In this document: positions 1-64,000 of the stretch, piece by piece | How positions within the stretch are numbered: the stretch's first letter is position 1 | Layout of the letters: every line of letters begins with the position of its first letter | Assembly: GCF_004135385.1 (NCBI RefSeq) | Contig: NZ_CP035493.1 | Span: 1,054,001-1,118,000 of the forward strand | Origin: Xylanimonas protaetiae | Lineage (GTDB): Bacteria > Actinomycetota > Actinomycetes > Actinomycetales > Cellulomonadaceae | Length of the DNA stretch: 64,000 nucleotides | Direction of reading: 5' to 3' | The notes under the pieces: generated by a model | Told to the model about the DNA's origin: nothing | The model's database searches: none | What the model saw: only the letters and a program-made list of their open reading frames with translations | Made by a program: the position numbers and the translations under genes

Positions 1-34
1 AGACGAGCCCCTCCGTGAGGTCACGGCGTGCCAC
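1..34 (-). CDS. N-terminus of a third beta-propeller membrane protein (partial, cut by window edge)
   Basis: Only eleven codons are inside the window: a GTG at 34 reading VARRDLTEGLV off the left edge. The call rests on analogy with the two complete paralogs at 114-1838 and 2799-4631. All three have a TANNCT box, then exactly six bases, then the start codon, and the first residues resemble MVRRD of the 114-1838 gene. No domain is visible in so short a piece, so the protein family is inferred from context only. It would be the third member of a minus-strand paralog array. Confidence 0.4.
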   Translation of the reverse strand, partial: MARRDLTEGLV

Positions 35-40
35 GCCTCC

Positions 41-46
41 AGCGTA
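41..46 (-). promoter_or_regulatory. Leaderless -10 box of the left-edge gene
   Basis: TACGCT on the minus strand, six bases before the GTG at 34. The same arrangement precedes the two paralogs, so transcription probably begins at or next to the start codon. Confidence 0.5.
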
Positions 47-113
47 GGCAGCCAGGCGGACGCGCGGCGGTCGAGCCGCGGGTCACCCCGCAGTCCCCAC
101 GGTCACGCCGCCG

Positions 114-1838
114 TCATCGCGGGGCGCGGGGCGCGAGCAGGGTCAGCGTCCCCTCCCGCGCCCACGCCGTCTCCCCGCCGGGCAGCGTGCCTGCCACCAC
201 CGTGTCCGTGGCGGTGTACGCGAGCAGGCGCCCGTCGACGGCGAGGAGCCGCAGCGGGTCGCCGGTCGCCGGGGGCGCGGCGGTCCAGGTCTCGCCCGTG
301 CGCAGGTCCACGCCCACGACGTGCGTCACGGCACCCTGGCCCATCCCGGTGCCGACCGCGAGCACGGCGACACGGCCGTCCGTGACCACCTCCGGCTGCC
401 CGACCGCCGTGAGGCCGCCCGGCAGGCGGACGTTCCAGGTCGCGGCGCCGTCGTCGGCGCGCTGGGCGACGAGCGTCCGGTTGTCGGCGCCGAGGCTCAG
501 CACGACGCCGCCCGCCCGGGCCAGCACCGTGGTGACGCGCGGGCCGGTGCCGGACCGGCCTCCCGCCGGCCAGACGCGCGCCCCGTCCGCACCGAGCGCG
601 ACGAGGTGCCCGGAGCCGTCGAGCACCAGCCGCTGCGGTGCCGGGCCGTCCGTGGCGACGGGGAGCGCCGCCACGGACGGCACCGTGAACCGGACGGCGC
701 CGCGCGCGTCGAGGAACGCGGACGTGTCGCCCACGCGCGCGAACCCGCCGGACGGGTCGGGCACCAGGGCGTCCTGCACGGAGCCCGGCGGCGCGGTCAG
801 GGGCGCCCCGTCGGGCAGGTAGTCCGCCGCGACGCCGCAGCCCTCGACGTCCACGACCGTCGCCGAGACCCGGACGGTGGCCTCCGTGTGCACGCGGAAC
901 CCGGCATCCTGGTCCGGGGCCAGGCCGCACGTGCGGACGTCGGCGACGGGCCGGAACGGGATGTCCGCGACCCAGCGGGCGTCCCCGGTCACGGCGTCGG
1001 TCACGGTCAGCCGGACGCCCTGGCCCACGAGGAGCCCGTCGGGGTAGAAGGCGGTCAGGTCGCTCTCGTCGAGGATCGGGGCCGGGGGCGGCACCTCGCC
1101 CGTGCGCTGCACGTCGAGCAGCCCTCCGCCGGCCAGCGGGTGCAGGTCGTGGCCCGTCGCGTCGCCGAGGTCGCGCTGCCCGACGACGTCGCCGCGCGCG
1201 TCGATGACGGTGACGCGCCGGTCCGCGGCGGGCCCGGCGAGGCAGGTCAGCGTCGTGGGGGTTGCCGCGCGCTCGCCGGCGACGGCCGCCGGCCCGCAGT
1301 CGACCTGCCCGCCCAGCGCGTGCCGCCACGCCTCGCGACCGTCGGCGAGGCGCAGCCCGACGACGTCGCCGCCGTCGGCCGTCACGACCGTCCCGGGGAG
1401 CGCGCCGAGCACCTCGCCGGTGAGCGGCGTCGTCCAGGCGGCCGTGAGGCCGCCGTGGCCCAGGTCGCGCACCCCGCCCGGGGACGCGACGACGGCCGCG
1501 ACCCGCGCACGCTCGGCGGCGTCCGCCCGCGCGTGCCGGACCGCGACCGTCACGCCCGCGGTCCCGCCGACGACGACGGCCACCGCCGTGCCGAGAGCGA
1601 CCAGGCGGCGGCGCGGCTGCCGCGCGAGGAGCGCCCGGGCGCTCCGGGCGGCGGCCCGCACCGGGTCCGCGAGCGCCGGGACCCGGCCGCCGCGAGCGCC
1701 GCCCGGACCGGCGCCAGATCCGTCCTCGGGCCCGGCGCCCGGTCCGGTGCCAGTCACGGAGCCGGTCACGGCGGCGGCGTCCGGCCCGGCCTCGTCGGGC
1801 TCGAGGTCGAACAGGAGCATGGTGTCGCGGCGAACCAT
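114..1838 (-). CDS. Membrane-anchored PQQ-like beta-propeller protein (paralog 1)
   Basis: A 574-residue protein with a cytoplasmic acidic/Gly-Pro N-terminus (about 1-75), one transmembrane helix (about 79-100, after an Arg-rich stretch) and a large outer domain. That domain has repeated W/G-D-G motifs such as DGREAW, DARWV, TWNVRL and GETWT, as in PQQ-like (quinoprotein dehydrogenase-like) beta-propellers. No catalytic residues are evident, so a binding or scaffold role at the cell surface is more likely than an enzyme. The ATG at 1838 is preferred over the internal ATG at 1820 because TAGCCT lies six bases upstream, as in its paralogs. It is related to the 2799-4631 protein, with the membrane helix at the same residue positions. 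Function unknown. Confidence 0.75.
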   Translation of the reverse strand: MVRRDTMLLFDLEPDEAGPDAAAVTGSVTGTGPGAGPEDGSGAGPGGARGGRVPALADPVRAAARSARALLARQPRRRLVALGTAVAVVVGGTAGVTVAVRHARADAAERARVAAVVASPGGVRDLGHGGLTAAWTTPLTGEVLGALPGTVVTADGGDVVGLRLADGREAWRHALGGQVDCGPAAVAGERAATPTTLTCLAGPAADRRVTVIDARGDVVGQRDLGDATGHDLHPLAGGGLLDVQRTGEVPPPAPILDESDLTAFYPDGLLVGQGVRLTVTDAVTGDARWVADIPFRPVADVRTCGLAPDQDAGFRVHTEATVRVSATVVDVEGCGVAADYLPDGAPLTAPPGSVQDALVPDPSGGFARVGDTSAFLDARGAVRFTVPSVAALPVATDGPAPQRLVLDGSGHLVALGADGARVWPAGGRSGTGPRVTTVLARAGGVVLSLGADNRTLVAQRADDGAATWNVRLPGGLTAVGQPEVVTDGRVAVLAVGTGMGQGAVTHVVGVDLRTGETWTAAPPATGDPLRLLAVDGRLLAYTATDTVVAGTLPGGETAWAREGTLTLLAPRAPR

Positions 1839-1844
1839 CCGCGC

Positions 1845-1850
1845 AGGCTA
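1845..1850 (-). promoter_or_regulatory. Leaderless -10 box of beta-propeller paralog 1
   Basis: TAGCCT on the minus strand, six bases before the ATG at 1838. It fits the actinobacterial TANNNT consensus and leaves no room for a ribosome binding site. Confidence 0.55.
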
Positions 1851-1958
1851 GAGCCTCCGCCTGTGCGGGGGAAGGGCGGTGCCTGGTCGCTGCCCGAGCC
1901 CCTGGCCGCGGGGCCGGTCCCGGTGCAGGCTAGGAGCACCCGTCCGGAAGGAGTCCTC

Positions 1959-2786
1959 GTGAGCATCTCCCTGTGCGCCACCTGCGGCGTCGAGCACGCG
2001 TCCCGCCCGCCCGTCTGCGCGATCTGCGCGGACGAGCGCCAGTGGGTGCCGGCTGACGGCCAGCGTTGGACCACGCTCGAGGAGCTCGCCGCGGCGGGCG
2101 CGTCCGTGACGGTCGCGGAGCTCGAGCCGTCGCTGTGGGCGCTGGAGGTCGCGGGCGTCTCGATCGGCATCGGGCAGCAGTCGAAGCTGCTGGTCACGCC
2201 CGCAGGGGCGCTCCTGTGGGACCCGCTGCCGTTCGTCGACGACGCCGCCGCGGCCCGCGTGCGCGAGCTCGCCGGGGACGCCGGGGTGGTCGCCGTGGCG
2301 GCGTCGCACCCGCACATGTTCGGCGCGCAGCTCGAGTGGTCGCGGCTGCTGGGCGGCGTGCCCGTGCTGGTCAGCCGGGCGGACCTCGACTGGGTGGCCC
2401 GGCCCGGCGCTGCGCTCGAGGCGTGGGAGGGCGAGCGGGAGCTCCTGCCTGGGGTGACGCTGACGCAGCCGGGCGGTCACTTCCCCGGCTCCGCCGTCGT
2501 GCACTGGGCGGGCGGCGCGGGCGGGCGCGGGGTGCTGCTCAGCGGCGACACGATCTTCGCCAATCCCGACCGCGTGTCCGTGAGCTTCATGCGCTCGTAC
2601 CCGAACCGCATCCCGCTCTCGGGCCGCGTCGCGGAACGGGTCGCGGCCCACGTGGCCCGCTTCAGCTTCGAGCGCCTCTACAACAACTTCGACGGCGTCG
2701 TCCCGCGTGACGCCCGCGACGTCGTCGTCCGCTCGGCGCGCCGCCACCGCGAGTGGGCGGACGGGGACCACGACCACCTGACGTGA
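1959..2786 (+). CDS. Metallo-beta-lactamase-fold hydrolase with N-terminal CxxC pairs
   Basis: A 275-residue protein. The GTG start at 1959 is fixed by a GGAAGGAG ribosome binding site six bases upstream. The N-terminus has two Cys pairs (C6-x2-C9 and C20-x2-C23) that could form a zinc ribbon. The MBL fold is indicated by SHPHMF near residue 117, GGHFPGS near 172 and SGDTIF near 195, which supply His/Asp metal ligands. The classical HxHxDH motif is reduced to HPH, so the metal site is not a textbook one. Such proteins are usually annotated only as MBL-fold hydrolases; the substrate cannot be told. It sits alone on the plus strand between two minus-strand beta-propeller genes, which splits that array. 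Confidence 0.8.
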   Translation: MSISLCATCGVEHASRPPVCAICADERQWVPADGQRWTTLEELAAAGASVTVAELEPSLWALEVAGVSIGIGQQSKLLVTPAGALLWDPLPFVDDAAAARVRELAGDAGVVAVAASHPHMFGAQLEWSRLLGGVPVLVSRADLDWVARPGAALEAWEGERELLPGVTLTQPGGHFPGSAVVHWAGGAGGRGVLLSGDTIFANPDRVSVSFMRSYPNRIPLSGRVAERVAAHVARFSFERLYNNFDGVVPRDARDVVVRSARRHREWADGDHDHLT

Positions 2787-2798
2787 GGGCGGGGCGCG

Positions 2799-4631
2799 TC
2801 ACGCCACCCGGGACACCGTCGCGCCGTCGATGCACAGCAGGTGGCCCGTGACGGCGAGACACTCCGCGTCGGGCGACATCATCGCGTCGAGCCGGTCCGG
2901 GCCCAGCTGCCAGACCCGCGCCCCGGTGCGCACCGCGTACGCCGTCCACGTGCGTGGCGCGCGCGAGCCGCGGCTGCTCGGCGTGACCACGACGACGACG
3001 CGCCCGTCCGTCCACGCACCCTGCAGGTACATGCCCGCGTCCAGGCCGGCACCCATCCCGCCGAGGGGGCCGGCCGTCCACAGCGTCGCGCCCGACGCGA
3101 CGTCCAGCCCGACCAGCTCGCCGCGCGCCTCCGCGCCGTGCCGCACCAGCACCATGACGCCGTCGGCCTCGGCGACGGCGCCCACCGTCGCGGGCTCGTC
3201 GCGCGCGGACCAGAGGGTCGTGCCGTCCGGGCCCACGGCCCAGAGGCGCTCGCCGTCGCGCACCAGAAGGACGCCGGCGGCGTCGAGCCCGCCGGTGCCG
3301 TCGGTCGCGAGCGGGTCGAGCACGCCGCCGGGCAGCCGCGCCACCCGCTGCCCGGTCCGGTCGTAGACGTCGGTGGACCGGGTCCACGGCACGTCCCACG
3401 GCTCGCCCACGAAGCCCTCGCTCACGGCGACGCCGCCACCCGCGAGCGTCCGCACGCGCGGCCAGGCGGTGACGGGCCGCGGCGTGGTCAGGTAGCGCGA
3501 CAGGACGACGCCGTCGGGCGCGACGACGACGGAGATCCCGCACGTGTCGAGCTGCACGCCGTCCTCCGTGACGGCGGACGACAGCGCCCCGACGTCGAAC
3601 ACGGTCGTCAGGCGCCCGTCGTCGACGCAGCCCGACCAGTCGCCCTCGTCCTCGACGCGCCCGACGGGCACCGTGGTGGTCCACAGGGTCTCGCCGCTGA
3701 CCGCGTCCTCGGCCGTGAGCGTCACGGGTGGTGCGTCGAACGCGGTGCTGAACCGCCACAGCCAGGCCGGGTCCTCGACGAACTCGAGCCCCGCGGGCAG
3801 CGGCCCGTGCCGCTCCGTGCGCCACACCGTCCCGCCCGGGCCGGGCAGCAGCCGCGTGGTCTCGTCGAGGCCGTCGGGCGTGCGGCGGATGAGGTGCCCG
3901 TCGGGCCCGACGACGACGACGCGCGACGTCCGCCCACGCCCCGTCGTGCACACGAGCCGCGGCGCGACGGCGGGCACGGCGGACCGGTCCCAGCCCAGGT
4001 TGACGGACCCGGTGCCGCACCCGGTCGCGTCGCCGACGGGCACCCGCCACAGCCGCTCGCCGGTCTCGACGTCGAGCCCGTGCAGCCACCAGCCGGAGTC
4101 GCGGCGGTCGTCGACGATCGCCGGGGGCGGCTCGGCCAGGTCCGGGTCCGGCACCGCGACGACGACGACGTCGTCCTGCGCACCGTCGAGCACGCCGACC
4201 GTCCACAGGGGCGCCGCGGCGGGGTCCTCGGTCGTGGCGAGGGTCTGGCTCCACCGCGTGCGGACGGGCGTGCTGAGGTCGGCGACCGCACCGGTCGCGG
4301 CGAGCAGCCGGGCGGTGTCGGCGCGGTCGCGCAGCACCGCGGTCACCGCGCCGCTCCCGACGACGAGCGCGGCCGCCAGGCTCCCGGCGACGAGCTGGGC
4401 GGGCGTCCGGGCACGCAGCCACGCCCCCGCCCGGCGGCCCGCGCGCGTCAGGAGGGACGGGGCGACCGCCGGGCCGTCTCCGGGGCGGCGGGACGCGTCG
4501 CCGGACCCGGGGTCGCCCCCGTCGGGGGCGGCCCCGCCCGGGAGGCCCGCGCCCGGGACGTCGTCGTCCGGCGCCTCGTCGTCCGGCACGAGCTCGAAGG
4601 CCAGGACGTCCTGGCCGCCGTCGTGTGCCAC
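2799..4631 (-). CDS. Membrane-anchored PQQ-like beta-propeller protein (paralog 2)
   Basis: From the GTG at 4631 this is a 610-residue protein. It has an acidic N-terminal tail (about 1-65), an Arg-rich boundary, a membrane helix at about 79-100, and an outer beta-propeller domain with blade-like motifs such as GERLWRV, SGETLWTT, GTTLWSA and GATLWT. It is about 35 residues longer than its neighbour paralog. TACGCT six bases before the GTG decides the start; the frame stays open to 4715 but the extra residues lack propeller character. Paired Cys in the outer domain suggest disulphides and an extracellular location. Its stop lies 12 bases from the convergent MBL gene stop. The ligand is unknown. 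Confidence 0.75.
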   Translation of the reverse strand: MAHDGGQDVLAFELVPDDEAPDDDVPGAGLPGGAAPDGGDPGSGDASRRPGDGPAVAPSLLTRAGRRAGAWLRARTPAQLVAGSLAAALVVGSGAVTAVLRDRADTARLLAATGAVADLSTPVRTRWSQTLATTEDPAAAPLWTVGVLDGAQDDVVVVAVPDPDLAEPPPAIVDDRRDSGWWLHGLDVETGERLWRVPVGDATGCGTGSVNLGWDRSAVPAVAPRLVCTTGRGRTSRVVVVGPDGHLIRRTPDGLDETTRLLPGPGGTVWRTERHGPLPAGLEFVEDPAWLWRFSTAFDAPPVTLTAEDAVSGETLWTTTVPVGRVEDEGDWSGCVDDGRLTTVFDVGALSSAVTEDGVQLDTCGISVVVAPDGVVLSRYLTTPRPVTAWPRVRTLAGGGVAVSEGFVGEPWDVPWTRSTDVYDRTGQRVARLPGGVLDPLATDGTGGLDAAGVLLVRDGERLWAVGPDGTTLWSARDEPATVGAVAEADGVMVLVRHGAEARGELVGLDVASGATLWTAGPLGGMGAGLDAGMYLQGAWTDGRVVVVVTPSSRGSRAPRTWTAYAVRTGARVWQLGPDRLDAMMSPDAECLAVTGHLLCIDGATVSRVA

Positions 4632-4637
4632 CCGTCC

Positions 4638-4643
4638 AGCGTA
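4638..4643 (-). promoter_or_regulatory. Leaderless -10 box of beta-propeller paralog 2
   Basis: TACGCT on the minus strand, six bases before the GTG at 4631; identical in sequence and spacing to the box at 41-46. Confidence 0.55.
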
Positions 4644-4721
4644 GGCAGCCCGCGGAGGCCCGCCTACGGGAGGCCTCGCCCGGGAGACGTCGGCCGAACG
4701 CACCGGAGCCCGCACGCACCG

Positions 4722-4765
4722 GAGCCCGGCGGCCAGACCTGCGGGCAGGCTCGGCCGCCGGGCTC
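4722..4765 (-). terminator. Long hairpin downstream of ybdD
   Basis: Arms 4722-4734 and 4753-4765 are a perfect 13-bp inverted repeat. The 18-base loop contains a second hairpin (CCTGC, two bases, GCAGG). There is no T-tract, as is common for GC-rich actinobacterial terminators. It lies 25 bases past the end of the cstA-ybdD operon. Confidence 0.6.
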
Positions 4766-4789
4766 GGCGGCGGTCAGGCGCTCAGGCGC

Positions 4790-4984
4790 TCAGCAGCAGC
4801 GCGCGCCGGGGTTGGCGTCCTGGGCGGCGTACCGGTCCCGCCAGTAGGCACCGACCGTCGGCACGGGCGCCGTCGGGTGGTGCCGGCGCAGGTGGGCGAC
4901 GTAGCGCTCGTAGTCGCTCTCCCCCATCACGCCCTTGACGTACCAGGCCACGGCCCGCCACCCCCGGCGCACGACGCCGCCCAC
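4790..4984 (-). CDS. ybdD: YbdD/YjiX family small protein, CstA partner
   Basis: A 64-residue protein starting at a GTG two bases after the cstA stop codon, so translation is probably coupled. It has the family features: a Trp/Arg-rich N-terminus, GESDYERYVAH, a HHP motif and the terminal ARCC. The length matches the Escherichia coli homolog (about 65 residues). In enterobacteria YbdD and YjiX are encoded with CstA and BtsT and are needed for full pyruvate uptake, probably as a cytoplasmic accessory subunit. The C-terminal vicinal Cys pair is conserved and may bind metal or be redox-active. Its synteny with cstA makes the assignment secure. Confidence 0.9.
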   Translation of the reverse strand: MGGVVRRGWRAVAWYVKGVMGESDYERYVAHLRRHHPTAPVPTVGAYWRDRYAAQDANPGARCC

Positions 4985-4986
4985 GG

Positions 4987-7245
4987 TCAGTGCGCCCCCG
5001 CCGGCGCCCGGACGGCGCCCGTGGCGGCGTCGTGCGCGGCCCACTGCGCGGCGACCTCGCGCTCGGCGTCCGTCATCACGAGGCTGCGCGGTGCGAACCG
5101 GTGCGACGTGACGTCGGGCTCCTCCGTCGTCGGGAGGCCGCCGGCGCGGAACGCCTTGACGCACACCCACAGCGCGACGAGCGCGACGATCACCACGAGC
5201 AGCGCGAACACGATCGACAGGACGCCCTGGATGGTCGTGTTGCGGATGACGGCGTCGATCGCCTCGGGCGTCTTGGCCGTGCCGAACTCGGTGGCGCCGC
5301 TGGCCTTGGCGTCCACGAACGCGCGGTGCTGGGCCCAGTAGCCGATGGCCGGGACGTCGCTGAAGATCTTCTGCCACGACGCCGTGAGCGTCACCGCGAG
5401 GTCCCACAGCAGCGGGACGGCGGGGATCCAGGCCCACCTGACCAGGCCCTTCTTGACGACGACGACCGTCACCACGGACAGCGCCATGGCCGCGAGGAGC
5501 TGGTTCGCGATGCCGAACAGCGGGAAGAGCGTGTTGATGCCGCCCAGCGGGTCGGTGACGCCCATGAGCAGGATGGAGCCCCACAGGCCCACGACGACGA
5601 CGGACGCGATCCACGCGCCGAGGCGCCACGAGGGGTCGCGGAACTTCTTGAGCGGGCCGCCCAGGTTGCCGACGGTGTCGGTGAGCATGAAGCGCGCGAC
5701 GCGCGTGCCGGCGTCGACCGTGGTGAGGATGAACAGCGCCTCGAACATGATCGCGAAGTGGTACCAGAACGCGGTCAGCCCGCCGCCGAACAGCTTGCCG
5801 AGGATGCCGGCCATGCCGAGGGCGAGCGTCGGGGCGCCACCGGTGCGGCTGATGATCGACGCCTCGCCGACGCTGTCGGCCGCCGCCTGGAGCTCGGCGG
5901 CCGTGATGGGCGTGCCGGACAGGCCGAGGCCGTTGACGTACGCGGCCGCGGTCTCGGGCGTGCCGCCCGTGAGGCCGGCGGCGGCGTTCATCGAGAAGTA
6001 CAGGTGCTGGTCGATGGAGATGGCGGTGACCAGCGCCATGATCGCCACGAACGACTCGACGAGCATGCCGCCGTAGCCGATCATCCGGAGCTGGCCCTCC
6101 TTCTCCACGAGCTTGGGCGTGGTGCCCGAGGAGATCAGGGCGTGGAACCCGGACAGGGCGCCGCAGGCGATGGTGATGAACAGGAACGGGAACATCGACC
6201 CGGCGAACGCGGGCCCGTCGCCGTGAATGCCGAACGACGACAGCGCGGGGGCCTCCACGACCGGCCGCGCGATGAGCACGCCGACGGCGAGCAGCGCGAT
6301 GGTGCCCACCTTCATGAAGGTCGACAGATAGTCGCGCGGGGCGAGCAGCAGCCACACGGGCAGCACCGAGGCGAGGAACCCGTAGCCGATGATGAGCCAG
6401 GCCACGGTCACCTTGTCGAGCGTGAAGGCGTCCTGGCCCCAGTCGGTCGAGGCGACCCAGCCGCCCGCGACGATCGCGAGGAGCAGCAGCGCGACGCCGA
6501 CGACCGACACCTCGGCGACGCGGCCGGGACGCAGGTAGCGCAGGTAGACGCCCATGAAGAGCGCGATCGGGATGGTCATGCCCACGGAGAACACGCCCCA
6601 CGGCGACTCGGCGAGGGCGTTGGTCACCACGAGGGCCAGCACGGCCAGGATGATGATCATGATGACGAAGACGCCGATGAGGCCGGCGGCCCCGCCGACC
6701 GTGCCCATCTCCTCGCGGATCATCTGGCCGAGCGAGCGGCCGCGGCGGCGCGTGGACATCCACAGCACCAGGTAGTCCTGGACGCAGCCGGCGACGACGG
6801 CGCCGACGATGATCCAGATGGTCGAGGGCAGGTAGCCCATCTGCGCCGCGAGCACCGGGCCGACGAGCGGGCCGGCGCCGGCGATGGCGGCGAAGTGGTG
6901 GCCGAACAGCACGCGGCGGTCGGTCGGCGCGAAGTCGCGCCCGTTCTCGAGCTGCTCCGACGGCGTCGCGCGGTCGTCGCGCGGCCGCACCACCTTGTAC
7001 TCGATGAGGCGGGCGTAGAAGCGGTAGCCGATGACGTACGTGCCGACGGCGGCCAGGACGAAGTAGGCGCCGTTGACGGTCTCGCCGCGCGCGAACGCCA
7101 CGAGCGCCCACGCGACGGCGGCCACGAGGCCGACGACGGCGAACACCGCCTTCTTGCCGGGGGTCATGGGCCGTCGGTCGATGACGGCGACGGGGGGCTG
7201 GTCGGGATCGGTCCGGACCAGGTCGACGAGCTCTGGCGAGCGCAC
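4987..7245 (-). CDS. cstA: Carbon starvation protein A (pyruvate/peptide transporter)
   Basis: A 752-residue polytopic membrane protein with the CstA-family core. Visible segments include AVGTYVIGYRFYARLIEYKV, FGHHFAAIAGAGPLVGPVLA and FGIANQLLAAMAL, then a C-terminal cytoplasmic tail. The GTG start at 7245 is chosen because GGAGG lies five bases upstream; the frame stays open to 7308 without one. The family imports pyruvate or peptides during carbon limitation, with a YbdD-type small protein. That partner is encoded two bases downstream here, so the two form an operon. A possible promoter with a repeated GGGTCAC motif lies upstream, after the terminator of the peptide importer operon. Confidence 0.93.
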   Translation of the reverse strand: MRSPELVDLVRTDPDQPPVAVIDRRPMTPGKKAVFAVVGLVAAVAWALVAFARGETVNGAYFVLAAVGTYVIGYRFYARLIEYKVVRPRDDRATPSEQLENGRDFAPTDRRVLFGHHFAAIAGAGPLVGPVLAAQMGYLPSTIWIIVGAVVAGCVQDYLVLWMSTRRRGRSLGQMIREEMGTVGGAAGLIGVFVIMIIILAVLALVVTNALAESPWGVFSVGMTIPIALFMGVYLRYLRPGRVAEVSVVGVALLLLAIVAGGWVASTDWGQDAFTLDKVTVAWLIIGYGFLASVLPVWLLLAPRDYLSTFMKVGTIALLAVGVLIARPVVEAPALSSFGIHGDGPAFAGSMFPFLFITIACGALSGFHALISSGTTPKLVEKEGQLRMIGYGGMLVESFVAIMALVTAISIDQHLYFSMNAAAGLTGGTPETAAAYVNGLGLSGTPITAAELQAAADSVGEASIISRTGGAPTLALGMAGILGKLFGGGLTAFWYHFAIMFEALFILTTVDAGTRVARFMLTDTVGNLGGPLKKFRDPSWRLGAWIASVVVVGLWGSILLMGVTDPLGGINTLFPLFGIANQLLAAMALSVVTVVVVKKGLVRWAWIPAVPLLWDLAVTLTASWQKIFSDVPAIGYWAQHRAFVDAKASGATEFGTAKTPEAIDAVIRNTTIQGVLSIVFALLVVIVALVALWVCVKAFRAGGLPTTEEPDVTSHRFAPRSLVMTDAEREVAAQWAAHDAATGAVRAPAGAH

Positions 7246-7301
7246 AGGGGCCTCCTTGCCTCTGAAATGCCGCAGATCCGGACGACTCTGACCGGACTGC
7301 C

Positions 7302-7339
7302 GGGTCACACCATAGTGGCCTGGGTCACCCGGTTGTCCA
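7302..7339 (-). promoter_or_regulatory. Candidate cstA promoter with duplicated GGGTCAC motif
   Basis: On the minus strand TGGACA (7339-7334) and TATGGT (7314-7309) are separated by 19 bases, about 64 bases before the cstA start. On the plus strand GGGTCAC occurs at 7302-7308 and 7322-7328, 20 bases apart, on either side of the -10 box. This suits a regulator touching one DNA face. The promoter is weak by consensus. Confidence 0.35.
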
Positions 7340-7358
7340 GGAGCCCGGGGACGGCAAC

Positions 7359-7391
7359 GGCCCCGCCGCCTCTCCTGGAGGCGACGGGGCC
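7359..7391 (-). terminator. Strong hairpin between the peptide importer operon and cstA
   Basis: A 14-position stem (7359-7372 with 7378-7391) has one mismatch and a 5-base loop. It ends the dppA-like transcript 32 bases after its stop codon. No T-tract follows. Confidence 0.75.
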
Positions 7392-7422
7392 GGTGTCGAC
7401 CGAGGTCAGCGACGGGGTGTCG

Positions 7423-9197
7423 TCACTTCTCCCAGCCGATGTTCTCGACGTGCGGGTTGAGCGCCTTGAAGCCGCTCGTCGACGCCATCGCGCTGCCGCC
7501 GTAGTTGGCGAGACCCGTCTTGACGGCCATCATGACCGGGCCGTTGAAGAGCGGGAAGGTGCCGTACAGCGCGAGGGCCTGCGACTCGGCCTCGTTGAGC
7601 TGCTTGATGGCGTCGGCCGTGTCCTCGATCTGGCCGGCCTTCTTGAAGCCCTCGTCCGCCTTCGGGTCGCCGATGTAGGCGTAGTTCGAGTCGGAGTCGG
7701 AGCAGTAGAGCTGGCAGCCCGAGGTCGAGTAGCCGTACGGGTCGGACGCCGACCACGCCATGATGAGCATCTCGTACGTGCCGCCCACGACGACGTCGGA
7801 GAACTGCGACGGGTCCTGGTTGTCGAGCTGGATGTCGATGCCGGCCGCCTTGCCCATGGCCTGGACGGCGTTGGCGATGGCCGCCTGGATCGGCGAGTCA
7901 CCGAAGAAGGTGTACTTCACCGTGACCTTGGCGCCGTCCTTGGCGTAGTAGCCGTCGGAGCCCTTGGCGTAGCCGGCACCCTCGAGCGTCTTGCCGGCGT
8001 TCTCCACCGAGTACTTCGAGTCGGCGGGCATGTTGTTCGCGTAGCCGTCCTGGAACGGGAACATGATCTCCGAGCCCAGCGGGTCCTCGGTCCAGTTGAG
8101 GCCCTGGTACTTGATCTCGGCGAGCTTCGCGACGTCGATCGACTGCGTGATCGCCTTGCGCACGGCGAGGTCCTTGAGCGAGTCGGCCTTCGTGTTGAAG
8201 GTGACGACGCCCGTGGACGTGGCGGTGTTCACGCGGATCTGCGTGTTGTCCATGCTCTGGGCGACCTTGAGACGGTCGGCCGTGGCGACGCCGGTCGCGT
8301 CGATCTCACCGTTCTGGAAGGCGTTGATCGAGGCCGAGTCGTCCATGACCTTGAACTGGACCTTGTCGAGCAGCGGCTTGGTGCCCCACCAGTTCGGGTT
8401 CGGCACGAACGTGGCCTGCGTGTCGTCGAACGAGTCGACGACGAACGGGCCGGCAGCCCACTCGTTGTGCGGGTTGTTGATCCACCCGTCGGTGAAGGTC
8501 GCCGGGTCGATGGCCTTCGGGTTCTCGAGGTTGATGAAGAGGTACTGGTACGGGTAGAAGGGCGTGTCGAAGGTGACGACGGCCTGCTTCGCGCTCGTGC
8601 CCTGGGTCACCGACGCGATCTGCTCGTAGCCGGCGGTCGACGGCGGGTTGTACGCCTCGTCCTTGCCCGACTGCGTCTTCCACGTGGCCTCGAAGGCCGT
8701 CCAGTCGATCGGCGTCCCGTCGTTCCAGGTCGCCTTCTCGTTGATGTCGTAGGTGACGACCAGCGGGTCGGTCGAGGTGACCTCGACCTTGCTCAGGAAG
8801 TCGGGGTTCGGCGTCGGGTTGCCCGAGACGTCGTAGTCCCACAGCTGCGGCTGGTAGTAGGTCCAGAACTGGGCCATGTAGCCGGTGTTGCCGTCCGTGT
8901 TGAAGGCGTTCCAGTTCGGGCCGACCTCGGACGTCGCCAGCGTGAGCGTGCCGCCCTGCTTCAGCTTGTCGCGGTCCTGGGCGTTGTCGTACGCGACGCC
9001 CTCCTCGGGCATCGGGTAGTCCGTGCCCATGGTCTTGGCGTCGAAGCCCGCGGCGGGCTGCTTCGCGGTGGTGCTGTGCTCGCCGGTGCTCTTGTCGCCG
9101 TCTGCGCCGTTGCTGCCCGACGCGCACGCGGACAGCGTGAGCGCCAGCGCCGCGACGACGACGGTGGCCTGGGCCGCCGTCTTCCGCATGCTCTTCA

Positions 9198-9198
<1 letters not shown>
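7423..9198 (-). CDS. Peptide ABC transporter substrate-binding lipoprotein (SBP_bac_5)
   Basis: A 591-residue receptor. A short basic N-terminus and hydrophobic stretch lead to the lipobox LSAC (Cys25), followed by Ser/Gly-rich linker, so it is a membrane-anchored extracytoplasmic lipoprotein. The body is of the family 5 (OppA/DppA) type: TLTLATSEVGPNWNAF, TYDINEKATWNDGTPID, SVENAGKTLEGAGY. The ATG at 9198 has GGAGA seven bases upstream and overlaps the TGA of the ATPase gene by one base. It is last in a permease-permease-ATPase-receptor operon, an unusual order since the receptor often comes first. The ligand is probably an oligopeptide. Confidence 0.92.
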
Positions 9199-11320
<2,122 letters not shown>

Positions 11321-11324
<4 letters not shown>

Positions 11325-12259
11325 GCCTTGCCTCCCGAGCGCGAGTAGGGGTCGATGGCGTCGCGGAGGCCGTCGCCGATGAGCTGCATCGAGAAGGTCA
11401 GGGCGACGAGGAACAGGGACGGCGCGAGCAGCACCCACGGGGAGGTCAGCACCACGGACTGCCCGGCCTGGAGGATCGTGCCGAGCGACGTGTCGGGCGC
11501 CTTGACGCCCAGGCCGAGGAACGACAGCGCCGTCTCGGAGTTCACGGCGCCGACGACGCCGAGCACCGTCTGGATGATGAGCACCGAGCCCAGGTTGGGG
11601 ACCAGGTGCCGGCGGATGATCGTGAACGAGCCGACGCCCATGTAGCGGGCCGCGTGCACGTAGTCGAGCTCGCGCAGCTGGAGCGTGAGCGTGCGCAGCA
11701 CGCGGGCGTAGCCGATCCAGCCGAAGGCGGTCAGGGCGAGCGTGAGGATCAGCCAGCCGCCCGTGCCCGACGCCGAGCGCGTGATCATCGCGATGAGCAG
11801 GAACGAGGGGACGACGAGCAGCATGTCGAGGATCCACATGCCGACACGCTCGACCCAGCCCTCGAAGAAGGCGATGGTGGTGCCGATGAGGGCCGCGACC
11901 ACGGTGGTGGCGAGCGACGACAGGATGCCGATGAGCAGCGAGCGCCCCAGGCCCCGGGCGACGAGCGCGAAGACGTCGGAGCCGCCCGTCGTCGTGCCGA
12001 ACCAGTGCTCGGCGCCGGGAGGCTGCGCGAGGGCGAGGAAGTCGGGCTCGTCGTAGCCCCACCGCGCGATCATCGGGCCCACGAACGCGAAGACCACGAG
12101 CAGCAGCAGCATCACGACGCCGACGACGGCGGAGCGACGGCGCACGAAGCGGCGCGCGATGAGGGCGAGGCGCCCGGTGCGGCGCAGGGTGGTGCCCTGC
12201 TCGTCGGCGACGACCTCGGCGGCCGCCGCGGCGGTCACGGCAAGTTCGATGTCAGCCAT
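11321..12259 (-). CDS. Peptide ABC transporter permease (DppC type)
   Basis: A 312-residue inner-membrane permease. An N-terminal cytoplasmic tail and first helix (SAVVGVVMLLLLVVFAFVGP) are followed by the DppC/OppC core. The EAA loop is visible as ARYMGVGSFTIIRRHLVPN, and GLGVKAPDTSLGTIL is typical of the family. The ATG at 12259 has GAGAGGA upstream. It begins 12 bases after the first permease stop and its own stop overlaps the ATPase start by four bases. It forms a heterodimer with the upstream permease and couples to the dual ATPase. Confidence 0.92.
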
Positions 12260-12270
12260 GGTCCGTCCTC

Positions 12271-13251
12271 TCAGCTGATCCGGACGCGCGGGTCGATCCA
12301 GGCGACGGCGACGTCGGCCAGCAGCGCGGCGATGAGGGCGCAGGCGCCGCCGAACGCCGCGATGGCCACCGAGGCGTTGATGTCGTTGTTCACGAGCGAC
12401 GTGATGAAGTACTTGCCGAGCCCGTTGATCGCGAAGATCGTCTCGGTGATGACGGCGCCGGTGAACACGCCGGCGACCGTGAACGCGACGTTGACGGTCG
12501 TCGGGATGAGCGACGTGCGCAGGGCGTGCTTGCGGATCGCGACGTTGAGCGGCAGGCCCTTGGCCCGCGCGGTGCGCACGTAGTCGGCGTTCATCGTGTC
12601 GAGCAGGTAGGTGCGCTGCGTGAGGTGGTACGTGACGGCGGTGATCACGGTCAGCACGATCGTGGGCAGGATCAGGTGCTGCGCCAGGTCGCTGAGCTTC
12701 AGCAGCCAGTTGTGGCCCTCGTAGCTGTGCAGCCCCGTGACGTAGAAGAGCCGGAACCCGACGGCCTGGTTGAGCCAGATCGCGCCGATGACCACGCCGA
12801 GCGCGAGCACGGCGGTGGGCACGACGAGGAAGAACGTGGAGATGCCGCCCAGCACGCGGTCCTGCCACTTGTACTGGCGCGTCGCGGTGTACACGCCGAG
12901 GCCGACGCCGATGACGATGCCGAGCACGGTGGCGAGGCTGAGGAGCTGGACGGACGCGCCGATGCGGGAGGTGATGGCTCCGCTGACCGGCTCCTGGGTG
13001 GGGCTGAGTCCCCAGTCCCAGTGCAGGACGATGCCGGTGATCCAGTTCCAGTAGCGCTCGAAGATCGGCGTCTTGTCGTTGATGTTCGCCGCGGTCAGCG
13101 ACGCGTCGATCGACGCCATCGGGGGCCGGGGGTTGCGCGACAGGTAGTTGGATCGCGGGTCCATGAAGAAGGACGCCAGGAAGTACACCAGGGAGGTCGC
13201 CAGGAACAGCATCAACACGTAGTTGACGAGGCGTCGAGCAAGGAACCGCAC
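12271..13251 (-). CDS. Peptide ABC transporter permease (DppB type)
   Basis: A 326-residue permease from the GTG at 13251, giving the usual family N-terminus RFLARRLVNY followed by a membrane helix. A large outer loop and five further helices follow. The EAA-type loop is TARAKGLPLNVAIRKHALRTS. The start is uncertain: an in-frame ATG at 13275 adds eight residues, and neither has a clear ribosome binding site. TAGGTT eight bases before the GTG could mean a leaderless message, and a TATGAT box about 104 bases upstream could give a longer one. First gene of the importer operon. Confidence 0.88.
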   Translation of the reverse strand: MRFLARRLVNYVLMLFLATSLVYFLASFFMDPRSNYLSRNPRPPMASIDASLTAANINDKTPIFERYWNWITGIVLHWDWGLSPTQEPVSGAITSRIGASVQLLSLATVLGIVIGVGLGVYTATRQYKWQDRVLGGISTFFLVVPTAVLALGVVIGAIWLNQAVGFRLFYVTGLHSYEGHNWLLKLSDLAQHLILPTIVLTVITAVTYHLTQRTYLLDTMNADYVRTARAKGLPLNVAIRKHALRTSLIPTTVNVAFTVAGVFTGAVITETIFAINGLGKYFITSLVNNDINASVAIAAFGGACALIAALLADVAVAWIDPRVRIS

Positions 13252-13354
13252 AACGTCGAAACCTAAAGCCCCCATCAGTGTGGTCTGAACGCAGACGACG
13301 GGTTCGATCTCACTGTCCGAGATGTCTGCGCAGGTGAGGCGCCATTTGTGCGTG

Positions 13355-13360
13355 ATCATA
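13355..13360 (-). promoter_or_regulatory. Candidate -10 box for the peptide importer operon
   Basis: TATGAT on the minus strand, a strong -10 match in otherwise GC-rich DNA, about 104 bases before the first permease start. No good -35 was seen. It predicts an untranslated leader of roughly 95 bases. Confidence 0.4.
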
Positions 13361-13469
13361 ACGATTGCATCACACATCGGACATGGCGCTGTGGTGTAGG
13401 GTCCCGCCCCCGCGCACCCCGTTTTCGCCCCCTGGCCAGGCACGACACCCCGGGGCGGCGGGCTCCGCG

Positions 13470-13498
13470 GTGGCACGGCGGCGCGGCCGTGCCACGGT
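13470..13498 (+). promoter_or_regulatory. Leaderless -10 box overlapped by a 10-bp inverted repeat (DinB-like gene)
   Basis: CACGGT (13493-13498) lies six bases before the ATG at 13505. An inverted repeat with 10-bp arms (13470-13479 and 13486-13495) and a 6-base loop overlaps the box. It could be an operator or a terminator. Confidence 0.4.
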
Positions 13499-13504
13499 GG
13501 AGGG

Positions 13505-14119
13505 ATGACCGACAGGGATCCCAAGGAGACACTCCGCCACTACCTCCAGGAAGCCCGCGAGGCCCTCGTCTGGAAGACCGAGGGGCTCTCGGAACGCGAC
13601 CTGCGCATGCCGCGCACCGTGACCGGCACCAACCTGTTGGGGCTCGTCAAGCACTGCACCGCCGTCGAGATCGGCTACCTGGGGCACACCTTCGGGCGGC
13701 CCTTCCCCGCCATCGAGACCGAGGCGCCCTGGGCCCTCTCCTGGGTGGACCCCTCCGTCCCCGAGGTGCTGGAGGAGGACATGTGGGCGACGGAGTCGGA
13801 GCCGGCCGCCCGGCTCGTCGCCCTCTACCGCCGCGTGTGGGCGCACGGCGACGCGACCATCGCCGCGCTCGACCTCGACTCCCCCGGGCGCGTGCCGTGG
13901 TGGGACCCCACACGCGCCGACGTCACGCTCCACCACGTGCTCGTGCACGTCGTCGCCGAGCTCCAGCGGCACGCCGGCCACGCCGACATCCTGCGCGAGG
14001 GCATCGACGGCGCCGCGGGCGTGGCCCAGGGCCGCACCAACCTGTGGACGGCCGAGGAGGACCGGCCCGCCTACGTCGCGCGCCTGCGCGCGCTGGCCGA
14101 GCGCTTCCCCGCGGGCTGA
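13505..14119 (+). CDS. DinB-like / DUF664 family protein
   Basis: A 204-residue four-helix protein of the DinB/DUF664 superfamily. Key visible parts are NLLGLVKHC (His50), DVTLHHVLVHVVAELQRHAGHAD (the His cluster that completes the metal site) and WTAEEDRPAYVARL near the C-terminus. The fold is shared with mycothiol- and bacillithiol-dependent enzymes and often acts as a metal-dependent thiol transferase or isomerase. The substrate here is unknown. It stands alone, divergent from the peptide importer operon, and meets a minus-strand lipoprotein gene end to end (7 bases apart). Confidence 0.8.
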   Translation: MTDRDPKETLRHYLQEAREALVWKTEGLSERDLRMPRTVTGTNLLGLVKHCTAVEIGYLGHTFGRPFPAIETEAPWALSWVDPSVPEVLEEDMWATESEPAARLVALYRRVWAHGDATIAALDLDSPGRVPWWDPTRADVTLHHVLVHVVAELQRHAGHADILREGIDGAAGVAQGRTNLWTAEEDRPAYVARLRALAERFPAG

Positions 14120-14125
14120 CGCGCC

Positions 14126-15207
14126 TCAGCCGGCGGGCAGCACCTGGACGGCGTCACCGAGCACCCACAGCGCGTCGTCGGTGCCGCTGACCAGCGGAGT
14201 CGTCGCGCCGACGGCGATGCGCGCGTCAGGGACGAGCGCATCGTCCCCGAACCTGCCCGTGAGCACCTGGGCGGGAGCGCCGTCGTGCGTGACGACGACG
14301 AACAGCGACCCCCCGGCGATCGTCAGACCCGTCACCGTCCCCTCGCGCCCCAGCGCCAGGTCCGCCAGGTCCGTGCCCCCGGGCTCGCCCACGTCGCCGC
14401 AGCCCTTTCCCCAGGATCGCGCCACAGGGTCGTCGCGCCGTCGGGGCCCACGACGACCGCGGCCGACAGCGTGCCCTCGGCAGCGGCGAGCGGGACGGTG
14501 GTGCCGGCTGCGAGCTCGTCGGTCTCGAGGCGCATCGTCCCGTGGACGATCTTGGCCCCCACCTCGCCCCGGACGGCCACCGAGAAGAACCCGCCGCCCG
14601 CGGCGAGCGCCGTCGGGGTGCGCGTGAGGTGGACGGCCTCGCGCTGGCCCGCCGTCGTCACGCGCAGCACCTCGCCGCCGTCGGGGGTCGCGATCGCCAT
14701 CCACGGGCTCTCGTCGTCGGCGACGAGCCCGACGACGGCCGTCGCGTCCTGCCGCAGGGACAGCGCGAGCGAGCCGCCCGCGCCCAGCTCGCGGAGCACG
14801 GGCGTCTCGCCCTCGAGCCCGGCGACCCAGACGCGCCCCTCGTTCGTCGCGACGGCGGTGGCACGGGTCATCCCCGCGAGCGGGTCGAGCACCTCCAGCC
14901 GTCCCGAGGCGGTGACGATCTGGAGACCGTCCGGGCCGGTCGCCAGCGCCCGGCACGCGTCGACCGCCGTCCACGTGGTCACCGGCCCGGCGGGGGTCGG
15001 GACGGCGGGCCGCTCCGTGGCGCCCTCGGGCACGCACGCCGCGGCAGCCGTGAGGAGGTCCCACCCGTCGAGGACGGGTGCGACGGCGTCCACCTCGGGC
15101 TGCAGCGCCACGGGCTGCGGCCGGGGCGTGCACGCGCTGCTGACCAGCACCACGGGCAGCACCACGAGCAGCGACGCGATCGCGAGGCGAAGGCGGGTGC
15201 GGGACAC
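14126..15207 (-). pseudogene. Secreted lipoprotein, interrupted by a single-base frameshift
   Basis: The GTG at 15207 has GGAG six bases upstream. The N-terminus is a lipoprotein signal ending VSSAC (Cys26). The body has beta-propeller-like content (ATGPDGLQIV, NEGRVWVAGL, DGGEVLRVTT). Reading is continuous to about 14413, then continues in another frame from SWGKGCGDVGEP to LPAG at 14126. Adding one base to the four-C run at 14409-14412 restores an open frame of about 360 residues. Both halves look intact, so a sequencing error is more likely than decay. Function unknown; possibly a surface propeller protein. Confidence 0.7.
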
Positions 15208-15318
15208 GGCGGCTCCTTCGCGCGCAGAGACTCGGGCAGAGTCGTCGCGATGCTCCCGCACCGTCGCACGGGACGCAAGCCCGATACCGGACGTCTCGCC
15301 CCTCGGCGCGAGCGGCCC

Positions 15319-15324
15319 TAGGGT
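15319..15324 (+). promoter_or_regulatory. Candidate -10 box of the RidA gene
   Basis: TAGGGT, 35 bases before the ATG at 15360. The leader holds the ribosome binding site GGAAGG. Confidence 0.35.
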
Positions 15325-15359
15325 GCGAAGCGGAACCGTCTCGTCCGGAAGGTCCAGCC

Positions 15360-15743
15360 ATGATCGAGCGCATCAACCCCCCGTCGCTCTACCAGAGCCC
15401 GGTGTTCTCCCAGGGCACGATCGCCCCCGCCGGTCGCACGCTCTACGTCGGCGGCCAGAACGGCGTCGACGCCGCGGGGACCATGGCGGCCGGGGTGGTC
15501 GCCCAGGTGAAGCAGGCGATCGCCAACGTCCTCGCCGTCCTGGAGTCCGCGGGCGCGACGCCCGACGACGTCGCGAAGCTCACCATCTACCTCGACCATC
15601 GCGTCGACCCGCGCGAGGCCTACGCGGCGTCGGTCGAGGCCTGGGGCGAGCACCGCACGGCCGTGACGGGCGTGATGGTGGCGAGCCTCGCCGTGCCCGG
15701 CGCGCTCGTCGAGATCGAGGCGGTCGCGGCGCTCCAGGAGTAG
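15360..15743 (+). CDS. RidA family protein (enamine/imine deaminase-like)
   Basis: A 127-residue protein of the YjgF/YER057c/UK114 family, matching the usual length of about 125-130. TLYVGGQNGVDAAG and the C-terminal AVPGALVEIEAVAAL are family hallmarks. The residue that is Arg105 in true RidA (normally CR or VR before the last strand) is not present in that form, so it may be an Rid subgroup member without the canonical deaminase activity. RidA proteins hydrolyse reactive enamines from PLP enzymes. The ATG follows GGAAGG with seven bases between. Confidence 0.8.
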   Translation: MIERINPPSLYQSPVFSQGTIAPAGRTLYVGGQNGVDAAGTMAAGVVAQVKQAIANVLAVLESAGATPDDVAKLTIYLDHRVDPREAYAASVEAWGEHRTAVTGVMVASLAVPGALVEIEAVAALQE

Positions 15744-15777
15744 CGCGGACGGGCCGTCACGCCGCGACGACAGGCCC

Positions 15778-16203
15778 TCACGCCACGAAGATGCAGAACG
15801 GGTGCCCTGCCGGGTCGGCGAAGACCCGCAGCGGCTCCTCGGCGTCGCCGGACCGGTCCAGCAGCAGGAAGGCGCCCAGCGCGACCGCGCGCTCGGTCTG
15901 CGCGTCGAGCGTCTCGACGTCGGGCACCGTGGTGTCGAGGTGGAGCTGCTGCGGGATCTCGTCCGACGGCCACGTCGACGGCGGGAGGCTCTCCACCTGC
16001 TGGAACGCGAGCTGGATGCCGCCCGGGTTGCGCAGCACGAGCCAGTCCTTGGTCTCGGGCGCGACGTCGGCGACGTCCGGCTCGGACGGCTCGTCGCCCG
16101 CGCGGTACGTGAGGCCGAACAGGAGGCGGTAGAACTCCGCGAGCACGCGCACGTCCGTGGTGTCGAGCACCACCTGCGCGATCAGCGGGTGCGAGCTGCC
16201 CAT
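15778..16203 (-). CDS. VOC family (glyoxalase/bleomycin resistance-like) protein
   Basis: A 141-residue protein with two vicinal-oxygen-chelate modules: HPLIAQVVLDTTDVRVLAEFYRLLFG at the start and LHLDTTVPDVETLDAQ in the middle. The end, VFADPAGHPFCIFVA, is typical of this subgroup. The ATG at 16203 has GAGAGGT upstream. It is convergent with RidA and divergent from rlmC, which starts 60 bases away. Substrate unknown; single-domain VOC proteins range from dioxygenases to drug-binding proteins. Confidence 0.85.
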   Translation of the reverse strand: MGSSHPLIAQVVLDTTDVRVLAEFYRLLFGLTYRAGDEPSEPDVADVAPETKDWLVLRNPGGIQLAFQQVESLPPSTWPSDEIPQQLHLDTTVPDVETLDAQTERAVALGAFLLLDRSGDAEEPLRVFADPAGHPFCIFVA

Positions 16204-16263
16204 CGGTGTCACCTCTCCGGCGGCCGAGCCTGTCGAGACCAACGTATCGGCGAGAATGGCCGT

Positions 16264-17520
16264 GTGCAGTGCCACCACTACGACGCCGGACGGTGCCGCT
16301 CGTGCACGCTGCTCGAGGTCGCCTACCCCACGCAGGTGACCGACAAGGAGCACCACGTGCGCGAGCTGCTCGACCCGCTCGCCCCCGGCGCGCGGTGGCT
16401 GCCGCCCGTCACGAGCGCCGAGGGCGGGTTCCGCAACAAGGCCAAGATGGTGGTCACGGGCACGGTCGAGGAGCCCGTCATCGGCATCCTCGGGGCGCTG
16501 CCCGCCGACGCCGCACCGACGGGCGTCGACCTCACCGACTGCCCGCTCTACCCGCCCGCGCTCCAGGAGGCGTTCGGCCCGCTGGCCGAGCTCGTCACGC
16601 GCGCCCGGCTCCAGCCGTACGACCTGACGCCCGCGCGCGGCCGGGTCACGCCGCGCGACGCCGCGCGACGCGGCGAGCTCAAGCACCTGCTCGTGACCGT
16701 CTCCCCCGCCGGCGAGCTCATGGTGCGGCTGGTGCTGCGCTCGCAGGAGCCCGTGGCCCGGCTGCGCAAGCACCTCCCCTGGCTCCAGGCGTCGCTGCCC
16801 GCCCTGGCCGTGCTCTCCGTCAACGTCCAGCCCGAGCACAAGGCGGTGCTCGAGGGCGACGTCGAGATCGTGCTCACGGACCGCGAGACGCTGCCCATGA
16901 CGCTCGACGTCCTGCCCGGCGGGCTCACGCTGCACCTGCGCCCGCAGAGCTTCTTCCAGACCAACACCGACGTCGCCGCCGCGCTCTACCGGCAGGCCAA
17001 GGAGTGGGTCGACGCCGTCGCGCCCGCGAGCGTCTGGGACCTGTACAGCGGGGTCGGCGGCTTCGCGCTCACGTGCGCGGCACCGGGACGCCGCGTGACC
17101 GGCATCGAGATCTCCGCCGAGGCGGTGGCGTCCGCGCAGGTCACGCGCGCCGAGCTCGAGGCGACCGACCGCGGGCTCGCCGCGATGACGGGCGTGCGGT
17201 TCGCCGCGGCGGACGCGACGGCCTTCGCGCTCGGCTCCGACCCCGCGGACGTGCCCGAGCTCGTGGTGGTCAACCCGCCGCGGCGCGGCATCGGGCCGGA
17301 GCTCGCGGACTGGCTGGAGGCGGCCCCCGCCGGCGGGAGGAACCCCCGGTCGGCGCGCTGGGTGCTCTACTCGAGCTGCAACGCCGTCACGCTCGCGCAC
17401 GACCTGGAGCGCATGCCGTCGCTGCGGCCCACCCAGGTGCGGCTGCTCGACATGTTCCCGCAGACGCGGCACTACGAGGTGCTCACGCTCCTGGAACGGG
17501 CGCCCCTGGAACGGGCGTAG
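16264..17520 (+). CDS. rlmC: 23S rRNA (uracil(747)-C(5))-methyltransferase RlmC
   Basis: A 418-residue SAM-dependent methyltransferase of the TrmA/RumA/RumB group. The start MQCHHYDAGRCRSC matches RlmC from other bacteria and places three iron-sulphur Cys at 3, 11 and 14, with the fourth at 93 (TDCPLYP). The body has GFRNKAKMVV, QSFFQTN, the SAM motif DLYSGVGGFAL, VVNPPRRGIG and the YSSCN loop with the nucleophile Cys372. The GTG at 16264 has GAGAAT six bases upstream, suggesting a leaderless message. There is no N-terminal TRAM domain, which separates RlmC from RlmD. The last 38 bases overlap the convergent gene at 17483. Confidence 0.93.
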   Translation: MQCHHYDAGRCRSCTLLEVAYPTQVTDKEHHVRELLDPLAPGARWLPPVTSAEGGFRNKAKMVVTGTVEEPVIGILGALPADAAPTGVDLTDCPLYPPALQEAFGPLAELVTRARLQPYDLTPARGRVTPRDAARRGELKHLLVTVSPAGELMVRLVLRSQEPVARLRKHLPWLQASLPALAVLSVNVQPEHKAVLEGDVEIVLTDRETLPMTLDVLPGGLTLHLRPQSFFQTNTDVAAALYRQAKEWVDAVAPASVWDLYSGVGGFALTCAAPGRRVTGIEISAEAVASAQVTRAELEATDRGLAAMTGVRFAAADATAFALGSDPADVPELVVVNPPRRGIGPELADWLEAAPAGGRNPRSARWVLYSSCNAVTLAHDLERMPSLRPTQVRLLDMFPQTRHYEVLTLLERAPLERA

Positions 17521-19096
17521 ACCGCCCGCCGCGCACGGGGACGAGCGCCGCCGTCGCGGGGGCGGGCACCGGCTCGCTCAGCATGAAGGTCACGTCGTGC
17601 GGGTCGCACGTCAGGTCCAGCAGCACCCACGTGCCCGTCGGGACGCCGGGCGTGCCGTGCGCCGGCCACACCAGGACCCCGTCGCGCGGCAGGCCGCGCA
17701 GCACGGGCTCCGCGTTGCCGCGGGTGAGCCTCGTGCCGTCCACCGTGACGGTGAGCTGCTGCGGGCCGTGCACGGTGCACGCCCCCGGGAGCGTGACGAC
17801 GACGGTGCGGGTCGTGGGCGCGGGCGGCGCCGGGATCGGGGTGGGGGCCGGCTCCGGTGGGGCGACGGGAGGGTCCTGCGGCGTCGTGACGGTGGGCGGC
17901 GTGGCTGCAGGTGGCATGACGGCAGGCGGCGCGACGGCAGGCGGCGCGACAGGGGCCTCGGCCGCCGGGGTGTCGGGGGCCGGGGTGTCGGGGGCCGCCG
18001 GCACGACGGCGGGCTGCTGCTCGGCCGGCGGCAGGGCGGACGGCTGGGCGGGGCTCGGCGTCGTCGGGATCGGCGGCGTCTCACGAGGCGTCGTCGGACC
18101 AGGCCTCGTCGGACCAGGCCTCGTCGGACCAGGCGTCGTCGGGACCGGCACAGACGGACCAGGCAGCGACGGCCCGGGCGTCGGGCTCGGCGGCGTCGGC
18201 TGCGGCGAGGTCGGCTGCGACGGCACTGGGCTCGGCTCGGCCACGGCCTCGACGGACCGCGGCGCCGGTGCGGGCGACGCGGCCGGGGCCGCCATCACCG
18301 GCGCGCTCGGTGCGGGCGCGGGCGCGGGCACCGGCGAGGGCGCGCCGCCCGAGAGCACGACCGCCGCCGCGACGCCCGCGACCACGACCACGCTCGCGGC
18401 GGAGCCGCCCACGACGAGCGCCGCCCGCGGCCCTGCGAGGAGCACCTCGCGGACGGCGTCGACCACGCGGTCGCGCAGGGCGGCGAGCCCGGCACCGGCA
18501 CCGGCCAGCGCGAGCACGCCGCCCGCCCCGGCCGCCGGAGCACCCAGGGCGCCTGCGACGACGGGACCGGCCGTGGCCAGCCCGGCGCTGCCGGCCAGCA
18601 GCAGCGGGGCCGCGTCGCGCAGCGCCCACCCGGCCTGTCGCACGTCGATGAAGGCGCGCATGCAGTCCTGGCAGCCGAACAGGTGCGCCTCGAGCACCTG
18701 GCGCGTGCGGGCTGGCAGGCGGTGTCGCACGTAGTCGCCGAGGGCGCCCCGCGTCGTCGTGCACGCGCCCGCCTCCGCCGCGGCGGCGCGCGTGTGCACG
18801 GCGGCGAGCCCGGCAGCCAGGTTGCGCTCGGCCTGGCGCAGGCGGCGCGGCACGGCAGCGAGGGACAGGCCGAGGCTCTTGGCGATGGCCACGTCGTCGG
18901 CGGCGTCGACGTGCTTGAGCCAGAGCAGGCGCTGGTCGTCGTGCGGGAGCGCGGCGAGCGCGGCGCGCACGAGGTCGGGGTCGGCGGTCCCGGGGTCGCC
19001 CGGGGCCAGGCCGGGCGCGAGGGCGCGCATCCGGCCGAGAGCGTCGTCGACCGCACGCACCCCGGTGCGCGCCGGCTCCTGACCCCTCGTGACCAC
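17483..19096 (-). CDS. Sigma region-4-like HTH fused to a zinc anti-sigma motif, membrane helix and Pro-rich stalk
   Basis: A 537-residue chimera from the GTG at 19096 (the frame is open to 19192; GAGGGG lies eight bases before this GTG). Residues about 44-98 resemble sigma-70 region 4: LAALPHDDQRLLWLKHVD, then VAIAKSLGLSLAAVPRRLRQA. A ZAS-type zinc motif HLFGCQDC (His138, Cys142, Cys145) follows, then a hydrophobic Ala-Gly region, a clear membrane helix at about 223-248, roughly 180 residues of Pro-rich repeats, and a small beta-type C-terminal domain with two Cys. No sigma region 2 is present, so it cannot be a working sigma factor. It may be a membrane anti-sigma or surface-sensing regulator. 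It overlaps rlmC convergently. Confidence 0.7.
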   Translation of the reverse strand: MVTRGQEPARTGVRAVDDALGRMRALAPGLAPGDPGTADPDLVRAALAALPHDDQRLLWLKHVDAADDVAIAKSLGLSLAAVPRRLRQAERNLAAGLAAVHTRAAAAEAGACTTTRGALGDYVRHRLPARTRQVLEAHLFGCQDCMRAFIDVRQAGWALRDAAPLLLAGSAGLATAGPVVAGALGAPAAGAGGVLALAGAGAGLAALRDRVVDAVREVLLAGPRAALVVGGSAASVVVVAGVAAAVVLSGGAPSPVPAPAPAPSAPVMAAPAASPAPAPRSVEAVAEPSPVPSQPTSPQPTPPSPTPGPSLPGPSVPVPTTPGPTRPGPTRPGPTTPRETPPIPTTPSPAQPSALPPAEQQPAVVPAAPDTPAPDTPAAEAPVAPPAVAPPAVMPPAATPPTVTTPQDPPVAPPEPAPTPIPAPPAPTTRTVVVTLPGACTVHGPQQLTVTVDGTRLTRGNAEPVLRGLPRDGVLVWPAHGTPGVPTGTWVLLDLTCDPHDVTFMLSEPVPAPATAALVPVRGGRSTPVPGAPVPGA

Positions 19097-19276
19097 CGCG
19101 ACGACCCCTCGACTCCGCGTGCCTCGCACGCACCGGCGACCGGCCCCCCGACCGGTCACGCCGGGGCGTCGACCGCCCCCGCGGCGCCCCATGATGCCAG
19201 CGGCCAGGGTGCAGGGTCCATCGCGCGGACGAGCCGTCCGCCGCGGACACCGGACGACGCACGGGTCCGGGCCCGG

Positions 19277-20353
19277 CTACCGCACCGGCGCCGCCGTGCT
19301 CCCCGGCACGGGCTCCCGGTCGACCGCGGCGACCAGCGAGAACAGGTCCTTGGGGTCGGCGGGCTCGGCGACGAGGTCGAGCCACTGGAGCAGCGGGTCG
19401 GGCGCCCCCGTGGCGAGCAGGTCGTCGTGCACGAACCGCAGCGTGCCCACGTCCTCGACGGCGAACCCGACGGAGTCGAACACCGTGATCTCGTCGTCGG
19501 AGCGGCGCCCCGCGGCGCGGCCCGTCACGACCTGCCAGAGCTCGGTCACCGGGAAGTCGCCGGGCAGGTTCTGGATCTCGCCCTCGACGCGCGTCTGCTC
19601 CTCGTGCTCGACGAAGACCGACGCCCGCCGGAGCGTGGCGGGCTCCAGCTCCGTCTTGCCGGGGCAGTCGCCGCCGATGGCGTTGAGGTGCTGACCGGGC
19701 CGCACGTCGGCGTCGTGCAGCACGGTCGCGTTGCGCTTGTCGGCCGTGCACGTGGTGACGACGTCCGCGCCGCGCGCGGCCTGCGCGGCGTCGGCGCACG
19801 GTTCCACGTGAAACCCGAGCGCGGTGGCGTTCCGGACGAGCTTCGCGGTCGCGGCCGGGTCGACGTCGAACACGCGCACGTGCTCGACGCCGAGCTCCGC
19901 ACGCATGCCCAGGGCCTGGAACTCGGCCTGCGCCCCGGCCCCGATCAGGGCGAGGGTCCGCGCGCCGCGCGGCGCGAGGTAGCGGGCCGCGAGCGCCGAC
20001 GTCGCCGCGGTGCGCAGCGCGGTGAGGATCGTCATCTCCGCGAGGAAGGACGGGTAGCCGTTGTGGACGTCGACGAGCATGCCGAGCGCGGTGACGGTCT
20101 GGTACCCGCGCGACGGGTTGCGCGGGTGGCCGTTGACGAGCTTGAACCCGAACGTGCGGGCGTCGGCGGCGGGCATGAGCTCGATGACGCCGTCGCGGCT
20201 GTGCGAGGCGAGGCGCGGGCGGGTCTCGAGCTCGGGCCAGCGGGCGAAGTCGCGCTCGAGCGCGTCGGTGAGGTCCGCGATGACGGCCTCGGCGCCGCGG
20301 CGGGCGACCCAGCGCGCGGTGGCGGGGACGTCGAGGTACGGGACACGGGTCAT
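19277..20353 (-). CDS. Ornithine cyclodeaminase / mu-crystallin family protein
   Basis: A 358-residue NAD-binding enzyme. The N-terminal half has ELMPAADARTFGFKLVNGHPRNP (substrate pocket), the Rossmann motif is LALIGAGAQAEFQALGM, followed by RVFDVDP, and INAIGGDCPGKTEL-type residues close the site. Ornithine cyclodeaminase converts ornithine to proline and ammonia. The ATG overlaps the stop of the upstream amidinohydrolase gene by four bases (ATGA), so the two are co-translated. The pair probably converts arginine-derived substrate through ornithine to proline. The presence of GGDCPGK favours true ornithine cyclodeaminase over other family members. Confidence 0.88.
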   Translation of the reverse strand: MTRVPYLDVPATARWVARRGAEAVIADLTDALERDFARWPELETRPRLASHSRDGVIELMPAADARTFGFKLVNGHPRNPSRGYQTVTALGMLVDVHNGYPSFLAEMTILTALRTAATSALAARYLAPRGARTLALIGAGAQAEFQALGMRAELGVEHVRVFDVDPAATAKLVRNATALGFHVEPCADAAQAARGADVVTTCTADKRNATVLHDADVRPGQHLNAIGGDCPGKTELEPATLRRASVFVEHEEQTRVEGEIQNLPGDFPVTELWQVVTGRAAGRRSDDEITVFDSVGFAVEDVGTLRFVHDDLLATGAPDPLLQWLDLVAEPADPKDLFSLVAAVDREPVPGSTAAPVR

Positions 20354-21255
20354 GGCGCCTCCCGCGAGGGCCGGAGGACGAGCGTGCAGCACTTGACGGA
20401 GCCGCCGCCCTTGAGGATCTCGTCGATCTCGACGGGGACTGGCTCGAACCCGCGCTCGCGCAGCTTGGCGTGCATGCCGGTCGCGGCCGCGTTGAGGTAG
20501 ACGTGGCGGCCGTCGCTGACGGCGTTGAGGCCCAGCGCGGCGGCGTCGTCCGGGTCGGCGAGGATCGCGTCGGGGAACAGGTCGCGCAGCGTGTCGAGCG
20601 ACTCGCGGGAGAACGCCTCGGGCAGGTAGGCGACGAGCCCGGCGGCGGCGTCGAGCACCGTGAGCGCGGTGTCCAGGTGGTAGTAGCGCGGGTCGACGAG
20701 CTCGAGCGAGACGACGGTGATGCCCTGCTCGGCGAGCCGCAGACGACGGTCCAGCTCGGCGTGCGCGGCCCGCGAGGTGCGGAACCCGGTGCCGGCGAGC
20801 AGCAGGTCGCCGACCAGCAGGATGTCGCCCTCGCCCTCGTTGAGCTCCTCGGCCTGCCCGAGCGAGACGCCGTCGGCGCCGAGGACGCCCGCACGCGCCG
20901 CGGCGTCGAACCACCGCGCGTACGCGGGTCCCTCCGCGTGCCGCTCCGGGTGCAGGAAGCGCGGGGCGAGCGCCCGCCCACCGACGACGAGGCCGCCGTT
21001 GGCGGCGTAGACCATGTCGGGCAGCCCCGGCTCCGGCTCGACGACGTGGACGGTGTGCCCGTGCCGCTCGTACGTCGCGCGCAGCGCCTCCCACTGCGCG
21101 ACGGCGCGCGCGGTGTCCACGGGGACGCCCAGGTCCATCCACGGGTTGATGGCGTACACGACGTCGAAGTACGTGGGCGGGCACATGAGGAAGGTGCACG
21201 GGGTCGCCGTGCGGCCGGGGGCCACCACGTCCGGGAGGGCGAGCTCGATCGTCAT
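20350..21255 (-). CDS. Amidinohydrolase of the DDAH / arginine dihydrolase superfamily
   Basis: A 301-residue protein of the guanidino-modifying fold. Visible motifs: FLMCPPTYFDVVYAINPWMD at the N-terminus, PGLPDMVYAANGGLV, ELVDPRYYHLDTALTVLD with the catalytic His, and the terminal GGGSVKCCTLVLRPS with the nucleophilic Cys. Candidates are dimethylargininase or the ArgZ-type arginine dihydrolase that gives ornithine; the ornithine cyclodeaminase partner favours the second. TACCGT seven bases before the ATG suggests a leaderless message. The promoter region is shared with a divergent Lrp regulator and has phased GTTGC half-sites. Confidence 0.85.
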   Translation of the reverse strand: MTIELALPDVVAPGRTATPCTFLMCPPTYFDVVYAINPWMDLGVPVDTARAVAQWEALRATYERHGHTVHVVEPEPGLPDMVYAANGGLVVGGRALAPRFLHPERHAEGPAYARWFDAAARAGVLGADGVSLGQAEELNEGEGDILLVGDLLLAGTGFRTSRAAHAELDRRLRLAEQGITVVSLELVDPRYYHLDTALTVLDAAAGLVAYLPEAFSRESLDTLRDLFPDAILADPDDAAALGLNAVSDGRHVYLNAAATGMHAKLRERGFEPVPVEIDEILKGGGSVKCCTLVLRPSREAP

Positions 21256-21262
21256 GCGTCCC

Positions 21263-21268
21263 ACGGTA
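21263..21268 (-). promoter_or_regulatory. Leaderless -10 box of the amidinohydrolase-cyclodeaminase operon
   Basis: TACCGT on the minus strand, seven bases before the ATG at 21255. Confidence 0.5.
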
Positions 21269-21278
21269 CGGACGGTGC

Positions 21279-21350
21279 GTTGCACAACAGACCCTCGTTC
21301 GTTGCGCGATCGGCGGCGGTTCGTTGCCTGTCGTCCCTCCGGCGCAACGA
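21279..21350. promoter_or_regulatory. Phased GTTGC half-sites, probable Lrp/AsnC operator
   Basis: GTTGC begins at 21279, 21301 and 21323, exactly 22 bases apart each time, and GCAAC (its complement) is at 21344-21348. The second and third copies extend to TTCGTTGC. Two-helical-turn phasing is what an Lrp octamer wrapping DNA would need. The array fills the gap between the two divergent -10 boxes. Confidence 0.6.
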
Positions 21351-21358
21351 TCCGTTCC

Positions 21359-21364
21359 TATCCT
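21359..21364 (+). promoter_or_regulatory. Leaderless -10 box of the Lrp regulator gene
   Basis: TATCCT, six bases before the GTG at 21371. Confidence 0.55.
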
Positions 21365-21370
21365 GGCCGG

Positions 21371-21820
21371 GTGGACGACCTCAACCGCCTCATCGTCGGC
21401 TACCTGCTGCGCGACGGGCGCGCGACCTTCCAGGAGATCGGCGACGCCGTCGGGCTGTCGGCGCCGGCGGTGAAGCGGCGCGTGGACCTCATGCGGGCGC
21501 GCGGCGAGATCGCGGGGTTCACGGCCGTCGTCGACCCGCACGTGCTCGGCTGGGAGATCGAGGCCTACGTCGAGATCTTCTGCCACGGCAACGTCAGCCC
21601 GGACGCCCTCGCGCGCGACCTCGGCACCATCCCCGAGGTGGTCGAGGTCGCCACGGTGACGGGCGACGCCGACGCGATCGTCCACGTCATGGCCGCGAGC
21701 ATGGCGGGCATCGAGGCGTCGGTCGAGCGCATCCGCGCGAGCGGGCGGGTGGAGCGCACGCGCACGTCCGTGGTGATGTCGCGCGTGATCGACCGGCCGG
21801 CGCGGCCCACGGGCGGGTAG
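21371..21820 (+). CDS. Lrp/AsnC family transcriptional regulator
   Basis: A 149-residue regulator. An N-terminal winged helix-turn-helix (FQEIGDAVGLSAPAVKRRVDLM, residues about 19-40) leads to a RAM ligand-binding domain (GWEIEAYVEIFCHG, VVEVATVTGDADAIVHVMA). The GTG at 21371 is fixed by TATCCT six bases before it and by the family N-terminus DDLNRLIVGYLLRDGR. It is divergent from the amidinohydrolase-cyclodeaminase operon, with a phased half-site array between. The likely role is amino acid-responsive control of that operon and itself, with arginine, ornithine or proline as candidate ligands. Confidence 0.92.
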   Translation: MDDLNRLIVGYLLRDGRATFQEIGDAVGLSAPAVKRRVDLMRARGEIAGFTAVVDPHVLGWEIEAYVEIFCHGNVSPDALARDLGTIPEVVEVATVTGDADAIVHVMAASMAGIEASVERIRASGRVERTRTSVVMSRVIDRPARPTGG

Positions 21821-21841
21821 CCAGGCCCACGGGCGGGTAGC
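21804..21841 (+). repeat. Tandem 20-bp duplication carrying a stop codon and a -10 box
   Basis: An 18-base word (21804-21821) recurs at 21824-21841. The TAG in the first copy is the stop codon of the Lrp gene. The TAG in the second copy begins TAGCGT, the -10 box of the next gene. Confidence 0.75.
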
Positions 21842-21843
21842 GT
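21838..21843 (+). promoter_or_regulatory. Leaderless -10 box of the small membrane protein gene
   Basis: TAGCGT, six bases before the ATG at 21850. Confidence 0.5.
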
Positions 21844-21849
21844 CGGACC

Positions 21850-22404
21850 ATGCCCGACGAGCCGACGACGGACCCGGGTGCCGCCGCGCCGCGGCCCCCG
21901 GCGACCGCGCGCGGTGCGCTCGCGTCGACGCAGCAGCGCGCCGACGCGCTCACCGTGGCGCTGCGCCACGTCCTGTGGCCGGCGCTCGCGATCGTCCTGG
22001 TGATCGGCGCGCAGGCCGCCGTCCAGCTCGCGGCGACCCGGCCCGACGCCGAGGGCGGGCGGCCGAGCCTGGGCATCTTCGTCGTCTACTCGATCATGCT
22101 GCTGGCGATGCTCCCGGTGCTGGTCACCGTGGGTGCGGCCGGATCGACCGCGCTCCTGTCCAAGCAGCCGCTGCCGCCGCGCGCCCTGGCCGTCCTCGCC
22201 GGGGTCGTCACCCTGCTGTGGGTCGGGTGGGTCGCGGGCGGCAGCATCGGCTGGCTCTTCGGCGTCGTGCTCGGCGCCGCCACCGCGGGCGCCGCGACGG
22301 TGCTCGCGGGGCGCTGGGCGCTGCCCCTGCGCCTCCTCGCCGCCGTCGCGGTCGCGGCGCTCGGCGCCGTCGTCGTGCTGTGGGTGGGCGCCGTCGCCTC
22401 CTGA
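21850..22404 (+). CDS. Small polytopic membrane protein, unknown function
   Basis: A 184-residue protein with a 30-residue Ala/Pro-rich cytoplasmic N-terminus and about five hydrophobic segments (ALAIVLVIGAQAAVQLA, LGIFVVYSIMLLAMLPVLVTVG, ALAVLAGVVTLLWVGWVAGG, FGVVLGAATAGAATVLA, LLAAVAVAALGAVVVLWVG). I recognise no family. The start is set by TAGCGT six bases before the ATG. It follows the Lrp gene in the same direction but appears to have its own promoter. Confidence 0.65.
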   Translation: MPDEPTTDPGAAAPRPPATARGALASTQQRADALTVALRHVLWPALAIVLVIGAQAAVQLAATRPDAEGGRPSLGIFVVYSIMLLAMLPVLVTVGAAGSTALLSKQPLPPRALAVLAGVVTLLWVGWVAGGSIGWLFGVVLGAATAGAATVLAGRWALPLRLLAAVAVAALGAVVVLWVGAVAS

Positions 22405-22449
22405 CGCGCCCGGGACCTCGCCCCGACCTCCGGTGGTGAGCCGCCGGAA

Positions 22450-25400
22450 ATGCGCCCAGGATGGCAAGGCGTGGGGCCAGTTGCGGTGCGACGGGACGAC
22501 ACGGGGAGGGTGCGGAGCACCCTCGCGGTGCTCACCGCGCTCACGCTGCTCCTGTGGGTCCTCGCTCCCGGGCAGGGCGGCGACGCGCAGGCCGCGGTCC
22601 CGGAGCCGGCAGCGGACAGCGCCGTCGTCAGCGTCCGCACCGGGGGCGACCGCACGGGCGTCAACGCCGTCGCGGGGCTCCCCGGCGTCGTCCTGCAGCT
22701 CTTCCGCGGCGCGAACGGGGCGAACCCCGTCACCGAGGCATGGGGGACGTGCACGTCCGACGACGACGGCGACTGCTCCTTCCAGGTGCCCGACGCGCAG
22801 CGCGGCGGCGACGGGACATGCACCGCGGCGGACGCGGGAGCCAACTGCGGCGACCGCTTCTGGGTGCGGCAGACCAGCGCCCCCGCGGGATTCTTCGCGA
22901 ACCCGACCCTCAGCACGGGCGCGGTCGGCACCGGACCCAACCCACCGCCCACGACGGCCCTCGCCTACGAGTTCCAGACCCCCGCGGTGTACGCCAGCCA
23001 GACGTCCACGACGGGACAGCCCGGCGGCAGCTCGACGTTCATGGTGTCGCAGGCGCAGAACACGGGGAACGCGTCGAGCGGGATCTGGCAGCAGTCGCGG
23101 GTCGACCCGCCGCTGCCCGAGCAGTGCGGGCTCGACGTCGCGATCATCCTCGACCTGTCGCTGTCGGTGGGTGCCGCGCTGCCCCAGCTCAAGTCGGCCG
23201 CCGACACCTTCGTCGACGCCCTGACGGGCACGCCCTCGCGCATGTCGCTGTTCTCGTTCTCCCGGGTCTCGCCCGCCGCCGGCACGCAGAACGCCACCGC
23301 GCACCACCCCATCTCCCGCACGGCCGACGCCGCCGAGTTCAAGGCGCTCTACGCCGGCTGGGCCCTCGACAACGCGACCAACTGGGACCGCGGCATCGCC
23401 GCCGCGGCCGAGGCGAACGAGCACTACGACGTCGCCGTCGTCATCACCGACGGGAACCCGACGCTCTACAGCGACCCCGCCCAGAACAACGGCACCTACA
23501 CCCGGTTCCGCGAGGTGGAGAACGGCATCTTCTCGGCGAACGCGCTCAAGGCCCAGGGCACCCGCGTGCTCGCCGTCGGCGTCGGCGCGGGCGTCAGCGA
23601 CCCGAACGCGGCGCTCAACCTCCAGGCCATCTCGGGGACGCAGCCCTTCACGGGGGCCAACGCGGAGACCGCCGACTACTACCAGACGGCGGACTTCGCC
23701 GCGGCCGGCGAGGCCCTGCAGAGCCTCGCCTTCTCCAAGTGCATGCCGTCGCTCACGGTGGTCAAGGCGATCGTCCCGCCCGACGGCGGGATCGAGGACG
23801 CGGTGCCCGCCGGCGCGGGGTGGACGTTCACGGCCGACACCGCGGACACCGACGTGCTCCAGGGGCTGCCCGAGACGCTGCCGACCACCGCCGACGGCAC
23901 GGGCGCCGTCAACTTCCCGCTCGCTTTCGGCGTCGACGGCTCCGCGACCGTCACCGTCCACGAGCAGCAGCAGGACGGGTACGAGCTCGTCCCGCAGGGC
24001 GAGGTCAACGCGTCGTGCACCCTGCGGTCCGCGGAGTTCCCCGACGGGACGCCGCTCGAGGTGGCGAACGACGGCACGGACCCGGCGAGCCCCGGGTTCT
24101 CCTTCACGATGGGCTCCGCCACGGGCGTGAGCTGCGTCGTCTACAACCGGGCGCCGACGCCGCCCGCGACCCTCACGGTGAGCAAGACGTGGGTCGTCGA
24201 CGGCGTCGCGTACCCCGACGGAGAGCAGCCGCCCGAGATCGACGCCGACCTGTGGGTCGACCCGCCCGACGGCGACCCGGCCCCGGCCGACGGCTGGGGC
24301 GCCGGCCACCAGTTCTTCCAGGGCGACACCGTGGGGCTCGCGGAGTCGGTGTCGTTCGGGTCGCGGGACCTGTGCGAGCTCGTGGGTGCGACCGTGACCG
24401 TCGACGGCGCTCCGCCGCCCGTGCCCTTCCCGGCGGCCATGCGCGACCCGGCCGACCCCGACGCCCCACCCGCCGTGGACGGCTTCTTCGACGTCGCCCT
24501 CACGGCGCCGACGACGACGGTCGAGGTCACCAACACCGTGACCTGCCGGACGCTGCTCACCCTGACCAAGATCGTCCTCGGCGGCGGCACCGCGAACCCG
24601 ATGTCGTGGACGCTGTCCGCCGCCGGGCCCGACGGCAGCGGGCCGAGCGGGCCGTCCACCGCGCCCGAGGTGACCGACGTCGAGGTGACGGCCGGCGCGC
24701 CGTACGTGCTCGCCGAGGCCGGCGGCGACCCGCGCTACGCCCAGACCGACCTGCGGAGCACCGTCACGCAGTACCCGGGCGCGTCCGGCTCGGCGTACTG
24801 CCGCACCGTCGCCGCCGACGACTCCTTCGTCTCCGACGTCGTCGACGGGCTCGACGGCGGGGTGCTGCCGCAACTCGGGCAGCGCACCCGGTGCGAGTTC
24901 CTGAACCTCACCGCGACGCTGAGCCTGCGCAAGGTCGTCGAGAACGCCGACGGCGAGCCCGACCCGCCGTCCGCCTGGTCGCTCACCGCGACCCCGGTCG
25001 GGGACGACCTGCCCGCGGGGCTCGGTCCCGTGACCGTCACCGGCACGGCCGCCGGGCTCGGGGCGCGCTTCCTCGTGCGGCCCGGCGTCACCTACGAGCT
25101 CACCGAGACCGCGCCGCCCGACGCCCTCGCGGGGTACACGCTGGCCGACGTCCGGTGCGGCGCGGGGCCGGTCCCGCGCGCCGCCGAGCCGGTGACCGTC
25201 CAGGTCGACCCGCTCGCCGGGGTGCTCTGCACGTTCCGCAACGTCGCCGACCCGTCGTCGTGGACGGTCGCGAAGTCGAGCGACCCCGCCACGGGCTCGA
25301 CCGTGCAGCCCGGCGACGTCATCACCTACACGATCACCGCGACCGACCTCGGCGGCGGCGCGGAGCGCCCGCACGACCTCACGGTCACCGACGACCTCGC

Positions 25401-25836
25401 GGGCGTCCTGGACGACGCGACGCTCGACGCGGGCAGCATCAGCCCGAGCACCGGGACCGCGTCCGTGACCGGCGCGTCGCTCACCTGGAGCATCCCCCTG
25501 CTCGACGGCACCGCGACGCTCACCTACCGGGTGGTGGTCGACGACGACGCCTACGCCGCCACGCTCACGAACGTCGTCACCGGGGGCGGCGTGCAGCCCT
25601 GCCCCGCCGCCGAGCCCGACTGCCGGACGACGACGCAGGTGACGCCGCCCGAGCCGGTGGACCCGACGCCCACGCCCGTCCCGCCGCCGGTCTCGCCGCC
25701 GGGAGCCGTGCCGCCGTCGGGCGGTCTGCCCCGGACGGGAGCCGAGATCGGCCTGACGGCGCTGACCGCGGCACTGCTCGTCGGGCTGGGGGCCGCCGTG
25801 CGCGCGCTGCGGCGGCGGCCCGGGGACAAGCACTGA
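22450..25836 (+). CDS. Sortase-anchored surface protein with von Willebrand A domain
   Basis: A 1128-residue secreted protein. A signal peptide (STLAVLTALTLLLWVLAPG, cut near AQAA) precedes an N-terminal beta domain. A vWA domain from about residue 228 has the MIDAS start DLSLS and the second motif ITDGNP. Several prealbumin/SpaA-like domains follow (TLTKIVLGGGTANP, TLSLRKVVENADGEP), then one DUF11-like domain (WTVAKSSDPATGSTVQPGDV) and a Pro-rich stalk. The sorting signal is LPRTG near 1093, then a membrane helix and Arg-rich tail. The plan resembles pilin-tip adhesins. The start could be the ATG at 22450 or the GTG at 22471, which has CAGGAT eight bases upstream. No sortase is in the window. 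Confidence 0.85.
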   Translation: MRPGWQGVGPVAVRRDDTGRVRSTLAVLTALTLLLWVLAPGQGGDAQAAVPEPAADSAVVSVRTGGDRTGVNAVAGLPGVVLQLFRGANGANPVTEAWGTCTSDDDGDCSFQVPDAQRGGDGTCTAADAGANCGDRFWVRQTSAPAGFFANPTLSTGAVGTGPNPPPTTALAYEFQTPAVYASQTSTTGQPGGSSTFMVSQAQNTGNASSGIWQQSRVDPPLPEQCGLDVAIILDLSLSVGAALPQLKSAADTFVDALTGTPSRMSLFSFSRVSPAAGTQNATAHHPISRTADAAEFKALYAGWALDNATNWDRGIAAAAEANEHYDVAVVITDGNPTLYSDPAQNNGTYTRFREVENGIFSANALKAQGTRVLAVGVGAGVSDPNAALNLQAISGTQPFTGANAETADYYQTADFAAAGEALQSLAFSKCMPSLTVVKAIVPPDGGIEDAVPAGAGWTFTADTADTDVLQGLPETLPTTADGTGAVNFPLAFGVDGSATVTVHEQQQDGYELVPQGEVNASCTLRSAEFPDGTPLEVANDGTDPASPGFSFTMGSATGVSCVVYNRAPTPPATLTVSKTWVVDGVAYPDGEQPPEIDADLWVDPPDGDPAPADGWGAGHQFFQGDTVGLAESVSFGSRDLCELVGATVTVDGAPPPVPFPAAMRDPADPDAPPAVDGFFDVALTAPTTTVEVTNTVTCRTLLTLTKIVLGGGTANPMSWTLSAAGPDGSGPSGPSTAPEVTDVEVTAGAPYVLAEAGGDPRYAQTDLRSTVTQYPGASGSAYCRTVAADDSFVSDVVDGLDGGVLPQLGQRTRCEFLNLTATLSLRKVVENADGEPDPPSAWSLTATPVGDDLPAGLGPVTVTGTAAGLGARFLVRPGVTYELTETAPPDALAGYTLADVRCGAGPVPRAAEPVTVQVDPLAGVLCTFRNVADPSSWTVAKSSDPATGSTVQPGDVITYTITATDLGGGAERPHDLTVTDDLAGVLDDATLDAGSISPSTGTASVTGASLTWSIPLLDGTATLTYRVVVDDDAYAATLTNVVTGGGVQPCPAAEPDCRTTTQVTPPEPVDPTPTPVPPPVSPPGAVPPSGGLPRTGAEIGLTALTAALLVGLGAAVRALRRRPGDKH

Positions 25837-25842
25837 GACAGC

Positions 25843-25896
25843 GTCTGGTTGACTCGGGACATAGTCAGTTCAGACTGGACAGTTTGCCCTGGCAAA
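25843..25896. promoter_or_regulatory. Two inverted repeats upstream of the MarR gene, candidate operators
   Basis: TTTGCC-CT-GGCAAA (25883-25896) is a perfect palindrome. An imperfect one spans 25843-25854 and 25863-25875 and includes TTGACT (25849-25854), a possible -35. TACCGT at 25899-25904 lies five bases before the GTG at 25910. MarR proteins bind such dyads. Confidence 0.5.
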
Positions 25897-25909
25897 GTTA
25901 CCGTGAGGC

Positions 25910-26371
25910 GTGCCCGAACCGCTGACCGCGCCCCCGGCTGCCCCCACCACCGACCCCGCCGCCGTCGTCACGCGCGACCTGCGCGCCGTGATCTCCCGGC
26001 TCCACCGCCGCCTGCGCGAGGTCGCCACCTCCGACGGCCTCACGCCGTCGCAGGTCGCCGCCCTGACCCGCATCGGCAAGCGCGAGGCGAGCTCCGCGAG
26101 CGCCCTCGCCGCGCTCGAGGGCGTGCGGCCGCAGTCGATGGCCGCGACGCTCGCGACGCTCGAGGAACGCGGCCTGGTCCGCCGCGACGCCGACCCCGAG
26201 GACGGCCGCCGCCAGCTCCTCTCCCTCACCGAAACGGGGAGATCGACGTTCGACGGCGAGCGCCAGGCCCGGCGCGAGTGGCTCGCCGACGCCGTCCGCA
26301 CGCACGCCGACGACGACGAACTGCGGGTGCTCGCCCGGGCCGTGGCGATCCTTGAGCGGGTGCTCGCGTGA
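25910..26371 (+). CDS. MarR family transcriptional regulator
   Basis: A 153-residue winged-helix regulator: LHRRLREVATSDGLTPSQVAALTRI, SASALAALEGVRPQSMAATLATLEERGLVRR (recognition helix) and the wing DPEDGRRQLLSLTETGR. The C-terminal helix forms the dimer interface. It starts at a GTG preceded by GAGG and TACCGT. Its TGA overlaps the GTG of a drug-efflux MFS gene, so it very likely represses its own operon and is released by a substrate of the pump. Two palindromes lie just upstream. Confidence 0.92.
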   Translation: MPEPLTAPPAAPTTDPAAVVTRDLRAVISRLHRRLREVATSDGLTPSQVAALTRIGKREASSASALAALEGVRPQSMAATLATLEERGLVRRDADPEDGRRQLLSLTETGRSTFDGERQARREWLADAVRTHADDDELRVLARAVAILERVLA

Positions 26372-27762
26372 CGACGCTCGCCCCGGCACCCGCGACGGGG
26401 CCCGCCGCCGAGGCCCGGTTCCCCCGCCGCCTGGTCGCGCCGATGGTGCTGGGCTCGGTGCTCAACCCCCTCAACACCTCGCTGCTCGCGGTGGCGCTCG
26501 TCCCCATCGGCGTCGCGTTCGGCGCTCCCCCGTCGGAGACGGCGTGGCTGGTCAGCGCGCTCTACCTGGCCTGCGCCGTCGGGCAGCCGGTGACCGGCCG
26601 GCTCATCGACGCCTACGGCCCGCGGCGGCTGTACCTGCTCGGCACCGCGATGGTGGGCGTGGGCGGGCTGCTCGGCGCGTTCGCCCCGCACCTGGGCGTG
26701 CTCGTGGCCGCGCGCGTGCTCATCGGGCTCGGGACGTGCGCGGGCTACCCCGCGTCCATGTCGCTCATCAAGCGGGAGTCCTCGCGCACCGGCCAGGCGT
26801 CGCCCGCCTCGCTCCTCGCGGCGCTCTCGTTCGCCAACCAGGTGGTCGCCGTCGTCGGGCCGTCGCTCGGCGGGCTGCTGGTCGACGTCGGCGGCTGGCG
26901 TGCGGTGTTCACCGTCAACGTGCCGTTCGCGGTCGCGTGCCTGGTGCTGGGCGCGCTCCACCTGCCGCGCGAGCCGAGGCCGGCACCCGGCACCGCGCGG
27001 GTGCGGCGGCGCTGGGACCTGCTGGGGATCGGGCTGTTCACCGTCGCGCTGGTCGCGCTCCTGCTGTTCCTGATGGACCCGGCGGCGGCGCGCCTGTGGA
27101 TGCTGGGCCTGGCGGTCGCGGCCGGGGCGGGGTTCGTGCTGCGCGAGCTGCGCGCGGCCGAGCCGTTCCTCGACGTGCGGGTGCTCGGCCAGAACCGGCC
27201 GCTGCTGGTCACCTACGCGCGGCAGCTGCTCACCGGCGTCGTCATGTACTCGGTGGTGTACGGGCTGCCGCAGTGGCTCGAGCACGGGCGCGGGCTCACG
27301 CCCTCGCAGACCGGGCTGATCCTGCTGCCGATGTTCGGCACCGCGATGGTCGGCACCGTCGTCACGCGCAAGCAGCGCGGCGTGCTCGGCCGCCTGCTGC
27401 TGGGCTCAGCGATGCAGCTCGCCGCGTGCGTGGCGCTGCTCGCCGTGCACGGCAGCACCCCCGTCGTCGTGCTGCTGGTGATCATGGCCCTGTTCGGGCT
27501 GCCACAGGCCCTCAACGGGCTCGCCAACCAGAACGCGCTGTACGACCAGGCGACGCCCGACCAGATCGGCGCCGCGTCCGGCCTGTTCCGCACCTTCATG
27601 TACCTCGGTGCGCTGACGTCGTCGGCCGCGACCGCCTCCGCCTTCCGCGAGGCGGCCGACACGAGCGGCCTGCACGCGCTCGCCGTCTTCGCGGCGGCGT
27701 GCGCCGCGCTGCTCCTGGCGACGGTCGTCGCGGAGCTGCTGCTCCGCCGCCGGTCTCGCTGA
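26368..27762 (+). CDS. MFS efflux transporter (DHA family)
   Basis: A 464-residue major facilitator protein with at least 12 hydrophobic segments. Family motif A is seen as GRLIDAYGPRRLYLLG, and a motif C-like GPSLGGLLVDVGGWRAVF follows. It looks like a proton-driven multidrug exporter. The GTG start overlaps the TGA of the MarR gene (GTGA), so the pair is translationally coupled. A 60-bp perfect palindrome three bases after its stop probably ends the transcript. Confidence 0.9.
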   Translation: MTTLAPAPATGPAAEARFPRRLVAPMVLGSVLNPLNTSLLAVALVPIGVAFGAPPSETAWLVSALYLACAVGQPVTGRLIDAYGPRRLYLLGTAMVGVGGLLGAFAPHLGVLVAARVLIGLGTCAGYPASMSLIKRESSRTGQASPASLLAALSFANQVVAVVGPSLGGLLVDVGGWRAVFTVNVPFAVACLVLGALHLPREPRPAPGTARVRRRWDLLGIGLFTVALVALLLFLMDPAAARLWMLGLAVAAGAGFVLRELRAAEPFLDVRVLGQNRPLLVTYARQLLTGVVMYSVVYGLPQWLEHGRGLTPSQTGLILLPMFGTAMVGTVVTRKQRGVLGRLLLGSAMQLAACVALLAVHGSTPVVVLLVIMALFGLPQALNGLANQNALYDQATPDQIGAASGLFRTFMYLGALTSSAATASAFREAADTSGLHALAVFAAACAALLLATVVAELLLRRRSR

Positions 27763-27764
27763 AC

Positions 27765-27824
27765 GCGAGCGTCCCGGTACGTCACACGATCCGGCCCTGT
27801 GCCGTGACGTACCGGGACGCTCGC
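27765..27824. repeat. Long palindrome, family A copy 1
   Basis: Arms 27765-27785 and 27804-27824 are a perfect 21-bp inverted repeat with an 18-base loop. The arm core is GCGTCCCGGTACGTCAC. A second copy lies at 28543-28595 with a compensated base change. It could terminate the MFS gene but its conservation suggests a repeat family. Confidence 0.85.
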
Positions 27825-27852
27825 GGCCACCTTCACCCTCAGGAGAGAATCC

Positions 27853-28455
27853 GTGCCCGTCACCACCCTCGACCCCCGCTCCGCGCTCGTCGTCGTCGAC
27901 CTCCAGGCCGGCATCGCCGGCATGCCGACCGAGCCGCACGCCGCGGCCGACGTCGTCGCGCGCTCGGCGCGCCTCGCCGACGCGTTCCGCGCGAAGGACC
28001 TGCCCGTCGTGCTCGTCCGCGTCACGGCGCTGCCCGACGGCGCCGACGCCGTCCGCGGGCGCAGCGACCTCACCGCGGCCGCTCCGGCGGGCCAGGCGGC
28101 AGCTGCCCGCCCGGCCGGGTGGGACGTCATCGTCGACGAGCTCGGCGGACCCGCCGGCAAGGACGGCGACATCGTCGTCACCAAGCGCAACTGGGGTGCC
28201 TTCTACGGCACCGACCTCGACGTGCAGCTCCGCCGCCGCGGCGTCACGCACGTGGTGATCACCGGCATCGCGACGTCGATCGGCGTCGAGTCGACCGCCC
28301 GCCAGGCCCACGAGCACGACTACCACGTGACGGTCGCGACCGACGCCGTCGCCGACCGCAGCACGGTCGACCACGAGCACGCGGTGACGCGGATCTTCCC
28401 GCGCCTCGCGGAGACGGGCACGACCGCGGAGGTCCTGGCGCTCCTGGGCGCCTGA
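27853..28455 (+). CDS. Isochorismatase-fold hydrolase lacking the catalytic Cys
   Basis: A 200-residue cysteine-hydrolase-superfamily protein. Asp16 (ALVVVDLQ) and Lys111 (VVTKRNW) of the triad are present. In the nucleophile loop, ITGIATSIGVESTAR, Gly144 stands where nicotinamidases have Cys. True isochorismatases such as PhzD also have a non-Cys residue there and use an Asp/Lys mechanism, so vinyl-ether hydrolysis is possible. The GTG at 27853 has AGGAGAG eight bases upstream. It sits alone, flanked by the two family A palindromes. Confidence 0.82.
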   Translation: MPVTTLDPRSALVVVDLQAGIAGMPTEPHAAADVVARSARLADAFRAKDLPVVLVRVTALPDGADAVRGRSDLTAAAPAGQAAAARPAGWDVIVDELGGPAGKDGDIVVTKRNWGAFYGTDLDVQLRRRGVTHVVITGIATSIGVESTARQAHEHDYHVTVATDAVADRSTVDHEHAVTRIFPRLAETGTTAEVLALLGA

Positions 28456-28542
28456 CCTGCCGGACGGGCGCACGGCGGGCCGTCGTCGGGCCGCCACCCG
28501 GCCGCCACCCGGCCGCTGCCGCCCGCTGCCGGACGACGGCGG

Positions 28543-28595
28543 GCGAGCGTCCCGGTCCGTCACGCCAACAGGGCGTTGGCGTGACGGACCGGGAC
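28543..28595. repeat. Long palindrome, family A copy 2
   Basis: Arms 28549-28569 and 28575-28595 are a perfect 21-bp inverted repeat with a 5-base loop; GCGAGC to the left is shared with copy 1 but not mirrored on the right. Relative to copy 1 the arms carry an A-to-C change compensated by T-to-G opposite. It lies between convergent genes. Confidence 0.85.
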
Positions 28596-28612
28596 ACTGA
28601 GCCGCGCGAGGC

Positions 28613-29254
28613 TCAGTAGGCGACGCCGATCTGCTCGCGGTGGTGGGCCGGGCGCTCCAGCTCGTCGACGATCGCCAGCGCGAGGTCCGGGGCGGAGAGC
28701 TCCGACCTGCCCTCCGCGTCGAACAGCGCGACCTCGCCGCCCACGCGGTACCGACCGCGCGCCGGACCCGGGTTGAAGGCCCCGAAGGCGGCGGCCGGGC
28801 TGACGAGCAGCCAGTCGAGAGCCGCGTCCCCGGCCTGGAGCCAGGGCAGCAGCGCCGCGCCCTCGTGCACCTCGGCCGCGAACTCCGCGGGCACCTGGCC
28901 GGTCTCGACGACGCGCGGCCCGCCCTCCTCCAGCCGCAGCGTGCTCCACCCGCCCACGACGACGAACCGCGCCCCCGCGGCCTGCGCCCGCTCGACGACG
29001 CGCGCGTACGCCTCGGCGAGGCGCCCTTCCAGGTCGCCGCGGGGCGACAGCGTCCCGACGACGACGTCGGCGCCGTCGACCGCCTGCGCGACGGCGTCAC
29101 CGGCGAGCGTGTCGCCCTGGACGTAGCGCACGCCCGCGACCGGCTCGCCGGGCGTGCGACGGCTGAGCGCCGTGACCTCGTGGCCACGGCGCGCGGCCTC
29201 CGCGACGATGGCGGCACCCGCGTACCCGGTGCCTCCGACGACGGTGATCCTCAT
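28613..29254 (-). CDS. NAD(P)-binding oxidoreductase (NmrA/SDR a-type, YwnB-like)
   Basis: A 213-residue Rossmann protein. The N-terminus RITVVGGTGYAGAAIVAEAARRGHEVTALSRR holds the glycine-rich dinucleotide motif. RYVQGDTL, DVVVGTLSPRG and FVVVGGWSTL follow. These atypical short-chain dehydrogenases lack the YxxxK catalytic pair and often act as flavin or quinone reductases or NADPH sensors. The ATG at 29254 has AGAGAGG upstream. It is convergent with the isochorismatase gene. Confidence 0.85.
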   Translation of the reverse strand: MRITVVGGTGYAGAAIVAEAARRGHEVTALSRRTPGEPVAGVRYVQGDTLAGDAVAQAVDGADVVVGTLSPRGDLEGRLAEAYARVVERAQAAGARFVVVGGWSTLRLEEGGPRVVETGQVPAEFAAEVHEGAALLPWLQAGDAALDWLLVSPAAAFGAFNPGPARGRYRVGGEVALFDAEGRSELSAPDLALAIVDELERPAHHREQIGVAY

Positions 29255-29370
29255 GGCGAACCTCTCTCTTCCGGACGGTCGCCACGGGCAACACCGCGGG
29301 CGGCGCCCGTCTTCCCGGCGGCGCACGACGTACCGGCCCGCTCGCCGGGCACGCGGCCCCCGGGCTGCGC

Positions 29371-29376
29371 CAGGAT
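29371..29376 (+). promoter_or_regulatory. Candidate -10 box of the DUF5808-like gene
   Basis: CAGGAT, 35 bases before the ATG at 29412, leaving a short leader that holds GGAGG. Confidence 0.35.
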
Positions 29377-29411
29377 GGGAAGGGACCGACATCGAGCACC
29401 CGGAGGACGAC

Positions 29412-29708
29412 ATGACCGGCAAGAGGAAGGGCGGCGGGCTGAAGCGGCTCGTCACGCTGGCGACCATCGCGCTGGCGGCGGCCGCGGTGGTCAAGGAGCT
29501 GCGCAAGCCCGGGGACGAGCGCACCTGGAACGGCACGGTCGCCTCCGTGGTGCCGTACGACTTCCGGATGCCGACGGTCGCCCGCGCCAAGGAGCGCCTG
29601 TGGAACCCCGAGGCGTCGAGCGTCGTCGGGCCGCGCGTGTTCGGCGTCGGGTGGACGGTCAACGTGGGCAAGGTCGTCTCGCTGCTGCGCGAGCGCCTCG
29701 GCTCCTGA
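29412..29708 (+). CDS. Small DUF5808-like protein
   Basis: A 98-residue protein with a basic N-terminus, one short hydrophobic helix (LVTLATIALAAAAVVKEL) and a C-terminal part RLWNPEASSVVGPRVFGVGWTVNVG. That part resembles DUF5808, in which an NP...P..FG.GWT.N pattern recurs. The ATG is preceded by CGGAGG with six bases between. Function unknown; DUF5808 domains often accompany membrane or regulatory proteins. Confidence 0.6.
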   Translation: MTGKRKGGGLKRLVTLATIALAAAAVVKELRKPGDERTWNGTVASVVPYDFRMPTVARAKERLWNPEASSVVGPRVFGVGWTVNVGKVVSLLRERLGS

Positions 29709-29781
29709 CGGTCCGGCGGCCGAGGCGGCCGGAGCGCCGCGCGCGGCCTCTCCGCCGCGGCCCGGTGCGAGGATCAGGGGC

Positions 29782-30657
29782 GTGAGCCCTTCCCCCGCCC
29801 CGAGCCCGGTCGACCCCGCCGTCCTCGACGACGCCGCTCCGGACGTCCGGCTCGTCGTCGCGGACATGGACGGCACTCTGCTCGACTCCCACGGCCGCGT
29901 CCCGGCGGGCTTCTGGCCGCTGCTCGACCTCATGCGCGAGCGTGGCATCGCGTTCGCGCCCGCGAGCGGGCGGCAGTACGCGACGCTCGCCCGCACGTTC
30001 GCCGGGCACCTCGACGGCATGTGCGTCATCGCGGAGAACGGCACGTTCGTGGTGCGCGACGGCGTCGAGCTCAGCGCGGCCCCGCTGTCCCCGCAGGCAG
30101 CGGCCGACGTCGTCCGGCGCGTGCGCGACGTCGTCGCCGCCGGCCGCGACGCCGGCATCGTGGTGTGCGGCAAGCGCACCGCCTACGTGGACCGCACCGA
30201 CGACGCCTTCTGGACCGAGGCCGCGCGCTACTACACGGCGCTCGAGGCCGTGCCCGACCTCGCCCCTGTCGCCTCGCTCGAGGCGGTGGACGACGAGATC
30301 CTCAAGGTCGCCGTCTTCGACTTCGACGACGTCGGCCCGGCCGTCGCCCCTGCGCTCGCACCCCTGCGGGCCACCGAGCAGGTGGTGGTCTCGGGGCGCA
30401 ACTGGGTGGACGTCATGGCCGCCGGGGTGACCAAGGGCGCCGCCGTCGAGCGGCTCCAGGCCGAGCTCGGCGTCACGCGCGAGCAGACCGTCGCCTTCGG
30501 CGACTACCTCAACGACGTCGAGATGCTCGACGCCGCCGCGTGGTCCTTCGCGATGGCCGACGCCCACCCGCAGGTCCTCGCGAGGGCGCGGCACGTGGCC
30601 CCGCCGGCCGCGGAGCACGGGGTCGTGCAGGTGCTGGAGCGGCTGCTCGCGCACTGA
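29782..30657 (+). CDS. HAD-superfamily hydrolase, Cof type
   Basis: A 291-residue phosphatase of the C2-capped Cof subfamily. Motif I is VVADMDGTLLD (Asp28, Asp30), motif II FAPASGRQY, motif III Lys near VTKGAAVERL, and motif IV FGDYLNDVEML. Such enzymes dephosphorylate sugar phosphates or cofactor precursors; the substrate cannot be read from sequence. Residue Y replaces the more usual G or S in the FGDxxND motif. The GTG at 29782 has GAGGAT seven bases upstream. Confidence 0.9.
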   Translation: MSPSPAPSPVDPAVLDDAAPDVRLVVADMDGTLLDSHGRVPAGFWPLLDLMRERGIAFAPASGRQYATLARTFAGHLDGMCVIAENGTFVVRDGVELSAAPLSPQAAADVVRRVRDVVAAGRDAGIVVCGKRTAYVDRTDDAFWTEAARYYTALEAVPDLAPVASLEAVDDEILKVAVFDFDDVGPAVAPALAPLRATEQVVVSGRNWVDVMAAGVTKGAAVERLQAELGVTREQTVAFGDYLNDVEMLDAAAWSFAMADAHPQVLARARHVAPPAAEHGVVQVLERLLAH

Positions 30658-30686
30658 CTCCAGATGCCAGCCGCCGCACCCCGCCA

Positions 30687-30692
30687 TAGCCT
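30687..30692 (+). promoter_or_regulatory. -10 box of the giant DUF11 protein gene
   Basis: TAGCCT, 12 bases before the GTG at 30705, in reasonable position for a start a few bases before the gene. Confidence 0.45.
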
Positions 30693-30704
30693 CGCGACGG
30701 GGGT

Positions 30705-33700
30705 GTGCCCATGGGGCTCCGGTGGAGGCGTGTGCTCGCGGCGGTCTGCGCCGTCGTCCTGGGACTGGTCGTGCTCGCGGTGCCCGCCGGCCCGGCGAGC
30801 GCCGCCGCGACGGTCGCGTTCACGCCCAAGTTCACGGCGAACGCGAACGGCGCCATCCTCACGGTCGGCAACAACCTGCTGACCTGCCCGGCCTCGGCGC
30901 CGGGCTGCGCGGCGGCACGCGCGGGCGCCGTCGCGGACGACAACGGGTTCACGATGGTGAACCTCGACGTCGACGGCGTGGCGTCGACGGTCAACTCCTC
31001 GTCGTCGTCGCTCGACCTGCCGGCCGGCTCCACCGTGCTGTGGGCCGGCCTGTACTGGGGGGCGCGCATGCAGCCGGGCACCGGCGGGCAGGGGTCGGCG
31101 GGGCTCGCGTTCAACCAGATGTCGTTCCGCGCGCCGGGCGACGCCGCCTACCGCACGGTGCCCGCGTCGAACGCGGCCCGCGACCAGTTCGGCCCCAACG
31201 GCTCGAGCTACAACGCCTACCAGCGCTTCGCGGACGTCACCGCGATCGTGCAGGCGGCGGGCAACGGCGACTACTGGGGCGCGGACGTGGCCGCCGCGAC
31301 CGGCCAGGACCGGTACGCGGGCTGGGCCCTGACCGTGGTGTACACGGCGCCCGGGCTGCCGCTGCGCAACCTCTCGGTGTTCGACGGCTTCGACGTGATC
31401 GAGGCCGGACGCCCGCAGACCATCACCGTGTCCGGGTTCCAGGCGCCGCAGGCGGGCACCGTGGACACCCAGCTCACGATGGTCGCGTACGAGGGCGACC
31501 TGTCCCAGACCGGTGACTTCACGCGGCTCAACAACACCCAGCTCGCCACGGCCGTGTCCCCCGGCTCGAACTTCTTCGACTCGATCAACTCGCGCAACGC
31601 GGCGTCGGTGACCACGCGCAACCCGGCGGACCGCAACATGCTCGGGTTCGACATCAAGAACCTCGGCGCGTCCGGCGCGATCCCGAACGGTGCCACGAGC
31701 GCGCAGTTCACGTTCTCCAGCAACGGCGACGTCTACTACCCGGGCGTCGTCGGCATGGCGATCAACCTGTACGCGCCCGACTTCACGGCGTCGTCCAAGA
31801 CGGTCGTCGACCTCGCCGGGAACAACCCCGCCCAGCCCGGCGACACGTTGCAGTACACGCTCAACTACGCGAACACGGGCCAGGACCCGGCCGTCGGGGT
31901 CGTCTCGCAGGACGTCCTGCCCCCGAACACGACGTTCGTGCCCGGCTCGCTCGCGCTGGTCAACCCGCTCACGGGCGCGACGACGCCGCTGAGCGACGCC
32001 GCGGGCGACGACCGCGGCGAGCTCGCAGGGCGCACAGTGCGCGTGCGTCTCGGCGCCGGGGCGGGCACGGCCGCCGCCGCGGGCGGCACCATGGCCTGCT
32101 CGGGCACCGGCTGCACCGACGACGGCACCTCGCGCACCGCGTACACGTTCCAGGTCACGCTCGACGACGCCGCGGGCGGCACGACGGTCACCAACGTCGC
32201 GACGCTCGACTACCGCACGGCGACGACCGGCATCTCCGCGACGTACACGACCAACCCGGCGAGCATCGACGTCGTCCAGCAGGCCGACGTGTCGATCGAG
32301 AAGGTCATGTCCCCCGACCCGGCGCCCGTCGGGTCGGCCGTCACCGCGACCCTGACGGTCCGCAACGCCGGCCCGAACACGGCGACCGCCGTGACCGTCA
32401 CCGACCCGGTGCCCGCGGGCTGGACGGGCGTCACCGCGACGGCGGCGCAGGGCACGTGCGCGGTGGGCGGCGGCACCGTGACGTGCTCGCTCGGCGACCT
32501 GCCCGACGGCGCGACCCGCACGGTCACCCTCACCGGCACCACGGCGGCGAGCTCGACGGCGACGACCCTGACCAACGTCGCCACCGTGAGCACGACGGCC
32601 TCCGACCCGGTGCCCGCCAACAACGTCGCGGGCGACGCGGTCACGCTCACCCGCCTGGCCGACCTGACGGTCAGCAAGACGCCCGAGCAGCAGACGGCCG
32701 CGCCCGGCGCGGGGGTCACGTGGACGCTCACGGTGCACAACGACGGCCCGTCCGACGCGAGCGGCGTCCGCATCGACGACGCGTTCGACGTCGCGGGGCT
32801 CGCGACGATCACGGGCGCCACGGTCAGCGTCTCGGCCGGGCAGGGCGCGTCGTGCACCCGCGCCGTCGGGCGCAGCGTGCGCTGTGCGGTGGCGGTGCTG
32901 CCCGCGGGGGCGACGGCCACGGTGACCGTCACGGGCGTGCTCGCGGCGGGCCTGGCCGAGGGCACCACGGTCGTGAACACGGTCCGCGCGGCCTCCGACA
33001 CGCCGGACCCGGGCACCGCGAACAACCAGGACAGCGCCACGGTGGTCACGACCGCCCCGCAGGCGGACGTGCGCGTGACCAAGACCGGCCCGGCGGCCGT
33101 CGTGGCCGGGCGGCAGGTCACCTACACCGTGACCGCCACGAACTACGGCCCCTCGGACGCGGCGGACGTCGTGCTCGCCGACCCGCTGCCCGCGGGCGTG
33201 ACGCCGTCGGCCGCCCAGCCCTCGCGCGGGGCCTGCACCGTCACGGGCCGCGACGTGGCCTGCACGGGCATCGGCACGCTGCTGTCGAACGGGGCCGGTG
33301 TCGCGGGCGGCGCGGTCACGGTCACCATCACCGGCACGGTCGACGCCAGCGCGACCGGGACGCTGACCAACACGGCGACCGAGTCGGCCGCCACCACGGA
33401 CCCCGCGCCGGCCAACAACGCCGCGACGGCGTCGACGACCGTCCAGTCGCAGGTCGACCTCGCCGTGAGCAAGACCGCCAACCGGACCACGATCCCCGCC
33501 GAGGCGTCGACGATCCCGTACGTCGTCCGCGTGGTCAACAACGGCCCCTCGACCGCCCGGGACGTCACGGTGACCGACCTGGTGCCGCTCGTCCTCGACC
33601 TCGACGGCGTGACGTCGTCGGGCGCCGGCGTCACGTGCGACACCTCGCAGGCGGACACCCCGCAGCCCGCCCCGGACGACGCCCAGGGCCTCGTGACGTG

Positions 33701-36700
33701 CGCGGTCCCCGAGATCCTGCCGGGGGCCGCCAACGCCGTGACGATCACGGTGACGATGTCGACGGACGTGCCGCTCACGGACGTCCCCGGCCTCGACGCG
33801 ATCGTCCAGGAGGTGTCGGTCGCGGCCGCCGGAGACACCGACCCGGCGAACGACACGGCGCAGTGGACGCTCGCCGGCGAGCCGTTCACGGACCTCGCGA
33901 TCACCAAGACGGGCCCCGCGACCGCGTACGCGGGCAGCCTCCCGCCCGGCAGCGCCCTCACCCCCGCCTACACGATCGCCGTCACCAACAACACCCCGAA
34001 CACCGGAGGCGACGACGAGGACGCGATCCGGCCCGTCATCACCGACACCCTCCCGGCCGGGGTGACGCTGCGCGGCGGGACCGGCGCGGTCACCGCGCAG
34101 ATCGGCGACCGGACCCTACCCCTGACCTGCGGGGTCGCCGGGCAGGTGCTCACGTGCCAGCTCGGCGAGAACCTCGCGGCGCAGGCCACGGCGACCCTCA
34201 CTGTCCCCGTGACGATCGACGACGACGCGGAGGCCGGCACGACGCTGGTCAACACCGCCTCGGTGGCGACGGGCGACCCGGAGGCGAACCCGGACAACAA
34301 CCTCGCCAACAACACCGCGCAGGCCACGACGACGGTGCTGGCCTTGGCCGACGCCGCCGTCAGGTCGCTCGCGATCACCCCGCTCGACCCCGCCCGGACC
34401 GGTCCCGGGTCGACCTGGACGCTGGCGCTGACCGCCGGGAACAACGGCCCCTCGACCGCCCGCGACACCGAGGTGCGCATCGGGCTCGCCGTCGTCGACG
34501 CCTGGGTCGACCTGGCGAGCCTCCCCGCAGGGTGCACCGTCGCCAGCACCGAGCTGGTCTGCCCGCTGGGCGACATCGGGTTCGACGAGACGCGCGACCT
34601 GACGTTCACGTTCACGGTGACCGGCTACGCCGAGCCGGGGACGTACGACGGGTTCGCCCAGATCTCGACGACGACCCCGGAGCTCGCGGCGGACGTCCCG
34701 AACCACGGCGCCCCCGAGGTGTTCGCCAACAACCGGCTGACGACGACGTTCGACGTCACCGCCGCCGTGACCGACCTCGCGGTCACGAAGACGGCGCTGG
34801 GCACCGTGCCCAACCCGGACGAGGCCGCCGACCCGGACTTCGAGGGCGACCCGCACCCGTCGTTCGTCGCGGGCGGGCCGTTCACGTACCAGATCGCCGT
34901 CGAGGTCCCCGGGCAGGACCCCGCCGAGGTCACGGCGGGCAACACGGGCCTGGCCGACGCGCGCGACGTCGTCGTGACCGACACGCTCCCCGTCGGGTTC
35001 GTGGTGCAGCAGGCCACCGCGCCCGGCGGCCCCTGCACGATCACCCCGCCCGCCGACCCGCTCACGGCCGGGTACGCCATCCGCTGCGAGCTCGGCACGG
35101 TCGCCGGGTTCACGGGCGGCACGCCGGCCCAGCCGGCCATCGTGAGCGTCCACGGCGTGCTCGACCCCGACGCCAACAACCTCCACGGCGGCGACAAGTG
35201 GGCCGAGGCCGTCGAGAACACCGCCGTCGTGACCACGGCGACCGCGCTGCCGGGCGGCGCCACGTCGGTCGAGGGCGGCGTCGTCGTCGACATCGCCGAG
35301 ATCGCCGACCTCACCGTCGTCAAGACCCCCGACTCCCCCACCGTGAACGCGGGCGGCACCGCCGGGTACACGCTGACCGTCGTCAACGCGGGGCCGTCCG
35401 GCGTCGAGCACGCCGTCGTCACGGACTCGCTGCCCGTCGGGTTCACGCTCGTCCCCGACCCCGTCGGCTGCCCCGCGCCGCAGACCGAGCCCGACGACGA
35501 GACCCAGGCGCTGCCCCGGGTCGCGGACGGGCCCGGGCAGGAGTTCGCGTGCCGTGTCGGCGCCGTCCCGGCCGGGGCGACGCGCTCGGTCCACGTCGTC
35601 GCCACCACCGACCCCGCGGCGGCGCCCGGCACGTTCACCAACACCGCCGTCGTGGGCTCGCTCGCCAACGAGGCCGACGCCGCCGACAACACGGCGACCG
35701 CCGACGTCACCCTCGAACGGCTCGCCGACCCCTCGATCACCTCCGCGGTGAGCACGACGACGCCCGCCGCGGGCGGCGAGATCACCTACACGGCCTTCAC
35801 CATCAACAACGGCCCGTCGTCGGCGTGGGACGTCACGGGCACGACGACGTTCCCGCCGGGCTTCGTGCCCGTGAGCGCCGACGTGCCGCTCAACACCTGC
35901 ACCTGGAACCGGACGCCGCCCGCGGACCCGGCGAGCGTCGCGTGGGAGGACTTCTCCTACGTGCTCGACTGCGTGCCCCTCGACCCGTCGACCCCGTTCC
36001 CGCCGGGCGTCGCCTCGACATCCGTCGTCGTCATGCACATCCCCGGCGACACCCCCGCCGGCAGCTACGCGGGCCAGGCCGTGGTGCAGACGCCCACGCC
36101 CGAGGTGACGACCGACAACAACACGACCGCGCAGACGGTCGTCGTCGCGCACGTGTCGGACACGCGCCTCGTCAAGACGCTCGTCGAGCCAGACCCGATG
36201 CTCGCGGGCGGCCCGCGACGTGGCGGCTGACCGTCACCAACGACGGCCCGTCGATCGCCGACGACGTCGTCGTCTCCGACAACGTGCCCGACGGGATGAC
36301 CTACGTCGCGGCGCAGCTTGAGGGCGGTGCGGCGTGCCCGCCGCCCGAGAGCTACGACACGGCCGAGGGCGACACCGAGACGATCCTGCGCTGCCCCGTG
36401 GGCACGCTCGCGGTGGGCCAGGAGGCGTCGGTGCTGGTCACGTTCGGTATCGACGCCGACCAGGCCGGGGCCGACCTGTGCAACGCGGCTCTCGTCGGCT
36501 CCGGGTCGCTGGACCCGGACGCGGCCGACAACCAGGCCGAGGCCTGCGGCACCGCCGTGGCCCCGCCGTCGACGGACGTGCTCATCACGCTCACCCCGCC
36601 GGACCGGACGTACCACAGCGGCGACCGCGCCGAGCTGACCGCGACCGTGCGCAACGACGGGCCGGGTCAGGCGACCGCCGTCGTCGCGACCCTGGACATC

Positions 36701-37168
36701 CCGCCGGGCCTCACCGACTACACCGGCGTCGCCGTCGAGTGGCCCGCCGGCAGGCCGCAGCCGCCCGACGGCGTGGTCGGCTCGCTGACGTTCGACGTCG
36801 GCGACCTCGCCCCGGGCGAGCAGGTCGTGTACCGGATCGTCGGGACGGTCACCGGGGCGCCGGGCACGGTGCTGACGGTCGCCGGGCAGACCACGCACGG
36901 CGAGCCCGACCCGGTCGCACCCAACGACGCGGACGACGCGGTGCTGCGCATCGTGGGCGAGCCGACGCCCACTCCCCCGCCCACCCCGACGCCGCCCACC
37001 GAGACGCCGCCGCCCGGGCCGGGGCCCGCCGCGCCCGGACGAGTGCCGCCGTCGCCGGGCATGCCGCGGACGGGCGCCGAGGTGCTCGGCCTGGTCGCCG
37101 CGGCGCTGGCGCTCGCCGGGACGGGCGCGGCGCTGCTCGGCGTGCGGCGCCGACGCGGGCCGGGCTGA
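30705..37168 (+). pseudogene. Giant sortase-anchored DUF11 repeat protein, with one frameshift
   Basis: With one base restored this is a protein of about 2154 residues. A signal peptide (VLAAVCAVVLGLVVLAV, cut near ASA) precedes a globular N-terminal domain (about 35-360) and about twelve DUF11-type domains. Each opens like ADLTVSKTP or TDLAITKTGP, has a (N/D)xGPS turn and a TDPLPAG-like strand. A Pro-Thr stalk, the sorting signal MPRTG, a membrane helix and an Arg tail end it. Reading shifts frame at the three-C run 36212-36214; adding one C joins LAGGP to ATWRLTVTNDGPS in perfect domain register. It is probably a cell-wall stalk or adhesin. The start is GTG 30705 or ATG 30711. Confidence 0.8.
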
Positions 37169-37245
37169 CGCGGGCCGGGCTGACGCGGGCCGGGCTGACG
37201 CGGGCCGGGCTGACGCGGGCCGGGCTGACGCGGGCCGGGCTGACG
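37156..37245 (+). repeat. Six tandem 15-bp repeats across the stop of the DUF11 gene
   Basis: The unit CGGGCCGGGCTGACG is repeated six times without change. The first unit holds the gene's TGA; because the unit is a multiple of three, each later copy repeats an in-frame TGA. Confidence 0.9.
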
Positions 37246-37309
37246 GGCGCCCGGGTGGCGGCGCGGTGCCGCAGGGCGGACTGCCGGGGTGCCCTGGTGG
37301 CGGGCGCCG

Positions 37310-37825
37310 TCAGGCCCCCGGCCGCCCCTGAGCGAGCCACCCCGCGACGCCGCGCAGGCCCTCCGCCCAGCGGCCGAGGTCCGTGACGTCGGCGTGCGCC
37401 GTGACGACCGTCAGCAGCTCGCCCACCGCGGCGTCGGCCACCCCGGCGTCCAGGTGCGTCAGCGCGGAGAAGACGCGGACGGCGTCGGACTCCGGGAACT
37501 CCCGGCGGGCGCGGTCCAGGACGGCGCGCGACGCGCCGAGCTCGCCCAGCCAGCGCAGCGTGCTGCCGTACTGGCACAGGCACCGGCGCAGCGCGTCGCC
37601 CTCGAGGCCGAGGTCCAGCGCGCGCTCGTACAGGGCGCGCGCGGTGGCCTCCTCGCCCGCCGTGTCGTAGGCGCCCGCCAGCTCGTACGTGAGGACGGGA
37701 TGGCCGGGGTGCTGTGCGAGCAGGTCCGCGAAGTAGGCGATCGTGGGCGCCATGTCCGCGCGGTCGCGTCGCTCGTAGCCCACGCGGATGGCCTCGTCGA
37801 TCTCCGGGGTGACCTGGGAGCTCAT
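37310..37825 (-). CDS. Tetratricopeptide repeat protein
   Basis: A 171-residue all-helical protein. IDEAIRVGYERRDRADMAPTIAYF, HPVLTYELAGAYDTAGEEATARALYERAL and STLRWLGELGASRAVLDRARREFP are TPR-like helix pairs, as in the Tetratrico_peptide (TPR_5) family. It has no signal or membrane segment and probably binds a partner protein. The ATG at 37825 is preferred: TACGGT lies eight bases upstream. The frame stays open to 37924 but the added residues are Pro/Ser-rich and unlike the family. Confidence 0.8.
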   Translation of the reverse strand: MSSQVTPEIDEAIRVGYERRDRADMAPTIAYFADLLAQHPGHPVLTYELAGAYDTAGEEATARALYERALDLGLEGDALRRCLCQYGSTLRWLGELGASRAVLDRARREFPESDAVRVFSALTHLDAGVADAAVGELLTVVTAHADVTDLGRWAEGLRGVAGWLAQGRPGA

Positions 37826-37854
37826 GGGGGCCGACCGTACCAGCGGGGACGACG

Positions 37855-37894
37855 ACGCCCCGCCCGGGCGGCAGGAGCCGTCAGGGCGGGGCGT
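37855..37894 (-). terminator. Second hairpin downstream of katG
   Basis: Arms 37855-37865 and 37884-37894 form a perfect 11-bp stem. It lies just beyond the first katG hairpin and upstream of the TPR gene promoter. Confidence 0.55.
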
Positions 37895-37905
37895 GCGCCG
37901 CTCCG

Positions 37906-37932
37906 GGGCGGCCGTGACGGGCACGGCCGCCC
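37906..37932 (-). terminator. First hairpin downstream of katG
   Basis: Arms 37906-37916 and 37922-37932 form a perfect 11-bp stem with a 5-base loop, six bases past the katG stop codon. No T-tract. Confidence 0.7.
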
Positions 37933-37938
37933 GGTGCG

Positions 37939-40122
<2,184 letters not shown>

Positions 40123-40195
40123 TGTGCTTCCTTCCGTTCGGGCGTGCGGTGCGGGTCTGCCGGAGTGCCGGGCCCGCGGGGGCTTCGGAGTGCGG

Positions 40196-40642
40196 TCAGG
40201 CGTGCGCGTCGGCGTCGTCGGTGGCGGCCGCGCACTGCGGGCAGAGCCCCCAGTACACGACCTCCGCCTCGTCGACACGGAAGCCGTGCGTGTCCGACGG
40301 CGTCAGACACAGGGTCTCTCCCACGGCGCAGTCGACGTCGGCCACGGCGCCGCACGATCGGCACACCACGTGGTGGTGGTTGTCGCCCGTGCGGGTCTCG
40401 TAGCGGGCGACGGAGCCGGCGGGCTTGATGGTGCGCAGGATGCCGAGGGCGCTGAGCGTGTGCAGGGAGTCGTACACGGCCTGGTGCGACACGCCGGGCA
40501 GCTCCTCGCGGACGGCAGCGATGACGGACTCGGTGTCGGCGTGCGGCAGCCGGTCGACGGCGGCGACGACGGCGAGACGGGGCTTCGTCACACGCAGCGA
40601 CGCCTGGCGCAGCATGGCCGCGACGTCGTCCTGGGTGAGCAT
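40196..40642 (-). CDS. furA: Fur-family peroxide-responsive regulator (FurA type)
   Basis: A 148-residue regulator. The winged helix ([49 protein letters not shown]) precedes a dimerisation domain with metal ligands: HHHVVCRSC and LCPQC form the structural Cys4 zinc site. Next to katG, it is expected to act like mycobacterial FurA: bind its own promoter and repress furA-katG until peroxide oxidises it. The ATG at 40642 is fixed by a full promoter ending six bases upstream, with an inverted repeat between -35 and -10. Confidence 0.92.
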
Positions 40643-40648
40643 GCGCTC

Positions 40649-40679
40649 ATCGTGGCCACTTGTCTGGAACGAGTCAAGT
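40649..40679 (-). promoter_or_regulatory. furA promoter with overlapping inverted-repeat operator
   Basis: TTGACT (40677-40672), 17 bases, CACGAT (40654-40649), then six bases to the ATG. On the plus strand ACTTGTCT (40658-40665) and AGTCAAGT (40672-40679) form a near-perfect dyad across the -35 and spacer: a probable FurA autoregulation site. Confidence 0.65.
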
Positions 40680-40743
40680 CTGACGCTGAACGGCGGTGCG
40701 GCAGCGGGCGGCGGGCGGGGCGGATGGCGGGCCGCAGGCCGCA

Positions 40744-40813
40744 ATCGGAACGTGGGTTCGGTATCGGAACGTGCCTTGCATCGCACGTTTCGATACCGAA
40801 CCCACGTTCCGAT
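40744..40813. repeat. 70-bp palindrome, family B copy 1
   Basis: 31-bp arms around an 8-base loop, with one G-U position. Each arm contains ATCGGAACGTG-type words twice, 20 bases apart. Located between the AbiEi-like gene stop and the furA promoter. Confidence 0.9.
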
Positions 40814-40826
40814 CCAACGGCTCGGC

Positions 40827-41798
40827 TCAGCGTGCGGGCGCCGGGTGGAGCGCGAGGTGCCGGTCGGGGTGCAGGTGGGTCGTCACCGCGCTCGGGAAGC
40901 GGGACACCAGGCGGCGGACAGCCGCCTCCGGGCGCCGCGCGTCGGACGCCATGAAGCGGACGGGGCGGACGCCGAGCGCCTCCGCGATGGCGTCCTCGCG
41001 GCGCTTCTCCTCGACGAGCGCCCGACGGCCGCTGTACGCCGCACCGAACGCCCCGTCGGTGTACTTGACCTGCCCGTCGAACTCGGCGAGGACGCGGTGC
41101 TCCGGCCAGCCAAGGTCGGCGCGGTATACCCCTGCGTGCGTACGGACCGCCCACTGGGTGGTCGGCCGCGGCAGGCCGGCGTGCAGCGCGAGGTAGCGCA
41201 GCCACGTCTCCCACGCGGACTCGGCACCGGCGTCGGCGAGCGAGAGGACGAGGCCCGCGCGCGCCCGCCCGTTGCGCTGCGTCAACGCCGCCAGCCGCTC
41301 GCGCACCTCGTCGAGGCGAAGGCCTTGCCGCAGCGCGCCGTCGGCGACGACGAGCCCGTCGAGCGCCGGCATCGTGAGCAGGCAGTCGACGACGGTCTGC
41401 TCGAGTGTCGTCACCGGGATCCCGTCGACCTCCACCCACGACGTCGGCAGGCCCACGTGGCGGCCGACGTCCGCCGACCGCGTGCCGCTCATGCTCGACG
41501 CCTGCCGCACGTGCGTCACCGCAGGCACGCGCCAGACCGGTAGTCGCCACAGGAGCGCGGCACTCCCGTGGCTGATGACGTGCGGCGCCCGCAGCTGCCG
41601 GTGCACGACGGCGACGTGAGCGAGCGCGGCAGCGACGTCGCCGGCGACGCGCCCGTCGCCCGGCCCGTCACCGAGCCCGACGACGTAGCCACCACGCCGC
41701 ACTCGCCGAAGATCCCCGGCGCCCACAAGACGCCGCAGCTCCCCCTGCTCACGCTCCCTGGCAAGCACCACCCTGTCCGCTGTCACGCGCCCCAGCAT
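40827..41798 (-). CDS. AbiEi-like/DUF559 protein: winged-helix N-terminus and restriction-like nuclease fold
   Basis: A 323-residue protein from the ATG at 41798. The N-terminal part (ELRRLVGAGDLRRVRRGGYVVG) resembles the AbiEi antitoxin-type winged helix. A middle domain follows (HGSAALLWRLPVW, VTTLEQTVVDCL). The C-terminus has a DUF559/Vsr-like PD-(D/E)xK core: YRADLGWPEHRVLAEFDG, VKY, then EEKRREDAIAEALG. Such proteins are common and usually solitary in actinobacteria, and no AbiEii toxin gene is adjacent. The biological role is unestablished. It lies between two copies of the 70-bp palindrome. Confidence 0.7.
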   Translation of the reverse strand: MLGRVTADRVVLAREREQGELRRLVGAGDLRRVRRGGYVVGLGDGPGDGRVAGDVAAALAHVAVVHRQLRAPHVISHGSAALLWRLPVWRVPAVTHVRQASSMSGTRSADVGRHVGLPTSWVEVDGIPVTTLEQTVVDCLLTMPALDGLVVADGALRQGLRLDEVRERLAALTQRNGRARAGLVLSLADAGAESAWETWLRYLALHAGLPRPTTQWAVRTHAGVYRADLGWPEHRVLAEFDGQVKYTDGAFGAAYSGRRALVEEKRREDAIAEALGVRPVRFMASDARRPEAAVRRLVSRFPSAVTTHLHPDRHLALHPAPAR

Positions 41799-41926
41799 CC
41801 CGGCCGAGCACCGAGCGCGCGGACGACCTGTGGACAACGTCGCCGCGCACCGCCGCCCCGGGATTGCCGCCCGCCGGAGCCGGACGCCGGCCGAGTTCAG
41901 GCGCGCCGGGGCCCGGGCGCCGGTCC

Positions 41927-41990
41927 GGCGACTCGGCGACCCGGCGACCCGGCGACCCGGCGATCCGGCGATCCGGCGATCCGGCGATCG
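41927..41990. repeat. Eight tandem 8-bp repeats abutting palindrome B2
   Basis: Units GGCGACTC, GGCGACCC (x3), GGCGATCC (x3), GGCGATCG. The last unit runs into the first bases of the 70-bp palindrome. The period is not a multiple of three and no gene is read through it. Confidence 0.9.
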
Positions 41991-42056
41991 AAGCGTGGGT
42001 TCGGGATCGGAACGTGCCTTCCATCGCACGTTTCGATCCCGAACCCACGTTCCGAT
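41987..42056. repeat. 70-bp palindrome, family B copy 2
   Basis: Same length and 31-8-31 layout as copies 1 and 3; one A-C mismatch and two G-U positions. Eleven bases downstream of the dienelactone hydrolase-like gene. Confidence 0.9.
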
Positions 42057-42066
42057 GGCGGGCTCG

Positions 42067-42924
42067 TCAGCCCAGCGTGCGGTGGAAGAACGCGATCGAG
42101 TCGCGAGCGGTGTCCGCCTTCGCCGCCGGGTCGTCGTGCTCCTCGAGCACGAAGCCGTAGTGGCCCGCAGCCGGCGTGCCGACCGTCGCCGCGTCCGCGC
42201 CACGGATCGCGCGGGCGTACCGCATGCCGTTCTCCGCCGGGGGCGCGATCACGTCCGACGCCGTCCAGCGCACCGCCACCGGGACGTCGACGCCGGCGGT
42301 CGTCGCGGCGTCGTCGAGCAGCGGGCCGAGCGCCGGGCACAGCAGGAAGCCGGCGCGGACGCGGCGGTCGCGCAGGTCGGCCGCGGCGCGGCGCGGGAGC
42401 GACGCGAGCACCTCGGGGTCCAGGGCGGTGAGCTCCTCGAGGAGCGTCGGGTACTCCGGTGGGGGCGGCAGCTCGACGTCGCCACCGCCCAGCCGTTCCA
42501 CCATCGCCTGGGCGAGCCGCGCGCCGCACACGGCCGCCGCGGTGTAGCCGCCGAGCGAGAAGCCCGCCACGCCGACCGGTCCCCGGGCCGCGACGTGGTC
42601 GAGGGCGACCGAGACGTCCAGCGCGCGGTCCCACCAGCTGACGAAGCCCAGGGCCGTCTTGCCTGCGACGTAGCTGTTGCCGTGATGGTCGATCCCGACG
42701 ACGTCGCACCCCGCGTCGCGCAGCGCCGTCGCCCACCACTCCAGCTCCCGCACGGAGCCGCCCGTGCCGTGGGACAGCACGATCAGCGGGGCGTCGTCGC
42801 GCGCCGCCCGCCACACGGTGACGCGGACGGGACGCGGACCCGTGCCGTCGTACGCGGCGCGGGCAGGGTCGTAGACGGTGAGCGGCCCGGCGGAGGCGAG
42901 CGGCCCGGTGGCGGTGAGGTCCAT
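42067..42924 (-). CDS. Alpha/beta hydrolase, dienelactone hydrolase-like
   Basis: A 285-residue hydrolase. LIVLSHGTGG is the oxyanion strand-turn, VGVAGFSLGGYTAAAV carries the nucleophile elbow (G-x-S-x-G), VAVRWTASDVIAPP holds the acid, and PAAGHYGFV the His. It has no signal peptide and is cytoplasmic. The ATG at 42924 has CACCAT seven bases upstream, suggesting a leaderless message. Its promoter has the 19-base spacer and central dyad typical of MerR-activated promoters, and a MerR gene lies upstream in the same direction, so induction by that regulator is likely. Confidence 0.82.
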   Translation of the reverse strand: MDLTATGPLASAGPLTVYDPARAAYDGTGPRPVRVTVWRAARDDAPLIVLSHGTGGSVRELEWWATALRDAGCDVVGIDHHGNSYVAGKTALGFVSWWDRALDVSVALDHVAARGPVGVAGFSLGGYTAAAVCGARLAQAMVERLGGGDVELPPPPEYPTLLEELTALDPEVLASLPRRAAADLRDRRVRAGFLLCPALGPLLDDAATTAGVDVPVAVRWTASDVIAPPAENGMRYARAIRGADAATVGTPAAGHYGFVLEEHDDPAAKADTARDSIAFFHRTLG

Positions 42925-42931
42925 GCACGGG

Positions 42932-42962
42932 ATGGTGGGCCCTGCCCTTGGGGCAGGGTCAA
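42932..42962 (-). promoter_or_regulatory. MerR-type promoter: 19-bp spacer with central dyad
   Basis: TTGACC (42962-42957) and CACCAT (42937-42932) are 19 bases apart. A perfect dyad CCCTGCCC-CAA-GGGCAGGG (42958-42940) fills the spacer. Over-long spacers with such dyads are the mark of MerR-family activation. Confidence 0.75.
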
Positions 42963-43052
42963 CGCCGGCGGCGGACCTGCCTCCGGCGTCCACGCGAGCG
43001 CACCGCACGGCGCCAGGGCGGCCTCACCGGCGCGCAACCACCCGCCCTCGCC

Positions 43053-43853
43053 TCACCAGCGCACGGCGGCCTCCGCGACGACGGCGTCCGGGTCGTCGTC
43101 GGACCACGGGACGGCGTAGATCTCGCGCCGCACCGGGGAGGCGACGCCCGCCCTCCGTGCGGCGGCGACCGTCGCCGCGTGCAGGTCCACGATCTGCGGG
43201 AACGCGCACTCGCGCACGGTGACGGGCAGGAACGCCTCCTCGCCGGCGGGCTCTTCCCGCAGGACGACGGCGCCGGCGGGGTCGACCGTGCCCTCGTAGG
43301 GCACGCACGTCTCGACCCGCCCGGTGACGCCCGGCCCGGTCAGCTCCCGGTACACCACCCAGTACTCGTCGCCGAAGCGCGCGCCCTGGGCCGCGAGGTG
43401 CGCTCGCACGGTCAGGACGTCGGCGGTGAACGTCGGGACGAGGGCGGCCTGGTCCGGCTCGCTCGTCAGGGTCGCGACCTTGCGCGCGGGGACGGTCCGC
43501 CGACGGACGTCGTCGCGCACCGGCATCGTGGCGGCGAGGTGCGCCTCGACGGCGGCGCGGCCCTCGCCCGCGGCGGCGCGCCGCTCGCCCCACCAGCGCA
43601 TCAGCAGGTCGCGGGCGTCGTCGGGCGGGGCGTCGACGACGGCGGCGACACGCTCGAGCGGCAGCTCCAGCCGGCGCAGCAGGGCGATGGTGCGCCCGCG
43701 GGCGACCTGGTCCGGGCCGTAGGTGCGGTACCCGGTCACGTCGTCCACGGTCGCCGGGACCAGGAGCCCGTTGGCGTGGTAGAGGCGCAGCGCCTTGGGC
43801 GAGAGGCCGCTCGCACGCGACATCTCCCCCGACGTCAGGCCGCGGTCGGTCAC
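43053..43853 (-). CDS. MerR family regulator with GyrI-like effector domain
   Basis: A 266-residue regulator. The N-terminal MerR winged helix is LTSGEMSRASGLSPKALRLYHANGLLVP with the GYRTYGPDQVARG wing. A coiled linker follows, and the C-terminal domain from about 115 (RKVATLTSE, FTADVLTVRAHLAAQG, CVPYEG) resembles the GyrI/effector-binding fold that binds small hydrophobic molecules. The GTG at 43853 lies four bases after the upstream gene's stop. The hydrolase downstream has a MerR-type promoter 79 bases past this gene's stop, making it the likely target. Confidence 0.88.
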   Translation of the reverse strand: MTDRGLTSGEMSRASGLSPKALRLYHANGLLVPATVDDVTGYRTYGPDQVARGRTIALLRRLELPLERVAAVVDAPPDDARDLLMRWWGERRAAAGEGRAAVEAHLAATMPVRDDVRRRTVPARKVATLTSEPDQAALVPTFTADVLTVRAHLAAQGARFGDEYWVVYRELTGPGVTGRVETCVPYEGTVDPAGAVVLREEPAGEEAFLPVTVRECAFPQIVDLHAATVAAARRAGVASPVRREIYAVPWSDDDPDAVVAEAAVRW

Positions 43854-43857
43854 CGGG

Positions 43858-44217
43858 TCAGGCGCCTGTCCGCGCGGTCACCTCGAGGATCCGGGTGCGG
43901 TCGACCGCTGCGTCGCGGTCGGCGTCCAGCGCGGTGCGGCGCGGGTCGCGGAGATAGGCGTCGAGCGCCGCGCGCGACGGCAGCTCGATGACCTGCACCT
44001 CGAGCGGGTCGGTCACGTCGTCGGTCCAGCCCTGGACGTCGAGCGGGACGACAGTCGACGACGTCGCCCGCCGCACGCGGGTGACGAGCCGGGCCCCGTG
44101 GTCCGGCAGCAGGGCCAGGACGGCGTCCTCGTAGGCGGTGAGCGCGTCGTCCTGGCCGGGGCGGGCCCACAGGAGGACGCAGAGCTGAAGGGCCGCGGTG
44201 CTCGACACGCGAGCCAT
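43858..44217 (-). CDS. Dimeric alpha-beta barrel protein, DUF1330-like
   Basis: A 119-residue protein. LQLCVLLWARPGQDDALTAYEDAVLALLPDHGA, then VQVIELPSRAALDAYLRDPRRTAL and DRTRILEV, fit the ferredoxin-like stress-responsive/DUF1330 fold. These proteins are small-molecule binding or monooxygenase-like; no function is assigned. It is first in an operon with the MerR regulator (four bases between). The ATG at 44217 has no clear ribosome binding site, so the start is tentative. Confidence 0.6.
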   Translation of the reverse strand: MARVSSTAALQLCVLLWARPGQDDALTAYEDAVLALLPDHGARLVTRVRRATSSTVVPLDVQGWTDDVTDPLEVQVIELPSRAALDAYLRDPRRTALDADRDAAVDRTRILEVTARTGA

Positions 44218-44278
44218 GGTGGCAGCAACCCCGAGCCGCACGCCAGCCCGCGCCCCGGGCCGGCTCCGCCCCCTCACG

Positions 44279-44348
44279 ATCGGAACGTGCATTCGAGATC
44301 GGAACGTGCATCGCAGCGCACGTTCCGATCTCGAATGCACGTTCTGAT
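44279..44348. repeat. 70-bp palindrome, family B copy 3
   Basis: 31-bp arms around an 8-base loop with a single G-U position; inner arm bases differ from copies 1 and 2 but pairing is kept. Located between divergent genes (DUF1330-like and mgtE), so it is not simply a terminator. Confidence 0.9.
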
Positions 44349-44482
44349 CGGCCGCGCCCGGCGCCCTGACCCGCCGCCAGACCGCCGGAACGCCCATCAC
44401 GGCGGGCCAGATGTCGGGCCCCGAGGGCCGCGGCAGGGACGATGAACAGGAAAGTGTCCGCGCCCACGGGGGGAGCCCACCC

Positions 44483-45906
44483 ATGACGCCGCCGGTCACC
44501 CATGCCCCGAAGCCGCCCACGGCCCAGGTCCCTGCCACGACACAGGGCCCCGCCGTCGAGAGCCGCCTCGCCTCGGGCAAGGCCAGCACCTTGAGAGACC
44601 TGATCGAGCGTGGCGACTTCGCCGCCGCCCAGGACTGGGCGCGCGAGCGCCAGGTCGGGGAGGTCGTCGACGAGATCGACCGCATGCGCCCGGTCGACGC
44701 CGTCGCCGCCTTCCGCCTGCTCGACCCCGAGCGCGCGTTCGACGTCTTCGAGGACCTCGAGCCCAACGGCCAGCAGGCCATCCTCGAGGTGATGCGCGGG
44801 GCCGAGTTCAGCGAGTTCGTCGACTCCCTCGACCCCGACGACCGCGCCCGCATGCTCCACGAGCTGCCCGCGCGCGTCGCTCGTCGCGTGCTCGCCGGGC
44901 TGAGCCCCGCGGAGCGCGCCCTCACGGCCACCCTGCTCGGCTACCCCGAGAACTCCGCGGGCCGCTACATGACCCCGCAGGTCGTGGTGCTGCGCGAGAA
45001 CCTGTCCGTCGCTGCGGCGCTCACGCACGTCCGCAACCGCGGGGCCGACGCCGAGACGATCTACACGCTTCCCGTCGTCGACACCGAGCGCCGTCTGACC
45101 GGCGTCGTCGACCTGCGCGAGCTGGTGCTCGCGGACGCCGAGGCGACGGTGGCGGACCTGGTCGTCACGAGCCCGCCGCACGTCAAGGCGACCGAGCCCG
45201 CCGAGCGCGCGGCCCGCCTCATGGCCGACGAGAACGTCCTCGACCTGCCGGTCATCGACTGCGAGGGCCGCCTGCTCGGCCTGCTCACGTTCGACGACGC
45301 CGACGAGGTCATCGAGGACGCCGACTCCGAGGACGCCTCCCGCCAGGGTGGCGCCAAGCACTGGGACGGCCACTACATGGCGGTGTCGGTGCTGCAGATG
45401 GCGCGCGCCCGCGCGGTGTGGCTGGTGCTGCTGCTCGTGGTCTCGCTGCTCACGGTGACGGTCGCGCACCACTTCGAGGACGCGCTCGAGCAGGTGGCGG
45501 CGCTCGCGCTGTTCGTGCCGCTGCTCATCGGCACGGGCGGCAAGGTGGGCACGCAGGCGTCGTCGGCGTGCGTGCGCGCGATCGCCATCGGCGAGGTGCG
45601 GCCCTCGGACATCGCCCGCGTGACGCTGCGCGAGGCCGCGACCGGGCTGCTGCTCGGCGCGGGCCTGGGCGTGCTCGCGATCGGCGCCGGCTTGTTCTTC
45701 ACGGGGCTGGAGGTCGCCGTCGTCGTCGGGGTGTCGCTCATGCTCATCGCCCTGCTCGGGGCGCTCGTGGGCGGGATCTCCCGCTGGTGGCGCGGCGGTT
45801 CGGCATCGACCCGGCGCTCGTGTCGGCGCCCGTGGTCACCACCGTCGTGGACGTGCTCGGCCTGGTGATCTACTTCGTCGTCGCGAGCACGCTGCTGGGC
45901 CTCTGA
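44483..45906 (+). pseudogene. mgtE: Magnesium transporter MgtE, with one frameshift near the C-terminus
   Basis: With one base added this reads as 474 residues, the usual MgtE length. An MgtE_N helical domain (GDFAAAQDWARERQVGEVVDEI, DRARMLHELP) is followed by two CBS domains (YMTPQVVVLREN..., DLVVTSPPHVKATEP) and five membrane helices. Reading fails after ALVGG at the three-G run 45773-45775; adding one G gives GGDLPLVARRFGIDPALVSAP, the conserved end of the pore domain, through to TLLGL. MgtE is a Mg2+ channel gated by cytosolic Mg2+. The ATG at 44483 has GGGGAG seven bases upstream. A sequencing error is likely. Confidence 0.85.
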
Positions 45907-45937
45907 GCACCTCCGCCCGGGCGGGCCGGCGCGCGGC

Positions 45938-45943
45938 TAGCCT
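45938..45943 (+). promoter_or_regulatory. Leaderless -10 box of a VOC gene
   Basis: TAGCCT, six bases before the GTG at 45950. Confidence 0.55.
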
Positions 45944-45949
45944 GGGCGG

Positions 45950-46324
45950 GTGCTGCGGATCTCCGACCTGACCTACCTCGTGCGCGACCTCGACGAGGCC
46001 ATCACGTTCTTCGTCGACGCCCTGGGCTTCGAGGTCCGCTCCGACGAGGTCTCCCCCGGGCGCCGCCGCGTCGTCGTGGGTCCCGACGGTGGCGGGCCAG
46101 GCCTGGTGCTCAAGCCCGCGCCGAGCTCGCCCCAGGTGGGCCGGCAGGCCGACGGCGGGGTCCTGTTCTTCCTCCACACGGACGACTTCGACGCGACCTA
46201 CGCGCGCCTGGCCGCGCACGGCGTGACGTTCCGCGAGGAGCCGCGGCACGAGCCGTGGGGCACCGTCGTCGTGTTCGAGGACCTCTACGGCCAGCCGTGG
46301 GACCTCATCCAGCCGCTCGCCTGA
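45950..46324 (+). CDS. VOC family protein (glyoxalase-like)
   Basis: A 124-residue single vicinal-oxygen-chelate unit: SDLTYLVRDLDEAITFFVDALGFE and VLFFLHTDDFDATYARLAAHG, ending VFEDLYGQPWDLIQP with the last metal ligand (Asp/Glu). Possible roles are glyoxalase, dioxygenase or binding of an antibiotic. The GTG start has TAGCCT six bases before it. Its last 40 bases overlap the convergent kinase-like gene. Confidence 0.85.
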   Translation: MLRISDLTYLVRDLDEAITFFVDALGFEVRSDEVSPGRRRVVVGPDGGGPGLVLKPAPSSPQVGRQADGGVLFFLHTDDFDATYARLAAHGVTFREEPRHEPWGTVVVFEDLYGQPWDLIQPLA

Positions 46325-47507
46325 GAACACCCGAGCCACCGCTCGACGGCGTCGAGCCGGCGGCTCGTCTGGCGCTGCCAGTCCCGCTCCTGCACGCGGT
46401 GCGGCCCCGTGGCCAGCGACATGAGCACCCCGGCGACGCGCGCGGACAGCTCCGCGGGGTCGACGACGTCGGCGAACGCGGTCGCGTACTGCCGGGCGAG
46501 GGCGCGCAGGCGGGGCCGTCCCAGCCGCGCATGAGCGACAGCGTCTCGAGGTGCGCGACGAGGCAGGCGAGGTCGTCCGCGCGGCGGCCGGGGCCGGCGC
46601 TGTCGACGTCGAGCAGGCCCGTGACGCGCCCGCCCGCGAGCAGCAGCTGCGCCTCGTAGAGGTCGCCGTGCGTGGGCGCGTCGTCGGGCATGCCGACCGT
46701 GCGGTCGAGGATCCGGTCCGCGAGCGCCGCCGCCCGCCCGGCCTCGCGCGGCAGTGCGGCGCCGATGAGGGAGGCGTAGAAGTCGGCGTGCTCGCTCCAG
46801 GGGGCGCGGCGCGGCATGGTGCACAGCTCGTGCGGCAGCCGTTCGACGAGGTCGAGCACCTCGCGCGGGGACGGCACGGGGCGGCCGGACTGGACGGCGG
46901 CCCGCATGGTGGTGCCGTCCAGCGGGGTGAGCACGAGCAGGCCGTCGGCGGTGGAGTCGAGCACGGCGGGCACGGGCAGCCCGGCCGCGGTGAGCAGGTC
47001 GTGGCGGCGGCGCAGCTCGTCGACCTTCGTGGGCCGCAGCACCTTGAGGTAGAGCCGCCCGCCGGGGGCGCTCGCCTCGACGACGGCGCGCCGCGTGGGC
47101 CGGTACGCGCGCAGGGTCAGGTCGACGGGCCGGCTCGCCGCCGCGGGCACGCCGAAGCGTTCGAGCAGGGCGGCGACGGCGTCCTCGTCGTGCGCGGTGC
47201 GCAGGGCGGGCAGGCCGGGGTCGTCGGGGAAGAGCCAGACGGCGGCGCGCCGCTCGCCGCGCTCGAGCGTGAGGACGCCGGGCGCGCTGTGGTGCGCGGG
47301 GCGGCCGACGCTCGCGCCGAGCGTCTCGCGGCGGACGCCGTCGGACCAGCGCACGTCGCCGCGGTACGCCACCGTGGTGGACGTCCCGGGGCGGTGGTCG
47401 ACCTGCCGCACCGACCAGTCGACCAGCTCGCCGCCGGCGCGGTCGAGCGCGGCCGCGAGCAGGTCACCGGCGTCGGCGCCGGTGAGCAGGTCGAGTGCGG
47501 ACGTCAT
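46285..47507 (-). pseudogene. Phosphotransferase (APH/maltokinase-like), with one frameshift
   Basis: With one base added the gene encodes about 407 residues of protein-kinase-like fold. The ATP-lobe part is RLYLKVLRPTKVDELRRRHDLL; the catalytic loop is THGDLYEAQLLL and the metal motif LLDVDSAGPG. Past LMRGWDGP the frame changes; adding one base to the four-G run 46512-46515 (plus strand) continues as RLRALARQYATAFADVVDPAEL to the stop at 46285. These enzymes phosphorylate aminoglycosides, choline or maltose; the substrate is unknown. It starts four bases after the VOC gene at 47512. The same error type affects three other genes. Confidence 0.75.
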
Positions 47508-47511
47508 GGCG

Positions 47512-48063
47512 TCAGGGCGAGGCGACGGTGCTGCGCGGGTCGGTCAGGTCGTCCATGGCGTCGAGGAGGCTCGCCTGGATGTAGGTGAGCTCGGGCGTCG
47601 CGAAGCTCTCCCAGGAGAGGTCGTCGACGTCGCCCCACGACTCCTCGGCGGCGGGCTCGTCCCACATCGTCGTCTGCGGGTTGTGCTTGTAGACCCACCA
47701 CAGGTGGCCGAACGGGTCGGCGAAGCGGGAGAAGGTGTCGCCCCAGAAGTCGGTGGGCTCCGTGACGACGCGGCCGCCACGCGCGACGGCACGCTCGAGC
47801 GTCGCCTCGACGTCGTCGACGTAGACGCGCACGAACGCGGGCGTGTACGGCCAGTGCGGCTTGCGGTCCGCGACGGTGAGCAGGGAGTCGCCGAGGAGCA
47901 GCTCGGAGTGCAGCACGAGCCCGTCGACGTCGTCGGTGCGGGCCGCCGGCACCTCGACCGCGCCGAACACCTGGACGAGGAACTCGATGAGCCCTCGGGC
48001 GTCGTCGGACATGATGAACGGCGCGATGGTGGCGGAGCCGGCGGGCGCGGCGGGGGTAGACAT
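47512..48063 (-). CDS. VOC family protein (PhnB-like)
   Basis: A 183-residue protein: TIAPFIMSDDARGLIEFLVQVFGAVEV, LVLHSELLLGDSLLTVAD, RVYVDDVEATLERAVARGG and FWGDTFSRFADPFGHLWWV form the usual PhnB/VOC module, with a 35-residue acidic C-terminal extension. The ATG has GAGAGGAA six bases upstream. It precedes the phosphotransferase gene by four bases, so the two form an operon and may act on the same compound. Confidence 0.85.
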   Translation of the reverse strand: MSTPAAPAGSATIAPFIMSDDARGLIEFLVQVFGAVEVPAARTDDVDGLVLHSELLLGDSLLTVADRKPHWPYTPAFVRVYVDDVEATLERAVARGGRVVTEPTDFWGDTFSRFADPFGHLWWVYKHNPQTTMWDEPAAEESWGDVDDLSWESFATPELTYIQASLLDAMDDLTDPRSTVASP

Positions 48064-48185
48064 CCGGGGTTCCTCTCGGTCGACCCTTCGACCATGACGG
48101 GAAACGGCGGCGCCCGGGGACGGCTGGCCGCGGCGGGCCCGCGGTCTGTCGCGCTGCGCACGTCCCCGCGTGGTGCACTGGCCGT

Positions 48186-48920
48186 GTGAAACCCTTCCTG
48201 CTGCTGGCGACGCGCGCGCAGGACGTCGCCGCCGACGGCGAGCACGCGGCCGTGCTGCGCTTCGGCGGGCTCGCGCCGGAGCGGGTGCGGCGGGTGCGGC
48301 TCGAGCAGGCGCCCATGCCGCGCATCGACCTCGACGACTACGCGGGGATCGTCGTGGGCGGCGGCCCGTTCAACTCCTCGGACCCGGAGACGTCGAAGTC
48401 GCCGACGCAGCGCCGCGTCGAGCGCGAGTTCGCTGCCCTGCTCGACGAGGTCGTGGACCGCGACTTCCCGTTCCTGGGCGCCTGCTACGGCGTCGGGACG
48501 CTCGGCGCGCACGAGGGCGCGATCATCGACCGCACGTACGGCGAGCGGATCGGCCCCGTGGAGGTCACGCTCACGCCGGAGGGCGTCGCCGACCCGCTGC
48601 TGGCCGGGATGCCGCCGCGGTTCCACGCGCTCGTCGGGCACAAGGAGGCGGTGCGCGCGCTCCCCGCGCACGCGGTGCTGCTCGCGTCGTCGGCGCACTG
48701 CCCGGTGCAGATGTTCCGCATCCGCAGCAACCTGTACGCCACGCAGTTCCACCCGGAGCTGGACGTCGCGGGCCTGCTGGAGCGTATCGAGGTGTACCGG
48801 GACCACGGGTACTTCGAGCCGTCGGAGCACGCGGAGGTGCTGGCGCGGGCGACGTCGCGCGAGATCACCGCCCCGCACCGCATCTTGCGGGCGTTCGTGG
48901 AGCGCTACGGCACGCCGTAG
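48186..48920 (+). CDS. Class I glutamine amidotransferase-like protein
   Basis: A 244-residue protein of the class I glutaminase fold. The nucleophile elbow is FLGACYGVGTL (Cys100) and the catalytic His-Glu pair is in ATQFHPEL. GIVVGGGPFNSSDP is the oxyanion strand. Stand-alone members act on small molecules such as gamma-glutamyl compounds, or are annotated as GMP synthase-like. The GTG at 48186 has TGCACT six bases upstream. No synthase partner is adjacent. Confidence 0.88.
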   Translation: MKPFLLLATRAQDVAADGEHAAVLRFGGLAPERVRRVRLEQAPMPRIDLDDYAGIVVGGGPFNSSDPETSKSPTQRRVEREFAALLDEVVDRDFPFLGACYGVGTLGAHEGAIIDRTYGERIGPVEVTLTPEGVADPLLAGMPPRFHALVGHKEAVRALPAHAVLLASSAHCPVQMFRIRSNLYATQFHPELDVAGLLERIEVYRDHGYFEPSEHAEVLARATSREITAPHRILRAFVERYGTP

Positions 48921-48926
48921 CGGGGC

Positions 48927-49856
48927 TCACGCGTGGCTGGGGTGCTCGTGCTGGACGTGCTCGGCCGGCTCGATCTGGAACGTGGAGTGCTCGACGGCGA
49001 TGGCGAAGTGCGTCGCGAGGCACTCCTGGAGCTGGTCGAGGATCCGCCCGGCGTGCCCGTCGCTGAAGCACTCGCTCTCGACGACGACGTGGGCGGACAG
49101 CACCGGCAGGCCGGTCGCGATGAGCGACGCGTGCACGTCGTGCACCTCGCGCACGTGGTCGACCTCGAGCAGGTGGGCGCGGACGTCGTCGAGGTCGAGT
49201 CCCGGCGGGGTCGACTCGAGCAGCACCGACGTCGTCTCCCACAGGATCTTCGCGGCGCGCGGCAGGATCAGGACGCCGATGAGCAGGCCCGCGACGGCGT
49301 CGGCCTGCTGCCACCCGGTCGCGGCGATGACGACCGCTGCGACGATGACGGCGACGGAGCCCAGGGCGTCGTTGAGCACCTCGAGGAACGCGGCCCGCAG
49401 GTTGAGGTTCGCCGCCCGCCGTGACGCCAGGACCAGCAGCGACGCGACGTTCCCCACGAGGCCGACGACGCCGAAGACGACGAGCTCGCCCGAGGCGATC
49501 TCGGGCGGCGAGAACAGCCGCTGCACGCCCTCGACCAGCACGTAGACGCCGACGGCGAGCAGGATCGCCGACTGCCCGAGCGCGGCGAGCACCTCAGCGC
49601 GGCGGAACCCCCACGTGCGCTGCGACGTCGCCGGGCGCAGCGACAGGTGCGCCGCGAAGAGCGCGAGGGCGAGGCCCGCGGCGTCGACCAGCATGTGCGC
49701 GGCGTCGACCAGCAGCGCGAGCGACCCGGTGAGGAGCGCGCCGACCACCTCGGCCAGCAGGATCGTCGCCGTGATCGCGAAGGCGACAGCGAGCCGCCCG
49801 CGATGGTCGCCGGGCCCGCCGGGCCCGCCGGGGGCATGGTCGTGGTCGTGGCTCAT
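48927..49856 (-). CDS. Cation diffusion facilitator (CzcD-like metal exporter)
   Basis: A 309-residue membrane protein with six hydrophobic helices and a His-rich N-terminus (MSHDHDHA). The TM2 metal motif is DAAHMLVDAAGL. In TM5 the usual HxxxD appears as EVLND, so Glu replaces His there, which could shift metal preference from Zn2+. A cytoplasmic ferredoxin-like domain closes the protein (HVREVHDVHASLIATG) with His-rich C-terminal HVQHEHPSHA. The ATG at 49856 has AACGCT six bases upstream. It is convergent with the amidotransferase gene. Confidence 0.9.
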   Translation of the reverse strand: MSHDHDHAPGGPGGPGDHRGRLAVAFAITATILLAEVVGALLTGSLALLVDAAHMLVDAAGLALALFAAHLSLRPATSQRTWGFRRAEVLAALGQSAILLAVGVYVLVEGVQRLFSPPEIASGELVVFGVVGLVGNVASLLVLASRRAANLNLRAAFLEVLNDALGSVAVIVAAVVIAATGWQQADAVAGLLIGVLILPRAAKILWETTSVLLESTPPGLDLDDVRAHLLEVDHVREVHDVHASLIATGLPVLSAHVVVESECFSDGHAGRILDQLQECLATHFAIAVEHSTFQIEPAEHVQHEHPSHA

Positions 49857-49916
49857 GAGCCCAGCGTTCCACGGACGGCGCAGGGCGTCGGACGCGGGCA
49901 CGCTGGCGCCGGATCG

Positions 49917-50663
49917 CTACAGCAGGAGCAGGTTGAGCGACGCGACGACGACGAGCACCGTGACGAGGCGGTCGAACAGGCGCTGGTCCACGCGGCCGAC
50001 GACCTTCCGGCCGATCCACGTCCCCACGAGCACGACGGGCGCGAGCACCGCCCAGAGCGCCACCGTGTCGGCGCGCACGATCCCCACGCCCACCGCGACG
50101 GGCAGCTTGATCACGTTGACCGTGAAGAAGAACCACGCCGTCGTGCCGAGGAACCGCCACTTCTCGAACCCCGTGGCGAGCAGGTAGAGGCTCATGGGCG
50201 GGCCGCCCGCGTTGGCCACCATCGTGGTGAACCCGGCGAGGCCGCCGTACCCCGCGGCGGCGGTGCGCGAGTCGGCGCGCAGACGGTTGCGGCCCAGGTT
50301 GAGCAGGAGCAGGACGAGCAGGATCGCGCCGATGGTGCGGCGCATGACCTGGTCGCTGACCGCGCCGAGGAACACCGCCCCGAGGGCGACGCCCACGATC
50401 ACGGGTCCCAGGAGCCGCCCGATGACGCGGAAGTCGGCGTGCTTGCGGTACGCCCAGATCGCCACGAGGTCGCCCGTGACCAGCAGCAGGAGCACCGCGC
50501 CCGTCGAGTCGCGGGCGGGGACGACGAGCGCCATGAGCGCGGCCGCGATGAGCCCGAGGCCGCCGAGCGCCGTCTTGGAGAAGCCGACGAGCAGCGCGAC
50601 CAGCACCGCGACGGCCCAGCCCGTCCACGGCAGGGCGTCGATCAGGGGCGCCGGCTCAAGCAC
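49917..50663 (-). CDS. TSUP (TauE/SafE) family transporter
   Basis: A 248-residue protein with about eight membrane helices. GFSKTALGGLGLIAAALMAL and the second-half motif GGLAGFTTMVANAGGPPMSLYLL are the paired signatures of the TauE/SafE family, which exports sulphite or organosulphonates or moves other anions. The GTG at 50663 has GAGG with seven bases between. An ATG at 50679 heads a short upstream frame whose stop overlaps this start. Divergent from a TetR regulator, which may control it. Confidence 0.85.
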   Translation of the reverse strand: MLEPAPLIDALPWTGWAVAVLVALLVGFSKTALGGLGLIAAALMALVVPARDSTGAVLLLLVTGDLVAIWAYRKHADFRVIGRLLGPVIVGVALGAVFLGAVSDQVMRRTIGAILLVLLLLNLGRNRLRADSRTAAAGYGGLAGFTTMVANAGGPPMSLYLLATGFEKWRFLGTTAWFFFTVNVIKLPVAVGVGIVRADTVALWAVLAPVVLVGTWIGRKVVGRVDQRLFDRLVTVLVVVASLNLLLL

Positions 50664-50679
50664 GGGGGCGCCTCGTCAT
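50659..50679 (-). other. Seven-codon upstream ORF overlapping the TSUP start
   Basis: ATG at 50679 is six bases after TACGGT and encodes MTRRPRA, ending at a TGA that overlaps the beginning of the TSUP gene. It could couple translation or be a chance open frame. Confidence 0.3.
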
Positions 50680-50685
50680 GCCCGC

Positions 50686-50691
50686 ACCGTA
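50686..50691 (-). promoter_or_regulatory. -10 box for the TSUP gene
   Basis: TACGGT on the minus strand, six bases before the ATG of the short upstream frame and 22 before the GTG at 50663. Confidence 0.45.
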
Positions 50692-50714
50692 GCGGAGGCC
50701 ATCCTCACGCTCAT

Positions 50715-50745
50715 AGTTGGCCAACTGACCAAGTCAGGTGACCTG
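50715..50745. promoter_or_regulatory. Two palindromes between divergent TSUP and TetR genes
   Basis: AGTTGGCCAACT (50715-50726) is a perfect 12-bp palindrome, and CAGGTGACCTG (50735-50745) a perfect 11-bp one. Either or both could be TetR operators covering the two divergent promoters. Confidence 0.55.
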
Positions 50746-50752
50746 CTCGCCG

Positions 50753-50758
50753 TACGGT
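50753..50758 (+). promoter_or_regulatory. Leaderless -10 box of the TetR gene
   Basis: TACGGT, six bases before the ATG at 50765. Confidence 0.55.
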
Positions 50759-50764
50759 GGGGGC

Positions 50765-51397
50765 ATGAGCGAGAACCCGAACGCACCCCGCAAGCGCGTC
50801 AGCGCCGACGAGCGCCGTCGGCTGCTCGTCGCCGCCGCGCTGCGGGTCATGCGGCGCGACGGCGTCGGCGCCGCGACCACGCGCGCGATCTGCGCCGAGG
50901 CCGGGATGCCGCACGGCGCGTTCCACTACTGCTTCCACGGCAAGAAGGACCTTTACACGGCGCTGCTCGCGACCGAGGTTGAGGTGGACCTCGACGACCT
51001 GTGGACGAGCGTCGCCCCCGGCATGCCGCCCGAGGACGGCATCCGCGCGCTGCTCCTCGCGCACTGGGCTGCGATCGAGGCGGCGCCCGACGCGCAGCTG
51101 GTCCTCTACGAGCTCGGCGACCTCGCGCTGCGCGACCCCGACCTGCACGACCTGGCCCAGTGGGAGCAGCGCGCCGCCGTCGACAAGGCCGCCGAGGCCG
51201 TCGCACGCCTCACCGCCGAGGGCGGCTTCGGCCTCGTCCGCGACGCGCGCGCCGTCGCAGAGCTCGTCGTCTCGACGCTCGACGGCGTCGCCCGCGCATG
51301 GCTGCGCCATCGCGACGACGAACGTGCCCGCGCGACCCTCACCGACCTCGCAGGCCTGCTGGCCACCCTGACCACCCCGACCGGAGGAACACCGTGA
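50765..51397 (+). CDS. TetR family regulator
   Basis: A 210-residue regulator. The N-terminal helix-turn-helix is VSADERRRLLVAAALRVMRRDGVGAATTRAICAEAGMPHGAFHY, followed by the family turn CFHGKKDLY. A helical ligand domain follows. The ATG at 50765 is chosen over an earlier in-frame ATG at 50738 because TACGGT lies six bases before it. Its stop overlaps the GTG of a GNAT gene (GTGA). Palindromes between it and the TSUP gene suggest control of both. Confidence 0.9.
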   Translation: MSENPNAPRKRVSADERRRLLVAAALRVMRRDGVGAATTRAICAEAGMPHGAFHYCFHGKKDLYTALLATEVEVDLDDLWTSVAPGMPPEDGIRALLLAHWAAIEAAPDAQLVLYELGDLALRDPDLHDLAQWEQRAAVDKAAEAVARLTAEGGFGLVRDARAVAELVVSTLDGVARAWLRHRDDERARATLTDLAGLLATLTTPTGGTP

Positions 51398-52032
51398 CCG
51401 AGATCCAGTACCGCCCCTACCTGGAGCAGGACGCCCAGGACGTCAAGGCGATCATCAACCAGGCGTTCTCCATCGACCGCTTCGTCAAGGAGCCCCGCCT
51501 CCTGGGCGGCGCGCTCGAGGTCTACCTGCGCACCTGCCTGCTCGCCAGCACGTACGCGCGGGTCGCGGTCCAGGACGGCCGCGTCGTCGGCATCCTCATG
51601 GGTCGCGTGTCCGGGCACGAGCGGCTCCCCGGCCGGCTCCGCAACCGCCTGCTGACCGGGTCGCACATGGCACGGCTCGCCGTCCTCGGCGTCACGGAGC
51701 ACAGGTCGCTGCGCCAGTACTTCCAGTTCGACGCCGTCTACGCCCGCCTGCGCAAGGCCGCCACCGCGCCGACCACCGACGAGCTCACCCTCTTCGCCGT
51801 CGACGCCTCCACGCGCGGGCTCGGCGTCGGCAAGGCGCTCTACGACACCTACCTGGACCACCTGCGCGAGCACGGCCGCAGCGACTTCTACCTGTACACC
51901 GACACGCGCTGCTCGTACGGGTTCTACGAGAAGCAGGGCATGACGCGGGCGGCCGCCGAGGACATGACGATCCGGCTCGACGGCACGCCGGAGACCCTGG
52001 GCGTCTTCCTCTATGCGGGGAGCGCCACCTGA
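51394..52032 (+). CDS. GNAT family N-acetyltransferase
   Basis: A 212-residue acyl-CoA transferase: YLEQDAQDVKAIINQAF, VAVQDGRVVGILMGRV, then the acetyl-CoA site LFAVDASTRGLGVGKALYDTYL and the C-terminal CSYGFYEKQGM. The GTG start overlaps the TetR stop codon and has GGAGG six bases upstream. Being coupled to a TetR gene it may modify a drug or metabolite sensed by that regulator. Substrate unknown. Confidence 0.88.
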   Translation: MTEIQYRPYLEQDAQDVKAIINQAFSIDRFVKEPRLLGGALEVYLRTCLLASTYARVAVQDGRVVGILMGRVSGHERLPGRLRNRLLTGSHMARLAVLGVTEHRSLRQYFQFDAVYARLRKAATAPTTDELTLFAVDASTRGLGVGKALYDTYLDHLREHGRSDFYLYTDTRCSYGFYEKQGMTRAAAEDMTIRLDGTPETLGVFLYAGSAT

Positions 52033-52056
52033 CCCTCGCCCCGCGCCCCGTCCGCG

Positions 52057-52815
52057 CTACCGTCCGCCGCTCTCCGGCACGACGCCGAGGTGCCGGGCGA
52101 AGAACCGCACGGAGCTGTCGATCTCGAACATCGGCACCCGGAAGTGGCTGCCGGGGTTGGCGTGCAGGGTCTTCTCGGCGGACCCGAGCGCGTCGTAGAG
52201 CCTCAGGGCGCCGTCGCGCGGCTCGCCGGTGTCGTCCCACTGGACCACGAACTCGACCGGCACCGTGATCCGCGCGGCCGCCTCGGCGAGCCAGGGGCTG
52301 GCGACCAGGCCCAGCACCGCGGCCGTGATCCGCGGCTCCTGCGCGACGAGGCGGATGCCCATCTCGCCGCCCTGGGACAGGCCGTAGTACCCGACGGGCC
52401 CGTGCGCACCGACGACGTCCAGCCGCTGGAGCGCGTCCAGGACGGTCCGCCAGTCGGGGACGAGCTCGGCCGCGACGGTCTCGCAGAGGTCGGGCCAGGC
52501 CTGCCCGGCAGGCTCGTCGGCGGCCCTCCGCTCGTCGAGGAGCGCGACGAGCCGCCGGATCTCGGGGTGCTCCGGCCGGTCGCCGGTGCCCGGTGCGTCG
52601 ATGGCGGCGACGGCGTAGCCGCTGGACCGCACGTAGGGGATCGCCCGCGAGACGACCTCCCACCCCTTCTTGTGCTGGCCGCCGCCGTGCCCGATCAGCA
52701 CCAGCGGCCGGGGGCCGTCGCCGCCGTCGGGGGTCCAGAGGGCCCCGGGGATGTCGCCGACGGCGAAGAGCTGCTCGCGGACGCCGTCGGCGACCGTCTC
52801 GGAGAGGATGCGCAC
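52057..52815 (-). CDS. Alpha/beta hydrolase
   Basis: A 252-residue hydrolase. LVLIGHGGGQHKKG is the oxyanion region, GYYGLSQGGEMGI carries the G-x-S-x-G nucleophile elbow, VVQWDDTGEP the acid and NPGSHFRVP the His. The GTG at 52815 is the best start though its ribosome binding site is weak; the frame continues upstream. It lies 56 bases after a TetR gene on the same strand and is probably co-transcribed. A role in ester or lactone hydrolysis is likely but undetermined. Confidence 0.8.
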   Translation of the reverse strand: MRILSETVADGVREQLFAVGDIPGALWTPDGGDGPRPLVLIGHGGGQHKKGWEVVSRAIPYVRSSGYAVAAIDAPGTGDRPEHPEIRRLVALLDERRAADEPAGQAWPDLCETVAAELVPDWRTVLDALQRLDVVGAHGPVGYYGLSQGGEMGIRLVAQEPRITAAVLGLVASPWLAEAAARITVPVEFVVQWDDTGEPRDGALRLYDALGSAEKTLHANPGSHFRVPMFEIDSSVRFFARHLGVVPESGGR

Positions 52816-52871
52816 TCCCGTATGCCAGCCGACGGGGCGACGCCGGGGCAAGTGCTTACTCGGCCCGGTGA

Positions 52872-53450
52872 TCAGGCCGCGAGGGTCTTGCGCACCGTGC
52901 GCAGCAGCTGCCGGACGACGTCGTACCGCGACGCCGTCGTCCCGGAGAGCACCTCCCACGTCGCGTAGAAGAACGCGCCCAGGGCGCTGACGACCCACTC
53001 CGTGGAGAGCTCGGCGTCGATGGTCCCGTCGGCGCGGCCGCGCTCGACCACGGCCCGGAGGTCGGCCTGCACGAACGCGTCCTCGTCGAAGATCCCGTTG
53101 TCGCCGAGCGTCTCGGTGAAGTACAGCGCGAGGAGGTCGGACAGCTCGACGTACTCCTGGCAGAGGCGTTCGATCGCGCCGATCGCCGATCCCTCCGTCA
53201 GGGCGGCGCGCTCGTGGGCCGCCGCGAACCTGGCCCGCGCATCCTCGCCGAGGGCTGCGAGCAGGTCGGCCCGCTCGGGGAAGTACCGGTAGAGCGTCGT
53301 GCGCCCGATGCCGGCGGCGTCGGCGATCTGGCCCAGCGACGCGGACGAGTCCTTCGCGAGCTGGGCGACCGCCGTGTCGAGGATCAGCCGGTGGGTGCGG
53401 GCCCGGGCCCCCGTGAGCGCGGGCGCCGCGGCGTCTGCGGTGGTGTTCAT
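52872..53450 (-). CDS. TetR family regulator of the adjacent ABC exporter
   Basis: A 192-residue regulator with HTH RTHRLILDTAVAQLAKDSSASLGQIADAAGIGRTTLYRYFPERADLL, a typical TetR_N segment. The ATG at 53450 is chosen over one at 53459 because TATCGT lies seven bases upstream. It is divergent from an ABC transporter gene whose -10 box sits inside the palindrome AACG-TAC-CGTT, the kind of site such regulators use. The likely effect is drug-inducible export. Confidence 0.9.
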   Translation of the reverse strand: MNTTADAAAPALTGARARTHRLILDTAVAQLAKDSSASLGQIADAAGIGRTTLYRYFPERADLLAALGEDARARFAAAHERAALTEGSAIGAIERLCQEYVELSDLLALYFTETLGDNGIFDEDAFVQADLRAVVERGRADGTIDAELSTEWVVSALGAFFYATWEVLSGTTASRYDVVRQLLRTVRKTLAA

Positions 53451-53457
53451 GCCGATC

Positions 53458-53463
53458 ACGATA
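53458..53463 (-). promoter_or_regulatory. Leaderless -10 box of the second TetR gene
   Basis: TATCGT on the minus strand, seven bases before the ATG at 53450. Confidence 0.5.
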
Positions 53464-53514
53464 GCCGTCTGAGGTGCCGGAAGGGGGCATCTGATCGCTG
53501 ATCTGGCGCACCGC

Positions 53515-53546
53515 TGGACTGAAATGGAACATCAACGTACCGTTTC
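53515..53546 (+). promoter_or_regulatory. ABC exporter promoter with embedded palindrome
   Basis: TGGACT (53515-53520), 17 bases, TACCGT (53538-53543), eight bases to the ATG at 53552. AACG-TAC-CGTT (53534-53544) overlaps the -10 box, and GAAATGG/CCGTTTC (53521-53527 and 53540-53546) form a wider dyad. Confidence 0.55.
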
Positions 53547-53551
53547 GGCTC

Positions 53552-55324
53552 ATGAGCAACCCCAAGACCTCCGCGACGCCGGCGAACCCGGAACGCACCT
53601 GGCGCACCTTCCTGTCGTTCATGCGGCCCTACCGGGCGATGATCTCGGTCGGCGCGGTCCTCGGCGTGATCGCCACCGTGGCCAACCTCTGGTTCCCGCG
53701 CCTCACCGAGTACGTCATCGACGCCCTCGCCACCGGCCGGTCCACGACCGGCTACCTCGTCGCGGCGGGCATCGTCACGCTCGTCGGCCTGGCCGGGCTG
53801 CTGGGGCAGTTCATCGTGCTCGGCCGCACCGGCGAGACCGTCGTCTTCGACGTCCGCGCCGCGCTGGTCAAGCGCATCCTGCGCGGCTCGGTGCCCGAGG
53901 TGCTCTCGCGCAGCTCCGGCGACCTCGTCTCGCGGGCCACCGCCGACGCCCCGCTGCTCCAGCTCGCGGTGAGCACCGGGTTCGTCTCGTTCGTCACCGC
54001 GATCGCCGGCGTCATCGGCACCATCGTGTTCATGGGCGTCATCGACGGCGTCATGCTCGGCATCACGCTGGCTGCCGTCGCGGTGCTCGCCGTGTTCATG
54101 GGCCTGCTCATGCCGCGCGCCGGGCGCGAGCGAGCGCTCGCGCAGGACGCCGTCGGCGCGCTCGGCGGCGAGCTCGACGGGACGATCAAGGCCCTGCGGA
54201 CCATCAAGTCCCTCGGCGCCGAGGACTCCCGTGGGCAGGCCGCGCTCGACTCCGCGCACAAGGCGCGCAAGCACGGCATCGCCGCGATGGTCACCGAGAC
54301 CCTCGCCTTCGAGATCGGCCTCGGCGGCATGGCCATCGTGACCGTCGTCATGCTGGGCTTCGGCGCCTGGCGCGTGAGCGAGGGCCACCTGAGCATCGCC
54401 GCGCTCGTCGCGTTCATCATGTACGCGATGAACTTCACGATGCCGCTCATGGAGGTCGCCTCCGGCTTCCAGACGATCCAGCAGGGCCTCGCCGCCTCGA
54501 AGCGCATCGCCGAGGCCGAGGAGATCCCGTTCGAGGAGTCCGACGACGCCGCCCCGGCGACGTCGTCCACCGCGCCGGCCCGGGGCGACGTCCCGATCCT
54601 CGAGCTCCGCGGCGTGACCGCCGCGTACAACCCGCGCGACGGCGACGTGGTCACGGGCCTCGACCTGACCATCCCGCGCACGGGACACGTCGCGCTCGTC
54701 GGCCCGTCGGGCGCCGGCAAGACGTCCACGATGTCGCTGCTGCTGCGCTTCCTCGCCCCGCGGGCGGGGCAGATCCTGCTCGACGGCGTCTCGTACGACG
54801 ACCTGACCTTCGCGCAGGTGCGCGAACGGTTCGCGTACGTCGAGCAGGAGCCCACCGTGCTGCCGGGCACCGTGCGCGACAACCTCGTCGCCGCGAAGCC
54901 CGACGCCACCGACGCCGAGCTGCACGACGTCCTCGCCGCCGTCCACCTCGACTCCGACGTCGCGAGCCTCCCCGACGGCCTGGACACCACGCTCATCGGG
55001 GCGACCATGACCGGCGGCGGCCGCCAGCGCCTCGCGCTGGCCCGCGCGCTCCTGCGCAACCCGGACGTGCTGCTCCTCGACGAGCCCACCTCCCAGATCG
55101 CGGGCTCCACGGAGGACGCGATCCACGAGGCGATCGCCGCCACCGCCGCCCACCGTGCCGTCGTCACCATCGCGCACCGCGAGGAGACGGTCCGCCACGC
55201 CGACACGATCGTCGTCATGGAGGCCGGGCGGGTCCGCGCCACGGGGACGCACGCCGAGCTGCTCGCCACGGACGCGCTGTACCAGGAGCTCATGAGCAAC
55301 CTGCGGATCAACGACGGCGCGTAG
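53552..55324 (+). CDS. ABC exporter, fused permease-ATPase, with atypical signature motif
   Basis: A 590-residue half-transporter: six membrane helices (about 30-320), then an ATPase with Walker A GPSGAGKT (about 384), Walker B VLLLDEPTS and the switch TIAHR. The signature, normally LSGGQ, reads MTGGGRQR near 486, so Ser and Gln of the motif are changed. Homodimers of this MsbA/LmrA type export drugs or lipids; a degenerate signature is more usual in one half of heterodimers, yet no partner is adjacent. The gene is divergent from a TetR regulator and ends in a strong palindrome. Confidence 0.9.
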   Translation: MSNPKTSATPANPERTWRTFLSFMRPYRAMISVGAVLGVIATVANLWFPRLTEYVIDALATGRSTTGYLVAAGIVTLVGLAGLLGQFIVLGRTGETVVFDVRAALVKRILRGSVPEVLSRSSGDLVSRATADAPLLQLAVSTGFVSFVTAIAGVIGTIVFMGVIDGVMLGITLAAVAVLAVFMGLLMPRAGRERALAQDAVGALGGELDGTIKALRTIKSLGAEDSRGQAALDSAHKARKHGIAAMVTETLAFEIGLGGMAIVTVVMLGFGAWRVSEGHLSIAALVAFIMYAMNFTMPLMEVASGFQTIQQGLAASKRIAEAEEIPFEESDDAAPATSSTAPARGDVPILELRGVTAAYNPRDGDVVTGLDLTIPRTGHVALVGPSGAGKTSTMSLLLRFLAPRAGQILLDGVSYDDLTFAQVRERFAYVEQEPTVLPGTVRDNLVAAKPDATDAELHDVLAAVHLDSDVASLPDGLDTTLIGATMTGGGRQRLALARALLRNPDVLLLDEPTSQIAGSTEDAIHEAIAATAAHRAVVTIAHREETVRHADTIVVMEAGRVRATGTHAELLATDALYQELMSNLRINDGA

Positions 55325-55334
55325 CCCGGGCTCT

Positions 55335-55383
55335 GCTCGCCCTGGTGCGACCGGCCCGACGGGTCGGTGGCACCAGGGCGAGC
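55335..55383 (+). terminator. Strong palindrome after the ABC exporter
   Basis: Arms 55335-55348 and 55370-55383 are a perfect 14-bp stem, and the interior pairs further (ACCG/CGGT, CCC/GGG). It lies 11 bases past the stop and could serve the convergent gene too. Confidence 0.7.
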
Positions 55384-55422
55384 TGCTGGTCAGGCCCGAC
55401 GCCCGGACCATCAGGGAGGGGC

Positions 55423-56229
55423 TCAGGCGTCGGCAGTGATGCGGTAGAGGCGCTCGCTCCCGAAGCGCTGGAACCCTGCCCGCGCGAGGATCGGCGCCGA
55501 TGTCTCGGCGCGCCCCTTGACCAACGCGACGCTCGCGCCGAGATCACGGGCGATGCGCAGCCGCTCGAAGAGCTGGGCGCGGTAGGCCCCGCGGTGTCGT
55601 GCTTCCGGTACCGTCGCCCCACCCCACAGCCGGGCCACCGCTCCGGGCCCGCCCGAAGGTGGGCCGGCGATCGTCACGCCGCCGGTCGACGCCGGACGTC
55701 CGTCAAGCGTCGCCAGAACCCGAAAGCCGGTGCGCGACTCCCAGTCCGACCGAAGCACGGCCGCCTCCGCCTCGAGGCGCTCCGCCGTCAGCGGCTCCTG
55801 CCCCCACACACGGACGTCGACCTCGTCGACGCCGCGTCGGGTTGCCATGGCGTCGACTCGCATCACCTCGACGCCGGCCTGTCGACAGCCGAGGTCGGGC
55901 AGGACGTCCAGAGGCAGGGCAAGGACGTCCGTGACGTCCTCATGGACGGCGCCGCGGCGCTTCAAGGCGTCCTCGAAGTCCGTCGGCCGCTCCGTGCCGT
56001 TGACCCAGATGCCGACGGTCGGCCGTCCCCAGGCGCGGACGCGATCGACGACGCGGTCGATCACGTCATCCGCTGCATGGTCGGAGTCGACGGAGTCCGC
56101 GACGACACCCATCCCGGACCACGCGGGATAGCACACGATCCGATGGTCGGTCTGCTCCATCTCCGCGCCCTCGGGCAACCACAGCCACTCGGCTGCCGCT
56201 GCGAGCACGAGGTCCGGGGTCCACATCAC
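55423..56229 (-). CDS. GNAT-like acetyltransferase
   Basis: A 268-residue protein. The C-terminal half has a GNAT core: RVLATLDGRPASTGGVTIAG, then VARLWGGATVPEARHRGAYRAQLFERLRIARDLGAS with the acetyl-CoA loop and ALVKGRAETSAPILARAGFQRFG. The N-terminal half is a second, divergent GNAT-like fold. TAACCT lies six bases before the GTG at 56229, so this start is chosen over the ATG two codons on. Slightly lower GC and less extreme codon bias than neighbours. Substrate unknown. Confidence 0.75.
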   Translation of the reverse strand: MMWTPDLVLAAAAEWLWLPEGAEMEQTDHRIVCYPAWSGMGVVADSVDSDHAADDVIDRVVDRVRAWGRPTVGIWVNGTERPTDFEDALKRRGAVHEDVTDVLALPLDVLPDLGCRQAGVEVMRVDAMATRRGVDEVDVRVWGQEPLTAERLEAEAAVLRSDWESRTGFRVLATLDGRPASTGGVTIAGPPSGGPGAVARLWGGATVPEARHRGAYRAQLFERLRIARDLGASVALVKGRAETSAPILARAGFQRFGSERLYRITADA

Positions 56230-56235
56230 CTCAGG

Positions 56236-56241
56236 AGGTTA
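56236..56241 (-). promoter_or_regulatory. Leaderless -10 box of the GNAT-like gene
   Basis: TAACCT on the minus strand, six bases before the GTG at 56229. Its first three bases are the TAA stop of the truncated phosphatase gene upstream. Confidence 0.5.
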
Positions 56242-56493
56242 GCCGTCGAGCGCTGCAGCCAGTTGCGCGACGCCTGCCGGATAGAACGGCGGGGCCGTCT
56301 GGACCGTCCTGCGCAGATCCGAAGCAACGACTGCCGCGGTCTCCTGGCTGCCGACACCGGTCCGCAGCGCCCGAGCGATCCACCCTGCGTCCTCACTACC
56401 CCTCGCAGTCAACTCCGAGTCAAACTGGCCGCCGACCAGTCCGTCGACGTGATGCGTCGCCTCCGGATGGGTCACCACGTAGACCGTGCGCAC
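56239..56493 (-). pseudogene. Truncated histidine phosphatase
   Basis: About 84 residues from the GTG at 56493: [21 protein letters not shown] is the phosphatase N-terminus, with His of the usual RHG motif in THP form, as in one actinobacterial branch. [10 protein letters not shown] matches the next conserved block. The protein then ends at residue 84, where family members run to about 200, so the catalytic C-terminal His is absent. The stop falls directly before the GNAT-like gene. It is probably a decayed remnant; the frame remains open upstream to 56586. Confidence 0.65.
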
Positions 56494-56611
56494 GCGGGCA
56501 GGGACAACGCCGGGAACCGGCGGCGCGGGCAGGTCCTGGCGACTGATCACCGCAGGATCGTTGCACAGCACTGCAGTCCCGCTCACGGCCGCGGCCGCGG
56601 CCAGCGTCTCC

Positions 56612-57202
56612 TCAGTGCGAGGGATAGGGGATCGGTACGGAGTGGTCGCCGAAGGTGAGGGTGCCGGTCCCGTCAGGGGCGCACGTCACCTCGTAGTCTC
56701 CGCGTGCCAGATCGCTGTCGCCGTAGGTCGGGCCATCGACCTGGTCTCCGGTGTACGTGAACCATGAGGGTCCGCCGGTCAGCACCCACCAGCGGGGCGC
56801 CTCGGTCCACGGGTTCGCCGGACGTTCCTCCACCGCGATCCATGACGTGTCGCCCTCTCCGCAGTGCGCGACGACGTACCTCCGATCTGTGGAGAACCAG
56901 GCGAAGACGACCGCGACGGCAGCAAGGAGGATCAGGAGCCCGGCACCGAACAACGGCAGGCAGCCCGTCCCGTGCCGGCCAACCAGCCGCGTCAGGCTCA
57001 CCACGGCGACGGCAGCGCAGAACAGCAGCGCCGCAACAAGCGCGCAGATCCACGTCAGCGCGGTGTGGTTCGCCAACAGGTAGAGGGCGTCCTGGTGGTT
57101 CTCAGGGTGCTGCGACGCCTGTGAGGACACATACCCGATGCCAGCACCGATGAGGAAGCACGCGACCACCGCGCCCCAGAAGATCCCCCGCGCCCGCGTC
57201 AT
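56612..57202 (-). CDS. Membrane protein with extracellular C-terminal domain, unknown
   Basis: A 196-residue protein from the ATG at 57202. Three hydrophobic helices ([62 protein letters not shown]) are followed by a 100-residue domain with Trp/Tyr-rich motifs ([18 protein letters not shown]) and two Cys that may form a disulphide. I recognise no family. It lies in the lower-GC accessory stretch. The start is tentative, as no strong ribosome binding site is present. Confidence 0.6.
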
Positions 57203-57620
57203 CGGATCAGGAGTCGACGCCGCTGCGCAGAACGCCCCCGAACGAGACGCCCATGACGCGAGGCTGCTCAACGTAGACCGTGCGCAACACCATTGACCTC
57301 CGCATCGACCGCGACCACCGAGCGGGCGCCACCCTAGCCCGGCGACGACGCGGCTCGGACCGCCAAGCGAACCTTCGACCGACTCAGGGCCCATCCCGCG
57401 TGGGCCGGTTCAGCATCTCCTGCCGAGGGGCGCAGCGGTGCTGATGAAATGCGTGCCCGGTCGCGAAAAGTAGGTCGCAGGTCGACAACAACAATTGCGT
57501 CGATGTGCACCGCAGATTGCGCGCACACGCCGCCGCACTCTTCTCGATCCCGGGCGTGTCGCGGTAGTTGAGAAAAGTAGGCTGCGAATCGTGTCGATGT
57601 GTCGACCGAGCCGGCAGGAA
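57203..57620. other. Gene-poor stretch, no supported gene
   Basis: Four hundred bases with no credible coding frame on either strand. GC is lower and runs such as GAAAAGTAGG and CAACAACAATTG are unlike the surroundings. It holds one copy and the start of a second copy of a short duplicated motif pair (see the repeat at 57465-57601). It may be the remains of the sigma-factor gene's upstream part. Confidence 0.5.
57465..57601 (+). repeat. Duplicated motif pair GAAAAGTAGG...GTCGATGTG
   Basis: GAAAAGTAGG at 57465-57474 and 57572-57581, each followed by GTCGATGTG (57499-57507 and 57593-57601). The second copy lacks 13 bases between the two words. It looks like an old partial duplication or paired binding sites. 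Confidence 0.5.
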
Positions 57621-57765
57621 CTCCCATCCGCGCAGCAGCGCGAACTCGATGCTCGTCCATTGGGACGGGTTCGGCATTGCCGAGGCAGGGCAGATGGTGG
57701 GGCTCGGGGCGTCGGCCCACGGCCGGTACGCCAGGGCGCGCGAATGGCTCAGCGCAGAGCTCCAC
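57621..57765 (+). pseudogene. Decayed sigma-70 region 4 fragment
   Basis: LPSAQQREL in one frame continues, after a one-base shift near 57644, as MLVHWDGFGIAEAGQMVGLGASA followed by GRYARAREWLSAEL. This is the region 4 pattern of ECF-like sigma factors (compare LTDSHREALLLIAWDGLTREQAAEVAG in the intact gene at 57976). Region 2 is missing. It is a remnant of a sigma-factor gene 210 bases upstream of a functional one. Confidence 0.6.
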
Positions 57766-57975
57766 AGCAGTTTTCCCGAGTGCCCGACCCGTGCCGACGT
57801 GGGCTTCGTATGGGTGTCGGTGCCCGGGGTCGGGCGTGAGGTTGTCGCCGTCCTCTGCTGAGCACTTCCGCGCGGTCCCGGTTCACGACTGGATGATCGG
57901 TAGTGCGTGGTACCTCGTCGGCGCGCTTGCTCGAGGCGTTGGTAAGTTCCGAGTCGTGGCCGGACAGATCCAGGT

Positions 57976-58575
57976 ATGAACGACTTGTGGGCGGAACTGC
58001 TGCCCCAACCCCGACCTGGGCAGTCCGCGGACGATCGTGTGACGGAGTGGTGGCGCGACCATGCCGGCCGAGTCCAGGCATACGCCCTGCGGCACGTCGA
58101 CCCGCACTCCGCGCAGGAGGTCGTCGCCGAGACGTTCCTCATCGCCTGGCGGCGTGACTCTGACGTCCCGGGCGACGTCCTGCCCTGGCTCTTTGGCGTC
58201 GCGCGCAACGTGATCCGCAACCAACGCCGCGCCGCGCGGCGCGCGGAGGCACTCGTGCAACGTCTCGCATACGTGACAGTGCAGGACCGCGAAGACCCGT
58301 CCGCTGACGTCGCGGTCACCGCGCGCGAGGAGATGCTCCTCGCCCTCGCTCAGCTCACCGACTCGCACCGGGAAGCGCTGCTCCTCATCGCGTGGGACGG
58401 ACTGACCCGCGAGCAGGCGGCCGAGGTTGCCGGCTGCCGGGTCGGGACGTTCGACGTGCGCCTCTCGAGAGCCCGCAAACGTCTAGCCGAGCTGCTCGCC
58501 GACGCTGGCCACAACCCGGCTCCGACCCGCCGCCTGATGGTCGTTGAGCCCGTACGTCCTGGAGGAACACGATGA
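57976..58575 (+). CDS. ECF-type RNA polymerase sigma factor
   Basis: A 199-residue sigma factor. Region 2 is FLIAWRRDSDVPGDVLPWLFGVARNVIRNQRRA and region 4 is LALAQLTDSHREALLLIAWDGLTREQAAEVAGCRVGTFDVRLSRARKRL. The ATG at 57976 has AGATCCAGG upstream, a weak ribosome binding site. Its TGA overlaps the ATG of the next gene by four bases. The downstream membrane protein is probably its anti-sigma factor, giving a stress-responsive pair. Confidence 0.9.
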   Translation: MNDLWAELLPQPRPGQSADDRVTEWWRDHAGRVQAYALRHVDPHSAQEVVAETFLIAWRRDSDVPGDVLPWLFGVARNVIRNQRRAARRAEALVQRLAYVTVQDREDPSADVAVTAREEMLLALAQLTDSHREALLLIAWDGLTREQAAEVAGCRVGTFDVRLSRARKRLAELLADAGHNPAPTRRLMVVEPVRPGGTR

Positions 58576-59759
58576 ACGCCGACGCTCTGGACCGACTTGC
58601 CACTCTCGCCCCGCAGCAGCCCGTCGACCCGGACGGTCTCGTGCTCGCAAGGGCCGCCTTCGACCGCGTCCGGCTCGCCCCCACCCGTCGCGCGACACGA
58701 GTTGCCAGCATCGGCGGTTGGCGGCGTCCAGCGCTTCGTCTGGCGATCGCCGCCGCTGCCGCAGTCGGTATCACGGCTGCGGTGATCGTCCTGCCGACGC
58801 ACGTCGGCGAGACCGGCCGGGACGGCACGGGAGTGCTCGCCGCTGGCCTCATGCCTGCTGCCGCGGCCGCCGAGGGCTGCACGGCCCCCAGCATGGAGCT
58901 CGACGACTCCACGTACGTGTCGCGGGACCAGTGGGCAGCCTCGCCCCTCGCCTCCGTCATGGCGTTGGTGGGAGACCGCGCGCCTGACAACGTCTGGGTG
59001 CGCCGGACTGATCCGACGTGCCCGTCCGCCGTGCCCTCCGCCGTCGTGTACGACCCCGCCCGCTCCGTGGGCGTCAACGTGTACCGCAACGTCGCCAAGA
59101 CCCAGGAGACCGACATCGCGGCACTGGTCGGCCTGACCTCTGATGCCCCCGGAGGCTTCGAGGGCCAGGCGACGCCGGAGACGATCCGGGGTGTCACGGG
59201 GTACGTCCACGGCTGGGTCAACGAGTGGCCGGAGTGGGGCGGAGAACGCCCCCGCCAGCGGATCGCGTGGGTCGATACCGAGGGAGTGCGCTGGTATGCG
59301 GTCGCCGACGGGATGACGCCGGCGGAGACGATCACCATCCTCGACGGCCTGACGTTCGACGCGAACGGCTCCCTGGACGCGGCGAGCGTGCCCGTGGGCT
59401 TCACGTCCGCACCGACTCTCGACGCGAACCGAGGCGCCGAGCCGAGCTACATGTGGACGGTCGAGTACGGCCGTGACACCGACGACTACGTCTACCTGGA
59501 GATCACCACGCCCGCCCTGGCGCCGATCGAGGCCGGTGTTGCAGCCTTCGCGGACCGACTCGTCGACTTCGACGGCCGTGTCGCCCGGTTCACGATGCAC
59601 GGCCAGGGCGGCGCACAACTCGCCTGGGTCCAGGACGGCGCCTACTACAGGCTTACCGCCGCCGTCGGATCGTTCGACGAGATGCTCGCCCTCGCCCGCA
59701 CGATCCAGGTCGTCGACCCGACCGACGCACGGCTCGGCTGGCGCGGACCAGGCAACTGA
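58572..59759 (+). CDS. Membrane protein, probable anti-sigma partner (CU044_5270-like)
   Basis: A 395-residue protein: a 50-residue cytoplasmic N-terminus (DALDRLATLAPQQPVDPDGLVLARAAFD), one membrane helix (ALRLAIAAAAAVGITAAVIVLP, about 54-75) and a large secreted domain. Layout and position after an ECF sigma gene match the CU044_5270 family of sigma-linked membrane proteins. The outer domain has one Cys in EGCTAPS and one in DPTCPSA, likely paired. The ATG overlaps the sigma stop (ATGA), and GGAGG lies six bases upstream. A 15-base hairpin follows its stop. Confidence 0.75.
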   Translation: MNADALDRLATLAPQQPVDPDGLVLARAAFDRVRLAPTRRATRVASIGGWRRPALRLAIAAAAAVGITAAVIVLPTHVGETGRDGTGVLAAGLMPAAAAAEGCTAPSMELDDSTYVSRDQWAASPLASVMALVGDRAPDNVWVRRTDPTCPSAVPSAVVYDPARSVGVNVYRNVAKTQETDIAALVGLTSDAPGGFEGQATPETIRGVTGYVHGWVNEWPEWGGERPRQRIAWVDTEGVRWYAVADGMTPAETITILDGLTFDANGSLDAASVPVGFTSAPTLDANRGAEPSYMWTVEYGRDTDDYVYLEITTPALAPIEAGVAAFADRLVDFDGRVARFTMHGQGGAQLAWVQDGAYYRLTAAVGSFDEMLALARTIQVVDPTDARLGWRGPGN

Positions 59760-59774
59760 CCGGCTCAGAGCCGG
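59760..59774 (+). terminator. Short hairpin after the sigma/anti-sigma pair
   Basis: CCGGC-TCAGA-GCCGG starts right after the stop codon. Small stem, no T-tract; weak but well placed. Confidence 0.4.
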
Positions 59775-59940
59775 GGATCAGGCGCGTAGTTCTGGCCACA
59801 CCGGCGCCAGAATGTTCAGGGCATACGTGGGTTCCAGGAAGGATCCGGCCGGACTCGCTCCCCGGAACAGGAGGGGTTTCAGGTCCGGGCTACCCACGGG
59901 CTACCGACTGGCAAACGCTTCAGTCCACGCGGGGTCCATG

Positions 59941-60648
59941 TCACGGGTCGTTCGTTGCGAGCCGCGGTTGCACGAGCCCCGTGTCGTAGGCCGTGATGAC
60001 GAGCTGGGCGCGGTCTCGGGCGCCGGTCTTGCTCAGCAGGTGCGCGATGTGGTGCTTGACCGTCTTGACGGCGAGGTGCAGGTCGGCGGCGATCTCGTCG
60101 TTGGTGCGGCCCGCGCCCACGAGGGCGAGCACCTCGGTCTCGCGCGGGGTCAGTACGTACCGCTCCAGCCCGCGGGAGGGTGGCCTGCCTGCTGGTGCGT
60201 CAAGGTAGGTCTCGACGAGCCGGGCGAGGATGCGGGGCGCGAAGAGGGACTCTGCGTGGTGGGTGCGCCGGATCGCGTCGATGAGCTCGGGCGGGCGGGC
60301 GTCCTTGAGCAGGAACCCGCTCGCGCCGTTGCGCAGCGCCCGGTGGACGTACTCGTCGAGCGCGAACATGCTCAGCACGATGACGCGGGTGTGCGCGAGG
60401 CGCGGGTCGGCGCAGATCCGGCGGGTGGCCTCCAGCCCGTCCAGGCGCGGCATGCGCACGTCCATGAGGACGACGTCGGGCACTGTCGCGGCCACGACGT
60501 CGAGCGCCTCGACGCCGTCAGCCGCCTGCCCGACGACGCTCATCTGCGCGTCGGAGTCGATCACCGCGGCGAGGCTTTCGCGCAGCAGCCGGTGGTCGTC
60601 GACCAGGACGACGCGGATGGCGCCGCTCGGCTCGTCGGTCCCGCTCAC
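59941..60648 (-). CDS. NarL/LuxR-type response regulator
   Basis: A 235-residue protein. The receiver domain has VVLVDDHRLL, phosphoacceptor Asp63 (LMDVRMP) and the switch Lys in GFLLKDARPPE. The LuxR helix-turn-helix is LTPRETEVLALVGAGRTNDEIAADLHLAVKTVKHHIAHLLSKTG. The GTG start overlaps the TGA of the kinase gene (GTGA), so both proteins are made together. Divergent from an FtsX-like permease and ATPase, which it may induce, as such systems usually sense cell-envelope or peptide stress. Confidence 0.93.
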   Translation of the reverse strand: MSGTDEPSGAIRVVLVDDHRLLRESLAAVIDSDAQMSVVGQAADGVEALDVVAATVPDVVLMDVRMPRLDGLEATRRICADPRLAHTRVIVLSMFALDEYVHRALRNGASGFLLKDARPPELIDAIRRTHHAESLFAPRILARLVETYLDAPAGRPPSRGLERYVLTPRETEVLALVGAGRTNDEIAADLHLAVKTVKHHIAHLLSKTGARDRAQLVITAYDTGLVQPRLATNDP

Positions 60649-61574
60649 TGCGACACCTGTGGCATCTGCGGGAACACGGCACGCAGCTCGTACCCGGGCA
60701 TTGTGGGGCCGGCATGCAGCCTGCCGCCCTGAGCCGCGACCCGCTCGCGCAGGCCCAGGAGCCCGTGGCGCGCGCCGGGCTCGGCCGCCCAGCCCGGGGT
60801 GGGGCCGGCGTCGCGCACGAGGACGGTCACAGCCCCAGGATCGTGGTCGATCGTGACCTCGACGGACGTCGGGCCTGCGTGGCGGGCCGCGTTGGCCAGG
60901 CCCTCGCGGACGACGGCGACGATCGTCGGCTGGATGCTCGCGGGGATGATGGTCTCGGCGCCGCCGTACGTGTAGCCGACGCGCAGGCCCGCGGCCTGGG
61001 CATGCTTCATGACCGCGGGGATGGTGTCGAGGGAGTCGATGGGCGCGAGCGCGGCGTCGTCGGGGTTGCGCAGCGCGTCGAGCGTGCGCCGCAACCCGTC
61101 GGTCGCCTCCCTGCTGATGCGTTCGATGTCGCCCAGCGCGTCCAGCAGGGCGGTCTCGCGCGCGGTGGGGGGTGGGTCCGCGCCCTGCTGGGCGAGGAAG
61201 GCGGCGCTGGCGGCGCGCACCGTGATCATGCCCAGACCGTGCGAGACGAGGTCGTGCACGTCGCGGGCCACCCGGACCCGCTCGGCGAGCAGCAGCGCCG
61301 AGACTTCGAGGTCGTCGACCTGGGCGGCCAGTCGGGCCCGTTCGCGGCGGGCCCGCAGGAGCAGCCACGCTGCGGTGGCGAGGATCGCGGTGAGCACGAC
61401 GACGGCGGTGACGCGGGGGTCGATACCCATCACCGCCCCGACCGACACGATCCCGACGACGGCGATGCCGAGCCCGATGGCGGCGGCGGCGCCGAGCCCC
61501 ACGACGGCGACGGCGTGACCTGGCCCGCGACCGGAGCGCTCAATCGCGACGTCGGGACTGCGATGGGGTGCCAC
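60645..61574 (-). CDS. NarL-family sensor histidine kinase
   Basis: A 309-residue kinase. Two membrane helices (AVVGLGAAAAIGLGIAVVGIVSVGAVMG and VVVLTAILATAAWLLLRA) with almost no outer loop are followed by the HisKA_3 motif RVRVARDVHDLVSHGLGM (His107) and an ATPase domain (REGLANAARHAG, DAGPTPGW, HGLLGLRERVAAQGG). With so short an outer loop, it probably senses its signal through a partner membrane protein, as kinases paired with ABC detoxification pumps do. The GTG at 61574 has TACGAT six bases upstream. Confidence 0.92.
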   Translation of the reverse strand: MAPHRSPDVAIERSGRGPGHAVAVVGLGAAAAIGLGIAVVGIVSVGAVMGIDPRVTAVVVLTAILATAAWLLLRARRERARLAAQVDDLEVSALLLAERVRVARDVHDLVSHGLGMITVRAASAAFLAQQGADPPPTARETALLDALGDIERISREATDGLRRTLDALRNPDDAALAPIDSLDTIPAVMKHAQAAGLRVGYTYGGAETIIPASIQPTIVAVVREGLANAARHAGPTSVEVTIDHDPGAVTVLVRDAGPTPGWAAEPGARHGLLGLRERVAAQGGRLHAGPTMPGYELRAVFPQMPQVSQ

Positions 61575-61580
61575 GATCCG

Positions 61581-61586
61581 ATCGTA
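61581..61586 (-). promoter_or_regulatory. Leaderless -10 box of the two-component operon
   Basis: TACGAT on the minus strand, six bases before the GTG at 61574. Confidence 0.55.
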
Positions 61587-61669
61587 TTGGCCTGGCCGCC
61601 TGAGCGGATCGGACCAGGGGCCTACGGACCGTGGTCCGCTGCGGGGTGCGAGCCGGGAGCCACGGCCCG

Positions 61670-63679
61670 ATGACGGCCCGTGCGCGAGCGCGGTGGGGTG
61701 GGTGCATGCGCAACCGGATCGCTGCCGCCGCCATGACCGTGCTGTTCGTGCTGCTCGCGTTCGTCGCGGTCATGGTCACCGACTTTCACGACCGGGCCTG
61801 GCCGCAGGCCCTGCGCGCCCAGGCTCAGGTCACCCTCGACTTCGCGCAGGCGCCGCTCGACAACGACGCCGCGCGCGATCTGGTCGCGTCGGTGGGACGC
61901 GCCCACCACCTCGGGCTGCTCAAGCGGGTCCCGGACCTGGACGACCCGAGCCGTGAGGTCTTCGTCGCGCTGGCCGGCCAGCCGGCGTCGAGCGTCTCGT
62001 GGTTCGGCGACCAGGCGCCGTCCGTGGTCGTCGATGCGGCGCGCCTGGCTCACTCGCCCGCAGACGGTACCTACCTGGTCCGCGACGCCTCGGACCTGGC
62101 GGAGGCGATCGCCGACCTGTCTACCCACGGTGTCGCCGTCGTGCGCACGGACGCGAGCGTCGTCGACACCGTGCGGCACCTCCTGCTCGAACCGGGGTTC
62201 GCCGCCCCGGTCGCCGCAGCCGCGTTGTTGGCGGGCGGGCTCGCGGTGTTCTGGATCGCGTCGCGGGCACGTTCTCGCGCACTGCGCGTCCTGGCCGGTA
62301 CGAGCTCGTGGCGGGTCCAGGCCCAGGACCTGGGCGGGTTCTTCGCCGTCCTGCTCGGGTGCACGACGGTGGTCGCGGCCGGCGGGTGCGTGCTGGTCGG
62401 CGTGCTGCGCGGCTGGGTGTACGTCCCGGCATACGCCACGAGCCTCGGACTGCTCGGTGGCGTCGCGGGGGCCGCCTTCGCCGTCGTCGTCCCGCTGGTG
62501 TCGATGATGGCGTGGCCCAACCCCGACCTGTACGCCGCACGCCGCCCGCCGGTGGCTGTGCTGCGCGGACCGGCAGCGGTGGTGCAGGCGGTCGCGTTGC
62601 TCGCGCTCCTGGTGTGTGCGGGCCCGGCCTGGTCGGCCGCGCACGACGCCGCGGACCAGTCGCGACAACTGGCGACCTGGAACTCGTTCGCCGACCAGGT
62701 CGCGCTCGCATTCGCGCTCGGCGAGGGACCGCTCGACGTGATCGCCCCGGATCTCGCGCGCATGACCAGCGTCGCCGAACGGGACGGGGCCGCCGCCATG
62801 TCCTACACCTTCGACGCGGCAAGCTGGTCGGGCGACTTCCGCCCGTACTCGGCGATCTCGATCGTGAACCCGGGCTGGGTCGACCTGGTGGGCCACACCC
62901 TCGGGCCGCACGCACTGGCCGACGCCGACACACCGTCGACCAGACAGATGGTGCGCCGCGAGCTCGGGGCCCAGCTCGACCTGCTGCGCCGTGGCTCCGG
63001 GACCGACGGCGACGACGTCTTCGCAGCGCTCCGGCTCTTGACGCCGGCGCCCGGTGTGTCCTACCCCGTTCTCAGGGGTGGGACGGGGGGCGACCTCATC
63101 TTCCGGAGCGACGTGCTCGTCCTCGTCGCTCCCACGATCAGCGCCGCCTTCGACGACACCAACCTGACCAGCATCGCGACCACGGCCAACATCGTGCTCA
63201 CCGGCGTCGAGCCGACCCAGGCGCGGCTCGCCGCTGCCGGGCTGAGCATCGACGACCTCGCCGCACGCGGCATCGACGGCTCCATCACCCCGCTGTACAT
63301 GGCCGAGCAGGGCATACTCCGGGCCCAGTACGCGACCTACCGCGCCCGCTCCCTGACCGCCTCGCTCATCGTGCTCGCGATCGCGTTCCTCATCGCGGCA
63401 GGCGTCAACGCCACGATTTCGGCGCTCATCCACGCTCGCCGTGACCTGCCCCTACGACTCGCCGGAGCGACCTGGGAAGCCGTCGCCCGACCCCGGGCCC
63501 TGGCAGACCTCCTGGTCGGCGCCCTGCTCGCCGCCGTCGCGCTGGCGATCCGGCACGCCGACCCCGGGGCTCTGGCCGCCACCGCTGCGGCCGCCATCGT
63601 CGGGCTGAGCGTGCTCTACGCCAGCCACGGCACGGCCCGGGCCGCCGTCTTCACCCGACTCACCCACCGACACCTGTAG
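61670..63679 (+). CDS. FtsX-like / bacteriocin-associated membrane permease
   Basis: A protein of about 669 residues from the ATG at 61670; an internal ATG at 61706 (MRNRIAAAAMTVLFVLLAFVAV) is also likely. One N-terminal helix is followed by an outer domain (about 30-180), three central helices (AAPVAAAALLAGGLAVFWIA, VLLGCTTVVAAGGCVLVGVL, GVAGAAFAVVVPLVSMM), another helix, a second outer domain and three C-terminal helices. It resembles bacteriocin-associated (DUF1430-type) permeases of the MacB/FtsX class. An ATPase gene starts 14 bases after its stop. Confidence 0.75.
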   Translation: MTARARARWGGCMRNRIAAAAMTVLFVLLAFVAVMVTDFHDRAWPQALRAQAQVTLDFAQAPLDNDAARDLVASVGRAHHLGLLKRVPDLDDPSREVFVALAGQPASSVSWFGDQAPSVVVDAARLAHSPADGTYLVRDASDLAEAIADLSTHGVAVVRTDASVVDTVRHLLLEPGFAAPVAAAALLAGGLAVFWIASRARSRALRVLAGTSSWRVQAQDLGGFFAVLLGCTTVVAAGGCVLVGVLRGWVYVPAYATSLGLLGGVAGAAFAVVVPLVSMMAWPNPDLYAARRPPVAVLRGPAAVVQAVALLALLVCAGPAWSAAHDAADQSRQLATWNSFADQVALAFALGEGPLDVIAPDLARMTSVAERDGAAAMSYTFDAASWSGDFRPYSAISIVNPGWVDLVGHTLGPHALADADTPSTRQMVRRELGAQLDLLRRGSGTDGDDVFAALRLLTPAPGVSYPVLRGGTGGDLIFRSDVLVLVAPTISAAFDDTNLTSIATTANIVLTGVEPTQARLAAAGLSIDDLAARGIDGSITPLYMAEQGILRAQYATYRARSLTASLIVLAIAFLIAAGVNATISALIHARRDLPLRLAGATWEAVARPRALADLLVGALLAAVALAIRHADPGALAATAAAAIVGLSVLYASHGTARAAVFTRLTHRHL

Positions 63680-63693
63680 AAGGGAGACCGCTC

Positions 63694-64000
63694 GTGATCC
63701 TCGAAGCCCACGACGTGGCCGTCACAATCGACCACCGCACGATCCTCCACGGCGAGTCCGTACGCTGCCGCCACGGAGAGATGACCGCGCTCGTCGGCCC
63801 CTCCGACTGTGGCAAGACCACGTTGCTGTACACGCTCGGCCTCCTCCTGACGCCCACCGGCGGGCAGATCACCGCCGACGGCGCCGTCGTCTCTGCCACC
63901 GGGCACCGCGCCCGCCGCAAGTTCTGGCGCGACCACGCCGCCGTCGTCCTGCAGGAGTACGGCATCGTCGAGGACGAGTCCGTCGCGTTCAACGCCCTCA
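63694..64000 (+). CDS. ABC transporter ATPase, partial (runs off the right edge)
   Basis: The first 102 codons of a MacB/LolD-type ATPase. MILEAHDVAVTIDHRTILHG begins the domain, Walker A is GPSDCGKTT, and GLLLTPTGGQI and the Q-loop VVLQEYGIVEDESV follow. The GTG at 63694 has AGGGAG eight bases upstream. Asp replaces the usual Gly inside the Walker A loop, though the essential G-K-T is intact. With the upstream permease and divergent two-component system it forms a probable antimicrobial peptide detoxification module. Confidence 0.88.
   Translation, partial: MILEAHDVAVTIDHRTILHGESVRCRHGEMTALVGPSDCGKTTLLYTLGLLLTPTGGQITADGAVVSATGHRARRKFWRDHAAVVLQEYGIVEDESVAFNAL

Follow-up and report, generated by a model that had tools for sequence, protein, structure and literature searches.

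A region 2-less membrane protein joining a sigma region 4-like domain to a zinc anti-sigma domain: a possible descendant of ECF52-like sigma factors

In the published ECF52 design, exemplified by SCO4117, a sigma factor is combined with a zinc finger, a membrane helix, a Pro-rich tail and an outer domain (PMC5826349, PMC8999054). The protein considered here resembles ECF52 (SCO4117 of Streptomyces coelicolor) and the related ECF53 and ECF48 in that region 4, a zinc anti-sigma (ZAS) domain, a membrane helix, a Pro-rich stretch and an outer part are carried in one chain. In contrast, ECF52 has region 2 in the same chain, and the present protein has none. An earlier note on this DNA had stated that no characterised protein of this design was known. 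This does not stand for the layout, which is known from ECF52; what is distinctive, and appears to be new, is the loss of region 2. No such family is described in the literature titles and abstract openings searched, which covered few subscription journals.

The gene lies on the minus strand of the window, i.e. the whole stretch of 64,000 nucleotides that was analysed. Its parts and neighbours are as follows.

17483..19096, minus strand: whole gene, 537 codons and a stop, GTG start at 19096
18983..19096, minus strand: N-terminal 38 residues, with one short helix in the model (residues 15-26, low confidence)
18779..18982, minus strand: sigma region 4-like helix-turn-helix (sigma4), residues 39-106 (Pfam, profile and fold matches)
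18911..18913, minus strand: His62, where 26 of 28 full-length relatives have Glu
18827..18829, minus strand: Glu90, where 28 of 28 full-length relatives have Arg
18614..18763, minus strand: zinc anti-sigma (zf-HC2/ZAS) domain, residues 112-161, with ligands C112, H138, C142 and C145
18356..18412, minus strand: predicted transmembrane segment, residues 229-247 (Kyte-Doolittle peak 2.19)
17810..18340, minus strand: Pro-rich stalk, about residues 253-429, recognised by composition; evolves fast
17528..17809, minus strand: small beta-rich outer domain, residues 430-523 (AlphaFold strands); evolves fast
16237..17520, plus strand: rlmC, 23S rRNA (uracil747-C5)-methyltransferase, convergent (NCBIfam E 3.9e-188); 16237 is where the scanned stretch begins and not necessarily a start codon
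19277..20350, minus strand: ocd, ornithine cyclodeaminase, upstream and on the same strand as the window gene (NCBIfam E 7.9e-152)
20350..21252, minus strand: ddaH, dimethylargininase, upstream beyond ocd, same strand (NCBIfam E 7.9e-118)

The reading frame is open and gives a product of 537 aa. GAGGGG lies 8 nt upstream of the GTG at 19096, and in most relatives of class A (the region 2-less clade described below) a start codon occupies the corresponding position. The 3' end of the gene shares 38 bp with rlmC. The gene order relative to rlmC is kept in several genera: rlmC is convergent and downstream at 14 of 15 named class A loci and at 10 of 11 class B loci, and ocd is upstream at 13 of the 15. 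The two loci without rlmC downstream, one in each class, lie at contig ends.

The sigma region 4-like helix-turn-helix had been recognised from the letters alone, and three kinds of evidence agree with it. In Pfam, Sigma70_r4_2 matches the window protein with E 3.5e-5 and 23.8 bits, just under the cut-off of 25.7. This weak score is not due to chance, because 15 of the 16 class A members scanned match too (E ≤ 1; best 1.9e-7). In 3HUG, a crystal complex, a family profile of classes A and B hits SigL region 4 (E 0.0011) in one chain and RslA (E 0.026), an anti-sigma, in the other. Fold comparison of the sigma4 model with 3hug_K gives Z 10.8 and rmsd 3.0 over 71 aligned residues. The zinc motif H-x3-C-x2-C is likewise present: zf-HC2 exceeds its cut-off (E 1.0e-7) and is found in all 16 class A members scanned (E ≤ 1; best 7e-8). 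C112 is an invariant fourth ligand beside the motif, and all four ligands are invariant in 25/25 class A rows. The recognition helix is basic in the same rows (R84 in 22/25, R85 in 20/25, R87 in 19/25; these counts leave out L091_p2 and L074_p3865).

The AlphaFold model of the window protein is poor overall (mean pLDDT 62, pTM 0.31). By part, the confidence is good in the sigma4 blocks (81-95) and fair in the ZAS blocks (66-84). Foldseek returned no match for this model at E ≤ 0.001, and its top matches are sigma region 4 domains, the best being 3hug_A (E 4.3e-3, probability 1.00). The membrane helix, Pro-rich stretch and small outer domain that the earlier note had proposed agree with the predictions: hydropathy gives a single strong segment at 229-247 plus two weaker ones at 163-197, Pro makes up 59 of the 154 residues in 277-430, and the outer domain has predicted strands with pLDDT 75-88 across blocks 431-520. 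Among the 16 class A members, no Pfam family is common to the outer domains at E ≤ 1, and no carbohydrate-binding family is among the matches listed at that threshold. The fold-search match lists (VIA, Foldseek) for the window model are filled by sigma4, and the outer domain is barely probed by them.

Region 2 had been reported missing, with no room for it upstream, and this holds. It has no match at the locus in a six-frame genome search or within 14001-24000 of the window in a local profile search, and none of 16 class A members matches Sigma70_r2 at E ≤ 1. The 180 bp between the gene start and the ocd stop (19097-19276) cannot hold region 2, because its 71 Pfam positions need about 210 bp. 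A region 2 hidden by an alternative start or a frameshift was considered and rejected: the upstream frame adds 60 residues, and none was found by the Pfam, six-frame and local profile searches. With region 2 lost, promoter melting should no longer be possible, so that the window protein, as judged from its sequence, cannot be a sigma factor by itself.

It could be one together with a second protein that supplies region 2, as in SigO/RsoA, and a sigma4 kept under selection without region 2 would suit such a split sigma factor. This is highly improbable. Homologues with a separate region 2, which the earlier note had named as evidence against its own reading, were found at 0 of 23 class A loci (18 genomes), and there was no separate region 2 frame within 14001-24000 of the window either (E ≤ 1), in a search that found four of four positive controls. 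The genome itself has 23 region 2 matches, three of them without a PF08281 region 4 match nearby. These three lie in frames of 645, 262 and 115 aa, and the first two are long enough that they may be other sigma-70 types. The third, of 115 codons, is the only small region 2-only ORF of the genome. It is a remnant with an internal deletion, since in its relatives, frames of 390-579 aa, the places that match its two ends are about 670-780 bp from each other. G001 and G027, both of which carry the sigma4 gene, hold no match to it. The genome that contains the window encodes two full-length fused proteins with region 2, region 4 and zf-HC2.

Some homologues carry region 2 within the chain, others have a degenerate segment resembling it, and the rest have neither; the full-length relatives have the region 4/ZAS profile in common with the window protein. 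A profile of canonical region 2 matched 21/21 full-length frames at E ≤ 1.6e-5 (among them L113, a protein that is itself one of the profile rows) and, at E ≤ 10, 0/5 frames of the same run that are derived or lack region 2. Tallies from the genome searches are lower bounds, because the candidates scored per genome were capped, at 6 in the order and class searches and at 12 in another. The wider searches gave at least 55 matching genomes in the order, where region 2 was looked for at 24 loci (L110-L133), and at least 75 in the class, where all 28 loci inspected (L142-L169) have canonical region 2.

A tree of 74 sigma4-ZAS rows was built from 121 columns, and its few columns and long branches should be kept in mind. 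On one side are 28 rows with canonical region 2 and one region 2-less row; on the other are 45 rows (100/100) with degenerate rows at the base. Class A, 25 rows without region 2 (100/98), is nested in the latter clade as the sister of class B, 11 rows (100/99). The tree takes in L091_p2 (a contig edge), L074_p3865 (an independent, long branch) and L072_p4716 (sigma4 deleted). The 45-row clade occurs in Promicromonosporaceae, split from the intact proteins, and the window gene belongs to the nested region 2-less clade. The order of clades, degenerate basal and class A nested, is well supported.

The N-terminal segment of the basal members (classes B and C) would be a degenerate region 2, because of its position, its alignment register, three predicted helices and two-domain fold matches that span residues 2-170; the label comes from a profile (A4) built on 15 of those same N-termini. 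For the degenerate proteins, Foldseek gave one match only at E ≤ 0.001, with TM-scores of about 0.3 and high rmsd. Helical folds easily reach middling Z. Comparison of these N-termini with canonical region 2 by hhalign was not significant (probability 1.2%, P 0.046), and Sigma70_r2 matched at E ≤ 1 in 0/18 members of alignment A3, 13 of which are from classes B and C. The N-terminal 38 residues of the window protein may be the last remnant of region 2. For a link of the class A N-terminus to the last region 2 helix, profile comparisons gave non-significant values, P 0.064 (with the degenerate N-termini, 18 columns aligned) and 0.38.

The derived proteins also differ at the contact of sigma4 with ZAS. 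When 28 canonical rows were compared with 43 derived rows (L091_p2, L074_p3865 and L072_p4716 left out), only E62H and R90E differed among the columns at least 90% conserved in both groups; at 85%, L85R joins them. In a further canonical set of 31 rows, 30 of them new (28 class-wide loci and two of the own family; L173 repeats L122), position 90 is R (29) or K (1) and position 62 is never H. Position 90 varies among ECF sigma factors at large and is Val in SigL. In an alignment made by hand, Glu90 falls at the position of R178 in E. coli sigmaE. This R178 contacts the -35 element (PMC7406223), and DNA binding by the Glu90 proteins may therefore be weakened, which would favour a decoy role. E62H and R90E both map to published sigma4/anti-sigma contacts (PMC7406223). 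A switch of the contact residues between sigma4 and ZAS is well supported. The earlier suggestion of control over the attached region 4 by the anti-sigma part is plausible, and these interface changes would fit it.

The same residues bear on a sigma mimic or decoy like PhyR, in which the sigma-like part would bind anti-sigma domains in trans and tune them from the membrane; possible targets are, for example, the ZAS domains of the full-length fused paralogues. PhyR has a sigma-like domain with degenerate promoter- and core-binding regions that titrates an anti-sigma (PMC8103513), and two full-length fused paralogues occur in the same genome as the window gene. Glu90 would complement Arg124, which stands at the helix-1 contact position in 24/28 canonical ZAS domains (L091_p2 and L074_p3865 left out); the sigma4 of the canonical proteins presents Arg there. 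However, a protein with its own ZAS would meet that ZAS first, position 124 was set opposite RseA D11 by hand, and a substitution that occurred once, on one branch, counts as a single event. The mimic or decoy is a serious though rather unlikely explanation.

At the 85% level, fourteen conserved positions are found in the derived proteins only, and nine of them are within 147-160, at the end of ZAS. These would suit an anti-sigma acting in trans, with the attached sigma4 as a built-in plug and the newly conserved ZAS helix 3 region capturing another ECF; class I anti-sigmas use helix 4 on sigma region 2 (PMC7406223). This is improbable, as the covalently attached sigma4 should compete for the same pocket, the adjoining genes are rlmC, ocd and ddaH with no ECF gene among them, and 14001-24000 holds no region 2 frame.

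In main-copy pairs (eight class A and two class B), dN/dS is 0.07-0.37 for sigma4 and 0.07-0.39 for ZAS, 0.22-0.77 for the stalk and 0.25-1.06 for the outer domain. For the membrane region it is 0.18-0.60, in some pairs no higher than for sigma4 or ZAS. That sigma4 and ZAS evolve under purifying selection is well supported by these ratios. The window gene is unmatched in 4 of 11 congeners: the near-complete G003, where ocd and rlmC abut, and G007, G008 and G009 (completeness 93%, 65% and 72%). In G001 the frame of the homologue is broken. The gene is therefore dispensable, because it is absent in G003 and frame-broken in G001. Both cases could also mean that a former sigma factor is now a vestige with decaying domains, as could the more relaxed tandem second copies (dN/dS 0.45 for sigma4 and 0.42 for ZAS) and the second gene of L072, which has lost sigma4. 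Decay is nevertheless very unlikely for the main copies, in which few parts are as constrained as sigma4 and ZAS, the zinc ligands are invariant, new residues are fixed, and the place near rlmC is kept in several genera. A pseudogene reading of the window gene was rejected, since dN/dS speaks against it; the two congeners still show dispensability.

The family is probably a signalling switch or decoy and not a working sigma factor. We infer, as the best reading, a sigma4 regulator that is tethered to the membrane and carries its own lid, with the sigma mimic or decoy nearly as likely. The ancestor would have been an ECF sigma factor of actinobacteria, similar to ECF52, with a zinc anti-sigma domain, a membrane helix and a Pro-rich tail fused to it, in which region 2 may have degenerated before the clade of the window protein arose and then vanished entirely. 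At rest, ZAS would keep the sigma4 joined to it clamped at the membrane. The clamp would be loosened when the stalk or outer domain receives a signal, perhaps by intramembrane proteolysis, as proposed for ECF52, and the freed sigma4 might bind -35-like DNA and/or the RNA polymerase flap and so alter other holoenzymes. This whole reading, an ECF52-like descendant with region 2 lost that acts as a ZAS-clamped sigma4 regulator at the membrane, is tentative, its chance being a little below even. It is possible, and slightly more doubtful, that selection converted a sigma factor lineage, step by step, into membrane signalling proteins that are no longer sigma factors, a sigma mimic or tethered regulator, with the contact rebuilt in swapped polarity (a sigma4 Glu facing a ZAS Arg or Lys).

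The intact, degenerate and lost forms make a graded natural series for how an initiation factor could take on another role with its DNA-binding and inhibitor domains still selected, and the two switched residues define a small, testable interface. Such proteins would escape surveys that demand region 2 as well as region 4, and annotating them as sigma factors would mislead.

Compared with known systems, the two halves of the window protein match the two chains of the SigL region 4/RslA complex of M. tuberculosis (PDB 3HUG), in which sigma4 and the anti-sigma are separate proteins and not one chain; full-length SigL (6dv9_F, 177 residues) holds more than region 4. Two further likenesses are described in PMC8103513. 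PhyR of the alphaproteobacteria, acting with NepR, is sigma-like yet cannot initiate transcription, as would be the case here; it is a response regulator, whereas the window protein has a membrane anchor and its own ZAS. SigO of Bacillus subtilis is a sigma4 protein without region 2 in its chain and has RsoA as its region 2 partner, in contrast to the window protein, for which none was found in the genome or at 23 class A loci. IutY of Pseudomonas putida (ECF243) is also a sigma factor fused to a membrane anti-sigma and is activated by regulated proteolysis (PMC8999054), but is a complete sigma factor of another group, whereas the window protein lacks region 2. ECF52 has a carbohydrate-binding outer domain, and Pfam listed no such family at E ≤ 1 for the 16 class A members scanned. 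Relative to ECF52, the window family has two switched contact residues, E62H and R90E.

The window gene opens with GTG, preceded 8 nt upstream by a ribosome-binding-like GAGGGG, and its product carries the following features.

17483-19096, minus strand: window gene, GTG start, 537 residues encoded
residues 39-106: sigma region 4-like helix-turn-helix (sigma4; Pfam, model)
residues 112-161: zinc anti-sigma domain (ZAS; Pfam)
residues 229-247: membrane segment (hydropathy prediction)
about residues 253-429: Pro-rich stalk (composition)
residues 430-523: small beta-rich domain (AlphaFold model)

The layout proposed in the earlier note (sigma4, ZAS, membrane helix, Pro-rich stretch, outer domain) is thus borne out by Pfam, the model and hydropathy. 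Alone, the window protein scores 23.8 bits with Pfam region 4, just below the curated cut-off of 25.7; among members of class A, the region 2-less family to which it belongs, region 4 is matched at E ≤ 1 in 15 of 16 and zf-HC2 (ZAS) in all 16. The AlphaFold model is weak overall (mean pLDDT 62) with a confident sigma4 part, and a fold search with it ranks sigma region 4 domains first. The family profile matches both chains of one solved complex (3HUG), SigL region 4 at E 0.0011 and the anti-sigma RslA at E 0.026.

Region 2, the promoter-opening sigma domain, is missing, as had been claimed: none of 23 region 2 hits in a whole-genome search falls at the window locus, where the gene is matched by region 4 (39 hits genome-wide) and zf-HC2 (7 hits), and the 180 bp separating it from the upstream gene agree with the claim of no room there. 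The window protein should therefore be unable to open promoters alone. With a region 2 profile that recovered 4/4 positive controls, neither window 14001-24000 nor any of 23 class A loci from 18 genomes showed a separate region 2 frame at E ≤ 1; homologs with a separate region 2, which the earlier note would have counted against its reading, were thus not seen in those loci. A split sigma factor, with region 2 on another chain, is ranked after a vestige among the explanations considered.

The same genome encodes two other proteins, at 1418718 and 2078349, in which a single chain carries region 2, region 4 and zf-HC2. A 115-codon ORF with region 2 only lies at 3378059-3378403 (L055:2560-2904); it joins the two ends of its relatives, frames of 390-579 aa, and is therefore taken as an internally deleted sigma factor remnant. 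Two further frames were recorded in the window.

58054-58485, plus strand: ECF-like sigma factor, distinct from the window gene, having both region 2 and region 4 (209 aa frame)
22450-25836, plus strand: long frame (1128 aa) near the window gene, a secreted-looking surface protein

Matches at E ≤ 0.001 occur in 7 of 11 genomes of the genus, its own included, and such matches are found in at least 157 of 200 genomes of the family, full-length fused sigma factors among them. A scan of named genomes yielded 29 loci from Xylanimonas, Isoptericola, Krasilnikoviella, Promicromonospora, Antribacter and metagenome bins. Three layouts are seen: class A (the window's own genus, Xylanimonas, Isoptericola, Krasilnikoviella), without region 2 and with about 38 residues ahead of region 4; classes B and C (Promicromonospora, Antribacter, others), with at least about 95 such residues and several genes in tandem; and full-length relatives with a canonical region 2.

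Reduced forms also occur. One class B copy (L072:4716-5426, 237 aa frame) has kept the degenerate N-terminus and ZAS and lost sigma4 and tail; three small frames of the same family in Promicromonospora (L101:4447-4848, L102:4355-4756, L103:5743-6177; 134-145 aa) are ZAS-only, no sigma4 being seen in them (checked with Pfam for L101 alone). Sigma4-ZAS proteins lacking region 2 also come in a second, independent form (L170:2044-2532, 163 aa frame; L074:3865-4413, 183 aa frame), which sits directly next to full-length fused sigma factors of the ECF type in two other genera. In a full-length fused ECF of another family (L122:868-2706 in G293; also L173), region 2 scores poorly (E 1.6e-5), goes unmatched by Pfam at E ≤ 0.1, and is perhaps another one in decay.

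When 74 sigma4-ZAS rows are placed in a tree, the 28 canonical rows fall on one side together with a single, independent row that lacks region 2; the remaining 45 rows make up the derived side (support 100/100), with degenerate rows basal, and within it class B (11 rows, 100/99) and class A (25 rows, 100/98) are sisters. Because only 121 alignment columns were kept, many inner forks are weak, the canonical/derived and class A/B splits not being among them. Genomic position agrees with this order. Of the named class A loci, 15 in all, 14 have the 23S rRNA methyltransferase gene rlmC downstream and convergent; the distance is at most 55 bp in nine and 1.7-2.3 kb in five, and the fifteenth contig stops after 63 bp. 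The same holds for 10 of 11 class B loci (overlapping or within 105 bp; the eleventh at a contig end). The ornithine cyclodeaminase gene ocd is upstream in 13/15 class A and 0/11 class B loci.

Pfam region 2 matches none of 18 scanned family members, 13 of them class B or C, and profile comparison of the B/C N-termini with canonical region 2 gives no significant match. A class C model (mean pLDDT 83) places three helices ahead of region 4; Foldseek pairs it best with sigma factors, in many cases over about 160 aligned columns but with low TM-scores and high rmsd, and its VIA alignments span residues 2-170 in the same order. The model suggests that these N-termini are degenerate region 2, which sequence does not prove. 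Most simply, the class A ancestor would have lost region 2 in a single event, when the domain was already degenerate.

Between 43 derived and 28 canonical rows, E62H and R90E are the only columns 90%-conserved in both groups with differing residues; 85% adds L85R, and 80% also L98A and L152V. E90 is found in 25/25 class A and 18/19 degenerate rows, and R90 in 28/28 canonical rows; 30 further canonical rows have R (29) or K (one) at 90 and no H at 62. The independent L170 protein retains E62 and R90. The recognition helix is basic, and the ZAS end (147-160) has gained conserved residues: it holds nine of the fourteen positions that are conserved in derived rows only at the 85% level.

In a hand alignment, positions 62 and 90 correspond to E. 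coli sigmaE residues 150 and R178. According to PMC7406223, position 150 is a contact common to four sigma/anti-sigma structures, and R178 both co-varies with D11 of anti-sigma helix 1 and contacts the -35 element. Across ECF sigma factors in general this pair is charged or hydrophobic, SigL having Val at the R178 position. Residue 124, placed opposite D11, is Arg or Lys in 37/44 derived rows, 36 of them with E90, and Arg in 24/28 canonical rows. R90E would therefore permit a Glu90-Arg/Lys124 pair, inverting the Arg-Asp arrangement that is usual there; it is a single evolutionary event.

The reading favoured, tentatively, combines this history of region 2 loss with a tethered sigma4 that its own ZAS would restrain until a signal from outside sets it free; the history by itself is much surer. 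Close behind is a PhyR-like decoy, followed by an anti-sigma acting in trans.

A vestige ranks next. In main-copy pairs (eight class A, two class B; Nei-Gojobori script), dN/dS is 0.07-0.37 for sigma4 and 0.07-0.39 for ZAS; it is 0.18-0.60 in the membrane region and reaches higher values in the stalk (0.22-0.77) and outer domain (0.25-1.06). The low sigma4 and ZAS values indicate that the remaining cytoplasmic domains are maintained. Against maintenance, however, the gene is missing from one congener (G003), where ocd and rlmC abut, and three more (one 93% complete, two incomplete) have no match; in G001 the frame is broken after ZAS, by a genuine frameshift or through faulty assembly. The second class A copies found in tandem (L062 in G112, L063 in G148) are under more relaxed selection (sigma4 0.45, ZAS 0.42).

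The earlier note knew of no characterised protein of this design. This holds in part: the layout is that of ECF52 (SCO4117), which differs in having a sigma factor domain (PMC5826349), whereas no description of the region 2-less fused form was found in the literature searched. Proteolysis is the expected route of activation of ECF48, ECF52 and ECF53 (PMC8999054), and SigO and PhyR are sigma-like proteins of split or degenerate make-up (PMC8103513). Because region 2 was looked for and not found, the family lies by definition outside ECF52 and the ECF sigma factors; its full-length relatives may belong to ECF52, ECF53 or another group, and the family itself is a derivative of ECF52-like/ECF sigma proteins.
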